Shown piece after piece: positions 1 through 64,000 of a stretch of DNA of 64,000 nucleotides. The notes below the pieces were generated by a model that was given only the letters and a program-made list of their open reading frames with translations, was not told the origin of the DNA and ran no database searches. The stretch is from Marchantia polymorpha subsp. ruderalis (lineage: Eukaryota > Streptophyta > Marchantiopsida > Marchantiales > Marchantiaceae): positions 25,184,501 through 25,248,500 of the forward strand of contig AP031351.1 of assembly GCA_037833965.1 (NCBI GenBank), written 5' to 3'. Made by a program: the position numbers and the translations under genes. Numbering within the stretch: position 1 is the stretch's first letter; every line of letters starts with the position of its first letter.

Positions 1-3000
1 AAACTTTGTAAGCCTAATCTCAATAGCATAGGTTAGTTAGTCATCAAAATATTTAATAGATGCTATTGAAGATCTAAGTTACATAAACTTGGTAAAGATT
101 ATCAATAAAATAGTTGCCTTTGTAACTGTAGCTTCATCAAGTTTAATTGTGTAATTTATATTTGTTTTATATTATTTATAAATAAATTAAAACTAAATAT
201 AAAATATTGTAAGCTTTGTCATAATTAAATTTAATCAGTTATGAATAAGTTTAAATATTAATTTTATATTAGAAAAATATTATTTACAGCTTTTTAAAAC
301 ATGAAAATCATTTGTATTTGCATTCATTATCAAAATTTAGTTTTCCAATTGATTTTTTGTTAAACATCATGTCCATTTTGATTAGATAATTTAAATAGAG
401 TAATTTCATTAATTAGATTAAAATGTAAATTTGATTTAGTGTTAAGTTGTTTTTATAGAATAGTTAAACTTTCAATTACATGGCGCCAACTCAAGTACAA
501 ACAATGAAGCTTTTAGATCATCTAAATAGTTCAATAACATGTTGTCATGTATTTTTCAGCATGCAAATTAGTGATTTTGGCTAAAATTGATTTGTATGAA
601 AGTAAGTTGTATACTTTATGTTTAACCATGAATGAAAAGTTTAAAATAATTAGTCGATTATACATAAATATGCATGTGGTTTTTTCATATTTGAAAATTA
701 TGAAAAATAACAAAAAATACATCTAAGATAAATTTAAATCATAGTAATTTGAAAGTCACAAGTCAGGCTAAGCAATTTTATGAATAATAATAATTGATGT
801 AGTTGGCAATATTCAAGATATCACATCAAATGATAAAACAAAATCAAATAAATTAATTGTAATATTATCAAATCAATTAATATAGCATACATATATTGAA
901 ATTATGATATCAAATCAATGACAAAGTATTGATTTGGAAAAAATAAAGTCTTGAGTAAAATATTAAAATCAAGCGGATTTTGAATTGATAATGAATATAT
1001 TTATTTATAATTGGTTTGATCATTAGCCAGACTGATGATGATTTCAAGTGAAAACACATTTGATTCATAATAGACGGATTATATGTTTTTTGTCATGTAA
1101 GCAATCTGTGTGGTTGGTAGGTAAAAGTTATATGTATTTGTTGACAATAATATATAAAAAATTTATATGCTAAAAAGATTAACTGTGTTAATTAAATATT
1201 ATGAATTAACATCATATGTGTATATGGGATATATACGCCATGTCATATATACACTAAGAATATAATGAACAATAAAGGTGAAATATTATTTTTTTTGCAC
1301 ATGTACATAATATATATGTAAGTAAGTGTAAAATTATTATTAGTATTTTTAATCTTAGAAGTTTTAGTTTCATTTAAAAATGAATTTTTGTTTTAATCTC
1401 TACTGTTATAATGATACAAAAGCTACTTTGTTTTAGAAGGAGAAACAAAGTAGATTTAAACAAGAATTCATTTGTAAATTTTTGTTAAAAAAAAAACCAA
1501 ATTAGATTTAAACAAGAATTCATTTGTAAAATTTTGTTTTGATCTATACTGTTCTAATTATACAAAATCTATTTTGTTTTAAAAAGAAAAAAAAGTAGAT
1601 TAAAACAAGAATTCATTTATAAATTTTTGTTATAATCTCTATTGTTATAATGATACAAAAACTACCTTAAAAAAATGTATATTTCACAAATGGTTCAAAA
1701 TCATATATGAAATTGCAAAAACGTGATATAACACTAGTGTTTAGAGAAAATTGATCGCGTGACTTGAGTGATGAAGTCACATATGCAATTGATATTTGTG
1801 ATTGTTTATTACAATGAAATATAAGATTTTATAATTTATGAACTCTACAAATTTTTTGATAGATTTAAATCGTAAATCAAAAGTTATGATTTAATTCAAC
1901 ATATATATAATATTTGACACAATAAACCAATAAATGAAATGTGGAGAACTTTGTTTTCATAACTTTTTATAGTATGATTATTTATACATTTTTTGATTAT
2001 CATTTTGAAAAAGTGTATTATCATCATACTGAATTCATATTTAAATAACATGTGACAATGCGAACCACAAAAAAAAATTTGCATCAATTTTTTAGGCTGT
2101 GATCAACATCTATCAAATCATGTAACCATGTCAACATGAAATGTTAAAAGTCAATTCTTGGACATGAGAATAGAGACATTGTCATTAGAAAATTTGTCAA
2201 TGCTTAAGATGTTAGAAATTAAATACATGTTTAACCATACTTCTAAAGTAAATTGTCAACATAACGAACATCTATCGCTTCATAGTTAAAAATTGTTCAA
2301 GCATGAAGATCTTTACAATCACATTAGACAATGCTTCACAAGTACAAAATGTGAAATTGGCTATAAAATTAAACACAATACACAAACATGTGCTCAACGT
2401 GTTGTTATATCATAGGAATCTTTACAATAGTTTCTGTTAGTAATCAATAGTAATGGTTTTTGAAATGTGTACATGATGCAATTGATTTTCACACATACAA
2501 CACACATAGTTGATTCTAATTGAATTGAATTGAATTTTGAACTACATTATAGATATAAAAATTTACTAAATTTACATAAATTTTAAGATTTACTAGTTGA
2601 AATGATATGAGTATTTTGTCGAGATTTAGATTTTATAACAAACAAAGTAACTTTTGTTTATCATGAATATGTCTGAAAATACTTACTTTTCAGAGATTTA
2701 TATATATTAATCATATTGATCTGAAACAAATTAAATGGAAAATTATAAACACTCAAATTTTGAATTTTCAGTTCAAAATTTCTTAATTCTTTCAACAAAT
2801 TTTTATATTTCAACTTTTTTAAGAGAATCAGGTTGAAATTGTTGAAATGATATTTTCACTATCAAGTTTTTGATATCAACATTTAATAAAAGAGAAATTC
2901 TAACCAAACTAACTCCGACATGAACATAAACAAATTTAGCATTGTCTTTGACATCAACAATATAAGAGATATTCTAAATCTGATTTGTGATCCCAACATA

Positions 3001-4083
3001 TACAGATTGTGCATTATCGGTTACTCTTCCATTACAAATCAGCACTAATTCAAAATCACAATAAGCACAAAGATTTCTCTATACAAAATTCCATCACATT
3101 GAACTCATTTCTGGAAAATAGTGAATAAGTCACAAGTCTTTTGACTAATCAAGTCTGATCTCAATCTAGATCCGAGATCATTATATGAAGAAGATAATAT
3201 GTCTTACAGATTAGAGAGATTTCAGAAGTATTTGTTTTCTTGATTGCAAATGTGTGTAAAGACAATCTTAGGTATTTTAGATTTCAAAACGGTTTACATC
3301 ATTTAGGAGATAATCTTGACTAGAGTTGTTGACGTATCCGATGTGTATGTCATAGTTTGCTGACAATAGTCTTCACTATCTCGATAGCATGTCATCTGAA
3401 GGTAATTGAGGTCATATGACGTAGATTCCTTAAATTGTAAATCTTACGTCAAAATGCTGATCAATCAATCTTAGGTGTATTTCTCTTGTATACGTTTATA
3501 ATCTCCATTTATGTCAATCATATGAAGTACTCTGAAATCTCTAATCAACCACAAAACACATGGTGTGAAGTACATGGAACCAAAGAGCAGCAAAACCATT
3601 TATCGTTTTACACTATTTCATTGAGCGTACATGACATTGATATGGTAATCAAAATCTGGAAGTGAGTATAGATTTACTTAAGGTCTAGCTGATTAACGGC
3701 TGTACATTTACGAGGTGAACACTACAATGATTGCCTGCAAGTAATTAACATACATCGTACATGCTTCATAGCTCTCGAAAGTGCCTTTCCAGACTTGAAA
3801 CCTTTCATTTATACCACAAAATTTTGAGACTTGGACGATATAAATGTTGTGCTATTTCCCTCGAATGTCAGTTGTGAGATAAAAACTCAATAGCTGCCTG
3901 GGCTTATCTAACTTTTTCTTCACGATCAAGAAGTCACCAGATTGGGTAAAAACTGGTGATGACCTCGAATGTACATGTAGACCTTGTTGATCACACACTT
4001 GCACGCAGTTGCAGATCAGATATTCATTCGTCTACGCGTGCTACTACTATTCACAAGCAAGATTTGGAACTATCTGCGCGATC
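1..4083. other. AT-rich gene-free stretch
   Basis: This stretch is strongly AT-rich up to about 3.3 kb. Its few open frames are short and made of low-complexity residues, and I recognise no protein, tRNA or structured RNA in either strand. The only clear internal structure is the foldback repeat family near 1.4-1.64 kb, listed separately. From about 3.3 kb the base composition becomes more balanced towards the 3' end of the minus-strand gene that stops at 4084, so part of it may be that gene's 3' untranslated region. Confidence 0.6.
1379..1645. repeat. three tandem imperfect foldback repeats
   Basis: Roughly 90-100 bp units recur here. Each has an AAATGAATTTTTGTTTTAAT-like arm and the opposite-strand form (AGATTTAAACAAGAATTCAT) 60-70 bp later, so each copy can fold on itself. 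Within the first copy an exact 11-bp hairpin is visible: CTACTTTGTTT at 1423-1433 and AAACAAAGTAG at 1443-1453, with a 9-base loop. The middle and last copies have lost part of this symmetry. This looks like a small non-coding foldback or MITE-like element that was tandemly copied. There is no coding capacity. Confidence 0.6.
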
Positions 4084-6988
4084 TCATTGAACTATGGCTG
4101 GAATATCTGGTGGAGCATCTTTCCCAGACTTTCCTTTCAAATCATCAAAATTGATCCCTTCAAACTTGGGCTTAGAGTCGACATATCTTGTCCCGTAAGC
4201 CAGACCAAAACCCCATCCAAGGCCTAGGCCTACACCACATCCTCCACCTATTTCATCATCGAAACAACGTAGAACGAATCATCAGATTCAATAAAACAGT
4301 GACAATTCAACAGTACATGTAGAACGAAAAGAACAAAAAGCTTCTAGCCTCATGACATCAACTCTACTCTCTGTAGCTACAAAGCTCTCCTGGGAAAACC
4401 AAAACCTGTTATGAGGTCAAGGATGTCCGACAACTATGAGGTCTACGATTGAGATACAAGAATATGTTGAAAGCGGTGGAAGAACGATCATTTACTTCTG
4501 TATAACTTTCAAAGACTTACAATGCGTAGATCCCAACATTCTAGAGTAGATAGTAACAAAATATTCTCAATTGTCAGTCATACTTGCTTGTATCTATAGA
4601 AACTTAAGGGTTGCTTAAAAAGATGTCCGATCTCGCCTATTCCTTTATCAATGCCACAAAAGTACTATTCATTCCGGCCACTATTTTCACGGATGCAAAT
4701 GCTCAAGCGTCAAAAAGAAACCTTCTCTAAATTGGGCAAGGGATTGAGTGTCACCTGCACCGATTCCAAGAGTTTGCAGAGAGGATCCTGTATTGAGAAC
4801 ATTCAATTCGTCAGAGTAGGTACACACTGTTCGACTTTAACAAAAGACGTACACACAAAAAGTCATTTCCAGATAAGACTTGATCAAATGCAAGGAGACA
4901 GAAGAGCGCAGATCCGCAAGATACAACCGCCGGACCCTCTATGTAAAGCTTAACCCGATGCATCGGAACTGCAAAACTATGATGTCTCTAAGTGTAGAAT
5001 TCCACTGAAGAAGTCTACGAGTTCTAAGACAGAAATTCATTTATATCCAGAAGTTGCCGAAACGGAAAGCAGCGAGCAAAAACAACCGGGTTAAGGTGCA
5101 GGTTTTTAAGACAAAGCATGAAACATGGCTAGAACCCAAACTGAGTAAATTGACGGTATCCAAGGACACATCTTCATAGAGTATCCACAAGAGACGGCTG
5201 CCGGTGAGTTGTGGAAAAGGAAGAACCATGCAAGAGCACGTACAAGAGGCAGAAGATTAAGCTTGGTTAGAAGAAAAACGAGTGCATACGCACTGGCAGT
5301 TCATTGTGCAGTCATCGAATTGTTATCGAATTGGATGCCACAAGAGGAAGCAACGACCATCAAGAACATCTACCCGACGGGCATCACTCCATTGTCATGA
5401 TCCCCGCTGCCTCATATGTGGGTACCGGGAAGAGGCTTGTGCAGTCAACCGGGAGTGGGTCGAGAATAGCTCAAAACCAATTGGCTATGGACAACTCCAT
5501 AACTGTGGCCTAAACTTAATCTACATATTGTTTAGCAGCCGGGGTAGAACACATATGAGAAAAAGTACAGCCTTAAGATGGGATACCTCACGATACCTGA
5601 ACTCAAAATCTCGTGACCCTCAAAAGGCAACGGTTCACAACAGGAGTAAAACAAATTCTATCTATTGGTTGCTTGAAAGGGCTCTGAGATACAGTACTTT
5701 GTCATTGCATCTTCGCAGTTGAAAAATATCTATTCCCATTGAGTAACGTGGATCCAAAGTGTGTCAATGTGAGGTTTGATTCCAATATTGCCTGCAGTGC
5801 AGGCAATATAGTCAATAGGCAGTGCAGATAGTAAAGTATTCATAATGTTCTTCTTTGAGATCTCCACTCCTTTGCCACGGCAGAAAACTCACTCCGGGGG
5901 CACTTTCGATTCCAGTCAATCACAGTCCGTGAACCTTTTGCACTCACCAAGTTTCACTATGTCCAAGATTTTGCCCTCATGGGGCATGGTGGCATGTCTG
6001 AACCATTCCTACTAGAAGAAAATTCTTGTAAGTAATGATTATGTGCACTCAGATCTAGCTAAGTGTTCTTATGCATCTAACAAGCTTGTCAATACATACT
6101 GTGCGCACTGCAGAATTTTCAGATAATTATTCCTGTAACGATTGTGAAAGTACAAGTAGTATTTGCCCCGCTAAGAATCTCAATGAACCATACTTATCTA
6201 GTAAACAACACAAATTCTGCCTGGTAATGAAATAAGACCATCAGACAATGCACTAAAATTGAAATTCAAGTTTGTTGTAAAATGAAGATCCTGTTTTCCC
6301 ATTCAATGGCAAGGATTCCGTCAGTCAGTACCAATATCCACGTGGATTCGAAGGCACGAACATTTGCAAGCAACTTAACTTTATATCACAATATGAAATT
6401 ACGTCTTCATTCCTTTAGGTGTCCGAGAAGGATAAGAAGAAAGAGAAGGGAGAAGCTCAGGAGAATCGAATCAAGAATCAAGAATCGCAAAAATGACTTA
6501 CTTTAGGTGGACCCCCAGTATTTAAAAGGGAATCAGGGCGAACTTCTTCCAAGAAAGACAAAGAAAACTCAATAACAGGTTAACTTAACTCTATGACGCA
6601 TTCATGCGAGAAAACATGGAAATTTTTACACATATATCTGGAAATCACAGTAGAAGTAATATTGTGGTAAGGGGTCTTTCTCTTGTGCGAGATAAGCCGA
6701 AATTCTAGATAAGGGAGTGAACTTCAGCGGATAAAAATTCTCTGAACAGGGCAGAGGAGACAGAAGGTACCTCCGAATCCCCACCCGACTCCGAATCCAC
6801 AACCAGCACCAAATCCTGCGACACGGAAGAAAATCCAAGACGATGAGCTCCAAGAGGCCGCAAGCAAATTTGCAATGGCAGAATGCATTCCCTTCTACAA
6901 TAAACAGCTCATTCCTGCACTTGCCAGTCGCCGTATACGAAATTTGAGAGGTGCTTCTTTCCAGGAGAATATCATCATCTTGTTCCAT
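4084..6988 (-). CDS. small glycine/cysteine-rich protein, TGD5-like (five exons)
   Basis: The model is assembled from minus-strand exons 6988-6925, 6815-6771, 6542-6502, 6008-5948 and 4247-4084. All phases agree (375 nt, 124 aa, stop TGA at 4086-4084). Two Gly/Cys blocks are seen directly: [14 protein letters not shown] (exon 2) and [15 protein letters not shown] (exon 5), followed by a polar tail ending PDIPAIVQ. Such paired GxGxGCGxGxGWG blocks are typical of small plant glycine-rich proteins, notably TGD5, which takes part in ER-to-plastid lipid transfer. I compare from memory, and the cadmium-induced AS8-like proteins are an alternative. Exons 2-4 are 45, 41 and 61 nt. The first intron would need a GC donor (CTG|GCAAGT at 6925/6924). 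The acceptor of exon 3 is a tandem AAGAAG, so its start can shift by 3 nt. Exons 2 and 5 are the safest; exons 1, 3 and 4 are inferred from phase and splice signals. The last intron is about 1.7 kb. Confidence 0.55.
5785..5809. repeat. perfect palindrome, 12-bp arms
   Basis: ATATTGCCTGCA and its exact reverse complement flank a single central G. The palindrome lies in the long last intron of the minus-strand glycine-rich gene. Its role is unknown; it may be a protein-binding site or the scar of a small element. Confidence 0.7.
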
Positions 6989-7514
6989 TGTTAAACCCCA
7001 CCCGCCGCGGATGTGAAATAAACACGGCAAGTGGTCCTTATTTCACGCCCTCAGGCGCCGAAATGAAAAGAGGAGGAAAGAAAACAGAAGTAAAGCAATC
7101 GAAGACCAAGCAATCGTCCTCTTTCGCGAGTCTTTCTGTTTCGTGAACCCCAGCCCAGCTCGTTCAGATGCCTCATCTGATGCAAGAACGCCTACAGAAA
7201 GACATCAGCAAACATAAGGAACTCGCACAGAAGCTCGTACCAAATCCCACGCCGCGTCCACTGAACCAAGAAACCACCATTATGGGCAGGCAGTCGGCGG
7301 GCGGGGCGCAGAATTGCCTGTCTCAACGGCAGCAGTCGCTCTCTTCGCCCCAAACCATCACCTCGTCCCCGATCAAATCATATCAAAGGAACAAAGCCTT
7401 GTGCAAATGCCGCTCCCTGCTCATGAAATCTTGATCACGAATATCCAAGTTCGAACTTGTCCTCTGTCTCGATCGGCTGATCGGCAGGCAATGCAAGAAG
7501 CTCCATCGGGAGCG

Positions 7515-7538
7515 CCTCCACCTCCACCTCCACCTCCA
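7515..7538. repeat. (CCTCCA)4 microsatellite
   Basis: Four perfect CCTCCA units inside the GC-rich island upstream of the minus-strand glycine-rich gene. Read through, it would encode a proline run, but no supported gene uses that frame. Confidence 0.85.
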
Positions 7539-8826
7539 CGTGTGATGACGAGGAGGCGCTCGGCTTCATACGACCTGCCATTCCCTTGACTACCCGCTGT
7601 TTTGTCCCTATATTCCACAGTTGCTTCTGACGAGGAAATTCGCTCCCTAGCAACGTCTAATAAATCGTTGGTCCTGTGGCATGAACCAAGGCCGTATCTG
7701 CTGTATTGACTCGTTGATCTTGTTGAAATTTCTGATTGATTGTTTTTAGAAAGAGATATTCATGGATTGTCCGTATTTTTTGCATTGATAACTATACTTA
7801 CTAGCCGTCTTTTCTGGTTTACCCTTACAGAAGATCAAAAGTATTGTTGCAACAAAATTAAATCTAGGTGACATTCGCACACGACAAATGCCACAATCGG
7901 AACTTTTATTTGGTTCTATATTTTTTAAGTGAACATGGTTATCACATCACATGATGTAATGATATCATATATAAATATCAAAATGTTAAGTTTATCAAAC
8001 ATAATTGAATCAAAATAGTTGGCAAGTTAGTCACTAATATCTCAAACCAATGTTGGACAACTTGTGAAAATTAAAGAAATTGTGACAAATCTACATATTC
8101 ATGTGTATCATGTATCGATAATATACACATCGCTTGATATATCTCTTACTTCGTCAAGTAATGAAATACATGAACACAAATTTAGCACATTCAACGGAGG
8201 GGGAATGTCATAATTGAGACAACATTACTATGAGATGTTGAAGAATGGATTGAAACATCACCTCTGGTCAACATAGTGATTTGTCTAGATGAGTGTCAAG
8301 CTCAATTATAAGAAGAATGTTTTCATTTCCAACCTCCATTTCCATCACAATAAAATTCATCAAGTAATTTTCATCGTCATCATTTCCATCACGTTTTAAG
8401 TGTGCACTACATAAATCCAAAGTTATTATGGTAGAAATGTACCAATCATAGAGACATATAGTAATGAAGTGTGGAGCAAATACTATTTCATCATTTTTAT
8501 GCCACCGTATCAAACGATGTGGCTGGAACACAATTTGTGATGGTCACATCACAAGAAATACTAATTTCAAAGTAAAAGTGCCCAATTATGAAATTTAAAA
8601 TAAGAAAAAGATAGTCCGAAGGGAGATAACGGGAGAAATAAAACCCACAGAGTTTAAGGCTGCAGCATATTACTCCTCTCTTTGGCTCGTAATATGCTGC
8701 AACCTCAAAAGCAAAGCTCTGCCACAAATTGCAACACGTCATATACCAAATCTGGTGGCCCGGCCCGTGATCTCGAAACGGAAGAGTCCGACGGATTGAA
8801 TATCCTGCCAACACTTTTTACGTCTG

Positions 8827-8854
8827 CATCCATCCATCCATCCATCCATCCATC
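8827..8854. repeat. (CATC)7 microsatellite
   Basis: Seven uninterrupted CATC units about 420 bp before the LIP1P start codon, probably in its promoter or 5' leader. Confidence 0.9.
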
Positions 8855-9270
8855 CAGCTGGATACTACGGAAAGACGCTTGTCTCGTCACTCCTCGTCGT
8901 CGTCGCTTGAGCTGCTCGCCTAGGAATGTCCGCGGGCGCGGAGCCAAGCACGCGAGCGAGTCTTGGACCGAAGGAGGAGCTTGTTGTCCAAAGATCGACC
9001 GGAGTTGCGAGCGGATGATTTGCCGGCACATTGCCTCTGGCAAAGCGTTTTGGGATCGCCATGAAGTTTCGGATTTCTCAGTAGCTGGTGCGGTATTGCC
9101 CTCTGACTCTCTCGATGGCTTTCTGAATATATTTCCGTGATTTTGATCAACTTGAAGGTTGCTCTCCTGATAATTGTGCGGTGGGTTTGCAGGTGTGCTG
9201 GTGAACAGTGGAGATTGATTTTGGAGCAAAACCTGCATTTTCTGGATTACTAATTTGCTCTCCGATATAA

Positions 9271-12171
9271 ATGGCAACCAATTTGAATTTGGTTCCGGGA
9301 GATCGTGTTGCGGCTCGCTCATTTTCAGCAAAACCGAGAAGCATTGTACAGCGTCTCTCCTCACAATCTTCTGTCAGCTTGGGCGTGCGGATCTCTCAGC
9401 CATCCTCACAAAATGTCCACAGAGATGCTCGAGTCAGGAGAATTTCAGCACAAGCCACAGAAACCTCTTCGACCACGACCAATGATGATCCTTCGACTTT
9501 ATTCGACTCGCAATTGGAGGGCAGCAAGAGCCCTTACCCGGGTGGATTAGGACCTTACACGGGAAGAGACCCAAATGTCAAGAAACCAGCCTGGCTCAGG
9601 CAGAGGGCACCGCAAGGAGAGCGCTACACTGAATTAAAGGGGTCACTGTCCACTCTAAAGCTCAACACTGTTTGTGAAGAGGCTCAATGCCCAAATATTG
9701 GCGAGGTAATTTTTCAGTTGTACTCGCTCATCTGGTTTCTCCTCTTATACCGCAGGAGGTGTAGTGGTAAGTGTGTGGGTTTGATGTCCATTGTAAGCCG
9801 TACTGGAGTATGTTATTCTCTACATTGTTATGGGAACAGTAATCAGCTTAGATATTGGGATGTAGAAATCTTGTCACTGTAAGAATAATCGCACCAGAAG
9901 AAATGAAACTTGCTCTACTAAGGGGCATGCCGAATTCGAATGTCGTTGTATTCTTTGCAACAAAGGTACCAGGTAGTTTTGTTTTGTTCATATTTTTGAC
10001 GATGAGTCTAGTCACTGTGAAACTTGGAACATCGAAGATGACCGTACATGTAGCTTCCAATGATGGAAGGGTTTGATTTACTCATACATCTCACTCCACG
10101 CTCAGGACGAAGATACTTCCTCTGCAATGAGACTGTGAATGTTATTAGTGTTAATAATCAGTACCAGCCTCGGTCAATAAGCCGCGAATTATCTGGTTAT
10201 TTATACGTTCTTGCTACGCTTCATGACTAGAAGCAAGCGTCTTAATAGTTATCTATGTGTTGAATCTTCGGTTCAGTGCTGGAACGGAGGAGGGGGAGCT
10301 GGTGGAGAAGGAGATGGTATAGGGACTGCTACTATCATGCTACTTGGAGATACGTGTACACGTGGATGTAGGTTCTGTGCGGTGGCTACCAGCAAGAACC
10401 CAGCACCCCCAGATCCTTTGGAGCCAGAGCACACCGCGGAAGCTATTGCAAGTTGGGGGTGAGTAATAGTATAGTCCGAGTGGTAGAACAACATCTTGTA
10501 ACACAATATGCTGAGAAGCAGAACAAAATTTTGTTCTGCTAACATAACATAAGTAGCAAGGTTCATGAAAAGGAAAGGCAATGAACGACGTCGACGGGGG
10601 ACTTATCAGGTCTATGGGACACCTGATTTAAAACTACCCTTCCATCAGGTCTTCCGTTTGGTTGTAAAAGTTTCCATGTTAGAACTGGGTAGATTCTACC
10701 TGCGACAGGGGCTCCCCAGTCGCGAGCATCGATTACAATGCAACATCACTTCGGGAGTGAAAACCTGCTCTAGCAAGTCGAAGTAGTCTCTATCTACCTT
10801 CTCGCATTGTGGGAGATAAATGTTCCTGATCAGGCATGCAGAAGTTGGATTGTGCAAGTTCTTGTATTTTGATTTCTATCATATCCACACATACGTCGGC
10901 AATGCATCTAGTTCTTTGGAGAATTGACTTTCCCAGTTGTAACATTTCGTTGGTTGTTTTAACACTCAGGGTAGGGTATGTTGTGCTCACAAGCGTGGAC
11001 AGAGACGACATGCCAGATGGTGGTAGTGATCATTTTGCTAGAACGGTCAAAACTCTGAAGGTGGGACGAATGCTATGATGTTTCATTTTTTCCACTAGAG
11101 TGACGGACTTTCGCGTATGCACGTCTACGGTTTCTCCCCGTGGATTTATGATATCGATCATTCCCAATTTTTGTGGCAGGCATTGAAGCCGGAAATCTTG
11201 GTGGAATGCTTAGTTTCAGACTTCCGCGGCGATCTGTCTGCCGTGGCGCACGTTGCCGATTCAGGTCTCGATGTTTTCGCCCATAACATCGAAACTGTGA
11301 AAAGGCTCCAACGTATAGTGAGAGACCCACGAGCTGGGTAAGTTACATCTACCGAGCACATTTTCCTCCCTGCCTTGACTTGTCTTGCCTCCTATATCAG
11401 AGTCAGGTAAACAGTTTTCCATTATGAAGCTGATCTTTATCAGTTTTCTCATATCGCCTGCAGTTATGAGCAAAGTATGTCTGTGCTCAAACATGCTAAG
11501 GGAGTCAAAGAAGGAATGGTGACAAAGTCTTCCATCATGCTTGGCCTTGGGGAAAGCGATGATGAGATTAAACAGACCATGCAAGACTTGCGTGATGTTG
11601 GTGTGGATATTGTCACCCTTGGCCAGTATTTGCAGGCAAGTTTTCTCAAAATGTTTAGGAGATTTTTACTCATCTTTGAAATTTTCCAAGTTCCTCTTTT
11701 GTATGTTCCCCTACCCTAGTTACGCTAGAAGTCTACAACTATTATTCGTCGCTCACGAAATTGAATGAAACTGTGAACCTTGCAGCCGACTCCTCTCCAT
11801 TTGACCGTGAAAGAGTACGTGACTCCTGAAAAATTTGATTTCTGGAAGCAATACGGTGAAGAGATTGGCTTTCGATATGTTGCAAGTGGCCCTTTGGTAA
11901 TTTATTCTGAACTCAAAATTTCAAAATCTTTCCCTGATATGGCTTGTATCTTTATTGCTATTGCTTGAAGTCACGTCTCTTGCTCTTCCAAGCTATATGT
12001 TGTGTTCCTTACTCCCTCGGAAATGAGTTTCTTTTCACAAGTAAAAGCATATTATTGACTCTTTCATGTGATTTTCCTATGCTGTAGGTAAGATCTTCAT
12101 ACAGAGCAGGAGAGTTTTTTGTAGAGAGTATGATTAAAGAAGATCGGAAGAAGGCTGAGCACTTAGCTTGA
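9271..12171 (+). CDS. LIP1P: plastidial lipoyl synthase, seven exons
   Basis: Radical-SAM enzyme that inserts two sulfurs into protein-bound octanoyl groups to make lipoyl cofactors. The plastid form serves mainly the E2 subunit of plastid pyruvate dehydrogenase. Exons are 9271-9705, 10277-10458, 10970-11060, 11180-11337, 11464-11635, 11786-11896 and 12088-12171; joined they give 410 aa. Both iron-sulfur motifs are complete: [12 protein letters not shown] (Cys135, 140, 146, split by intron 1) for the auxiliary cluster and CTRGCRFC (Cys172, 176, 179) for the radical-SAM cluster. The late RSSY motif (385-388), bearing the conserved cluster-ligand serine, lies in the last exon. The first 70 or so residues are rich in Ser, Arg and Ala with few acids, a chloroplast transit peptide; [15 protein letters not shown] just after it is typical of the plastid paralogue rather than the mitochondrial one. 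Intron 5 uses a GC donor. Confidence 0.95.
11636..11785 (+). other. GC-AG intron in LIP1P
   Basis: The coding frame needs GQYLQ (ending at 11635) to continue directly as [17 protein letters not shown] (from 11786), the invariant order in lipoyl synthases. The base after 11635 starts GCAAGT, not GT, and the acceptor is CTTGCAG. CAG|GCAAGT is the known consensus of the minor GC-AG intron class, so this is a non-canonical but functional-looking intron, not a mutation that breaks the gene. Confidence 0.9.
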
Positions 12172-14900
12172 TGATCACCTCCACCTCCAACATACTTTTG
12201 GCAGATGTTGGTTTCTTCCATAAATGGTACTGCGAAGTCCAAATTCATAAGATAGCAGTGTAGAGATCTTTAGAATGTTTGGCCACATTGGGGGTATGTG
12301 TTTCCTTTCATAGACAAGATAGCAACTACATTGGTTGCAGCTTATAGAAGTATACCCTCCGATTTATATGAAGTCTCTACTTTGAATGAGTTCCTTCAGC
12401 CATGATCCCTCGTTGGGATGTGCATCGAACATTTGCCTCACTTTCATTTTTAGTACATGTTGATGAGCTGCCTCTCGCTTGCCCCATCAGTTGGTGAGAG
12501 ATTATTTCAAAAGTTCTTGTCCCTAGTAGTGTGAAGTGCTTGTAACAAACTTGGTATCTACAAGTCTGAAATCTGCGAAGTAAATCGTCACGACACAGTA
12601 TATCTTTTCTGAACGTTAGATCTGATTTCCTTTTTGTCGAAGGACTCAGGACGATTGAGAGAACTACTAGGGTTAGACACCGTCAGACACTTCAGCCAGG
12701 TAACTTTCTTTTGAATACAATTTAATCGGTGTTTGGTGAGACTCAACTACAGCTCCATTGTAGGTTAGAAGTTCGGTGCAGCGATAGCATGTGCATGCAG
12801 ACGCCAGTGACAGGAGTGATTAGGTTTCTTAGCAGCTTTCATTATGGGGTTAATGTTGCCACGGTTCATCTCCACATATCACATAGTTTCTCATGAATCT
12901 CTGCTACAATATTGTTTGCGGAATTCGCCACTAGCAAAACTTACATCCATCTGAATATGCTGATGAATATGTCGATCACAATGTCAAGCGTTGGTAACAT
13001 ATTACATGTGCCACATCCACTAACAGCTAAGAAGTTGCGTGGTTACGGGAGAACTCTGCATGAATCCATGATGCCAAAAAAAAATTACACTTACCTAGGG
13101 ATAACGAGTAAACTACTGCCTAAGGAATATGATACACATAGGCATTAACTCGGTCGAATAGATATAGAAGAAATTTCAACTTCAAACAAGTTTATAATTT
13201 AACGATGTCACAATTGAAGTCTGCAACGTTTTAACATCTCTTGAACTCTGATTACTATGGTACATGGCATAATACATGTCTGATAGGAACTGATTCTATT
13301 CTTGGAATATCGTTTCCATCTCCTCCCTGAAATCTGTAGCAGTTATGTGGCAATGAATTGCAAGGAATGATAAGAAAGCAGTGGGAGCGTAATGTGACCT
13401 GGTACACTGATGTCCTCCTCTATTCCAAAGCAGTACAAGAGACTGTCAGATACAAAACCAATGAAATGTTACGATGCATTTGCATCAGTAGTCTCATTTT
13501 ACTAAAATAAATAATGAACGTCAGTTAAAGAGCATAACAATAATTTCCTCTCTTTGCAAGTTGTCGTCAGTAGCTGTTTAGGTTGTGCAAGTTGTCATCA
13601 TTAGCTGTTTACGTTGTGCACATGTGAGATGAGCAAGTTAGAGCCGGCAGTGCTCTTTACTTTCCCCACTCATTCATGGCAATGCATTAGAGTTGCAATT
13701 AAGGCAGATATGTCTCGAATCATACATACGACCCAACAGGTAGCCAATTAATTTTACTATAGAGTGAAACCCCTTTAGATGAGATTGGAAGAAAGAACAT
13801 ACTGTATGGTAGAATGTAGGCTCGGTATAAAAATGACATTTTTGTATCGCATAGTATATATGGTGAACAGACAACTTAATTCTCATATAATAAATATAAT
13901 GAATATGTACTTGAGAGCGGTAACTAACGGAAGATGTTCTTTAAATTTACTTGTATTATTGCATAATATTATATACACCATGATTCCAGAAATGAAAATG
14001 ATGCATGTTGTATTATGTACATATGTCTAACTAAAATTCTTGGCTGTTTTACAAATTATGATAGAGTTTGAAGGTCATACATGATTTAAAAGATATATGT
14101 AGCTTTAGTATAATATAAAAAGATGAAAACTCTAAGATGAAAATGAAAACGAACATAGATATGATATCAATCTTAAAATAATGTGATGTGAAAAAAAATA
14201 CCTGAAGATACGATGAATATGAATATGTATTATTATCTGAACCCAAATGTTTGCTTTGTCAAATGTTATGCCTCATGTTGATGTTAAGCTGTTAGGACTT
14301 TTTCTTGAAGAGGTTTGCACAAGGATTATTTTTTCTTCTTGGACCATAGTCAAATGGTTGATGCTAAAAATCGAATTGTTGCCACAAAGTTTGAGAAATA
14401 CTTATTAGTCAATGCCAAATTTAATCGTTCAGTAATTATCAGAGTTGGTAGGAAACAGGCACATCTTACCTGACGGCAATACAGTTGCATTGACAGGCAT
14501 TCCTAACTGAAAAAAACCGGCAATTATAGCTCGGTTAGGTTTTTTTATTGTTTGGATTTGTTAATAGGAGCTAATTTATTAGGAAAAGATTTACATAGTT
14601 ATGGATGGTTAAATTAACATTAAATATAGATATTGAAGTATATAGAAATATATTTGATTTCAAATCGTGCATTTATAGATGAGTTATTTAATAATCAAAA
14701 AATCTCAAAAAACTTGGGCGGGGAGGGGATCAGAATTATCGATAGGGGATATCGATAGGGCTGGCTCTGAGCCATTCTTTTGCCCAGAAACAACAAACAA
14801 ATGATCATCCGAAACAGTTACGGAGGTGGGCGGAGCGGCATCGAGTGGCATATAAGTCAGGAAGCACGTGATTCTGAAGGCTGTGGAAAAAGGTTGTGGA
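12172..14900. other. intergenic, no recognised gene
   Basis: The first few hundred bases are probably the 3' untranslated region of LIP1P. Beyond that, only short, composition-driven frames occur on either strand, and AT content rises towards 14.7 kb. I see no tRNA, repeat array or mobile-element signature. Confidence 0.5.
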
Positions 14901-15720
14901 ACTCGACCTAAGGAACTGCAAATCATTGCGGCATACGACGGCGGCGGCAGGCGAAACGGGCCAAAAGTCGTCCGTCCGGGCCACGTGTGATCATTCCTTC
15001 TGATTGGCGCATGTGCCTGAGCAGAAAATATTCAACGCTCAGTTCACTACCTGAAATGTACCGAATGCGCGATGGAAGAAGTTGGAAGTCAAGGAGCAAA
15101 AAACTGTGGAGGATGGTAGGTTTTCGAGCTGGCGTAATCATGACCGAAGATGCAATCGAGAGCGATGCAGACAAGGAGTGATGAAGAGTAGGCACGGTTT
15201 CGGATTGAGGACGATGGATGGATGGCGCGAGGAAAGACTGCTGTACTGTACCTTGTCTCTCGGGACCGTCCTGTACTGCAAACGCCACATGGTGGAGGAG
15301 GAGGAGGAGGAGGAAAATCGGACTCGGGCAGATGTGTACTGTGTGATTCATGCAGTCGGCCGATTGTGACGTCATGAGATAAAATTGATAATGAGTACGA
15401 TGATAGCGGTGACGGCGGCGACGAGAATGATCAGCGAGTGCCACATGAGGAAGATGACGGGTAGTATGAGGAGTCTGTTACTATGACAACTTGCGTCGCA
15501 GGCCACATGCGAATTCTTCCCGTTCGAGTTGGGCGAGGAATTGCTTTCGTCCCCGAAGCCCGGTCGATTGCCAAATGGTTCGACTTCGACTCGACGATGT
15601 CCACGATGACTGAGTATGCGTTACAGTCTTGTCCAGGAATGATATTGCTCAGAAAGAAATTTCTGCTCGCCCTCACTTGGGTCGACAGCTTCACTTGACG
15701 GAGTGGTGACTGAGTGAGTG
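14900..15720. promoter_or_regulatory. CpG-rich island, possible RDR1 promoter/leader
   Basis: Base composition jumps to GC-rich and CpG-rich between AT-rich neighbours, as it does before the other genes in this window. It lies 0.8-1.6 kb before the RDR1 start codon, so it may be that gene's promoter with a spliced leader. Alternatively it could serve an unrecognised minus-strand transcript. Long open frames exist on both strands here, but none encodes anything recognisable. A run of GGA triplets is at 15294-15314. Confidence 0.35.
15294..15314. repeat. (GGA)7 microsatellite
   Basis: Uninterrupted GGA triplets inside the CpG-rich island upstream of RDR1. Confidence 0.85.
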
Positions 15721-16524
15721 AAGTAGAAATTTCTCGTGACCGGTTTCGTCATTATTCTGTAGGTGGTCATTCAGTGCTGTGGGGGAGAAGGGGAGGCCTT
15801 CAGTGGCCCCACTCGGCCAGTGAGAACGGATTGATGACTAACTTCATTCGAGAATTTCGCAACTTCGGATGATTCGAAGCACCTGTGTAGAAGTAGAAAG
15901 AGGAAGCGTTTTGAGTGGGCGGAAGAATTATGAGAGAAATTCTTTGGCTCTTTTTTGGAGAGAGCAGGTAGAGACGGTGGATCAAGGATAGGATTGGAGG
16001 GGAGTATTTATAAATCCAATCGGAATTCGACACGACAGTGAAGACCGATAATTGTTGGGTTAATTGTGAAGCCATTCATGGCTGGCTGCGCTTGTCGTGC
16101 AGGTGACGCTCCTTGTAACCACTAACAATTTCTGACACTGTTAGAATTGGGAGTAGTATTCATTTTTTGCACATTCGACTGACACCGCAGGCCGAATATT
16201 TGCAGTCTAATTTTCTGGCAGAAAGTCGAACTGATTTTGACAGATGAGATTTCTCATTTGCAGTGAAGGAAGACTGAACGAGACCTGGAATTTTGGTGGT
16301 TACCTCAGAAGAGGTTGAAATGATTTTTGATTTGCACTCTGTCGTCGAAGAACTTGGATGGCTCCTCCGAATACAGGTAACGTACATATATTACTATTCG
16401 GCAGTTTCGACGTGCATTCACTGGGTTCATGAGATGACATCCGCACAATGCATGACAATACTTCCAGTGATTGGAAAAGTCAAGGCTGAAAGAACCTGGC
16501 TAACCTGATTTCTATACCTGTGAC

Positions 16525-19500
16525 ATGGCAGCTCGTGTTTTCAATATACCTCACGTTGTGGAGGAGGGTGAACTCCTCCAATTTTTGGAAGATGCGTTGG
16601 GGGAGAACACGATCAAGTCATGTAAAATCTTGCGGCATCAAGATTCGGGAAGATCGAAAGGGAAGGGATTCGTGCAGTTTAGAGACGGAAGAGTGATGGC
16701 AACAGCCCTTGAGATTTCCAACGAGGGGAAACTTTCAATATACAACCAAGATCTAAAGCTCTTAGTTCCTGACGACATACTTGTACAGCAAATGCCGCCC
16801 ACTTACTTTAACTTGGAGCATTGCAAACTATATGTGGGATGTCTGACATCCAGTGGTACGATGTTATCTTTTTGGAGGTACGTTGGTAGTTTGAAGGTGG
16901 AAATTAACTCTGAAGAGGAGACTTTATCAATGCAATTGGGATTCACGGCAAAGGACTATAAGCTGGAATTCCCCTATAGTGAGATCTGGCAGTTGACGGC
17001 CGCACGTCTTAATGGAAGAAGCCAAGGATTTTTGGTACAGGTACGACTCCTTAAAGTGCCATCCTGACAGACTGGTCATCAACAACGCAGGGCTGCTCGA
17101 TTTTGTTTTGTGCTTTTTGAAGAGCTCTTATGTATGACCTTCACCCGCGTGTTGGAGTGCCGCTCTTCTTCTTCTTGTATTAAATTGCTTTTGGAGGCTT
17201 GTTCAAGTTTTCGCTCTCTGTTCGGAATTCCCATCTTTTTACCTGTTTGAGTAAACGTCCTACAGTGTAGATGCAGCAATTATGTTACATAAGTTCTCCG
17301 TGAAGGCTGAGATGCTTTTTCCATTATTGGGGTGTAGGGTTAATATGAAATATATGAAGGAAGAAGAGGACGTGGAAATGCTTCTATGAACTGACGCTGA
17401 CAGATTCAACGTAGAGGAACTGGTACTATCTTTCGTGAATGAGACATTGTGAGCACGATCTGCTTTCATTTCAGCTGTCACTAGTAGGTATGAAGATGAG
17501 ATCTGAGATGATGTTTGATCTCTGACATCTCAAGCTCCTAATCAATCCATTCAGGAACTAGGATACAAGTAATATTTCGAGATATGGCAATGTGCAGGTA
17601 AGGGAGAGCCCGCCGTCTTTGTACTGTCGGCCGTTTGATCCTTCTGAGACAAATGATAAGTACGTGGATGTTTTCATCAATGGCTGCCTGTCGAGCAAAC
17701 TCTGGCAGTCTGAGAGGGAAAGTTGGGGTAAAGTGTGGGTTCGCACCACGGACTTCACTGTGTCAAATGCAATCGGCCAATCTTCATCCTACGTAGTCGA
17801 ACTCGATAATTCTGATTTGCCCCAAGATATTTCATCAGTCCTTTACCTGACGGGAATCTTCAGCCCAGTTCCTAGAATGTTTAGTATAGAGAAAGGAGTT
17901 CCATACGCTGCGTCTCAGGTGGTGGTGCCCATGGTCAACCCTGAAAACTTCAGGGTTCCTTTTGATGTCCTATATAAGGTAAATAATTTGATTCAGTTCA
18001 ACAAACTGTGTGGGCCAACTCTGGATGAGCGGTTTTTTAAGCTGATAAGTACAGGTAATCAGTCTGCTGTGAAGTTGGCATTACAAGCTATGTCTACCCT
18101 CAACGAGGTTTGCTACGATCCAGTAAGGCTTCTGAAAGCAAAAGTGGACGAGATCAAGAAAGTGGCACCACCTGCAAACAAGCTCGAGAAGGGGAAGGCA
18201 TGGATACATCGCCTTCTTGTGACTCCCACCAAAGTCTACTGCCTGGGACCGGAGGTGGAACAATCAAATCGTATCATTAGGCAACATCAAGATTATACTA
18301 GTCATTTCCTGCGAGTCAATTTTGTTGATGAGAACTGCAGTCCTCTCACAAGCACCGTACTCACATCAGATATGCACAGTGGTCATTCCGATGTATACAG
18401 GAGGGTCAAAGAAGTACTAAAAGAGGGCATCTTCATAGGAAGCAGAAAATATGAATTTTTGGCATTTTCCGCTAGTCAGCTGCGAGACAGCCAGATATGG
18501 ATGTTCGCTGAGAAGCTTGCATCGACAGGAACTGAAAAGCCTGCTGTTACTGCAGATTCTATAAGAACTCAGATGGGAGATTTTTCTCAGATTCGCAACG
18601 TAGCCAAATGTGCAGCACGTATGGGTCAGTGCTTCTCTTCTTCCATTGAGACGAGGAAAGTGCTTCCGCTTCAGGTGAAGAAAATTAAGGACATAACTAT
18701 CAAGACGGACGGCGTTACTTATTGCTTCTCAGATGGTATCGGGAAAATATCGCAAGATTTTGCCCGCAGTATAGCGGGTGCCTGTTGTCCGTCTGGAAGA
18801 GTCCCCTCGGCTTTCCAAATCCGTTATGGAGGTTACAAAGGAGTGGTTGCGGTCGATCCTCGTGCCTCATCTTCGTTCAAGTTGTATCTTAGACCTAGTA
18901 TGCACAAATTTGACTCTCCCCACATGAGTCTAGAGGTTCTTGACTGGACCCGTGTCTTGCCCTGCTTTCTGAACCGTCAGGTCATATGCCTGTTGTCGAC
19001 TTTGGGAGTGAAAGACCTATCGTTCATACATCTGCAGAGTCAGATGATTTCAGAATTGGAGAAGGTGGTGGAAGAGGAGGGTGGCCATGTGGCCAGGAGA
19101 GTCCTTGGCTGTAGAGAAAATAGAGCCGGTTCGATCGCTCTACAAATGCTTGAAAACGGATACACAGCGAAGACTGAGCCTCTGTTGAAGCGACTGCTGT
19201 GTGTGTTCAGAGAAGCCGAACTGCAGGAATTGAAGACCAAAGCAAAGATATTTGTGCCCAAGGGAAGGTGTCTGATGGGCTGTCTTGATGAAACCAAGAC
19301 TCTCAAGTATGGGGAAGTTTTTGTCCAGATATCTGCAGCCTCGAAAGTTGGCGATATGGGGCATCATGCCCAAGGGCTTCACGAGGACACCTGTATTGTG
19401 ACTTCGAAGGTTTTTGTCGCCAAAAATCCTTGTTTACATCCAGGAGATGTGAGGGTGCTGCAAGCAGTCGATGTTGCGAATCTACATCACATGGTGAACT

Positions 19501-21197
19501 GTGTTGTGTTCCCTCAGCTCGGTCCAAAGTAAGAACTAAATCTTGAGGTACTTTGACGGCATGTGATGTTGTAGAAAGCGTCATCAGGTGTGTATGTAAC
19601 ATCTTTCCTGTACACTCAGTAGAGTACATCGTGCTTTGAGTTTGACAAACACAGGTAGCGACATTGTGGAGTTGGCAACTTCTCTACATTGCTGCACCTC
19701 TCAACCATCCCTTATTGACTGTTATGATTGTAGATCGCGATCATATTCTAGATTTTCTTACCAATGAGGTTGTTGTGGATGTGTGACGTACACAAAGACC
19801 TCATCCGCATGAGTGCTCTGGAAGCGATCTGGATGGTGATATTTACATGGTGAGCTGGGATGCGAGTTTGATTCCGCCAACTGTAGAAGTCCCCATGGAC
19901 TATTCACCACCTGCAGCAACCAGTCTCGATCACCCTGTCACAATTGAGGTACCCTTCAGCTCTGTAATCTCTATCTGATAAATGCTCACCGCTGGCCATC
20001 CAGTCAATGTGCTGTACATGGATTGACACGCCATGAGGAATATATGAGTTGTACCACTGAGAGAGTTTGGTCCTGGTGGGATTCAGATTTCTTCAGTATA
20101 GTTATCATGGGCTACTTGATTCTAACAATGATAATTGATTACTGAATGTCCGTTCACTTATCAAGAAACTCGATTGTTCCAAGTAAAATGAAATGCTTGG
20201 ATTTGAGGACTCTCTGACACTTATTGTCTCGATTCTGGTATAAATTTTTCACGTTGTTTAGTAAAAAGTACCAGGACTTATCAACAATGTGCAGGAGATA
20301 CAGGATTTTTTCTTGAATTATATGACGAATGATAACTTGGGTATCATCGCAAATGCTCATGTTGTCCATGCTGACAAGGAGATCGATAAGGCTCGCAGTG
20401 AAAAGTGCTACGAGCTCGCTCATCTTGCCTCCCTAGCGGTCGACTACCCTAAGACAGGAGTACCGGCCCGTATACCGATGGGACTTCGGCCCAGGGAGTA
20501 TCCAGATTTTATGGAGAAGGAACATAAGGTAACATATATATCCAGCGGCATATTAGGGAAGCTGTATCGATATATAAAGGATTATCCTTCGATCCCCGAA
20601 TGCTCGAAAGGCTTCGTCTCTCGTGATGATTGTATTAAGTTCTTTGACAAGGATCTGAAGATCTCAGGATACGAAAAACACATCGAGAGTGCCTTATTGC
20701 ATAAAAATATTTATGACATGAAGCTGATACAGCTGATGAACCATTACGGTATACGGGATGAAGCGGAGATCATGGGTGGTCATGTGATATCTTTATCGAG
20801 AATTTTTGCGAGAAAGCAGATGGACGTTCTCCCCAAGGTTCGTATGGCCTTCGAAGTTTTGAAGCACGAGGCAAGGTCTTGGTTTTATGCGCGACGTTTG
20901 GAAAAGTCGGAAGCTGATGCAAAGGCCTCAGCTTGGTATTACGTTACCTACCACGAAGACCACTACGGCTATGATGAAAAGTTTTCCAAAGTTACTAAAA
21001 CTAAAATCCATTTATTGAGTTTTCCTTGGGTAGTTGCGGACTTGCTTTTCGCTTTGAAGCAAAAAACAAAGAAACTAGACGACGGCATCTTTAGAACAGT
21101 AGAAAAGCATAGGAAGACCCCGATACCACCTGTATCTGGTTTTGAAAAAGTTTCATCCGCACAGGCTGGCCTTCCCAGTAAACGACAGAAACGGTGA
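16525..21197 (+). CDS. RDR1: RNA-dependent RNA polymerase, RDR1 type, four exons
   Basis: Cellular RNA-directed RNA polymerase that copies single-stranded RNA into double-stranded RNA for Dicer-like enzymes, used in silencing and antiviral defence. Exons are 16525-17040, 17598-19528, 19798-19948 and 20295-21197; junction phases agree and give 1166 aa, close to the roughly 1100 of Arabidopsis RDR1. The N-terminal 90 residues look like the RRM-like domain of RDR1/RDR2. The core motifs include MGDFSQIRNVAKCAARMGQ, FSDGIGKIS, FQIRYGGYKGVVAVDP, CLDETKTLKYGEVFVQ and KNPCLHPGDVRVLQAV. The catalytic aspartate motif DLDGD (about 826-830, bases 19826-19840) sits in the short third exon; DLDGD rather than DFDGD places it in the RDR-alpha class. 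The end shows ASAWYYVTYHEDHYGYDEKF and LLSFPWVVADLL, as in RDR1. All conserved parts are intact, so it should be functional. Confidence 0.93.
19798..19948 (+). other. RDR1 exon 3 carrying the DLDGD active site
   Basis: This 151-bp exon is bounded by acceptor CACAAAG|A and donor GAG|GTACCC. It supplies HPHECSGSDLDGDIYMVSWD followed by LIPP, the most conserved block of eukaryotic RNA-dependent RNA polymerases. It joins GPK at 19528 to EIQDFF at 20295 without a gap against the family. An annotation that lists only the long open frames would miss it and wrongly call the enzyme dead. Confidence 0.93.
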
Positions 21198-23140
21198 TAG
21201 GTAGCAACGACGGATTAGAGATTTTTTAGCGATGTAAGGCTTTGACACTTCAGCTGTTAGTGATGGAAATGAATCCAAATGATCTATTTTGTACTCATCT
21301 GAATGCAACAGGTGCGCTCCTATCATGGGGCGGAAGATGGTGTGTGCTATTCTGGATGCGGCCAGTTCTTCGTTAGTATTTAGCTCGGGTGGCATCCATT
21401 TTTCTCGTTTCAATCATGTCAACCCTTCCCAAGCTGCAGTAGTTCTTACACGATTGTTTGTATGTATTGTGTGTGAGCTAGTGAAGTGCGTCGTGGTTGA
21501 CCCTTGGAAGGTTCAAATCTGCGGCATAACTACCACCATGGAAATGTCTTGGTTCGGACGTTATCCCGGAGTTCACTCCGCTACGTCTCTCTTTCACGAA
21601 ATTAGATAGAGACGACTGTTTTGAAATAGAATAGCGTACTGGAACTATTGTGATCCGGACGTCTCTGTTTGGCTTTTTCGCTGCCAAATTACTCTCCACG
21701 ATCTTCACCGTAACATTTCAATAACTTTCCTCGGTAGCTTCGATATCACCGATCTCGAAATTGTGATATTAAAGTTGTGAGTTAATATCACACCTTTTCC
21801 TGATGGATCTCAAATTGAGGAGTGTTGCCGAGAACCCTTCATTCGATTTTCGTTCCATCTGTTGGAATTACTGTTAGCATCTTCGATCTTGACAAACCAC
21901 TCACGAATCGGGTACTGCTTAAAGCTTACAGCTCTGGCGCGATTACATCCTTTACATTCCATACCACCTTCTGGCTGTCTTAAATTTCAGCGACCTTTCT
22001 ATTCAATCAAGTAAGACACATCAGTCACCTTGGTAGAAGCGACCCTTTGGTCGGCGAAGAGAAGAAGGCAGGAGTGGGGGAGAGTAATTACTCATTTCAG
22101 CATGTAGCTTTTCGGAGTGAGGTTGAGATACACAAGTATTAGTGCGCAGTCCGAGAATTGAGTAACAAGGAAGTAATAGAAATCTCTATCCAGCTTCGTT
22201 TGGCAGGAATCTTTCTCATATAATTCCAGGGTCTTCATACATGCACGTACAGCAGTCTCAGATAACTGTAATTGGCACCGTGTGTCACCGTAGAGCCAAA
22301 GTCCGCTGTTGCTCTCGTATTTATTGCTGAACATAGACATAAGATGTTCATTCACATTATCAAGTACTTTTTCTCAATTCATAAATAAATCTTATAGTAT
22401 GATGCTAAGGATGTTCCCAGAGAAAGTATGATAGCATTTTGAATATTACAGTTATTTGTGAATTTATAATACCCATGTTCAAATTGATCATGGATATGTA
22501 TAAAAAGGAAAGAAGTATATTAGGAGTGGTGTTTATAGTTTACACAGCAATTTGTCATATGAGTGAAGTGATATCATTATTCTAGGTCATTATTAGCATT
22601 AGAAAGATTGAGACACAACCTATTCTTTTATGGTTTAAGCTGATGTTTCGTTTATTTTGTTTTGTTTTAATTTTTTTGAGCTATTGATCAAAATTTATTC
22701 TTGATATTCTTGTGAACTTATATTCTTTCATCTACTTTTAACTACTCCACATGCAAGTTTGATATAATCGGTAAAATACAAGAAGTTATTTCAAATAATA
22801 AAATCAAAAATTGGGCCATTATTTCTAAATTCATACCTAGATTTTAAAAGTCTTATTGTGATCCAACTACAAATTCATATTTCTTTTCACCATATCTTTT
22901 ATAATAATTATCTATATATACATTTCATCAAAATAAATAAAAAACATATTTATAATTAGAAAATGTTGTAAGCGTAAAACCTGAGAATCATCAATGACAA
23001 AGTTATCAAACCAATCTAACAACCAACACAAGAGAGACAAGTGTATAATGTGGTTCACACTCAAAATCTACGTCTAGGGGAAGAGCATCCTCAGATTATA
23101 CTTAACTTTCTATCTAGTAATACACAGACCATGGTATATC
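21198..23140. other. intergenic, no recognised gene
   Basis: After the RDR1 stop there is mixed-composition sequence (to about 22.1 kb) with short frames only, part of which should be the RDR1 3' untranslated region. From 22.35 kb it becomes strongly AT-rich. No gene, RNA or repeat is recognised before the 36-bp repeat and transposon at 23.15 kb. Confidence 0.5.
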
Positions 23141-23153
23141 ACTTGAGTTTTAT

Positions 23154-23189
23154 CGTCAATCTTGACTAGCTCAATCCAATAGAGTTTAC
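23154..23189. repeat. 36-bp repeat unit, left of transposon
   Basis: The unit begins CGTCAATCTTGACTAGCTCA. Two further copies lie just right of the transposon (from 25804 and 25840), exactly 36 bp apart. The transposon appears to have inserted in or beside a short tandem array of this unit. Confidence 0.65.
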
Positions 23190-23196
23190 TGTTGTA

Positions 23197-25792
23197 CTCA
23201 TAATAGGTGGCATTTGCCACTTTTTGGACTTTTTAATATACAGTGGTGTGCCACCTGAAAATGGCGCCACCTGAAGGTGCATTATCGCGAAAACCATCAA
23301 AATCAACATGAAAGTATGTGAAATTTGCGGTCTCATCATGTTCCCAAATGTAGGATGGTTGGTATTTTATTCTTGGTCGCGCTCCGGCTCCGCGAGAATG
23401 CTGCGCAGCAGCCCCGACTGCTTTGTTTGGAAGATCCCTTCCATGGAGAGGTTGGCTAAGGCTAGACGAATGGGATCGCACTCCCACTTGGCAATAGAGA
23501 ATTTGCCCTCGACCGACGTGGAATTGTGGAAAACGTCAGCCAATTTACCCAAAACTTCATGTAAATGCATGAAACGGCCACCAACAACGGCTAGCACTCA
23601 TTAAACCCGGTCGAAACCGTTTGCTTGTCGATGTTTTCCTTGAGCGCCCACTCATTTCGGTTTGTGTTGCAAAAGTCACAATGATCCTTCTAGACATTGT
23701 CGATATCAATTTCAGTCTCTGGAGACGCATGCCCAGCGGATCGAGTACGTCTGCAACGAAATGTTTATGAGAAAGGGACGCGATCTCTGCGGACATCAAC
23801 GGAGGGGCCTCCTCGATTGATGCGTGATTGTTGTTGTCACGTTTGGACATGATCTCCGACATGTCAATCACCAGATCGACGATGTAGCGGGCAACTTCAT
23901 GACTGACGATGATCTTGTCGTCGTCATTAAGCAAGTTTTATTGGTCTCGTGCGAACGATCCGTCGTGCTCCGCGATGAAGTCTGTAAGAGTATCGTATTG
24001 AATCCAACCGTCCGAATTTTGGTAGTATAGTGCCTCATCATACCCTTCTAGAAGCTCGTGGTCGTCGTGATGGATGTCCCACAAAGATATGACCAACGTG
24101 ATGATGTTCAAAATCATGTTGCATTGCTACAAGAGAACAAGTAGGTTTCTTTGAAGCTTTACAAACAATTTGTTGATCACTTTAACAACTAACATGATGG
24201 AGCACCCGATGATCCATCATATGATCGATGATGCTTGATGATGATGTTTGGCGTCGATATAATAATACAGAAGTACGCAATGTTTAAGCATTCACAACAA
24301 CATTGCGATGACATGCGTCCAACGATTCGTATCTTTGAATAGGTTGAGCCCATTTTGATGATGAGAATTGACTGAGCGCGCAAATACATTGAGAAAGCAT
24401 GAGCGATAGCGTAGAACTGACTGTCCATGACATTGTTTATGCCCCTTCTCATTTCCAAGTCGAGTTGGTGGAACGCACACCAGATACGTAGAGTAGGTTG
24501 TCTTGCTCACAAGTTGCGTCGCGACGCCCGAAACTTGTCCTGTCATTGTTGGTTCGCCGTATGTTGTAATACCAAGAAGCTTGTCGCGCCAGCCATCTTA
24601 CAGAGCGGTGAGCATTTTGATGATCTGTTGGCTGATATTGTTTGCCAAGTGGCGCTCAAAAAGTGGTAAGATGACTAAATGCAGGTTGTAAAGCATGTTG
24701 GCAATGCCGAGGCGGACGTAGATTTCAAAAAACGAGGTCCCACGGTGTGAGGAGCCATCAGGCAATGAATAATGCCCAAACAAGTTTGCGAGCAAAAATG
24801 GATGCCATGACGTGCAAGTTGATGCCAACTTTGACGCGGACGAACTGTCCGACATTGTAATCGTTGATGCCCGCGAGCAGCGGGTTCTTGCAAATCGTAT
24901 TGTGCTGATCGCTGACACGAACAGTTTGCCGAAATGTTAGCCTTAAGAAGGTATGAGCCACAGAGAGCTCATACTCAATCACGTTCTTGATGACGAACTT
25001 GTATGGTGAGTCATGGGCAGCATCAACCGTCTTTCCAAAGAGTTTGAGGGTGTTTAACTTCGTGATGACCTTGCTCTCGTCGTCGTCCTCCATATCGTCC
25101 TCTTAATGCCAGACCAAATTCCTGATTACCACGTACACAATGGTTGGCTTGATTTCAAACTTCATGGAGTTGCTCTACTTCTCATAATAAAACCCAATTG
25201 TGTGCTTTTTGTCGCTCAAAAAAGCACACTTCTGTTCGGACAACATCGGTTGATATTTCTCCTAGATTGTGGGATGCTGCTACTTGATATACCACTCCTT
25301 TTGAAAAGGAAATTTAAAACAGGCTGGCGTTGCTTTCTTGCCCCGATGACGGCGCTTGCGCTGACGTTTTGCCTAGATCATCATGTTGTCTTTGCTCTAC
25401 GACAAAACCTTGCAATAGTCTTCTTTGCCAGAGAGGACACAAAGCTGGCATTCAACCGCAGACACAACACTGGAGACATGATCTCGCTGGACAACTTCGA
25501 GCGCGAACTCATTACAATGTTTAGCCTGGAATGACGTCTTTTGTTTTGAACTCATCGAAGCTGTAGCAAAAGGCGAGCAAGAATCTACAAGCGGGAGCGA
25601 CATATCAAAGAAGTGCTGTAATTACGCAGTGTGTGAATGAACGGAAAGTCCCTGTGGATTGCGTCCGCTGCGGAGTGCGGCAGGAACGGAGTATCTCGAG
25701 GAACTCAAAAAACACTTGATAAAAAGTGGCGTCCGGGTAGAGTCAGGAAGTGGCAAAGGTGGCGTCTAAAAGTAGATGCCACCTTTTATGAG
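23197..25792 (-). mobile_element. decayed DNA transposon, hAT-like, with TIRs
   Basis: The left end CTCATAATAGGTGGCAT (23197-23213) matches the reverse complement of the right end (25776-25792) at 16 of 17 bases. GGTGGC/GCCACC motifs are repeated inside both ends (for example 23244-23275 and 25740-25785), like the subterminal transposase-binding repeats of hAT elements. Between them lie broken minus-strand coding remains of a transposase. No clear target-site duplication is visible outside the repeats; the first bases of the inverted repeat could themselves include it. The element is about 2.6 kb and certainly not autonomous now. Confidence 0.6.
23557..25603 (-). pseudogene. broken hAT/DUF659-like transposase
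   Basis: Read on the minus strand from about 25.6 to 23.6 kb, fragments in changing frames line up with one family order. First comes a Cys-x2-Cys finger-like start (VECQLCVLSGKE). Next come NPLLAGINDYNVGQFVRVKV, then DGSSHRGTSFFEIYVR and LYNLHLVILPLFERH, then WRDKLLGITT with TMTGQVSGVATQLVS, and finally MYLRAQSILIIKMG and NRWTHV. This succession (SSDG/HRGTSFFDIR, HLVAMPLFERHT, DGENTMTGR, KTNRWVHLGR) is one I recall from hAT-like, RNase-H-fold transposase proteins of plants and oomycetes. At least four frame changes and several stops separate the pieces, so it is a pseudogene. The family name is from memory and moderately sure. Confidence 0.55.
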
Positions 25793-25803
25793 GCCGGGTT
25801 TAG

Positions 25804-25866
25804 CGTCAATCTTGACTAGATCAATTGAACAGACTTTATCGTCAATCTTGTCTAGCTCAATCACAT
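25804..25866. repeat. two 36-bp tandem units, right of transposon
   Basis: CGTCAATCTTGACTAGATCA at 25804 and CGTCAATCTTGTCTAGCTCA at 25840 start consecutive copies of the unit that also lies at 23154, left of the transposon. The second copy loses similarity after about 27 bp. Confidence 0.65.
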
Positions 25867-25869
25867 GCT

Positions 25870-27985
25870 CAAAAAATCCACTGATACTGGTGTTCCTTCT
25901 TGATCATTAATGACATAATGATTAAACTCTCCCTCCCCTTACCTTTCGTGAGCGGAGATTTCACCTTATCATGACAAAGAGCATAATAAGTCTCTCCCTT
26001 TTTCAATGATCTAGATCTCATTGAAAAAAAAATCCATAATGACAAGAACCTTACAAGCTACTAAATCTCATAGATTGGAATTCTACATTGATCAAAGCAC
26101 ATAATCTTGTACTCCTAGATCCAGATAACGTTATTGAGGTTAACTTCCATTAAGTAGTTACCTCACGTTCTAGCTACTTATAGATATGTTAGTTGCCGGT
26201 GTTTAATATTTATATCTTGGATCTATCATACATGACGTTCATTACAATCTCAAGATGCTATTTCCTCGTGGACATAGCAATTGAGGATGAACCATGTTAT
26301 ACGCTTGTCTCTCTTGTGTTGATTGTTAGCCTGAATGCTTTGTCACTAATGATTCTCAGGTTTTACACTTACAAATGATATTAGAGCGATTGATTTGGTG
26401 CTTCTGACTCAAAGAACGTTTGGTTTGGTGCTTAAGAGTGAATGAATGAGAAGAGTTCATAGTTGTATCAAGTTCAACCAGTAAAGTTTTTTCAAAAAAC
26501 TTGTTGGAAAGTTTTCAATAGAGCTTGAGTTCATTTTTTGAAGTTTGATAGTTCTTCAAAAGTTTGTGGTCCAAGATTTGACGGTTTGTGATGATGTAAC
26601 AGTGAGACAATTTGTATGAGTTAGGATCACTAGACTAACATTGAAGTTTCTTGATTTCTCAATACAATTTTTGATTGTTTTTTCTCTTCAAGTTTTATAT
26701 CCTATTTTTTTAAAAATCCTTATGCAGCTATGTAGTCGATACTACTACTTGTTGATATAGTTTTTTACTTTGGTATAAGTGGTATCAAAAGTACTTTCGT
26801 CTCATTCAATCGACAATACTTGAAGTTTTTTGCTTCTATTTTTGACAAACTTCTTGTGCAGATTTATAGTCAAGATAGATATTTTACTTTGCTATGAGTG
26901 ATATCATAGAAGTGTCTTGTTGAAGTATCGAGCTCCTGATATTCTAATAATGAGTCACCAGAAAGTGATCTCTCGTAGGGAGAGCTACTTTGAATGTTGA
27001 GGAGCAAATTTTTAGAATTTGAGTTCGAAGGCTATGATGGGAGATTCAGTGTTTCGTTACAAGTTTAATTTGACAAGAAAACGCAAACGTGCAAAAGAAG
27101 AATTCTGATGAATTGCTTTAAAAAAATTTAGGATTGAAAATGCGTCCTTAGAGTATATACTAAACGTGTTGCTCTCTGAATATTGTGTTACGAAGAACTT
27201 TTATGAAGTCTATATATTTCAAACTTGATACTTTGATCGAGCAGTCGGAAAACTGATCATTTGATCAGTCTCTGAATTCGGGTTTGTCTACGGGAGGAAC
27301 ACATCTCAACTATTCAATGTTCTTTTATGTTGAGTCATAGGTCAGGACTTGCTCAAGCAGTGTACGATAATAGTCCATGAATCTTGCCCCTACGTGCAAA
27401 AGTGAGTGGAGTTGCACGTCTTCAGAATGTCATCTTTACATATTACTTGTGCACTACATCAACAGTCGTTGCTTTTGTCATTGAAGAGAAGAGATTGGCA
27501 CTCGTTGCAGCAGTGTTGGTGGTTAGAGGAGGTCTTGCGTACTCATAATTGGGTACCGGAAGACGTAGTAAACATTATGTGTCCGAACTACTCGCTAACG
27601 GTGCTATCACATGAATATTGTCTCCGTTTTTTGGAAAATTAATGTCCAAAGAACACAAGTTTGAAGGTGACTACAATCAGGTCCATAGCCGTTTGAGTAT
27701 TCTTTCAGAGAGCATTGTGTTTTATGGATGATAGTATAGGAAGGCTTGATTATATCAATGCGCTTTATGAATCTTGTGAAGCATTTGGAGATTGTTGTAC
27801 ACAATTAGTGGTGATTTTTTATGATAAGATTTTATGCCTAAGTCTTTGGAGGCCATATTTGAAGTTGTTCTTATCATTGGCCATTTTTTTTTGCGATAAC
27901 TTGAAGTCTAATGCGACTACTTTAGGTTATGCGAGTAACATGTGCTATCACACTACGTCATCATCTCACTATTTCAGTCCATGGA
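25870..27985. other. intergenic with possible old LTR-element remains
   Basis: No coding sequence is recognised. At 26780-26791 TGGTATCAAAAG resembles the copia primer-binding site TGGTATCAGAGC. The block 26127-26185 is diverged-similar to 37838-37892 (shared TTAACTTC..TTAA, GT.ACCTCA.GTT and TTATAG elements in the same order). These may be traces of an older LTR element flanking the copia insertion, but the evidence is thin. Confidence 0.3.
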
Positions 27986-28282
27986 TGTAAGATAACGAGG
28001 TCTAATTAACACAATGAGAACAGATGCTTTACTCAAAATGCGAAATACAATATCTAGTGAGTGTGGGGCGCAGCTCACTTCCTCGTTTGCTAATTTGAGT
28101 GTCTATTGTTGATAACCTCAGCTTAAATGCTGCCAATCACATGTTGAGCTATCCGTTCACATAGCCGCCAGTCTCACCCACCAGCTTCTCATGAAACGCT
28201 CAGCCGTCGGGTTGTGGCCACGTCAGCAGGGTGGAGCTAAGTCACTCAAAGTGACATCTGGACAGTCTTCAAACTGCCAACA
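27986..28282 (-). repeat. 3' LTR of copia element
   Basis: Starts TGTAAGATAACGAGG and ends AACTGCCAACA (plus strand), the TG...CA form of an LTR, and matches 36947-37244 along its whole length with scattered substitutions. In element orientation it is the 3' LTR. The short purine-rich run just right of it (reverse complement GAGGAGA) is a candidate polypurine tract. Confidence 0.85.
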
Positions 28283-28532
28283 TCTCCTCGATACACAGGT
28301 ATCTGAGTGAAAAACTTGCTGGCTATGGCAACACGTGAAGAACATTCGGTAGGCAACGCTTTGGCTTTACTTGATAATGTGTATGTGTGGCTGATCTTTA
28401 TTTTCAATTTGTGGATGTTCTGCAGCCTTCTACACTGATTAGCTAGGTCCGCGAAGGAGTTCTTGAAGCGGTGTTTCTTGGCAGCTTCAAGTGAGAATCA
28501 CCCTCAAAAGTCAACATGAAATCCTGGAAACT

Positions 28533-28664
28533 GAGTTGAGTGCTGATTCTTTAACGACTCCGTTGTCAATTGGTGCCGCTCCCTTGAAGCTAAGCGCTGA
28601 GTCAAGTGCTGATTCTTCAACGACTCCACCCTCAGTTGATGCCGCTTTTTTGAAGGTGAGCGTT
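28533..28664. repeat. 66-bp tandem duplication inside copia 3' region
   Basis: Two adjacent 66-bp copies start GAGTTGAGTGCTGATTCTTT (28533) and GAGTCAAGTGCTGATTCTTC (28599). They fall in an open minus-strand frame of 111 codons (28846-28511) between RNase H and the 3' LTR. Being a multiple of three, the duplication keeps that frame. The product, if any, is unrecognised. Confidence 0.7.
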
Positions 28665-29109
28665 GGACAATGTTGTTCATGCGGAACCCTAATTTCCGCC
28701 TTGCTTGATGAAATTGTCAAAGATAAGCTTTGGTTCACCTTCTGTAAACTTGTTGCTATGCCTTTGTAGCTTGAACGTGTCGTGGAGGAGCTTCGTAGGA
28801 GATACTTTAGAATGGAAAGTTCAGAATTTTCTATAGCTAGGTGCATCGTGATACAATGATTTTGTGCTACACCACTGGATTGTTTGGATGACTACTAACG
28901 TCCAAACTAACGGTTGCTCCATGAGCTAGCTCATTTTAGAGTTGTAGTTTTTGAAAGCATGGAAAGGATTGAAAGTAAGCTTCGATATACTAGAACTAGA
29001 TCCAAGTCTCTGCCTATCTATGTATCACTCCAGGATTGCCCTTCTAGTTGGAATGATTGCTTTGATTAATACAATCTTTAGCTCTTGTGTAATAAACGGA
29101 TTTTGATCC

Positions 29110-29660
29110 TTTCTTTCATCAACTTTCTCTAGCTCTGTGTTTATTAAACCTAATTGGTTTCGAATTCTCTCAAAGCTGGTTCTTCCTAGAGGCTTTGTTA
29201 AGATATCGGCAAGCTAATCAGTGGTAGTCACATATTCCAGATTGATTCCACTAGACTACACCTTCTCACGAATGAAGTGGTGGCGTACCTCGATGTGTTT
29301 GATGCGCTTGTGGTATACAAGATTGTGGGAGAGATTCATACTCCCCTGATTGTCACCGTGGATTGTCGTTGCTTGTTGCAGATCATGTACGTGAATTTAT
29401 CCCAGTAGCCTTCTCAACCAAACAGCTTCCATGGCACCTTCAGACAACGCCATGTATTTGGATCCTGTCAAAAAAAGTGCAACAGTCGAGTGCTTGCGGC
29501 TATTTCAGGTTATAGGTGTTTTTTCCATGAGGAAGATGAAACCGGTGATGGACTTCCTGTTGTAGGAATCAGTCGCCTGATTGGCATTAGTGAAACCGAT
29601 AAGCTCGCTTGTTCCCTCCTCCGTACAGCAAGGTTTATCCAGTAGTGCCCATAAGGTACC
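29110..29660 (-). pseudogene. copia RNase H domain, broken
   Basis: Minus-strand translation gives pieces of the copia RNase H in order: GFTNANQATDSYNRKSITGF, then SKYMALSEGAMEAVWLRRLL, then TIHGDNQGSMNLSHNLVYHK, then IKHIEVRHHFIREKV and LADILTKPLGRTSFERIRNQ. The catalytic pattern is only partly kept (N where D is usual in the opening GFTNAN). In-frame stops interrupt it. It continues the reverse transcriptase and ends the pol region. Confidence 0.75.
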
Positions 29661-30450
29661 GGAACTGATGCTTAACGGCCTGGAGGTGAGACTCTTGTGA
29701 TTTTAACATAAAACGACTAACAACACATGCTCCCAGACAGAAGTTCGGGCGCTTGTGAGACAAAAATATGAGTTTTTCCACCATGTGCTGGTAGCGAGTG
29801 ATGTTAGTGGCGGGGGCTTGCGTATCTGGAGCCAACTTGAGCTTCTCAACCATGGGAGTTGAGACAGGTGTGAAGTCTTGGAGTCCAAACTCATGAAGAA
29901 TATCCTTAATGTATTGTCGCTGTGTGACTAGAATGCCCTCCGGTTTGAATAGAAATTCGAGTCCTAGATAGCAATCCCAAGTCTTACATCTCAAATTCTT
30001 CTTGAATTTTTGCCCGTATTGAGAAAATGCGCTCGGCGTTGTGGTCAGTAAGATACACGTCATCGACGTAAAGTATTCCATGCATGAGTCGTGGATGAGT
30101 TGGAGAAACCTAGCGGAGGAGAGACATACATTACCTCAGTGATGACGCCGTTGAGGAAAGCTGTTTTTATATCAAGATGGTAGATTGACGAGCCTTGATG
30201 TCCTGCTAATGCCACCACGCTGCGAAGAGTATTCCATTTGACGACCAGGTCAAAGGTCTTGTTGTAATTCTGACCGGCTTGTTGCTAGAAACCTCGTGCA
30301 ACAATGCAAGCCTTCAACTTTGCTGTGGTGCCATCTGCATTTGTCTTAACTCTAAAGACTCACTTTGTGGAAATAGCTTTGCAATCAGGAGGTAGTGGAA
30401 CCAAGCTCTAGGTATTGTTTTTGTAAATTGATTCTAGCTCTGCTTTCATG
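29635..30450 (-). pseudogene. copia reverse transcriptase, broken
   Basis: From right to left on the minus strand: WKTTMKAELESIYKNNT, KLKACIVARGF, YNKTFDLVVKWNTLRSVVAL and YHLDIKTAFLNGVITEVMYV. Next comes the catalytic box ILYVDDVYLT (YVDD at 30070-30059, intact), then the MKDLG motif with its Lys codon turned into a stop. After a frameshift, a 148-codon open frame (30081-29635) carries ILVTQRQYIKDILHEFGL and later RYQHMVEKLIFLSHKRP. At least four stops and one frameshift break the reading frame. The order and motifs are diagnostic of Ty1/copia. Confidence 0.85.
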
Positions 30451-30994
30451 GTTGTTTTCCATCCGAGATGTAGTAAGGCTGCTTCTACAGAGGCATCAAG
30501 GCAAGTGAGCTCTAAAGATTCCAGTACGTTGAGATGAAAATCACTGAACCAAGCAAGTGGACGAGGAGTGCGTCCGCTACGAGTTGTGAGGACAAATGGA
30601 TCTGATGAAGGAACATCAGTGCAACTGTTGCTTGGTGGAGGCTCGCGACGTCAATAAGTGTAGAGTGGGAGTTGGGCCTTAGACGAGATGTCGGGCTGAA
30701 GTGGAATGTCTAACATGAGATCTCTATAAGAGAGTTTAGAGGAGCATCACCAAAAATTTGAGCATTGTGCGGACTTCTTGATGGTGAGAGTACAGGAACC
30801 AAGATGTTGGCAAATAAGAGAGTGGAAGCATGAATGTTGGGCCCTGGGAGAGAGAGCATTGAAGAAGGGTTTGAGCGATCCGAAGCGGGAACGCCGGTGC
30901 TTGGATGTTTGAAAGAAGACCTTGGGGCCGCTGGAACATTTGATGTTTGACTCGAATTGTCACTGGAGGATGACTCAAGCGGCAGAAGGGACTG

Positions 30995-31825
30995 CTAGTT
31001 GATATTAGCAAGTGGCTGTGAAGTTGAGGCAGCATTGGGAGTTATGCATGGAAAGGTAAGTTTATCAAACTTAACATCTTTTGAAACAAAGATTTTGTGT
31101 GATGGCCAATGATAGTTTCTGAAACCTCTAGAGACAGCATTGTATCCAACAAAAATACATTCGCTTGATTGGGGTGTCCATTTCTTGTGCTTTGGAGAGT
31201 TGTTTAGTACAAAACTCTTGCACCCAAACACACGAAGATGGTCCACAGTTGGTACCTTGTCTGTCAGGTGCTTGAAGGGAGTGACTACATTGTTGGCCTT
31301 GGTTGAAGTTCTATTTGTCACATAATTTGCAGAAGTCACGGCTTCAATTCGAAGGTGGGCAGTAATTCCATTTGCATACGCCATACACCTGGCCTTGTCA
31401 AGCAAGGTTCAGTTTTTTCGTTCCGCCATGTCGTTTTGATGCGGTGTGTAGGTATAAATGAGCTGTCCGAGGATTCCAGATTCATCGTAGAATCTTATGA
31501 AGTTGTGTAAAATGTACTCTCCTCCATTCTCCGATCGTATAGCCTTGATGCGGTGAGAGATTTGCAACTCAATTATAGCTTTGATTTGATTAAATTTTAC
31601 TAGTGTTTTAGATTTACTCTTGAGAAAATAAAGCCATGAACGTCAACTAAAGTCATTGATGATTGTATGTATATACTTGGAGCCTGATAAGGATTTTGAA
31701 TTGAGTGGTTTGCATATATCAATATGAAGGAGCTCTAGAGGTTGCTGAGCACGTGTGGCAACTTTGCGAACTAAGTCAGCAGGTCCTGGAGGTAGTGTTT
31801 TAGGCTTGGGAGAGTGTGATTGCTT
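30995..31825 (-). pseudogene. copia integrase core, broken
   Basis: Right to left: LPPGPADLVRKVATRAQQPL, ELLHIDICKPLNSKSLSGS, KYIHTIINDFS then a stop, KAIRSENGGEYILHNFIRFY, LIYTYTPHQNDMAERKN then a stop. A 136-codon open frame (31405-30995) follows with NRTSTKANNVVTPFKHLTDK, LRVFGCKSFVLNN and SECIFVGYNAVSRGFR. Elements of the DDE core (HID, END/ENGGE, HQN..AERKN) are recognisable. The two stops replace codons that are normally Trp/Arg-type, so the protein is not made. The extreme N-terminus with its zinc-binding residues is cut off by the nested insertion. Confidence 0.85.
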
Positions 31826-31831
31826 CTTGTG

Positions 31832-34800
31832 GTGCCTAGTTTATTTGTTTTTCTTCAAAAATCAACAAAACTTAAACATATTTGTGTAGAAGGTAGACAT
31901 ATGAGTTAGAAGGAGTAGATTTAGAGAAGTTATGATAGAATTAGTTAGAGTTCGTCTTTGGCCGAAGATCTTCAGATCTTTGGCGCAGCCTTTTTTGAAC
32001 AATGCAAGATTTGTGTCTTCGGAGAAGACATCAAAATCAATTCGAATTACGCAACGGGCCGGGCAACTTCACACGCGTCGAGAATTTTACTGGATGCGGG
32101 AGGAGGCAATGTTAAGGCATCAAGGGAAAAGCAAAGGCAGAAGCGAGTGCGCCAACATTGCGATATCGAACGAGAGCAAATGTGGACGAAAAAGGAGAGA
32201 TCGATCGACATCGATTCCACAACGGGGCGAATTGGAGACATGGCGCCGGTCAAAGAAGAGTGACAAGGTGCGGAAATCGGTTCCCTTGAAGGTACCCTAC
32301 GAGGAATTGCGACCCTTCAGGCGCGAGCTCTGCGAATTGCGTCTTGATTTTCTCTTATGGAATTGGAATTGCATCTCGTTGAGCATCTGCAAAGAAATTA
32401 TGGATAAGAACAAGACCGAGGGCGAGGATCTCCGAGGCAATCCAATGTTGTGGACGATTGAGCATTGGGCGAACGTGATGGGGCCGTGCGTAGGCAGCGA
32501 CGAGGACCTCTTGTTTGTAAATAGTAGCGTGAAATTCACGCGCATAGAAGAATTCTCTTACGACCCACTCTTCAATTCTGGGAGATCGGGGACGAATGGA
32601 TGGAAAACCGTCGACTACACGGATCCAAAGAGCCGGGCAATAGCATTGGGCATTATGCACATCCTAAGACCGGCACGAACGACTTATGTCACGGCCTGGC
32701 AAGTGGGATTCTTCAAACGCGTCTTGAAGGAACAGCGGGTGCATTGGGCAAGAATCTTTTATGATCTTGTCTGGGTGAATGCGAGTTCCCGATGGACAAG
32801 GCCGTTTGTTAATCATTTGACTTCCTTCCTTGTGAATTTTTATCGAGGCATGGTACTGCTTACAAGGGAGTAGGAGAAGCAAATTCCGAGCGAGCGGGAA
32901 ATCTTAGCAGCTGAGGGAAGGGACCGAAGAAGAGGATAACAGTCAACCTCAAATTCCACCACAAACGACATCACGAGGACCCGTTCAGGTGGACGTTCTG
33001 CCGAATCGAGAGAAGCCAGGACGGCGATTGGCGAAGACATGGAAGGTGGTGACTGATGACGAGGAGAATTTCACGCTAGGGGTAAAAAGAGCGGAAACTG
33101 AGATAGAAGGAATTAGGCCGTCAAGAAATCGCTCGAGACCGAAGAGGAAGGCGAGTCGAGGGTTAGTAGTAACCAAAGTTTCGGACAGCAGTGTGGAAAA
33201 GACAGTTGCCCCAATTGTAGACACACCCGAAGTAGCAGCTGCCGAGTCGACACAGCCTGTGGTGATCCAAGGACCTTCGGCGGTACTAGTCAAAGTTCCA
33301 GAAGACGTGACAGTGGAACCTTCGAAGGAAGGAACATAGATGGTCAGTCCAAACTCTCTTTCTTTGGAGCGGACGCGGTCTGTGGGGAGTAAGGATGTAC
33401 TTCAGCCGAAGATCGGAGGAGAAGTAATGGCGGAGGTTATGTTGAGAGAAGCAATCTTGGAACCGATTGTGGCAGAGGTTGTTGGGACTGTGGGGAATCA
33501 GGTAGAAGAACCAGGGCCGCCACCACAAGAGGATGAAGTGAGGATGAAGACTTCGGGCGAAGAGGTGAAGACCTTGGAGATTACCTTCCCCAACTTCTTA
33601 CAAGATAGTGTGGTTCCATTACTGAAGTATTTGGACAGAAAGAGAGAGAAGTATGTTGTGTCAAAGGAGGCAGGGTTCTATGTACAGTTAGTGAGGAACA
33701 AAATTAAGATCAAGAGAGCAGTAGCAGTGAAGAGGGAGTGGGATTCCGCAACTGAGTTGGCACGGAGCGAGCTGCAATCTTGTTAGCCGAGTGCGCAGCA
33801 GCGAAGGCGGCAGTGAAGGAGCGAGAAAACCAACTCCGGGAACATGAGATCGAGTGCAAAGTGCTGCAGTTGAATTTGGCGAAGGAATCCGAACGGTGTG
33901 CAGAGTTAGAGAAAACTTGTGGCGGACTTCGTATCTCTAACGAGAATGGGCAGAAGATGACAGTGGATTTGCTCGCGAGATTGGAGAAATCTAGAGAAGC
34001 GTATGATGCGGCAGTCCAACAATCGGAGAGGCTGATCAAAACTGCCAAGAGGCGGGAGAAGAAGTATGCCGAAGAGCTTGCGGAAATTGAAGCCCGAAGA
34101 GCTAAAGAAGTTCGTATCGCCGAAGAACTTTGGAGAAAAATTGCAGAGGCGAAGACGTCGGAAGAGGATTTTCGTAGTAAGATTGCGGAGATTGCGAGTA
34201 AGTGTGACATGGAATTCCGACGCGCGGAGGAGCTATCAACGAGACAGAGGGAATCCAGAAGCACAAAGAGGAGTTGACGAATTGGGCCAAGAAATTGCCA
34301 AATTGCGAATGGACCAAGTCTTTGGAGGTCGAATGTAGATTAAGGGTTGAATCGGAATGTCGACGGTTGCAGGAGCAATTAGTTAAGGCTGACATGAGAT
34401 CGCAAGAGTCGCGAAGTAGAATGGAAAAGGCAAAGAATGCCTACCGTCATCTGCGTGACGAAAAAACCGATGACTTGAGATTGCGTGTAGAGAAGTGCAT
34501 GCGTGGATTCGAGATGTGGGGATTGCAAACAGTAAAGTGGCTAAGGTTAGATTTGCTGGAGCGACGATTGATGAGCACTAAGACCAGCGGATCCGCACGA
34601 CAGAAGTAGATTGTAGAAATAATTAAGACATTTTCCGAGGGATTCGATGAGGCACGCCAGAATGTAGAGTTAGAGATTGTAAACGTTTTGCGTAGATTAG
34701 GAGCAGAGAATAGTTGAGACGACGCCGTAACCGCTACATCGGACGGCACGGCCCTTGAGAATGATTCGCCTCAGGCGGTTGAGATCCTAGAGTTGCCATT

Positions 34801-35344
34801 GTGAATAAAGAGATCCAAGGCTCTTTTCTTGAGGGGCTTTTCTATCATTCGGATTGCCTTGGTTGTGAACCTGTATCCACTATGTGTATGTGTGCTAGTG
34901 TGTGATCAAGACATCGAGCACAATGCGCTCATGTTTGTCGAAGTTACCGCATCATGAGTTGTGAGTGTCCAACTTGAATGTTCTGAGTAGCCGCGTGTTC
35001 CTTGGGATTTAAGCAAATTTGAGTCTGGGTATTCGGGTCAGTGAGTCGGGATGTATGCAATGCTGGGAAGTTTTTCCCCTAAAATATGAGTGTGGGGTCG
35101 TAGGTAATTCCCACAAGCGTTGATTAGAAAAGTTTCAAGTTGTGAGTGTGATTATGCGCTACTCTGTAGGTCTTCGGTCGTAACTAGGTAGTGTCTTCTA
35201 GGAGTGGCATTGGCCTAAGAAGTAAAACTCCTTAACAGAATGCTAATACGTGACAAATCGTTACTTTTGTGGATGTTTTTGTCCTCGTGGTATCGAATCT
35301 ATACCATTATGCTTCATTTTGATATTTGTCTGTCATTACACTTC
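31832..35344 (+). mobile_element. 3.5-kb insertion nested in the copia element
   Basis: Copia coding stops at the C-terminal edge of GAG-pre-integrase (about 35340) and resumes at the start of integrase (about 31825), so everything between is foreign to it. CTTGTG occurs at both edges (31826-31831 and 35345-35350) and may be a 6-bp target duplication, though six bases could match by chance. I see no terminal inverted repeats, LTRs or transposase. Its content is the plus-strand coiled-coil unit. Whether it is a transposon, a captured gene or a retrocopy is open. Confidence 0.5.
31932..34804 (+). pseudogene. decayed coiled-coil protein of a multicopy liverwort family
   Basis: One long protein is read across successive plus-strand frames: 31932-32873 (intact, 313 codons), 32989-33786 (one stop at 33337), 33780-34277, then 34274-34804 (stops at 34607 and 34715). 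Frame changes fall near 32.9, 33.77 and 34.25 kb. The first part is basic, then a globular block with LWTIEHWANVMGPCVGSDED, ARTTYVTAWQVGFFKRVL and FLVNFYRGMVLLTRE. A low-complexity acidic/proline middle follows. The last 300 residues are a long coiled coil (LAKESERCAELEKTCGGLR, LARLEKSREAYDAAVQQSE) ending EIVNVLRRLGAE. I recall near-identical blocks in many uncharacterised Marchantia proteins, some labelled as putative plant transposon proteins; function unknown. Codons and composition differ clearly from the AT-rich copia sequence around it. Confidence 0.65.
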
Positions 35345-36840
35345 CTTGTGCAGCATGATGAGCAAAATGGAGCTGACCTTAAAACAGACGGTAAGTCATG
35401 GACCTCTACTTCTTCCTTCATAAAAGAGAGTACCTTGTGGCTGGCGTGGACAAACCTATAGTGCCACAGGAGTGTAGCATGTTCCTTTGAGTTTACTTTA
35501 ATGCTATTGATTGATTGATTTGGAGGTCAAAATTTATAGAGATTTTTCTTCTAATCTCGTTTCCCTTTAGTGATGACTTGTTATGCTGCTGGCAAAGGAA
35601 AGTCTCGGAAGATCCAACAGTGCGTTGAATCAAACAGAATCTTGGGGCGCTTTTCTTCGTCCGCAATCAACTCGATTGACAGCAAGTTCTTTTTTATACC
35701 AAGTACGTACAGAACATTGTCAATTTGTATTCCTATAGAGGGTGTGGAAACTTTCACAGAATCCTTTCCTGCAACATTCAGTGGATGATCTCTTGTAGTG
35801 CTAATCTTGCATCTACAGTTCAAATCCAAGTCACTTATGATGCTCTTTTGTACAGTAACATGTTTGGACGCTCTAGTATCGATAAATCATTCATTGCTAC
35901 TTCTCTCTGTTAGGTTTAGTTTGAACATGTTGACGGTTAGATTAATCTCACTTTCCACAAATTCTTCTTCCTCGCTGGTACTATCAAAGTTATCGACAAT
36001 GTTGATGAAGGTTGCCTTCTGCAGTCGTTTAGCCTTGCGTCCCTTCAGCTCAATTGCCAAAGTAGGACAGTTTCTCATCCAGTGTTCCTTAGAAGCATAG
36101 TAGTGGCATTCGCTTGCCGTATTTTTCTTGAGCTTGTGTCGAGCATCGCTGATTGCTCAGCTTCACATGCGTCCTCCAAAGCTCTTCTTACTATTCGTCA
36201 ACAGCACTTCTTGATCGCTACGCTTGCCACCCTTAATCTCTCTTCGTATGTCATATTGTAACAAGATGACGGTGAGCTTAGTAACTGTGAGCAGTGTGGG
36301 TTGGTACATGTCAGAATTCACCAGGGCTTTTTAACTCTCCGGTAAGGCCATCAAAATTTGTTCAACAATCTCAGATTCGTTGATGACCTCTCCAATACAC
36401 ACAATAACGTGTTCTTTAACTTGCTTCAGGAATTTTGGAATGACAGCTCCTTCATTCATCCTTAGATTTAAAAGCTTTCGCCGGAGTAAAAGCTTTCTGG
36501 AGTTTGTTCCGTTGGCGTATAAGTCTTTCAAAACCTTCCAACATTTGTCAGGCTTTGTAATACAAGCAATGTAGGGAATTACATTATCTAATACATATAG
36601 TGCTATTATGTTAGAGCTCTATTCTTTAGTACTTGCAAAGCGTTTATATTAGCTTGAGCGGTACGTGCCACTGTCCCAGCTGGAGGGTTAACTACTCGCC
36701 AAATATCATCTCTATTGAGTATGTTACATAGCTTAAAACTCCAAACTGCGTAGTTTGAAATTCTCTCTAACTTGATGGCTCTTCAATGAGTGCATCTCTT
36801 CAATGAATGCATTGCTAACAAGTGCTACTTGTGATCCGTT
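35340..36840 (-). pseudogene. copia gag, protease and GAG-pre-integrase, broken
   Basis: Right to left: gag start (ISNYAVWSFKLCNILNRDDI at about 36.75 kb), gag core (LLRRKLLNLRMNEGAVIPKF and ESEIVEQILMALPES in the open frame 36531-36331). A zinc knuckle CHYYASKEHWMRNC (about 36.07-36.11 kb) has its second Cys replaced by Tyr. The protease motif IDTRASKHVT (about 35.87 kb) has DTGA changed to DTRA. Then VLYVLGIKKNLLSIEL (in 35829-35581), and the GAG-pre-integrase signature LLWHYRFVHASHKVLSFM (about 35.43-35.48 kb). The damaged protease and knuckle, plus stops, make this copy dead. Confidence 0.8.
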
Positions 36841-36934
36841 ACAATTGTCAAGTGAGTGACTCGGTTCGTGCTAGGCTGTCAACAAATAGTGTGAGACCTT
36901 GTTGGGCACGGACTAACAGTCACTTTGATATCTC

Positions 36935-36946
36935 CGCTCTGATACC
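36935..36946 (-). promoter_or_regulatory. copia primer-binding site (initiator tRNA-Met)
   Basis: GCTCTGATACCA on the plus strand is the exact complement of TGGTATCAGAGC, the usual plant copia primer-binding site matching the 3' end of initiator tRNA-Met. It directly abuts the right LTR, which fixes the element's orientation as minus. Confidence 0.9.
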
Positions 36947-37244
36947 ATGTAAGATAACGAGGTTTCATTGACACAATGAAAACAGATGCTTTACTCAAAA
37001 TGCGAAATACAATATATAGTGAGTGTGGGGCGCAGCCCACTTCCTTGTTTGCTAATTTGAGTGTCTATTGTTGATAACCTCAGCTTAAATGTTGCCAATC
37101 AGATGCTGAGCTTTTTGCCCACACAGCCGCCAGTCTCACCCACCAGCTTCTCGTGAAACGCTCAATTGCCGGGTCGTGGCCATGTCAGCATGGTGGAGCT
37201 TAGTCACTCAAAGTGACACATGGACAGTCTCCAAACTGCCAACA
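36947..37244 (-). repeat. 5' LTR of copia element
   Basis: This is the second copy of the roughly 297-bp TG...CA repeat at 27986-28282. It lies next to the primer-binding site, so it is the 5' LTR. The two LTRs differ at scattered sites (roughly one in ten by eye), consistent with an old insertion and with the many stops in pol. Confidence 0.87.
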
Positions 37245-38935
37245 TTGAATATTTTGGCAAGAAGTACTCGCATGCTAGCTCAACTTAATGGCTACGGAAA
37301 TTGAATACATGAGTTCATGCAAGTGTCAAAAGAACTACGGAGATCTAGTGATAATCTGACAATTCAAAATATAGAGAATGGTAGTTGCTTTGTTGAAGCA
37401 AAACATATCAAGTTTGAGGACGTGAAGATAGTCACACCTTCAATCAACTTTGGTCAAAATTTTGACTTTGAGAATTGAACCATGTTTCAACTTACCTATT
37501 GCACATCCGAGACAAGCCTCTACAAGCAAAGGAGAAAATCTATCAAAACATCAACAGATTTTTGATTGAAGTCTCACGTAGACAAGAGTAACTTTGTATT
37601 AGGTTTCTTTCTAGTACTTTTCACGAAGCAATTATATGGGTCACGAGTTTTCTGTTTACTCTATGGTTTTAAGTTAATTCTTTATGTTATTACTCTATTT
37701 TGTTATGACTAGAGCTTAGTTCTAGTTAATTCTTGTATAAAGAGGAGTCTTGTATTAGGCATTTGTTTTGAATTTCCCGATAAGTAATAATATAGGTTAC
37801 AAAAATTATTGTTTCTTTAACACAATTTAAAGTAAAGATTGTTAAGATTAACTTCAGTTAATGAGTAACCTCATGTTTCAACTATTTATAGTTTATAGTA
37901 TCAACAAATTTCTAACTCATGAAATTTGTTGAGGAAATTAATATAAATTAAATAGTACACAATAGTTTATCATCTTTAAATGTTCATGCTTTAGGTGAAG
38001 ATTTTGGCTCATGTGTAAAGGAGCACACTATTGCTGGTATTAATTTAATTGTATGGAATTACTCAGACTCCATATAACCCACCATATGTTACAATTCGAA
38101 TTTTCGTAACCCTATAGTTTGCTGTGGGGAAGAGAATGCCCCTAGTGGACCAAAGTACTCACAAGAATACTTCGGCCATGAGGCTGAAATGCTCCTCGTG
38201 ATAACAAGTCCCACAATTGCGACCATGTCATGTTGTTCAATCCGTTAGAAAATCTCCAGAGCCGACTGCAGCAGAGTCATTGGAAATGTCAATGTATGCT
38301 ACTATTTATTCCAATGGGCCATGCACGCCAGAACGACAGTCGATACTTTTCTGCGTGAGAATCTTGTGAGTTCTCACACTTAATCTATCCTAAATTGTTT
38401 AGTCATGCGATACATGCCTGTAAGTTACACCTTGTTTACAGGCCTTTATTAGCGACGTTCTCGACTTTGAGCCTTTCTTTGGTCATGATCCATAAGCGGC
38501 AAAATCATGCATGTACATGAAGTGGGTTGCGACTATTGAGGATAAGTGATTGGAAAGAGATCAAACATAAGTGGGAAAAACATAAGTGGGTTTCAAACTA
38601 TTGGGGGTAACCAAGGGCTACCCCCAATAGTTCAATTGATTCATCGTATAATACAATATCAATACGGTGATCTTTGTGCATTGTTCTTTTGCCAATCTGC
38701 TCTAAATCTAAACACATAAGAATTCGTGAGACTCGAAACGGTCAAGAGTTGCTTCGAAAGTGATATGTGTTTCAAACAAGCCCAGCCCCGTTGCAATTTC
38801 CACGTCAATTCGCCGAGAATCGCTGATGAACTTGGCGAGAAATCTCATTCAATTTCACAGGTTCCACTTCGTTTCTCCTTCGCTCCTCTGCATTTTCTGC
38901 TTGGCCTCTCCCCTTCCAATCCGCCCCTTTCAGAC
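37245..38935. other. intergenic flank of the copia element
   Basis: No gene is recognised. The part to about 37.9 kb is AT-rich and may be older LTR-type sequence (see the block at 37838-37892 shared with 26127-26185). A TATAAAGAGGAGTC-like promoter string is at about 37.74 kb. A perfect hairpin at 38596-38632 is listed separately. Confidence 0.4.
38596..38632. repeat. perfect hairpin, 14-bp arms
   Basis: AACTATTGGGGGTA and its exact reverse complement TACCCCCAATAGTT are separated by nine bases. The arms are more GC-rich than the surroundings. No gene abuts it, so a terminator role is not supported. It could be the end of a foldback element. Confidence 0.75.
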
Positions 38936-38943
38936 ATCTTCGG

Positions 38944-39013
38944 TTGAGTTTACACTGTAAACTCAACGAGTAAACTCAACACTGTAAAGTTTACACTGTA
39001 AACTTTACAGTGT
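38944..39013. repeat. two adjacent perfect palindromes with shared core
   Basis: The first, 38944-38966, has 11-bp arms (TTGAGTTTACA) around a single C. The second, 38979-39013, has 17-bp arms (ACACTGTAAAGTTTACA) around a single C. Both share the core GTTTACACTGTAAAC, and the same TAAACTCAAC and GTAAAGTTTACA words recur between and after them (to about 39.18 kb). Such nested self-complementarity in 70 bp is far beyond what the local composition would give by chance. Confidence 0.85.
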
Positions 39014-39019
39014 AACCTC

Positions 39020-41196
39020 ATTAAAAGTGTTATTTATTAAAAAATGCCGCCTTTGCAACAATGAAAATTGGGCTGATTCCACAATTAAACTTGGTTCTAT
39101 AGTGACTCTTTGGTTGCAATTGAGCTTTATAGTGTAAATTTTTAAAAGTTCGCAAGCACTGCGTAAAGTTTACAAAGTGCGTTGTTGACAACGGAAGAAT
39201 GTTATTATCCCAATCAAGCAAGCATTAGATCGCATTGTTGTCAGTATATTGTAAGTGAGTGGAAAGAGATCCCTGTATTTTTTAGCCAATTGTGGACTTA
39301 AATCGAAGGCATGATCACCTGAAGTATGTAATTTTCGGAAGAAAATAATATTACATACACCGCGAAGGTTTTTTAAAACTGGAATGCAAGAATATTCTGG
39401 TCATGAAACCAAGTTTCTCTCCCGTATTAGTATTGAAGACAAGTGATGTTAATCATCTTCAGCTGAGGTTTTGAAGAGTAATACAATTCACCTTTCTTGG
39501 ATTTTGGAAGTTGGCACTATTTTAGACCAGTATCCTCATCCTTAGGATTAGTAATTTCGAACTCATCTCTTCTCAAAGGACTAGTTCTTTGTGCTGTGAA
39601 TATACCCACGGTGAATAATCATGTGGCATGTTCATGGACTCTTCTAAATTTTGTTAGCTTTCGATGGCTTTAGGTGTCCCTTGAACATATAACATGAGGG
39701 CAGAACTTAAGCTAAGCACAATGGAGAAACAACACTCCATGATTTTCTCGTGAAATAAACTCAATATTTTATGGTTTCAAGACTGTAACAACAATTTTTC
39801 AATACAAATGCCAAAATTACCATTTTTATGAAATTTTGGGTGCCACAATTAACGAAAAGGTGACAAAAGCCACTTTTAATGAGGTCTGGGCTACGCACAC
39901 ATTCCCATCTCGTATGCTCTTCTGTTCTGCATCAAAGTCTTCCTTTTGCTCATCGCATCTCGTTCCACTCTCGGTACTGGCGTTCGCCTTTACCGCCGCA
40001 GTTCGCCGGCCACGCACGCCCGCTCGCCGCAATCCTCCCCACGCGACGCGACGATGTCAAACCTCAAAAGCACAACATTCGCCGCGAGGAAATAAAAGCT
40101 TCGACGGGTCATCGGAATCACGAGCAGAGGATTAGGTCTGCCGTCCGCTGCTCTGCTCTGACTTGTGTCCGCTCCGGCTCCTCAAACCATTGGATGCAAA
40201 TGACTCTGAGGCGAGCAGTGCAGCGCTCGGAGGCCAATCACGGCGCTGCGATTAGATGCGGACGTTACAACTCGGAACGCCGCGGGGGCGGGCGGGCGGG
40301 TGAGGCCCTTCTGCCACGGTCGGCGAAAGGGAGGGCTCTCAGCTTTCCCGGGAAATAAATTCTGTCTGTCTGTCCGTCCATACGTGGCCACATTCGTACG
40401 AATTGGGATACGGCCAACCGCACCGTATTCGTATGGCGGAGGATCTTACGTGGACTGGGAGGACGACGACAGCCGACGCCAGCCGACGCCGGGATCCTGG
40501 ACCTCCGACCGGCCGTCACGGGAGCCCTCGTGCTGGCCCGTCGGCGATGTCCAGAAACTCGCAGCAGCAGCAGCAGCACCTGACTCCCGGTTATGAGCAC
40601 CTGCCAGGAGGCAGGAGGAAGGAGGAAGAAGGGTTGGCGTTCTTGAAGCGGACCTCGGACCTCGGACCCTGCGCCGGTCTAGAACTTTCTGTTTGGCTCA
40701 CACGGCCCCCGGACCGAAGGATGGACGCCCGAGCTGCTTGGCTCGCCCTCGTAACGTGTTGCGGGGCAGAGACATTTCCCAATGCAGGGGAAGGGATGGC
40801 GGTCACGGTTGCAGGGCACTGGCACTTTGCTTGGATCGAGAAATAGGTTGTTGTAGAGGCGTTCGAGTCGAATTCCTCGTGAGAAGAAGAGTGAAAATGC
40901 GGTGAGGTGAGATGATCTGATCTGAATAGCAGGGCGGAGCGATCTTCTTTGGAGAGGAATGACGAGGAGAGGTGATCGACATCCAGGAGAATATGAATCT
41001 GAAAGGGGTGCGCGGAAACGTGGATCATTATGGGACGGTGTGCTTGTAGGCGTGCGGGCGTCGGCGATGGATGGATTTGCGGTGGGTTTCGGACCCGGGG
41101 CTTAGTGCAAGTGAGGAGTAGGATAGACAGGACAGACCAGGCGGTAGGAAGAAGCTCGACGGAAGAGTGGAGAGGGAGGAATGAGGAGGTGGTCCG
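39020..41196. promoter_or_regulatory. intergenic, then CpG-rich island before the 385-aa frame
   Basis: 39.0-39.85 kb is AT-rich and empty. From 39.9 to 41.2 kb the sequence is GC- and CpG-rich with open frames on both strands, as at the other gene starts here. It probably holds the promoter and leader of the plus-strand frame that starts at 41197. A (GCA)6 run lies at 40561-40578. No reading frame inside the island resembles a known protein. Confidence 0.4.
40561..40578. repeat. (GCA)6 microsatellite
   Basis: Six uninterrupted GCA triplets in the CpG-rich island before the 385-residue frame. Confidence 0.9.
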
Positions 41197-42354
41197 ATGA
41201 GTCTCACAACAGGGAACTTGGATGCCTGTGCTGCCCAGATGGCGAGTTGGCAGCCGTTTGCAGGTGGCCCGGTAGAGATGGTCGAAGGGAATGTGGGCAG
41301 AGCAGGACCAGCGAGAGAGGAATCTTTTCACCCGGACGTTGTAGGGCATCCAAGCATCCCGAGGTGTAATTCTGGTACTTCGGCGATTGGTCAAGGCGCG
41401 TTTGATCCTTCACGCCTTGGAGTCCAACTCAGTGGGCGCAGCGTTAGCTGTCCTAGTCTGAATCTGAAGAGTGGAGAGGTTGCTTGTGCGGATAATTTAG
41501 CTCTGTTTCCCTGCAGGGATGTTGCTGTGTCGGCTTCCAGCGGGCAACATTTTGGGTCGGCAGTTTGTGTTCCATCACGAGGCATAACTTGGGGGGATAC
41601 CAGCTCGGCGTCACTGGCGAAATGCTACTCACTGCCAGCAGTTCAGGAGTCACGGTGGGATGTGTTTTCTGCCAATTGCATGTGCACCATCTCCTCCTCC
41701 AGGTTAAGCATGATGCATGAAGGAAGGAAAAGGGTGCGCAGGTGGAGCAAACGGAAGAAACAAATGTCACACGCCTTTCTCAGAAGCTTATGGAGGTGGA
41801 AGGAAGGCGTTCATGCTCGGAAGAGAAGAAAACGAGCAGTTGTGGGATCCTGTTCAGGTTCAGGAGCGAGGAGTTACACCTCCGACCCTCCCACGGTTGG
41901 AGCCGCTTCCTCGGGCAATCCGAAGTCTGTAATAGGAACAGACTCTAGTGGGGAACTTTTTTTCAGTGTGGTTGGCAACCAAATAAGTTGGGGCGCCGAT
42001 ATCATCGCATCCGCAGCGTCATCAGAATCAGGTTTCTGCACCGGGAATACCGAGGTGAGAGATATGGGTTCAGATCACCCGCTTCCTTGCTGGTTCAGTA
42101 ATCACAGTGATGGTGCCCTCAGCACGGAATCGGGGTATAACAGCGAACCTGGGTATAGCGCCGACAGCGAACTCAACTGCACGGATGACGGATTGGTCGA
42201 TGATGATGACGAGGAGGAGAAGCATCCTATGCATTTGGTAGTCTGGAAGGATACGGCACCTAGAAAGCCTTTCCACCGTGTGGATAAGGGTCAAGTGAGG
42301 GAAGGTATGCTCATGGCACCTTTAATTGTGCGTTTATCATTCGATGTATTTTGA
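41197..42354 (+). CDS. uncharacterised protein with basic and acidic stretches
   Basis: The open frame encodes 385 aa from ATG 41197. I do not recognise a domain. Residues 1-170 are Ser/Gly/Ala-rich. Residues 176-213 are strongly basic (EGRKRVRRWSKRKKQ and HARKRRKRA), a likely nuclear localisation signal. A Ser/Gly-rich stretch follows, then GALSTESGYNSEPGYSADSE and a run of Asp/Glu (336-341) before HLVVW. The STE.GY..EPGY..D.E plus acidic run plus hydrophobic-Trp arrangement is faintly like the STEPGYRGDAEFG...DEEE..LLFWG region of some small plant proteins of unknown role (ASG8 relatives), but this is a weak match from memory. GAAG|GTATGC at 42304/42305 is a possible splice donor, so the last 16 residues may not be the true C-terminus. 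The location after a CpG-rich island supports a real gene. Confidence 0.5.
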   Translation: MSLTTGNLDACAAQMASWQPFAGGPVEMVEGNVGRAGPAREESFHPDVVGHPSIPRCNSGTSAIGQGAFDPSRLGVQLSGRSVSCPSLNLKSGEVACADNLALFPCRDVAVSASSGQHFGSAVCVPSRGITWGDTSSASLAKCYSLPAVQESRWDVFSANCMCTISSSRLSMMHEGRKRVRRWSKRKKQMSHAFLRSLWRWKEGVHARKRRKRAVVGSCSGSGARSYTSDPPTVGAASSGNPKSVIGTDSSGELFFSVVGNQISWGADIIASAASSESGFCTGNTEVRDMGSDHPLPCWFSNHSDGALSTESGYNSEPGYSADSELNCTDDGLVDDDDEEEKHPMHLVVWKDTAPRKPFHRVDKGQVREGMLMAPLIVRLSFDVF

Positions 42355-45300
42355 GATGCTTTGGAGTTCTTCCTGTAAGTCCATTTCTCAAGCCTCATGC
42401 TGAGACATAGAATTTAGCCCAACGGTTTAAACGTCCAGTATTTCTGACCCATCAGATAGGGGCTGCCTTTATTTGCATCATAGCCACAGAGTTTCAGGAA
42501 AGCCACATTTTTGTATGACCAAGCGATGCACGTGCAAGACTTCGGTCATACTGCTTTAAAGCTTACGCAGAGCTAACATCGCTGATACAGATCGATTACC
42601 TTACAATTGTTGTTGCTATCACTTGGACTGAACTATGAAGGTGGGGGTAGCATCAGCGATGCTCTAGACGTTGTCAGATTATGCGACCTTTTGACATCCG
42701 TGTCATTGCGAGCCCCAAAAGCCAAACGTAAGCATGTTTGTTTAATGACCAGTCGAGACGACATATCCCCCGTTCGGGTGCAAGGTTCGAATTTGTGTAG
42801 TTAATGATAACAACAAAGACTTGATTGTGTGAGTCATGTGCCTGTTTGCGAAGGAGCACCCTGTCTACTTTTCTTCTGCGTCACTTGTTTGTCCTCTGAT
42901 TGACTGCAATGCTATGTTTTTATCGACATGTTTTGACCCTGTTCTTTATTGCTTGATAGACCCAATACATCGGGCTATGCCTTATATAGAGCCCCTGATT
43001 TTAACGCCCGGGGCTCTGCTCTCTGGCTGCATGTAAAGCCCTTGTGTTTGATCGTGCTTTACTTCAATTGTCCGTCGTCTGATTACGCTTCTATATGCTG
43101 GCTCGCAGAATGCGTGGTGGAACTTTTTTATGGAAAGAATCATAGAATCCGAAGATTACAGCCACGACTACGACAGACAAGGCGACCATGGAGACAACCT
43201 GATTTGTTCAAGAGTACCAGGTACATCACTGATCCTTTGAGAAATGTTACTAGCCTCTGAGCAGGGGCATATATTAACTCACAGGTCGATACCCGAATGT
43301 GTCGTTCGAGGGGGCTTTTATCCCGGTCCTGATGAACATTGACAGGTCTCTGATCTCTAATTAATCGATAGAAAGTGATGCACAAGTGTTGAATGTTATG
43401 CAGAATGTCATGCACCAATATTTACCTCTCATCTTCGCAATGAAGCTAGTTTTGATTTTGGAATTAGTTCGTCGGTCACTCATTGTCTTAGTAGAAAATT
43501 CAACGATGATATGTAAATCCGGACGTTATATTTCAGCCGGATTTACACACATCAACAACCCAATCATTGAAATGTTTCTCTTATTTGCAGATAATGCGGA
43601 CTCGTGGTGATCCGCGTCATGTTGATTGGGCCTTTTCTATGGTATATGTTATTCAGAGTCACAAAGGTGTCAACTCTTCTTCAAGTTTTCTCTTCTGTTC
43701 CCAGTCTAATCTAAGAAAATCTTGATTTGTAATCAAAAGGGACGTAATCATCGTTAAATCGGTTAAACCAGTCCGATCAGTATTGACCTTGTCTTTCAAA
43801 TCTTTCAGCTGTGATTGATTTGAAATGAGAGCCACCACTTCAACGGGCGTGTTCTCCAATGCCAAGGTTGAATTTTTGGTCACGAAACTAGACGTGTATA
43901 TGAATCAATCATCAAATCCCACTTTTCATCTGTCGTTAAAATGTATCGGCGCCGAATATGTATCTTACCTGTTGTTTATGTGGTTGTTTATGCAGATATC
44001 GCACCTGATGTCCTTTGCAAGGTTCCTTGTTTTATTTCTCTGTGATATCCATGTTACCTGCCGTCCATGTACGGGGTGTAGATAATATAACAAGAATCTT
44101 GAGGTTTGGAAGGGCTTTCAGTTACGGAATGACAGGTGTATAGTTAGAAGCAAAATTGTTGAGGTTTGGAAGGGCGTCCAGTGTAGGATCTTTGAATTGC
44201 AACCTCAAGCAGTTTGTTCAGTTTTTCACTTCATGTTGATGGAATTGTGAGCTGGGAGTTATCTTAAAGAAATTACAGGATTTTGCAGCAATGCGTGCAT
44301 CACGCAGCGAACTTGTTTCTCGTATTGAGAATTTGTTCATCTCTATGTTTTATGTGTTCTACATATTTCTGTATTTAGCTGTCTTGGGCTTAGCCTTAGT
44401 GAGCAGAATGAGGTAATGAAGTGAAGAATGGCAGTACTCAGTGATAGTTTACAACGAAATAAAACCTACGAGATGAATGAATACAAATGGCCGACAATGA
44501 ACACAACTTCACAAAGATTTACTAAAACTCGCTTGCCTTTGAAATCATGTCTCTGAAATTCCACTCTTGGGATGTGTTTGCCCAAAATAGCAAGGTACAT
44601 GTATTCGGATATCAATGAGGATCTAACAAAGTTGTACTCCTAGCAATTGACTCAAAGAACGTCATTTGGCTGAATGGTAACAATACATATTAAATCTTGT
44701 AATTTTCCGTTGGCAAAGAGCTGCCTTCAGATTGTACAAAATATAAATATTTACATGCATTATATTCTCTATATTGTCTCTACACGAGTTAATCTCTGAC
44801 AATTTTCACTTTGTACAATGTGGATTCCAGATTTTAAATAGAGACTGTAATCTCCCGAACTAATATCTATCTATGTTTCTATGTATGGTCATTTTTCCGT
44901 TTATTATTCAGTTAGTATTTGTGTCTATTATATTTTATTTTTATAGTTTCCACCAATTTGATACGGTTTCAGTACGTATTTGTCTCACACAATAAAGGTG
45001 GATGGTCTTTCACATATAACACGTCCTGAATGTAATCTACTAACCAGAAATTGAAACTGATCATAGCACAATTTCATAAAAGATTCGTGGTCTCATCGTT
45101 GTTCCAACACTGTCCCCTCTAACTACACAATCTGAAAGTTATTTCTCAAAGAAGTGTTCAAATCTTATTTTAAAACACGACAAAAAATTGACTTAATCTG
45201 ATGGCCAAGATATGTTACAGTTGTTATTTATTCTATTGGAGATAGAGTTGTATTTTCAAAAGCATGTGAATGTTTTGTGGATGGTTACTCCAATTATGAA

Positions 45301-46330
45301 TCACATGATTAGTTGGAGAAAACTGAATGTATTGTATGTTAATCAACCTTAAATACCTTGATACATTTCGCAAATGAGATTAACTTGGTGAAGGAACAAA
45401 CAAATGGTGCTTCTTCGATGAAGCCACTGTGATTCCACGGGGAAAACACACTGAAAAGAGTAAGATAACACTCGAGTTAAGGAATGCTATGACTACTTAT
45501 ACTTGCCTAACTATCGATTAAATTGTAAACCGTGATGATTTTATTAGATATCGGTTAAAATATCAAATATAACATTATTAGACCCCAAGAGCAAAGCATT
45601 TGACCTTGTCATCCAAACAATTAGAAGAATTAGAGAGTAAGCACACATTGAGAATCTAGCTATTCTTCCGCATTAGATTTAGGATAATATTTCAACCATT
45701 TTATGTTGAGGTGTTGAAGTGCTCAAATCCAGCAGATATCAATTGCGAAGCGGAATGAAAACTAAGCTTCTCAGGGTTTCACATCCCCTCGCAAGCAAAG
45801 CCACTTCCAGTTCTTTGAATGCAAGGCCTAAATGTGCACTTAGTTACGAAACTCACGAAAGAAAATCTACCAGTAGCCTCATATTTTCAAAATTGAATGA
45901 CCCAGAAGCCCAAAATCTGTAGCAGCTTAAGCAAGTTGTAATATCTTAACCTCGTTGTGTTCAAGGTTTGTCTCATTGCTGGATGTTGGTTCCCCACGGG
46001 TTATTTATAAGTTAAACAAGTACTGTACCAAAAAGAAGTCAATATTCATAAATGTGACATGAATGAAAGGATGAAACCAAACACTCAACATGAGGCTAGC
46101 CTCAAAAGCATCACAAATGGAAACATGTGTCATACTGGATCCAAAAATTACAAAATCCCTACAAAATATCCACATGAAGTGAAAGAAATAATATAGAATT
46201 AAAAGAGAAATTAACCAAAAGATTAAACTAGTTAGTGATCTGACCAGAGGATAAGTTAGGGGCAGCGTGAACAAATGACAATCCCCAAGGGCAGAATGAC
46301 GCGTGTGTTCTTAAGACGTTCCGGGAAAAT
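42355..46330. other. intergenic, no recognised gene
   Basis: Short frames only. 42.36-43.6 kb may be the 3' part or untranslated region of the preceding gene. A hairpin at 43512-43547 and an imperfect repeat (GAGGTTTGGAAGGGC at 44101 and 44161, 60 bp apart) are the only structures seen. 44.7-45.7 kb is AT-rich. Composition becomes GC-rich again from about 46.3 kb, at the promoter of the OST3/6 gene. Confidence 0.5.
43512..43547. repeat. hairpin, 11-bp perfect arms
   Basis: TGTAAATCCGG (43512-43522) and CCGGATTTACA (43537-43547) are exact reverse complements with a 14-base spacer. No adjacent gene explains it. Confidence 0.7.
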
Positions 46331-46600
46331 GTAGAACCCGTCTATTCGCCCTTCCGGTCTTCCGGCCGTCCGGCTGTCCGGCAAAGTTCAAGGGCCGGCC
46401 TCGTTCGGCAAAGTTCGGCCACGCGTGGAAGCGGAACTGGTGAGAGGAAGAGGGCGCGGACGACGAAGGTCAAAGAACGAGAGAGAGAGGGAGGGAGAAG
46501 AGGAAGGGAGTCGGATGAACACACGGCAAGAAAATTGGAACAGGAACGAGGGAAGTCGATCGATGGATAGCAGGTGCATTATCTTGCAGCTTAGAAATTG
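46331..46600 (+). promoter_or_regulatory. GC-rich promoter/leader of OST3/6 gene
   Basis: The composition is sharply GC- and CpG-rich, with repeated CCGGC/TCCGG words (46355-46400) and a GAGA-rich purine run (46478-46510), before the OST3/6 start. No TATA box is evident. The purine run fits the GA/CT-rich leaders common in plant genes. Confidence 0.5.
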
Positions 46601-47653
46601 ATGAGCAGAAGCGAGCAGACGAGAAGCAGGATGGCGAGAGTCGGCGGGGTTTTGTTGGTCGCACTTGTGCTGCTGACGTTTTCAGAGATTTGTTATGGAG
46701 GAAATGTGAATGCGGAGAGGATCGCTGATCTGTTGCAGAGACAGGCTCGATCTGCCGATGGCGTGGTCAGGTTAGACGATGAGTCTCTGCGACGATTTGC
46801 CAATCCATCGCCGGAACCCCGGCCCTACTCTTTGGTAATCTTCTTCGATGCTTCGCAGTTGAGGGACAACGCGGAGCTCAGGCTGGAAGAGCTGAGACGC
46901 GAGTATGGACTGGCCGCGTCTGCGCACGCAAAGGGTAGCACGGGAGGCAGTGGAAAATTGTTTTTCTGTGAACTCGAGTTCAAGCAGGCTCAAGCCAGCT
47001 TTGCAGCTTTCGGGGTGAGTACCTTGCCCCACATTAAGCACTTGCCTCCTGGTGGTGGCGGCTTGAAAGAAGCCGATGAAATGGAGCAGAGTGATTTCCA
47101 TCGGACAGCAGAGGGCATGATATCGTTCGTCGAAGGTAAAAGTAATATGAAGATCGGCCCTGTCGAGCGCCCACCGTCCGTGTCGACGAAGCAGCTTCTA
47201 GTTTTGGCCGGAGGTCTGTTGGTAACAGCCCCTTTTGTCATCAAAAGAATATTGGCCAAGGACACGGTCTTGCATGACTCTAAGTTTTGGTGCCTGGGAG
47301 CCGTGTTGGTCTACTTTTTCAGCGTATCGGGCGGTATGCACAACATCATACGAAGGATGCCATTCGTCATGCCTGATAGAAATAATCCGGGAAAGCTTCT
47401 CTTTTTCTACCAGGGCTCGGGAATGCAGCTGGGAGCAGAGGGTTTCGTTGTAGGTTCTTTATACTCCGTCGTTGGCCTTCTTCTTGCCTTCGTCACCCAC
47501 TTCTTGCACGAGATAAGATCGAAAGCTGCCCAACGCTTCATTATGCTGCTTGTGATGGCAATAGGCTTTACAGCTGTTAGGAAGGTCATCACTTTAGATA
47601 ATTGGAAGACCGGTTACTGGATCCATGGATTTTGGCCCAATTCATGGAGGTGA
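46601..47653 (+). CDS. oligosaccharyltransferase subunit OST3/OST6 (intronless)
   Basis: Subunit of the ER-membrane oligosaccharyltransferase that transfers the glycan precursor to Asn of nascent proteins; OST3/6 extends the range of sites used. The product is 350 aa from ATG 46601. A second in-frame ATG at 46631 would start right at the signal peptide (RVGGVLLVALVLLTFSEICYG). Next comes a lumenal thioredoxin-like domain (about 35-180) with PRPYSLVIFFDASQLRDNAE, KLFFCELEF and the cis-Pro loop STLPHIKHL. Four membrane spans follow at about 199-218, 229-247, 280-302 and 312-330, and the end is WIHGFWPNSW, all as in the Arabidopsis protein (also about 346 aa). The CxxC redox pair of animal and yeast relatives is absent: its place reads RDNAEL. 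From memory this is the usual state in plants. The frame is uninterrupted and probably functional. Confidence 0.93.
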   Translation: MSRSEQTRSRMARVGGVLLVALVLLTFSEICYGGNVNAERIADLLQRQARSADGVVRLDDESLRRFANPSPEPRPYSLVIFFDASQLRDNAELRLEELRREYGLAASAHAKGSTGGSGKLFFCELEFKQAQASFAAFGVSTLPHIKHLPPGGGGLKEADEMEQSDFHRTAEGMISFVEGKSNMKIGPVERPPSVSTKQLLVLAGGLLVTAPFVIKRILAKDTVLHDSKFWCLGAVLVYFFSVSGGMHNIIRRMPFVMPDRNNPGKLLFFYQGSGMQLGAEGFVVGSLYSVVGLLLAFVTHFLHEIRSKAAQRFIMLLVMAIGFTAVRKVITLDNWKTGYWIHGFWPNSWR

Positions 47654-47815
47654 AGAGTAGGCTCTACATTGGCTCTCCCTGGCAGCGAGAATTTTAATTC
47701 TACACAACTATTGTGGATTATTGTCAGCTGGGTTAAGGTTGTGGATCGAGCCCGCCAAAGGACCTTGATTCACCGGGGTACCTTCCATCCCTCTCATTTG
47801 TCAGTGAATTTCCCT

Positions 47816-47821
47816 AATAAA
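47816..47821 (+). terminator. candidate poly(A) signal of OST3/6 gene
   Basis: AATAAA lies 163 bases after the stop codon in AT-rich sequence, at a usual distance for a plant near-upstream polyadenylation element. Confidence 0.45.
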
Positions 47822-47899
47822 TGTGTACTCCAGAACATTGCTTTATGCGTAGGGATGTATCTTTTAATATTTGAGGACACCCATTGAGTTTTCCGGAAG

Positions 47900-50300
47900 T
47901 AGTCTTTTGGTAATCCTAGAATTATGTAAACTCCCCGTACACGTGAAATTAGTCCTAGCCCGTTGAGTGCTCTACCTCAGGCCATTTACTTTGATTTTGA
48001 TACCCTCTACCTCAATAGATATGGCGGAGTACCAGCAATGTTTTTGATGGATAAGTGATACTTGCCTGCTCAGTTCTTTAAGCTACTTTCAGGCATCCGT
48101 ACCCGGTGGTTAATACAGGGGACCTCAAGCTTCGATATTTAGGTCTGTAGTGCTGAGGTTGGAGTCATTGCACATCTTTGGTGTTTATGGTGAGCGGATT
48201 GTTTAATGGGATCACCCGAAACTCTGAGGAGACCCTATACTCTTGAGAAGTTTATCTGCTTCTGGAAGGCAGACCCGCAGTTCTCAGAGATAGAACCTCT
48301 GAACGACTGGTTGCTCCGAAGACGTGCTCGATATATGTGCTTTTATCCATGTCTCCGTTTAGCAGCATGCTATATCTCATTCAGAGTGCATGTTTCAAAG
48401 AAGCAATCGTCAGCTGCTGGCATTTGTTACCCGTGAGTAAAACCTAAGGCATGTGTTCAAAGCCTCAAATTACGTTTTACTACGAGTGATTGGTACATCT
48501 TGACAGCGATATGTCGTCTGTGATATCATCTGATGAGTTAAATGTCAGCTATAGGGGACATGTGAGGGTCGAATAAGTGTCTCATGACTCAGTATGACAC
48601 TGCTCGACCTAATGCATCCTGTTATGAACTCAACTATATCAGCAAATGTTGATGCCCAGTGTTAATACCTGTAGAACTGAATCCAAAAAGCTAGTCTCCA
48701 GATGATTGTAAAATTGCTGAAAATTGGCACACTCTTTGACAACCTGTGTGAAGCAACTTCACCGCTAGTTTTATGACGACCCACCAACAAGTTTAACATG
48801 ATCTCAATGCGATGGCTCCTTCGAAGTACGGGATCGTAAGCTTTTGTTATGCTTAGCTAGGTACTGACCTTGTCTTACGTTGGTGATTGTTGACAAGGAT
48901 CGGGTTGGATCTTCCCTTCTTGAAGGTCTTTCATATGCAGCGGACTAATTTCAATCATGTGTACACCTGCGTCTACGGATCTATTTGGAGGTTCGCCTTA
49001 GCTCAGATCTGGATATCCTGTCATCATATTTCTGAGGGTCTCATAGCTTCACGTGGTCTGCATTGTGCAAGCCGCCTATTTAGTCATCACCTTTCGGAAT
49101 AAGGAGCGAGTCCTCTATTTCGTTGACTGCTGTCGTGCAGGTCTTCCTTCATCTGCTATGCTCAAGCCTTTTGCGCCATCAACATGTCGTTCATCTCCCA
49201 AGAAAGGGATTCTGAAGCCAAGGTGTTCTTGTTGTTGACAGTTCATACGCTCCTTGTTCTCCAGTTTTTCCCTTTCTCCCTTCCGCTGATTTGGAAAGAG
49301 GCATTCTCGTGCTGGCAGTCTGAAGTAACTAGGTACGAGAGCCGTCTATGTTCGTTCGCACCTCTCTGAGTGAATCGATCCTTCATTTTAACCCTCGGCA
49401 TTTCGTCTTTGTTAGTTTTATTTTGAAGAATTTTGTACCAACTATCGGATAAGAGCTTGTCTTGAGAACCATGCGTGGATGCACTTCATCGTCATCAACC
49501 ATCATGATAGCGCTCTCTTTTCACCTCTTGTATCATCAGGTCACACACGCATCTTGCAAGCAACGTCTCGAACATGGGAGGGAAGGAGGCACTGAATGAA
49601 ACTAAAACGTATGTGACCACGAGCTAACTCGGTCTCATGGATATTCAAACTTATTGCTTGGTCTCGTTCGTGAGGAATTCACGCTTCCACGAAGCAGGCT
49701 TTTCTACCAGCTTGTAGGGCAGCTCTCTCTAGATGCATGCTTAGAAGAAGGAATAAGATTTCACCATATCGTAGGAAACCGAGGCTGGGAAGAGTGACCT
49801 GAGAAGAAGTGCGTTTGAGCCTTTGTTCTAACGTGTGTCATTTTCCATGTGTGCGGTTGCCCACAGTTTCTCTTCAGGAGGGTAATTCTTGTTGGCGGTT
49901 GGGCGTATTCAAGGTCTAGATGGGTTTTCATGAGGAAAACCCTTCTATTCCCTTTTAAGGCAACCAGCGAATTCGCTTGTGCCTTGTCAAGAAAAATTCA
50001 GTGGTATCAGATTTTTGTCTTACAGGGGAATGTGTTCTGATGGTGAACATTTACCATTCAAGCTTGGACTGAGCCAGGCTCCGAGCAAACTGTTTGTGCT
50101 TATTAACAAGAGACGAAATCATAGCAAGAAAGAAAAGGGAGAAAACATTCCAACAAGATATATCGTGAGATGAGCACGATCTATGCAGTAAAGTTCTAGC
50201 AAACTGGGTGCGGGATCAGGTGGAATGTCCACTATCTTTATTCACGGGTGAAAATGATTTTAATTTACTTACTCTCAAGTTGGGGAAGTACTTTACGATC
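47900..50300. other. intergenic, no recognised gene
   Basis: Mixed composition with short frames on the plus strand only; none resembles a known protein, and no repeats are seen until 50.3 kb. A spliced gene with small exons cannot be excluded by eye. Confidence 0.45.
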
Positions 50301-50305
50301 ATCAA

Positions 50306-50383
50306 AATGACATAGAAACAGATTTCGTATTTGGAAGGCATTAACATAGAATGACATAGAAACAGATTAACGCATTTGGAAGG
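50306..50383. repeat. two-copy 44-bp tandem repeat
   Basis: AATGACATAGAAACAGATT then ATTTGGAAGGC occurs at 50306 and again at 50350, with a few substitutions between. Confidence 0.75.
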
Positions 50384-51030
50384 CTCTCCACATTTATTTG
50401 TGAGACAGCTTGGATCCAGTTCACATTTGCTATTAATGAAATGAACTTTCGAACGTGTGAAAGTCCAACCGTGACTGTTACCTCTCAAGAGGATCACTTC
50501 GTGGTACAGGTAAAACAAATACGCCTTCAGAGCATGAAGTGAATCTTCAGGTTCACTTAATTTTTATTTCAAGTTTCGACTGAAAAAATGAAATGATTCG
50601 GGGATTGAGAAGCTTCCCTTCTAGAATATTCATTGGGATCCACTGAGTCGTATTGGATGATTCTTTCCAAGCATAATAGTTCATTAGGGATGTCAAACGT
50701 GTAGATATATCCCATGATTATAAAAGTCCACATTTATGTCCACCTCTGCGCGTCATAACACTAATCGTCTTTTATATGGATGAGCATTCTTCTTGCATCC
50801 CATATGATCAATGTGTATACCAATAATCATGATCAATGACAGTGTTTCATTATATATGAAATGAATGTTTGGATGTTAAAATAACTTTTATGATCTTCAT
50901 AATTGAAGTAATCGCAATCATTTTAAGGTACATCTTCATTCATTTTGTCTCGCAAATATTATGAAAATCGATCATTCGGTCGAATATAAATACAATCTGA
51001 AATTAATTAATAATTGCAAATCCATCCTTG

Positions 51031-51131
51031 ACTAGCTTATATATTTTCCCATATCAGAATTTATCGTATAGAGTCCCCTAACTAGCTTATATGCTTTCCA
51101 ATATCAGATTATTTTCTATAGAGTTCCCCTA
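51031..51131. repeat. two-copy 50-bp tandem repeat
   Basis: ACTAGCTTATAT.TTTCC.ATATCAGA...ATAGAGT.CCCTAA occurs at 51031-51080 and 51081-51131 with several substitutions. Confidence 0.75.
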
Positions 51132-53950
51132 AAATCTAAGTAGTGTTTCCCGTATTTACATATTATCTAGTGATCTGTATATATAACTTTTGAGGTTAAA
51201 TACAAATATTGACCATGTTTTGAACTTACATTGCAACGAAAAAATATGGACGAATAAACGAACTGAACCAAAAAATCAGGAATAGGCTACCAAGCCACAC
51301 CGTGGAGATATAATTCAACAATGGTCTAGATCTCAACAAAATGTTTCAATTCATGAAATATAAATGCCTATATATACCTATTATATTGCAATAATCTTAG
51401 TTATGGGTGTGAAAGTTATTCAATACCCAAAAAAACATATCATCATATAATCATCAGCAACATCCATTAATATTCAAATAAAGTGCAATTAATCAAATTT
51501 ATGTAAGAATGTGTCAACTATCTATTACAATGTCAAATTCTTTAAAAAAGATTACAGGTAATTTAAATCATTTAAATGTTATATGATGATTTTATCAAAG
51601 ATTCTAATAATCATTGGATTTTTTAATTATATTTTATTGGAATTCAAGGTCTAAAAAAATTTCAATGCAAATTGACGCAATTTTCTTTTCAATTATCAAA
51701 TGTAATTTATTCTTAAGAACTCTGAATGAAATTTTTTTAACTCATCAAATATTTTTAAGATTGTGTCAAATGACATCTTTGATCTAATATTTCATAGTCA
51801 AGTTGAATAAAAAATTTGATAACCTGATACATACCATCAAATATGAATAAAAAATCCAATGTAAATATATAACTTGCTGTTTAATTTTTTGCAGAGATAA
51901 TTGAAAATTAGGAAAATAATATTTAAATTTACTGAACTACAAATATTATATTAATTTTTATAATTTTATATTATTAATTTTATATTATTTGCTCTTGAAA
52001 AGAGGTAGTGATAATTTAAAATTCCATTCTTTAACATTATAGTTATTGATAAAGTTAGGTTCATAACATTAAAAAAAACAACATCAATATTAAAACCTTC
52101 AGATTTGATCTTATCAACTTAACTTGGCATATTGTTGTATAAATACGTCAACAGGTTGATATATCCATATTTTATCAGTGTCATGACATTTCGAATGAAC
52201 TGATCATCAAAATTTATGCTCAAAATTTTCATATTTGTAATACACTATACATACTAGAAAGTTAATGGATAAAATTCCAGATGAAAAGTAGTAGATCAAA
52301 ATAAAACTTGCAAACTCATCTATCAAACATGTGATCAAATTTATCACAACTTTTTGAATGAAAATGAATATTAAATATTATCATGCGATTATAATTGATT
52401 GCTGCTATAACATATTCATGTTATTATGATAATGCTAACAAGAATATAAACGTATCGTATAACATATATTTTCTTATCACTATACTTTAAATCTTTCTAT
52501 GAAATTAAAATATATCATGGTTTAACAAGTTTTAGAATAATCTCCACAGACATGTCATTATGATAATCCACAGCAGCATCAAATCAATAATAACATATTG
52601 AAACATGAAAGTAAAAGCGTTCTATCTTCTCATCAAAAAAATATCATTTACGAAAATTTCATGTTCGTCAGGCAGTCACGCCTAGTTACATCGTTTTTAG
52701 CTATACGATGTGTGGAAGTTTCATTCATTGATTGTTACTTTCAACTAGGATGTTGAGATATAATTTTATTATTATAGAATATAAATTTCAGAAAAATCAA
52801 TTCAAAATATATATAGTTTTTAGAATTCAAAAATAAAACTCAATTGATTAAAAGATCTGGAAAATATCAGAACAAATATTGAAGTGATCTTTCAGACAAT
52901 TCAATTCTTTATACTATCACATGGTCTAATAATTACGTTGAGACTGTGAATATTTTTTAAAATGGTCACAAATTAATTAATTTTAATTTCCATAATTATC
53001 AAATGAAAAATTTAAATTTTATAGATAAAAAAAGAAACTGCTAATGATTGATCAAATTTTTTATCAAGTAATAATTACAATAAACTGATTTCCGAATTAA
53101 ATGCCGATGAAAAATGATTTTTGACACCAGAAGTAAGGATTTTACGCTCCGAGAGTTTTAAAATACATTTTATTAAATAAAAAATTCAAATAAAAAATTT
53201 TATTCTTTAATTTATTTTCAGGGATTGAAAATTTTCAGAAACTCTTCCAACAATAAGAAATTTTATTTGCATCATTTTGCGACAAAATTCAATGGTTAAT
53301 TGGACAGATAATAAATAAACCTAGTAAATTGAACCAAATTTCGTTTTCACTGAATTTTTACGTATACAATCAAACCCCAAACTAACATTGAATATATCAC
53401 CTTGAAAGACACCATCAAAATTTTGTATGTTGCAAATCCACAAACTAATTATGCATATCTTCAAATGCACTGATACAAAATATCGAGTTGCAAAATTCGG
53501 ATTTTTTCCTCATCTCTCCATAAATTTCATCCTCAATTCACAATATTATATATACTTAGATCTAACTAACATATAACTTATTTCTAATTTATTAATTTGA
53601 AAACAAGTACAATGTTCCGTTTAGCAGATTCACATCAAAATGTTAGAAATTCCTTTTAACTATTAATATTTTGTAAGCTTTGGTAAGAAAGAATGATTTG
53701 TATATTTTCCTGTAAATGAATATGCGAATTTTAATCTGATAAGAAAGATAAGTAAATTATTTTATAATATGAATGTTATGCTTGGTTTAGAAAAATCAAC
53801 GTACTTAACTATGTTTAATTAATAAGGATCATGTTCTCTCTGTAGATAGATGGAAACTTATAAATGTGACTTCTCATATTTTCTATGATGAAATTAAATG
53901 TATACCACACGATTTGTGATACGTGTGAACATCATTGTTGAAATACTCAC

Positions 53951-53970
53951 ATATATATATATATATATAT
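53951..53970. repeat. (AT)10 microsatellite
   Basis: Ten uninterrupted AT units near the right edge of the AT-rich stretch. Confidence 0.9.
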
Positions 53971-55174
53971 TTGATCATACTCAGAGAGAACTTTATAGCT
54001 CAATGTTTAAGTTCTGGTGTTGTTGAGTCCAGAAAAATTCCCATTCTTTCCTCCTTTTCTAACACTGATTCCCATCTTGCACCAATCCCATCAAGAATTA
54101 ACACGAATATAAAATCTAAATTAGCAAATGTGCAGTAGAGTGTCACAACCCTTCTTATCGTTTGAGCGTGCTATCATTCTTGCCAGTTCTCATTTATGAC
54201 TCGATCCGGAACGGTTGCGAGTTTTGCCCATAACCGCTGAAGTAGGACCTCCTTGCAATGAATCACTGCCGGGGAGCGCGTCTAATCGTCCGCGGGACTG
54301 GCCCATGACACCTGTACACGTTACTTAAGTAACATATATTGAAAGAACTTAAGCGCTGTGTCGCAGCTGGGAAAGAGGATTAGAGAGAGCACTGTTTCTC
54401 TGCCATCACCACATCCTTCGACATTGTAGCCTTATAGCATCGAGAAAATAGTGCCACCGAGTCATGTAGCAAAAAGATAGAAAACCCGTCATTTCGTGGA
54501 GGGACGAAACCACACGGGTGGAAGTAACATGGGCTTCGGTCCCACTCGCATCGCCATGGAATTATTAATCCTTCTCTTTTGCCGCCGATGTATTCGAACT
54601 ATCAAGGTTCAATAGCAACCGACGAATTATCAGAAATGTGATTGCTCCTTCACCGATATCATTGGATTCTGATCTACGGAAAAAACAACGGAAACAAGTG
54701 GTCTAAAATAAACTGTACAATAATCTAAAGATGGAGAGGCCCATGCCGCTGTAATGGCAGGTCAAGAAATCGGCTGGGATACTTGGCCCATGATGGGCTC
54801 ATGCGAAGCACAGTCGGGACTCGGAACCCAATCCAACACCAGCCAGTGTGCATGGATAAACCGAGGCTCCCCTGAAACCAGCTCTGAAAATTACTCGGCC
54901 GAGAAATTACCCCTCCGATTCCCGGAAGTGGTTTTCCCGTTTCTCGGACGACGTCAGCAGCAGCGACCGCAGGCGCTGTAAAGGGAGCCCGAGGAACGCG
55001 GTAGAACGGTAAACAAACGGCTGCCCATGCCCATGTCCCGGAGGCGGTTCCCTCTTGTTTGAATTGAAAGGAGGATTCGAGCTGGGGCCGGCAGAGGAGG
55101 GTCAAGAGAGCGTTTTCAAACAAGTTCAGAAGCGTTGAAAAGAGTTCAAAATCCCCGAGCGCGGAGCGCTAGTA

Positions 55175-55199
55175 GGGTAGGGCAGGGCAGGGCAGGGCA
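55175..55199. repeat. (GGGCA)n run
   Basis: One GGGTA and four GGGCA units in the CpG-rich island. The spaced G-triplets could form a G-quadruplex. Confidence 0.85.
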
Positions 55200-55273
55200 G
55201 CGGACCCTTTGGCCGTGTCTGGTTTGGGCGCGTTTCCCTCTCGTTCGTCTGGCGGAACAGGGCCCGAGCTCTG

Positions 55274-55292
55274 CTCTCTCTCTCTCTCTCTC
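55274..55292. repeat. (CT)n run
   Basis: A 19-base perfect CT run in the promoter island, like the CT-rich tracts of plant core promoters. Confidence 0.9.
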
Positions 55293-55560
55293 GCGGGCGT
55301 GCCGGGCTGTGCTGGACTGCCTCGTCACACTCTCGAGGTGAGCTCCATACATAAAGTCCGCGCACAATCGGGCTGCTCTGAGTAAGCAGGTCTGGCGGAG
55401 AGGTAGGGGACGGCGAGCAAGGCACAGCCGAAGAAGGCAGGAAGGGAGCACGGGCATCGGCTCATAAGTAGAAGGCAAGCAGGAGCAAGTGTGGTTCTGG
55501 TGCAAGCGCTTGCTTTCTGTGTATCCGAGACAACAGTTCGTTATTTGTGATTGTTCTCAT

Positions 55561-55585
55561 CTCGTCTCGTCTCGTCTCGACTCGA
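55561..55585. repeat. (CTCGT/A)5 pentamer array
   Basis: Three CTCGT and two CTCGA units in tandem in the leader/promoter island. Confidence 0.9.
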
Positions 55586-56405
55586 CCGCTGCGAGCGTGT
55601 TGTGCGCGCCGACTGACTCAGGGGATCCGAAGGTTTGTCCAATTGTGAGTTGCCTTCGATGGGCTCCGCTTTACTGAGCCCCTGTTCTGCCTTCTCCTTT
55701 GCTTGGCACGTCATGTTTTTTGTGGTGTGTGTTGTTTTGTGTTATGTTTTGTTTTGTCATGCCCCTGTTCCTGCTCTTGCCACATACCCCTGCACCGTCC
55801 CGTCCTGGCCACGAAGTTGCCAAGGATTGCTGGTGTGTCGGCTTCGGTGCTTCATATGTTTGGTTCCGGAATTGGGTTCGGCGGCGTGGTCGAGGATTCG
55901 ATTGGGTAGAAGTTCTCGCGTGTTTCGGGGTATGACGCAGGGGGACAATCCGGCTTCCGAGCGAGTCCTTTTGTTCGAAACGAACGCCTGACTGTTCTCA
56001 AATTATTGATTACAAGTTTCGCAGTTTGGCTGAGTTTTGTGCTTTTCGATCTCTTTTGTCACCTCAGGACTTTTGAGATTTCTCTCTTGCAAGGTGCTCG
56101 GGCGTAATTTCTCGCTGTCTTCTTTCCGCCGGTGAGTACCGACGCTCCGTTCTCTCCGCCGGGCTTTAATTAAATTTTAATTTTTCGTCGTCGGCACCAG
56201 CGGTGATTATGCGGCCACTGTACGTTAGTCTTGTCACTGTGACCTGTCAAATTCGCTGTTGATTCTTCGAATGCCGAGCTCGTAAAGCCTGGGTGCGTAT
56301 TAATGAAGTGATTTTCGTCCAGGTGCTGCTCCCGTCCTCATTCCAGAACTTGCTCGTAGTTTGAAGGAAATAAGTTCGAGGCTGGACGCCGCTGCGGGTC
56401 TCTTC

Positions 56406-56411
56406 ATGTAA
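56406..56411 (+). promoter_or_regulatory. start-stop uORF (ATGTAA)
   Basis: ATG is directly followed by TAA 43 bases before the main ATG. A second tiny uORF, ATG CAA GTC TAA, is at 56428-56439, 12 bases before the main start. AUGUAA minimal uORFs are known to stall ribosomes and control some plant mRNAs (boron-regulated NIP5;1). Whether these six bases are in the mature leader is not shown. Confidence 0.45.
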
Positions 56412-56451
56412 GAGATTGAAATTGGGTATGCAAGTCTAACTGATCGTCAAT

Positions 56452-57972
56452 ATGAAGGCGTCACTGAAGGTGAGAGAAGAGCAGAAGCCCTTGCTCCGCG
56501 CGAAGGTGCCGCTCAATTTGTTGGGCTTGCCTCTTTTCACCGGCGTCACGTCCGGTGATCCTCAGGAGTTGGCCCTTCACTTGGGAACATACAGCGATGC
56601 GGGTCCTGCAGTGAGATTTTCGTACAAACCTAACAATGTTGAATCTCCTTTCGCCGTCCTTTTGAAGACGGGTTTTGGTGTGTGGGGTTCCCCACATGGA
56701 GCAGCATTGGCTATGTCTGCAGAAATCAACCTGTCGTCTACTGGCACCCCTTCCTTCTCATTCAGAGTGAAGCCCAAGTTCGGTGATTTTGGCTTCCGGA
56801 AAGAGATCAGAAGCATCAGTGTTGCATTCACAGCAGCGGACGGGAAAGACGGAGGGGCATCGTCCATAGCTTTTGAAGAGAAGATGAGGCCCATAGACTT
56901 GGGAGGTGACGAGAAGAGGCAGGAGGACAGCATACGGGCCCTCTCATACGACGGTTTCTCTTCACCCAATGCGTCTCCTACAGATCTTAGTCCGCCTGGG
57001 AAGCTTGTCAATGGGCTCACCGCAGGAGGACTCTTTTCCGTGAAAGATAAGATTCAGAGTTTTAGCAACGGAACTCTGGACAAAAGTGAGAATACAAAAT
57101 CAGAGGGAAAGCCCCTTGACCATTACAAAGATGGATCCTCCGACAACGGGTCCATCGAAGATGGCTTCACTCCTGTATATGACGTGCGGCACCCTCATTC
57201 GCGTAACGTGGTGGACGTAGAGAAACCAGAAGAAGTATCTAAGAGCAGCCGAGTGGATTCCTGGATGGGTGCCAGCACCAATGGGTGGAGCATGAGCGCC
57301 CATTCCGCTCTACCTATCGGAGATAGGGCTGTGGCTAAGGTGAGGTGGAGTATGAGGTTTGGATCAAGTGCATGCAGCAGTTTTAGAGACGGATTCAGCA
57401 TCACTGACATTCGATTGCCGTCGCTCAACGTTGATAAATTTAGCATTGAGGCTGTCGAACCCTTCAGGCGCCATCAAGGGAAGCCAAGTTTCGAAACGGC
57501 AGACATTCCTCTTCCAGGGTTCAGTTATGCCGGCGATGATAGCCAGCAAATGGGTCGTATCGCCGCTATGTGTGTTTCGATGAGATATCAGCTCCAGCTG
57601 CTGCATTCTGAGAACAAAATGTTGAAGAAGACGATGGATGACCTGAGATCCGAGATTGCGACCAAGAAATTACCTGCGAAAGCGTCAGAGCTTCTGATGC
57701 AGGAGGAGAACGCCCTGCGATCGCAGCTCTTTGACGAGCTGAATGGTAAATCGGAGACCAATACAAGTGCCAAAGTTAATGGCAAGTCTACTCGTGGGAA
57801 GCTTAGAGATGGAAGTCATGCTAAAGAATCAATGTCGAAGACCGAATCACATGATGTGTTGAGATCGGGCGGGAACAAGACATCAGGTTCGGCGGTCACA
57901 GATTTCACAAGCTCCGTAGATCCTGTGTCCGAAGAGCTCAAGAAGGCAATTATGAATGCCACTGGTGGCTAA
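56452..57972 (+). CDS. plant-conserved protein of unknown function (506 aa)
   Basis: Uninterrupted 506-codon frame. The start MKASLKVREEQKPLLRAKVP followed by LNLLGLPLFTGVTSGD and SPFAVLLKTGFG matches, from memory, an uncharacterised land-plant family that begins MKASLKF.EEQKPL.RAKVP and has the same order of blocks. Residues 1-130 alternate hydrophobic and polar residues, suggesting beta strands. Residues 150-280 are Ser/Asp-rich and probably disordered. A second conserved block follows (SALPIGDRAVAKVRWSMRFG, then RLPSLNVDKFSIE). Residues 376-404 (MRYQLQLLHSENKMLKKTMD) form a coiled coil, and the end is again low complexity. There is no signal peptide and no clear membrane span. I know no established function. 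The ATG 56452 is chosen because the family's conserved start coincides with it. The leader carries two minimal uORFs. Confidence 0.8.
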   Translation: MKASLKVREEQKPLLRAKVPLNLLGLPLFTGVTSGDPQELALHLGTYSDAGPAVRFSYKPNNVESPFAVLLKTGFGVWGSPHGAALAMSAEINLSSTGTPSFSFRVKPKFGDFGFRKEIRSISVAFTAADGKDGGASSIAFEEKMRPIDLGGDEKRQEDSIRALSYDGFSSPNASPTDLSPPGKLVNGLTAGGLFSVKDKIQSFSNGTLDKSENTKSEGKPLDHYKDGSSDNGSIEDGFTPVYDVRHPHSRNVVDVEKPEEVSKSSRVDSWMGASTNGWSMSAHSALPIGDRAVAKVRWSMRFGSSACSSFRDGFSITDIRLPSLNVDKFSIEAVEPFRRHQGKPSFETADIPLPGFSYAGDDSQQMGRIAAMCVSMRYQLQLLHSENKMLKKTMDDLRSEIATKKLPAKASELLMQEENALRSQLFDELNGKSETNTSAKVNGKSTRGKLRDGSHAKESMSKTESHDVLRSGGNKTSGSAVTDFTSSVDPVSEELKKAIMNATGG

Positions 57973-60900
57973 AGTGGGTTCAAAGAGGCTAACATCCAAC
58001 TGACATTTTTCCACATCTAGCGTATCTTCGGGTCCACTAGATGCTGAAGCAGTTCCTCTGCGTGTACGTGCACTTGCCCCCATTGTATTATGTAGATATT
58101 AGAAGTGCAACATGTACATGATTTTAGCTTAACTTCACTATGGTTGGGATATCCCCGCACCGGCCTTGTTCCTAGAATGCGTAAATACCATTAACATAAC
58201 GAATTGGAGCCTTAACTTCATATTGATGTCTGTCAACGTTGTCATGTTTGTCACATTCCTAGCTCGCCTTTGAGTGCAATAGCAGCTAGCCTCGTCTGTT
58301 TCGTATATCTTAGTAGAAACCTTGAGGAGCAGGAGATTACTTGAGTCCGCTCGCTTTGTAGCAGTACCTTTGACGAGGATGAAAAGAAACAACACATTCT
58401 ACAGCCTTCTTTGTAGTCGTGATTTCTGGGAATGCAAACAATTGGGTACCCTAAACTGTCTCCAGAATTTTGTAGCTGTGGACTTTCTTGCTACACTTCT
58501 ACAGCGCCAATTAATTGTTTTATCATCCCGGTGAGGATTAAATATTTCCCGTCTCAGCCCCGATTTGTGCGATCAAGAGTCTTGTTTTTGGGGAATTCAG
58601 TACACAACTGATCTGCCCTTTTTTGTCAGATTACGCTGCTGTTTTCTTTGAACCTGGGTTCCGAGATCCCCAATGTAGACTTGTGTATTGATGTACGAGA
58701 CCTACTCGAAGGCATGCAGCCCACAACGATGCCATGTTTCCCGGAAACTTGTGTGCCTAAATTTTGTGTTTACTGAGGCGGAATGATGAAACCATTTTTT
58801 CCAACGCTTCTCATAAACCATTCGCCGGAAATCTAAGTTGTTTGTGGGCAGAAGATACTTAGTCTGTATTATCCAAACCACGTGTGTGCAGAGGAACATC
58901 CTACTCATGACACCGTCTGTCTTCTGCAGTAACAGGTGAATGCCAATTTTGAATTCTCCAGTCCTCACAGGCATAATGGTCTGTGACTTTCATTGCAGGC
59001 GAAAAACAGCAGGAATCATGACTGGTGTTTGTTTCTTGATCGTCTGTGTGAAGTAATGAAGCTGAGTCGAATGTTGGTAGTCGAATGAGCGAATTCATTG
59101 GTGGTAACTTGCAGCGTTTGTATCGGGATTGTGTCATAAGTATGTCTTAAGTCTGACCGTGTACACGCCATACTTGTTGCTCAAGTTCGTCCAGCTCAAT
59201 CATTAATTACCTTGGTTATGGTGTAATCAATATAGATGTCCAAGTGTAGGTATCCAAGTACCCTGCCCAATCCTAAACAAGAGCTGTCTACAAAGCTGTT
59301 TATCAATGAATTTTGTCATAAATTCATTGATAGACAAAACGGAATAGAGTTTTGTCTATCAATGAATTTATGTATGATCGCTTTCACTACAAGTTTTGAT
59401 TATGAAACCAGGGTCCATTGCTCGTCCCTCTATTCCCAGCCTAATTCAGCTGCAACGATGAGTGCGATTCTTCTCAGCATAGATGGTCTTATCCAGGTTC
59501 GAATGCTTTGGTCTTCTGCCATCAATTTTAGAGGTTTGTTAAAAAACCACAGAAGATTGAGTTTCTATGACGATAAGCAATCTGACGTTTGAGGAGAGGA
59601 ATTTTGTTCGGTAGGTGATAGCAAGTGGATGGATTTCTTACCCCGGTTACTGACATATGAATTCATACCACGACCCTTATTGTCCGAAAACGTTTGAATC
59701 TTGCAGATGCATTCTTCTCACGTGACAAATTCATGATGTCAAAGCTCTTCTACCAGTTGATGTCCTTAGTGATCCTGCACTTGAGTGTTGAATTAACCAC
59801 ATTAGTACTGGAGAAATTGCAACACTTTTACTAGCTTGAAGGACTTGAATGTTGATGTCGGACATCGTCAATAAGTTTTTACGCCACTTAGCAATTTCAA
59901 ACAATGGACTTTTCATATCATGCGAGAAACTATTAATCTCATGCTTCGAGTTGCGTAGATATTGCAGAAAGTCGGATACACATCGGCCTTCCCGTCGTTG
60001 TGCTGTTATGCTATCTAGCTCGTGACACATGCGTCTAGCTCGTTATTCCCTTGAATGATTCCGAACAAACCTTACTTGGCCAAACCAAACATGTACATGA
60101 TGGAAAATCTACATGTTTCTTGACCATAGAGAAATCTGGAGATGTTATACATGCAACGAGGTGTGCAGCCGCGGTACCAAAGAGAAGTGCATGTGGAATT
60201 GAACTCATATTTGGGAAAGTAACAAGATTCATTCCATCGTAAATCGGAACCGGAACCAACCGGAACAGGGAATAGTACAGGGTAATTCACAGACTCAACA
60301 TTATGCTGCAAGATTCCCAGACAAGGCAAGTCCTCGAAGAAGAAGGTTTACTGCCAATGCAGCTGGGCATAACTGAGAATGTGTCACTTGTGAGTTTGTT
60401 GACTCCTAGTACAGATTCCCGATGGTTGGGCCTTTTCGCGCAAGAATAAGATTTGTCTCTTCTTAAAACTCTGTGAAGCTTCTTCTTGCGCTTTGTGTTG
60501 TACATATTTTTAATCGATACCGCTTACATGATCTAAGAGGTGTTTCCTACATTCAATAATACTATTCGTGAATAAAATGACCATCCGATTTAATTTGAAG
60601 ATACTTCTTGTATTGCAAATTGTATCTTCTTTTTCTCCAAAATAATGTTGCCAGTATTCTCAGAACTCTGATCTGATTCTTTTCAATAATTGAAAAATAG
60701 AGAATATATTTATTTATATTACTCACTGCTAAGTGAAACAATCTTTCTCTTCAAGTAGCAAGTCGCGTGTGGTTATTCACATTTGACGCGATGCTATTTG
60801 AATACTCGACGGTACTGTCGTTATTATAACATTAACGTACAGTTACATTGACAATTGATACTAATAAAAAGCCTATCATATACCTTAGGTCCACTATACT

Positions 60901-63900
60901 ATACAGTACTCAATGTTTATCACGAGCCCAATGGTATCTAGCTTTCTCTCAAATCATGGTTTTGGTGGTTTTCATTACGTATGTTCGCCGTAAGATTGTC
61001 TGTTTTTACTAATTGAGATTTCTACGGGAGGAAGTACTTCTGAAGACGCTTTCTACATCTGGTCAACTTTTTTGGTTTTTAGGCTTTTCGGCATCCGAGG
61101 TCCGATACACTGTACTTACTGGAATCATACTTAGTTAAATGCGAGTATCAATGATGAGCTGATTTTATTGCTTTATTGTCTTTTATGTCAAAATCTCAGT
61201 TGTGTAAATGGAAGTGTAACAAGTATATATGCTACCCCACGACGGAATCACTCTCGTTTCATGACTCTTTTACGGTATGCCTCTAGTCATCCAGTATAAA
61301 TAATTATGAATGAATACTTCACTGGACTGTCAGGGATGGTTAATGTAGCCGGTCTCAAGGGGCTTGAAGGAGGTGAAGATCATACCGGCTAGCTTATGAC
61401 CTCGTCGCGTCGTTAATGTGTCGGGGTGATATCCTACACTCACCCAACAGAACTTGCTTTGCAGGTAGAAGTGTAACTCCGATTTCTCTATAACAATCTT
61501 TTACAAAGTCTGTAGGTCGAATTGTTGAAACTATGTACGAGTCACGCATCCACAAACAACGGAGCTTGTGATGGAAAAAATGTCTGTAGATAGTCCAGCC
61601 AAGGCGCTTATCGCTTCATGCATTCATCCTCGATATCAGGCCTGATGTAATTCATTACTCAGCTCATCTGCAGACTCTTTCTTTACTCAAAAAAATTGGT
61701 GCAAATTTCCTCAGTTGTTTCTACTTATTTTGTCCGTCATATGGGATTTATTGTTTTGTGGGTGCATTTCTATCAGAATAATGATAGTGCAAGCATCACT
61801 ACGATTCCTGATGGAATTTTATAGCCAAGAACAAGGAGTTGATGGTGGTTCAAGCTTCTACCATGGCACTTCTGTCCTATCGTAGAAGATTTACTTGGCT
61901 GCTGCGATTGGAGGTGACGTGTTTGTGCACTAAGTCCATCAAAGTGTTCCGCCGAAAGCTCTGCGGGAAGCCTATGTTTTGCTGATATTCGCAGCGCAAC
62001 GGAGCTCATTTGCTTGAGCTCTCATAGGAGCGAGCAGATGGGTCTGATCGGCCGGGATCTCAAAACTTAGCCTAATGCACCCGTTGGGTGATGAGCTCAC
62101 ATGACGCAAGTACCTCTTTATCTCTGTGCTCGATCCTGATTAGGGAGCTTTGGGGCAGATGGCATGGTCAAATTTGGTACAAACCGTCAATTGGGGTTGC
62201 ACTTCTATCGGTGTGCGCCGATCGAACACCCCTTATACAAATGTGTGTCGTTCTGGCAAAGCATTTGCTTGTGGTGAGCAAGTAAAACTTTGCATTGCGT
62301 GGAGCTCGGAACATAGTCTGGGTCAGCTACTTGCTTGGCCCGTTGGTTGCCTCATAACTTGCTGGCCCTTATGCAGATATGAAATAGGATACGAATGACA
62401 ATCAACTATATTTTCGACCTAGATGCTTATGGTCAAAGTTCAGGCCACTAAATCGCCACATAATTTTGTGGCATAAAGCCGTCTTCCACACCGACGGAAG
62501 TTGTTCCGTGCATGGCGATGTGCATATAGTGTCAATACGACTCACTGTAATTATATAGAACACTACTGATGCTGTGAGTTCCCCAACATTTGTTGTGTCC
62601 AGTAGTTTTCTGGACACTGTTATTCATATGTGCGGCGCAAGGTTTTGATTTGGGTATCGCAGGTTGTTGAACATTCTTGGGGCTATGGGGAATATATATG
62701 TCTTTTCTTTCTATCGCTGGACGAGAATTTTATCAATATTTGGAGTATAAAACTTTCAAGTCAGGTGGTGATGGTAGAACTAGGGAGATTCTTATTACAT
62801 TCTCCAGGGAATGCGGAAGTTATGTACACAGCTACACTAGCTCCGTTCCATTCGTCACTTGATTGCTCGCTAGTCTTGAACAGTTATGCTAACTGATGAG
62901 CTGAAATGCTTTAAGTTTCAATGATGCATTCTTGCCCTGAGCTTGATCCGAGGATAATATCCACAATAGTATGGTAGATTCCTCTGAAGTCGCTGTTCAC
63001 CAGAACGGTCGACTATCTCTACGATGTTCAGTCATGTGAACGACTGAAGATCAGAGAGTAGAGCACAAACTAGATGATTTATGGTGGGCCTCACATATGA
63101 AGACCACCCTCCGTCATGTTTGTCGAGCAGGGACGGAGAAGGCACACGCAAGACAATTGTTTGTAGAAAGTCTAGGATCTCGAAGGCGGAATAATAGCAC
63201 AACAGAACATGGATATATGGTGCAACAAGAGTGTTGATTAGCAAGATCAATAGGGAAGTTTATATTGACTAGCAAACAATGGTGGATAGCAAAACAAACG
63301 ATAACAGACCATCAAGGTGCAAAGGATGAAACCTAATGAGAAACAATAGTGAGTTACCGGAGTATTACAATGAAGAGATATTTTACAAAATTGTAGTACA
63401 AATTTTAAATTTTTTTTAAAAAAAATTTTTCTATGGATCATCTAATCTTACATCAACTTTAATGATCGTATATTAGTAACACTTGCTATTGTATTCTGCA
63501 GAGGAAAAAAAATTATGTCTAATTGAATTCACAAGATGATGTAGATGAAGTGATCGTCTTGCAATTTAGCACGATACTTTCTCTCATTTTCTTTTGAACA
63601 TAAAAAAATCTACATCCATAACTCAATAAAAATGAAACGCTCAAGTAACAAAAAGATAAACAATTTTTCATACCCAAATACTTTAATACCTTTGCTAAAA
63701 TTGTCACAATCGTCTTCCATCCATGAAAATGATAATCTTCTATCCAAATTTCCATCACATGTAACATTGATAAATATCATGTTTGAAACTTTTACTTGGT
63801 TTTTTTTTAAATCAAATTTGAACTAATTTTAATTCTCAATACGAACAAAACTCCTTGTCAGTTATCACATCCACACATTTTCTCATATATTTGACCCTAA

Positions 63901-64000
63901 TGACATCAAGTATTATATTTCATTGCAATCCAAATCTACATGGATTTATGTTTTATTCATGCTACACTTAGATTAGAAACACAGCTATAAATGAAAAATA
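57973..64000. other. intergenic to window end, no recognised gene
   Basis: The first few hundred bases should be the 3' untranslated region of the 506-residue gene. Thereafter only short unconnected frames occur on both strands, and none shows a recognisable motif. 60.5-61.3 and 63.4-64.0 kb are AT-rich. The only structure seen is the overlapping hairpin pair at 59301-59369. A small-exon gene like the one at 4-7 kb could be hidden here. Confidence 0.45.
59301..59369. repeat. two overlapping, mutually exclusive perfect hairpins
   Basis: Arm A (TATCAATGAATTT, 59301-59313) is complementary to 59320-59332 across a 6-base loop. That same second arm, extended to 59340, is the left side of a perfect 21-bp stem whose right side is 59349-59369, across an 8-base loop. 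The TATCAATGAATTT word therefore occurs twice direct and once inverted, and only one of the two stems can form at a time. Confidence 0.85.

Follow-up and report, generated by a model that had tools for sequence, protein, structure and literature searches.

The 64-kb stretch of Marchantia polymorpha subsp. ruderalis DNA analysed in this study (C2:25184501-25248500 of a nine-contig, 241-Mb genome; hereafter the window) raises the question of what kind of sequence interrupts a Ty1/copia element in its region 31823-35345. A preliminary description had recognised there a foreign plus-strand unit of about 3.5 kb, and had suggested that it was either a non-autonomous mobile element of an undescribed type, carrying a coiled-coil gene, or a member of a gene family spread by some other mechanism. 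Our analysis identified this unit as the solo LTR of a Ty3/gypsy retrotransposon, very probably one whose LTR carries a gene maintained by selection.

Structure of the insertion and of its host element

The unit (31828..35340 on the plus strand, 3513 bp, TGTG...TACA) was delimited by the edges common to its genome copies, by the pattern of its 3' end and by comparison with paired LTRs. It is flanked by CTTCT (31823..31827) and CTTCC (35341..35345), which agree in four of five letters and represent a 5-bp target site duplication (TSD), in place of the 6-bp one previously proposed. When the unit and one 5-mer were removed in silico, the protein of the minus-strand copia element continued unbroken through the junction, i.e. 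the empty site restores the copia frame. The copia flank on one side of the cut matches gag_pre-integrs (Pfam) and that on the opposite side SH3_retrovirus. These two families, together with Retrotran_gag_2 and Pol_BBD, exceeded the Pfam cut-offs in the host element, while RVT_2 was matched in the flank below its cut-off (E 0.00055) and the 65-aa copia piece adjoining the cut matched no Pfam family. The LTRs of the host element (27985..28283 and 36947..37245, both on the minus strand) are identical at 271 of 299 positions. The LTR pair, the Pfam matches of the flanks and the restored frame thus confirm that a foreign unit lies within a copia element in the opposite orientation. Its GC content (47.5%) exceeds that of the copia flanks (43.8% and 41.7%), as had been reported, with a contrast that is modest.

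The window copy is therefore a single LTR with its own TSD (4/5 letters) and without internal sequence, i.e. a solo LTR of a Ty3/gypsy retrotransposon inside a Ty1/copia element. Elsewhere in the window, the segment 40001-42354 is GC-rich (0.55-0.60 in 40001-42000) and contains a 385-aa ORF at 41197-42354, and closely spaced short direct repeats occur in AT-rich DNA at 1369-1668.

Copies of the unit in the genome

In a genome search with 31832-35344 there were 1105 candidate places; 39 of these were scored and yielded 70 matches. Among the best 20 matches, 14 start at query base 1-3 and 17 stop at 3508-3513. The true LTR termini, read from 27 edge rows, are TGTG(G/A)TGCCTAG... and ...TGTCATTACA, and it is these common termini that place the unit at 31828-35340; these edges lie a few bases away from the positions given in the preliminary description (31832 and 35344). 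TSDs were counted in 16 of the 27 edge rows (copies with a broken or absent end were excluded): the flanking 5-mers are identical in seven (shuffled mean 0.44) and alike in at least four of five letters in 10 (shuffled mean 0.81), nine of the 16 TSDs being imperfect in the scoring by script. One copy (L013) was scored 1/5 by the script owing to a misplacement of 2 bases, and reads GGTTC/GGTTC by eye; another (L026) was scored 0, since internal sequence rather than host DNA follows it. The common edges and target duplications bear out the earlier view of the unit as a mobile element.

The pattern of the LTR 3' end was found at 520 genome places (at most 3 mismatches of 38; control 0), in keeping with the multicopy nature already suspected, and the junction between the LTR and the primer binding site (PBS) at 22 places (at most 3 mismatches of 42; control 0). 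Solo LTRs appear from these patterns to outnumber the elements that have an internal part, the 520:22 ratio being a rough one, as the 3' end and junction patterns decay unequally. A first PBS pattern, with 6 matches against 2 in the control, was rejected and none of its matches was counted; three of them were read, one of which was a further self-insertion and two of which looked unrelated.

The 3' flanks were read for 32 of the 40 listed matches, the remaining eight lying within loci already read. In seven of these 32 flanks the neighbouring DNA matches the LTR ORF or gag-pol of the same family (E <= 1e-4), the seventh (L039) being marginal, and further nested copies were seen among the genome matches. 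Loci with own-family insertions include L029, L042, L043, L056, L057, L058, L059 and C1:5081974-5088996; they may reflect targeting to the family itself or to heterochromatin. The distribution among contigs is uneven: contig C1 (5.59 Mb), which may be a sex chromosome, holds 35 of the 127 scored ORF matches (2.9 expected by length) and 13 of the 22 LTR-PBS junctions.

Full-length Ty3/gypsy elements

We identified two decayed full-length elements of approximately 13 kb, each with a pair of these LTRs around about 6.1 kb of gag-pol. The LTRs of the first (L077-L066-L076) are 88.9% identical over 3571 columns, and those of the second (L075-L065-L074) 92.8% identical over 2321 columns, past which its 3' LTR is broken; between the two elements the LTRs share 73.6-75.6% identity (two comparisons). 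In both, the polypurine tract (PPT)-like sequence GGGGAGAGGAGTA directly precedes the TGTG of the 3' LTR. The outer flanks of L077 and L076 are unlike (ATGAC vs GGTCG), and the first element is therefore decayed or recombined at one edge.

The PBS-type sequence after the LTR is TTGGCGCCGCTGCCGGGGA. Two of the 32 3' flanks (L052 and L061) go on with TAGATAAATTTT(T/C)CTTTTGGCGCCGCTGCCGGGGACAG, which we take to be a tRNA-Asp-type PBS, and two loci (L057 and L026) contain only the first part of the PBS sequence. At L061 and L064, the PBS lies 17-18 bp from the LTR end. As described in part of the REXdb paper (PMC6317226), the search for imperfect PBSs covers 0-5 bp from the LTR end, and such sites may be missed by searches of this range.

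Three internal regions were read. One (L064) has an internal deletion and retains gag, zinc knuckles and RT; the other two (L065 and L066) each span the distance of about 6.1 kb between LTRs. The Pfam families Retrotrans_gag, zf-CCHC, Asp_protease_2, RVT_1, RT_RNaseH, Integrase_H2C2 and rve were found across the internal pieces (two of the 10 pieces of L065/L066 matched no family), and the integrase follows RT-RNaseH, which is the order of Ty3/gypsy elements. The gag-pol frames are broken in all of the elements read, and in the scanned L065 pieces, whose frames are likewise broken, the native RT_RNaseH was the only RNase H found. The PBS type and the long LTRs would fit membership of the Tat/Athila (OTA) group, which we offer as a lead only. 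Taken together, the paired LTRs, PBS, PPT and gag-pol show that the unit is the LTR of an approximately 13-kb Ty3/gypsy retrotransposon.

The reading frame within the LTR

The LTR begins with a non-coding leader (31828..32239, plus strand), presumed to contain the promoter and 5' UTR. Its first 60 bp are well conserved (0.91-0.93), and no codon periodicity was detected in it, so that the "basic head" earlier assigned to the protein up to 32239 is not part of the coding sequence. An ATG at 32240, present in 19 of the 20 aligned rows, opens a gene of about 850 codons (32240..34804), defined also by dN/dS and by codon positions. The TGA stop codon (34802-34804) shares a base with an AATAAA polyadenylation signal (34804..34809), present in 21/21 aligned copies and the only AATAAA conserved across them. 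The remaining part of the LTR (34810..35340), presumably U5 or R-U5, is non-coding and conserved (0.84-0.96 per 30-bp step). TATA-like words were found in none of the 20 leader rows and, 3' of the ORF, in at most 2 of the 21 copies at any one place. A scan for promoters of bacterial type was set aside as inapplicable to a plant. The window copy of the gene is disrupted by stops and frameshifts, and in none of the fetched loci is the ORF open throughout; the longest uninterrupted piece has 750 codons.

The protein has a globular block (32295..32870, about 190 residues), in which 31 columns are invariant among nine sequences, one of them being the 41%-identical sequence of family B (see below). 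A linker with mixed acidic and basic residues and NLS-like clusters, recognised by reading of the copies, precedes the coiled-coil region (33756..34609), which the ORF list shows in two frames in the window copy. In 284 residues of the L070 copy this region has a heptad period of 3.52 (power 2.77, compared with a shuffled 99th percentile of 2.18), which substantiates the coiled coil proposed earlier. No membrane helix was predicted in two copies (maximum 19-residue hydropathy 0.93 and 1.09).

Pfam searches with the window ORFs and 18 copies gave no family above cut-off. Weak matches to Cu_amine_oxidN3 (9 of 18 copies, best E 0.015) and to Integrin_alpha (a single copy, E 0.016), like the other single-copy ones, were taken as chance, as was the one match of the PDB profile search, a collagen adhesin (E 0.001, 0 stretches passing alone). 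At E <= 1 the 18 copies gave no match to Transposase_28 (PF04195), Transposase_32 (PF20167) or Plant mobile domain (PF10536). In the genome, PF04195 gave three matches, none above cut-off (best E 0.888) and none at the places listed for LTR copies, and PF20167 gave none at E <= 10, in a search that was silent in control genomes too. When the profile of the LTR ORF was compared with the gag of the same element (probability 0.1, E 0.42), there was no sign that the ORF is a gag duplicate. A structure predicted with the window sequence as the sole input had a mean pLDDT of 36.5 and was unusable.

Selection on the LTR-borne gene

Differences at the three codon positions carry no coding signal in the leader (0.255/0.239/0.213) and a clear one in the block (0.214/0.175/0.360). 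The median dN/dS is 0.18 for pieces comprising leader and block (below 1 in 109/109 pairs) and 0.24 for the coiled coil (below 1 in 69/69 pairs); these pairs, of at least 120 aligned codons, are not independent, with some codons of the leader counted in the block set. Only stop-free segments were used, which may lower the values; the codon-position test, which involves no selection of open frames, agrees with them. By the same measure, gag and pol pieces gave 0.01-0.27 in 18 computable pairs (two were not computable), with 1.59 for one off-frame overlap.

Between elements, the ORF differs mostly at third positions: 0.221/0.170/0.381 for L077/L075, 0.219/0.185/0.380 for L076/L075 and 0.193/0.155/0.369 for L072/L075, with a weaker excess in the closest pair, L072/L077 (0.125/0.092/0.165). 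Within LTR pairs there is no such excess (0.135/0.090/0.110 and 0.075/0.051/0.065). In the leader, no third-position excess was seen in comparisons between elements; in one of the LTR pairs its few differences lean towards position 3 (5, 12 and 19 at positions 1/2/3, of 137-138 sites each). A third-position excess between elements, absent within LTR pairs, indicates selection during replication that ended after insertion. Judged from these comparisons, the protein was kept by selection as long as the elements replicated, and selection ceased on insertion; such a pattern would be expected if the gene belonged to the element and not to the host. The earlier conclusion that the repeated unit carries a conserved coiled-coil gene thus holds.

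A diverged sister family (family B) at locus L011 contains a related ORF (41% identity to P0001) and an LTR 3' end of the same kind. The segments L011:1196-2776 and 6281-8048 would form a single LTR in which a window-family copy lies nested. As the related ORF and the similar LTR 3' end occur in both families, the gene has probably resided in the LTR since before their split. The segments L011:1-1195 and 1196-2776, nested around that window-family copy, are remains of at least two other LTR-ORF families, both diverged, namely family B and, by eye, a third.

Discussion

The locus can be explained by the insertion of a Ty3/gypsy element of about 13 kb into an older copia element, with duplication of 5 bp at the target, followed by a presumed LTR-LTR recombination that left the solo LTR. 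Reverse transcription gives an element the same LTR at its two ends, so that two copies of the gene are present in every full-length element and one is kept in every solo LTR. A promoter in the leader might then direct the synthesis of a short mRNA that ends at the conserved AATAAA and encodes the coiled-coil protein, while read-through of this signal in the 5' LTR would yield a genomic RNA with the PBS and gag-pol. We favour such a promoter arrangement, as a real possibility which falls short of being probable: it is supported by the location of the only conserved AATAAA at the end of the ORF, and weakened by the leader rows, none of which contains a TATA-like word. That the lineage moved a needed accessory gene into its LTR, where one promoter serves both the coding mRNA and the read-through genomic RNA, seems somewhat unlikely, its standing being lowered by this same absence. 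The NLS-like basic stretches, the coiled coil and the lack of a predicted membrane helix would suit a self-assembling accessory protein of retrotransposition, nuclear or nucleoprotein in nature, with its site of action in the nucleus or the particle; we put this forward as the most likely function, although it is in itself rather improbable.

The same element and gene may be organised in another way, which we hold to be just as likely as a promoter in the leader. The gene would lie wholly in U3, as does most of MMTV sag, the genomic RNA would start near the LTR 3' end, and the 3' LTR would be the source of the protein, its ORF being the final one on the genomic or a spliced RNA (the position of env). 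This layout would keep R short and has a parallel in MMTV sag, as far as the excerpted account of that gene goes (PMC4667437); the high conservation of the 3' LTR part and the leader devoid of TATA-like words also speak for it. However, transcription starting downstream of the AATAAA at the ORF end would need another poly(A) site, and TATA-like words past the ORF are shared by at most 2 of the 21 copies at any one place.

Could the ORF be a chance or relic frame without protein function, e.g. a captured host fragment? The absence of a domain above cut-off and the fact that every fetched copy is broken would permit this, but the third-position excess between elements (L077/L075), missing within LTR pairs, the low dN/dS (0.18-0.24), similar to that of gag, and the related ORF in family B make it very improbable. 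An independent DNA or retro-element of a new, non-autonomous type is to be thought extremely improbable: the sharp edges and the occurrence of the unit alone in most sampled copies, including the own-family insertions, recall such an element, yet the same unit forms both LTRs of full-length gag-pol elements in this genome, with PBS and PPT-like sequences at the expected junctions, and chance nests would not be expected to give 88.9-92.8% identity within and 73.6-75.6% between elements. A DNA transposon with TGT...ACA ends was also considered and rejected. Finally, a host gene family spread by retrotransposition or segmental duplication, while multicopy, coding and slightly richer in GC than its flanks as the unit is, has a practically negligible chance of being correct, given copies bounded by LTR termini with TSDs, the paired-LTR anatomy with PBS and PPT, and a neutral decay between paired LTRs that would be unexpected.

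A solo LTR of a Ty3/gypsy element with a gene in its LTR thus remains the preferred explanation, and it can be compared with several known systems. LARDs have very long LTRs. The Marchantia family is similar to them in this respect and in that some of its derivatives, L064 among them, have internal deletions, and it differs in having members with gag-pol and an LTR that is coding. The order gag-PR-RT-RH-INT, the 5-bp TSD, the TG...CA ends, the presumed Asp-type PBS and the very long LTRs are as in plant Ty3/gypsy elements; passages of the REXdb paper list Asp among non-chromovirus primers and LTRs of up to about 5 kb (PMC6317226). The element described here differs in that its additional ORF sits within the LTR.

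Plant aORFs/eORFs are likewise extra ORFs in sense orientation, kept in a family and with no clear homologue (partial accounts in PMC7264820, PMC6317226 and PMC11963269). In what these accounts state, aORFs occupy the internal region (PMC7264820, PMC11963269) or are simply placed upstream or downstream of the polyprotein (PMC6317226), whereas the Marchantia ORF is present in both LTRs and is retained by solo LTRs. The env-like ORFs of Athila and Bagy2, sense ORFs beside gag-pol as outlined in PMC7264820, provide a further parallel, from which our ORF differs by its place in the LTR and by the lack of a predicted transmembrane segment (two copies).

LTRs are ordinarily non-coding, and MMTV sag is the exception named in the portion of PMC4667437 available to us, which describes an accessory gene in the LTR, a predominance of solo LTRs (490 of 527 contigs) and purifying selection before insertion. 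The Marchantia family seems to share these three features. The likeness would be one of analogy only; the Marchantia case concerns a plant Ty3/gypsy element with a coiled-coil protein of about 850 codons. We found no plant case of an LTR-borne gene in the literature searched, where MMTV sag was the nearest parallel.

To conclude, the unexpected result of this analysis, which stands, is that the LTR of a plant gypsy element contains a coiled-coil gene that has been under selection. It provides a testable case of an accessory protein of a plant retrotransposon and a reason against treating every LTR as non-coding in repeat annotation, and it may account for multicopy gene models of the "unknown coiled-coil" kind. 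Solo LTRs are usually regarded as dead; those of a plant that carry a conserved gene could supply the protein in trans or provoke silencing. If one promoter does serve both the coding mRNA and the read-through genomic RNA, hundreds of solo LTRs would be independent copies of a retrotransposon gene that acts in trans, each of them potentially expressed.
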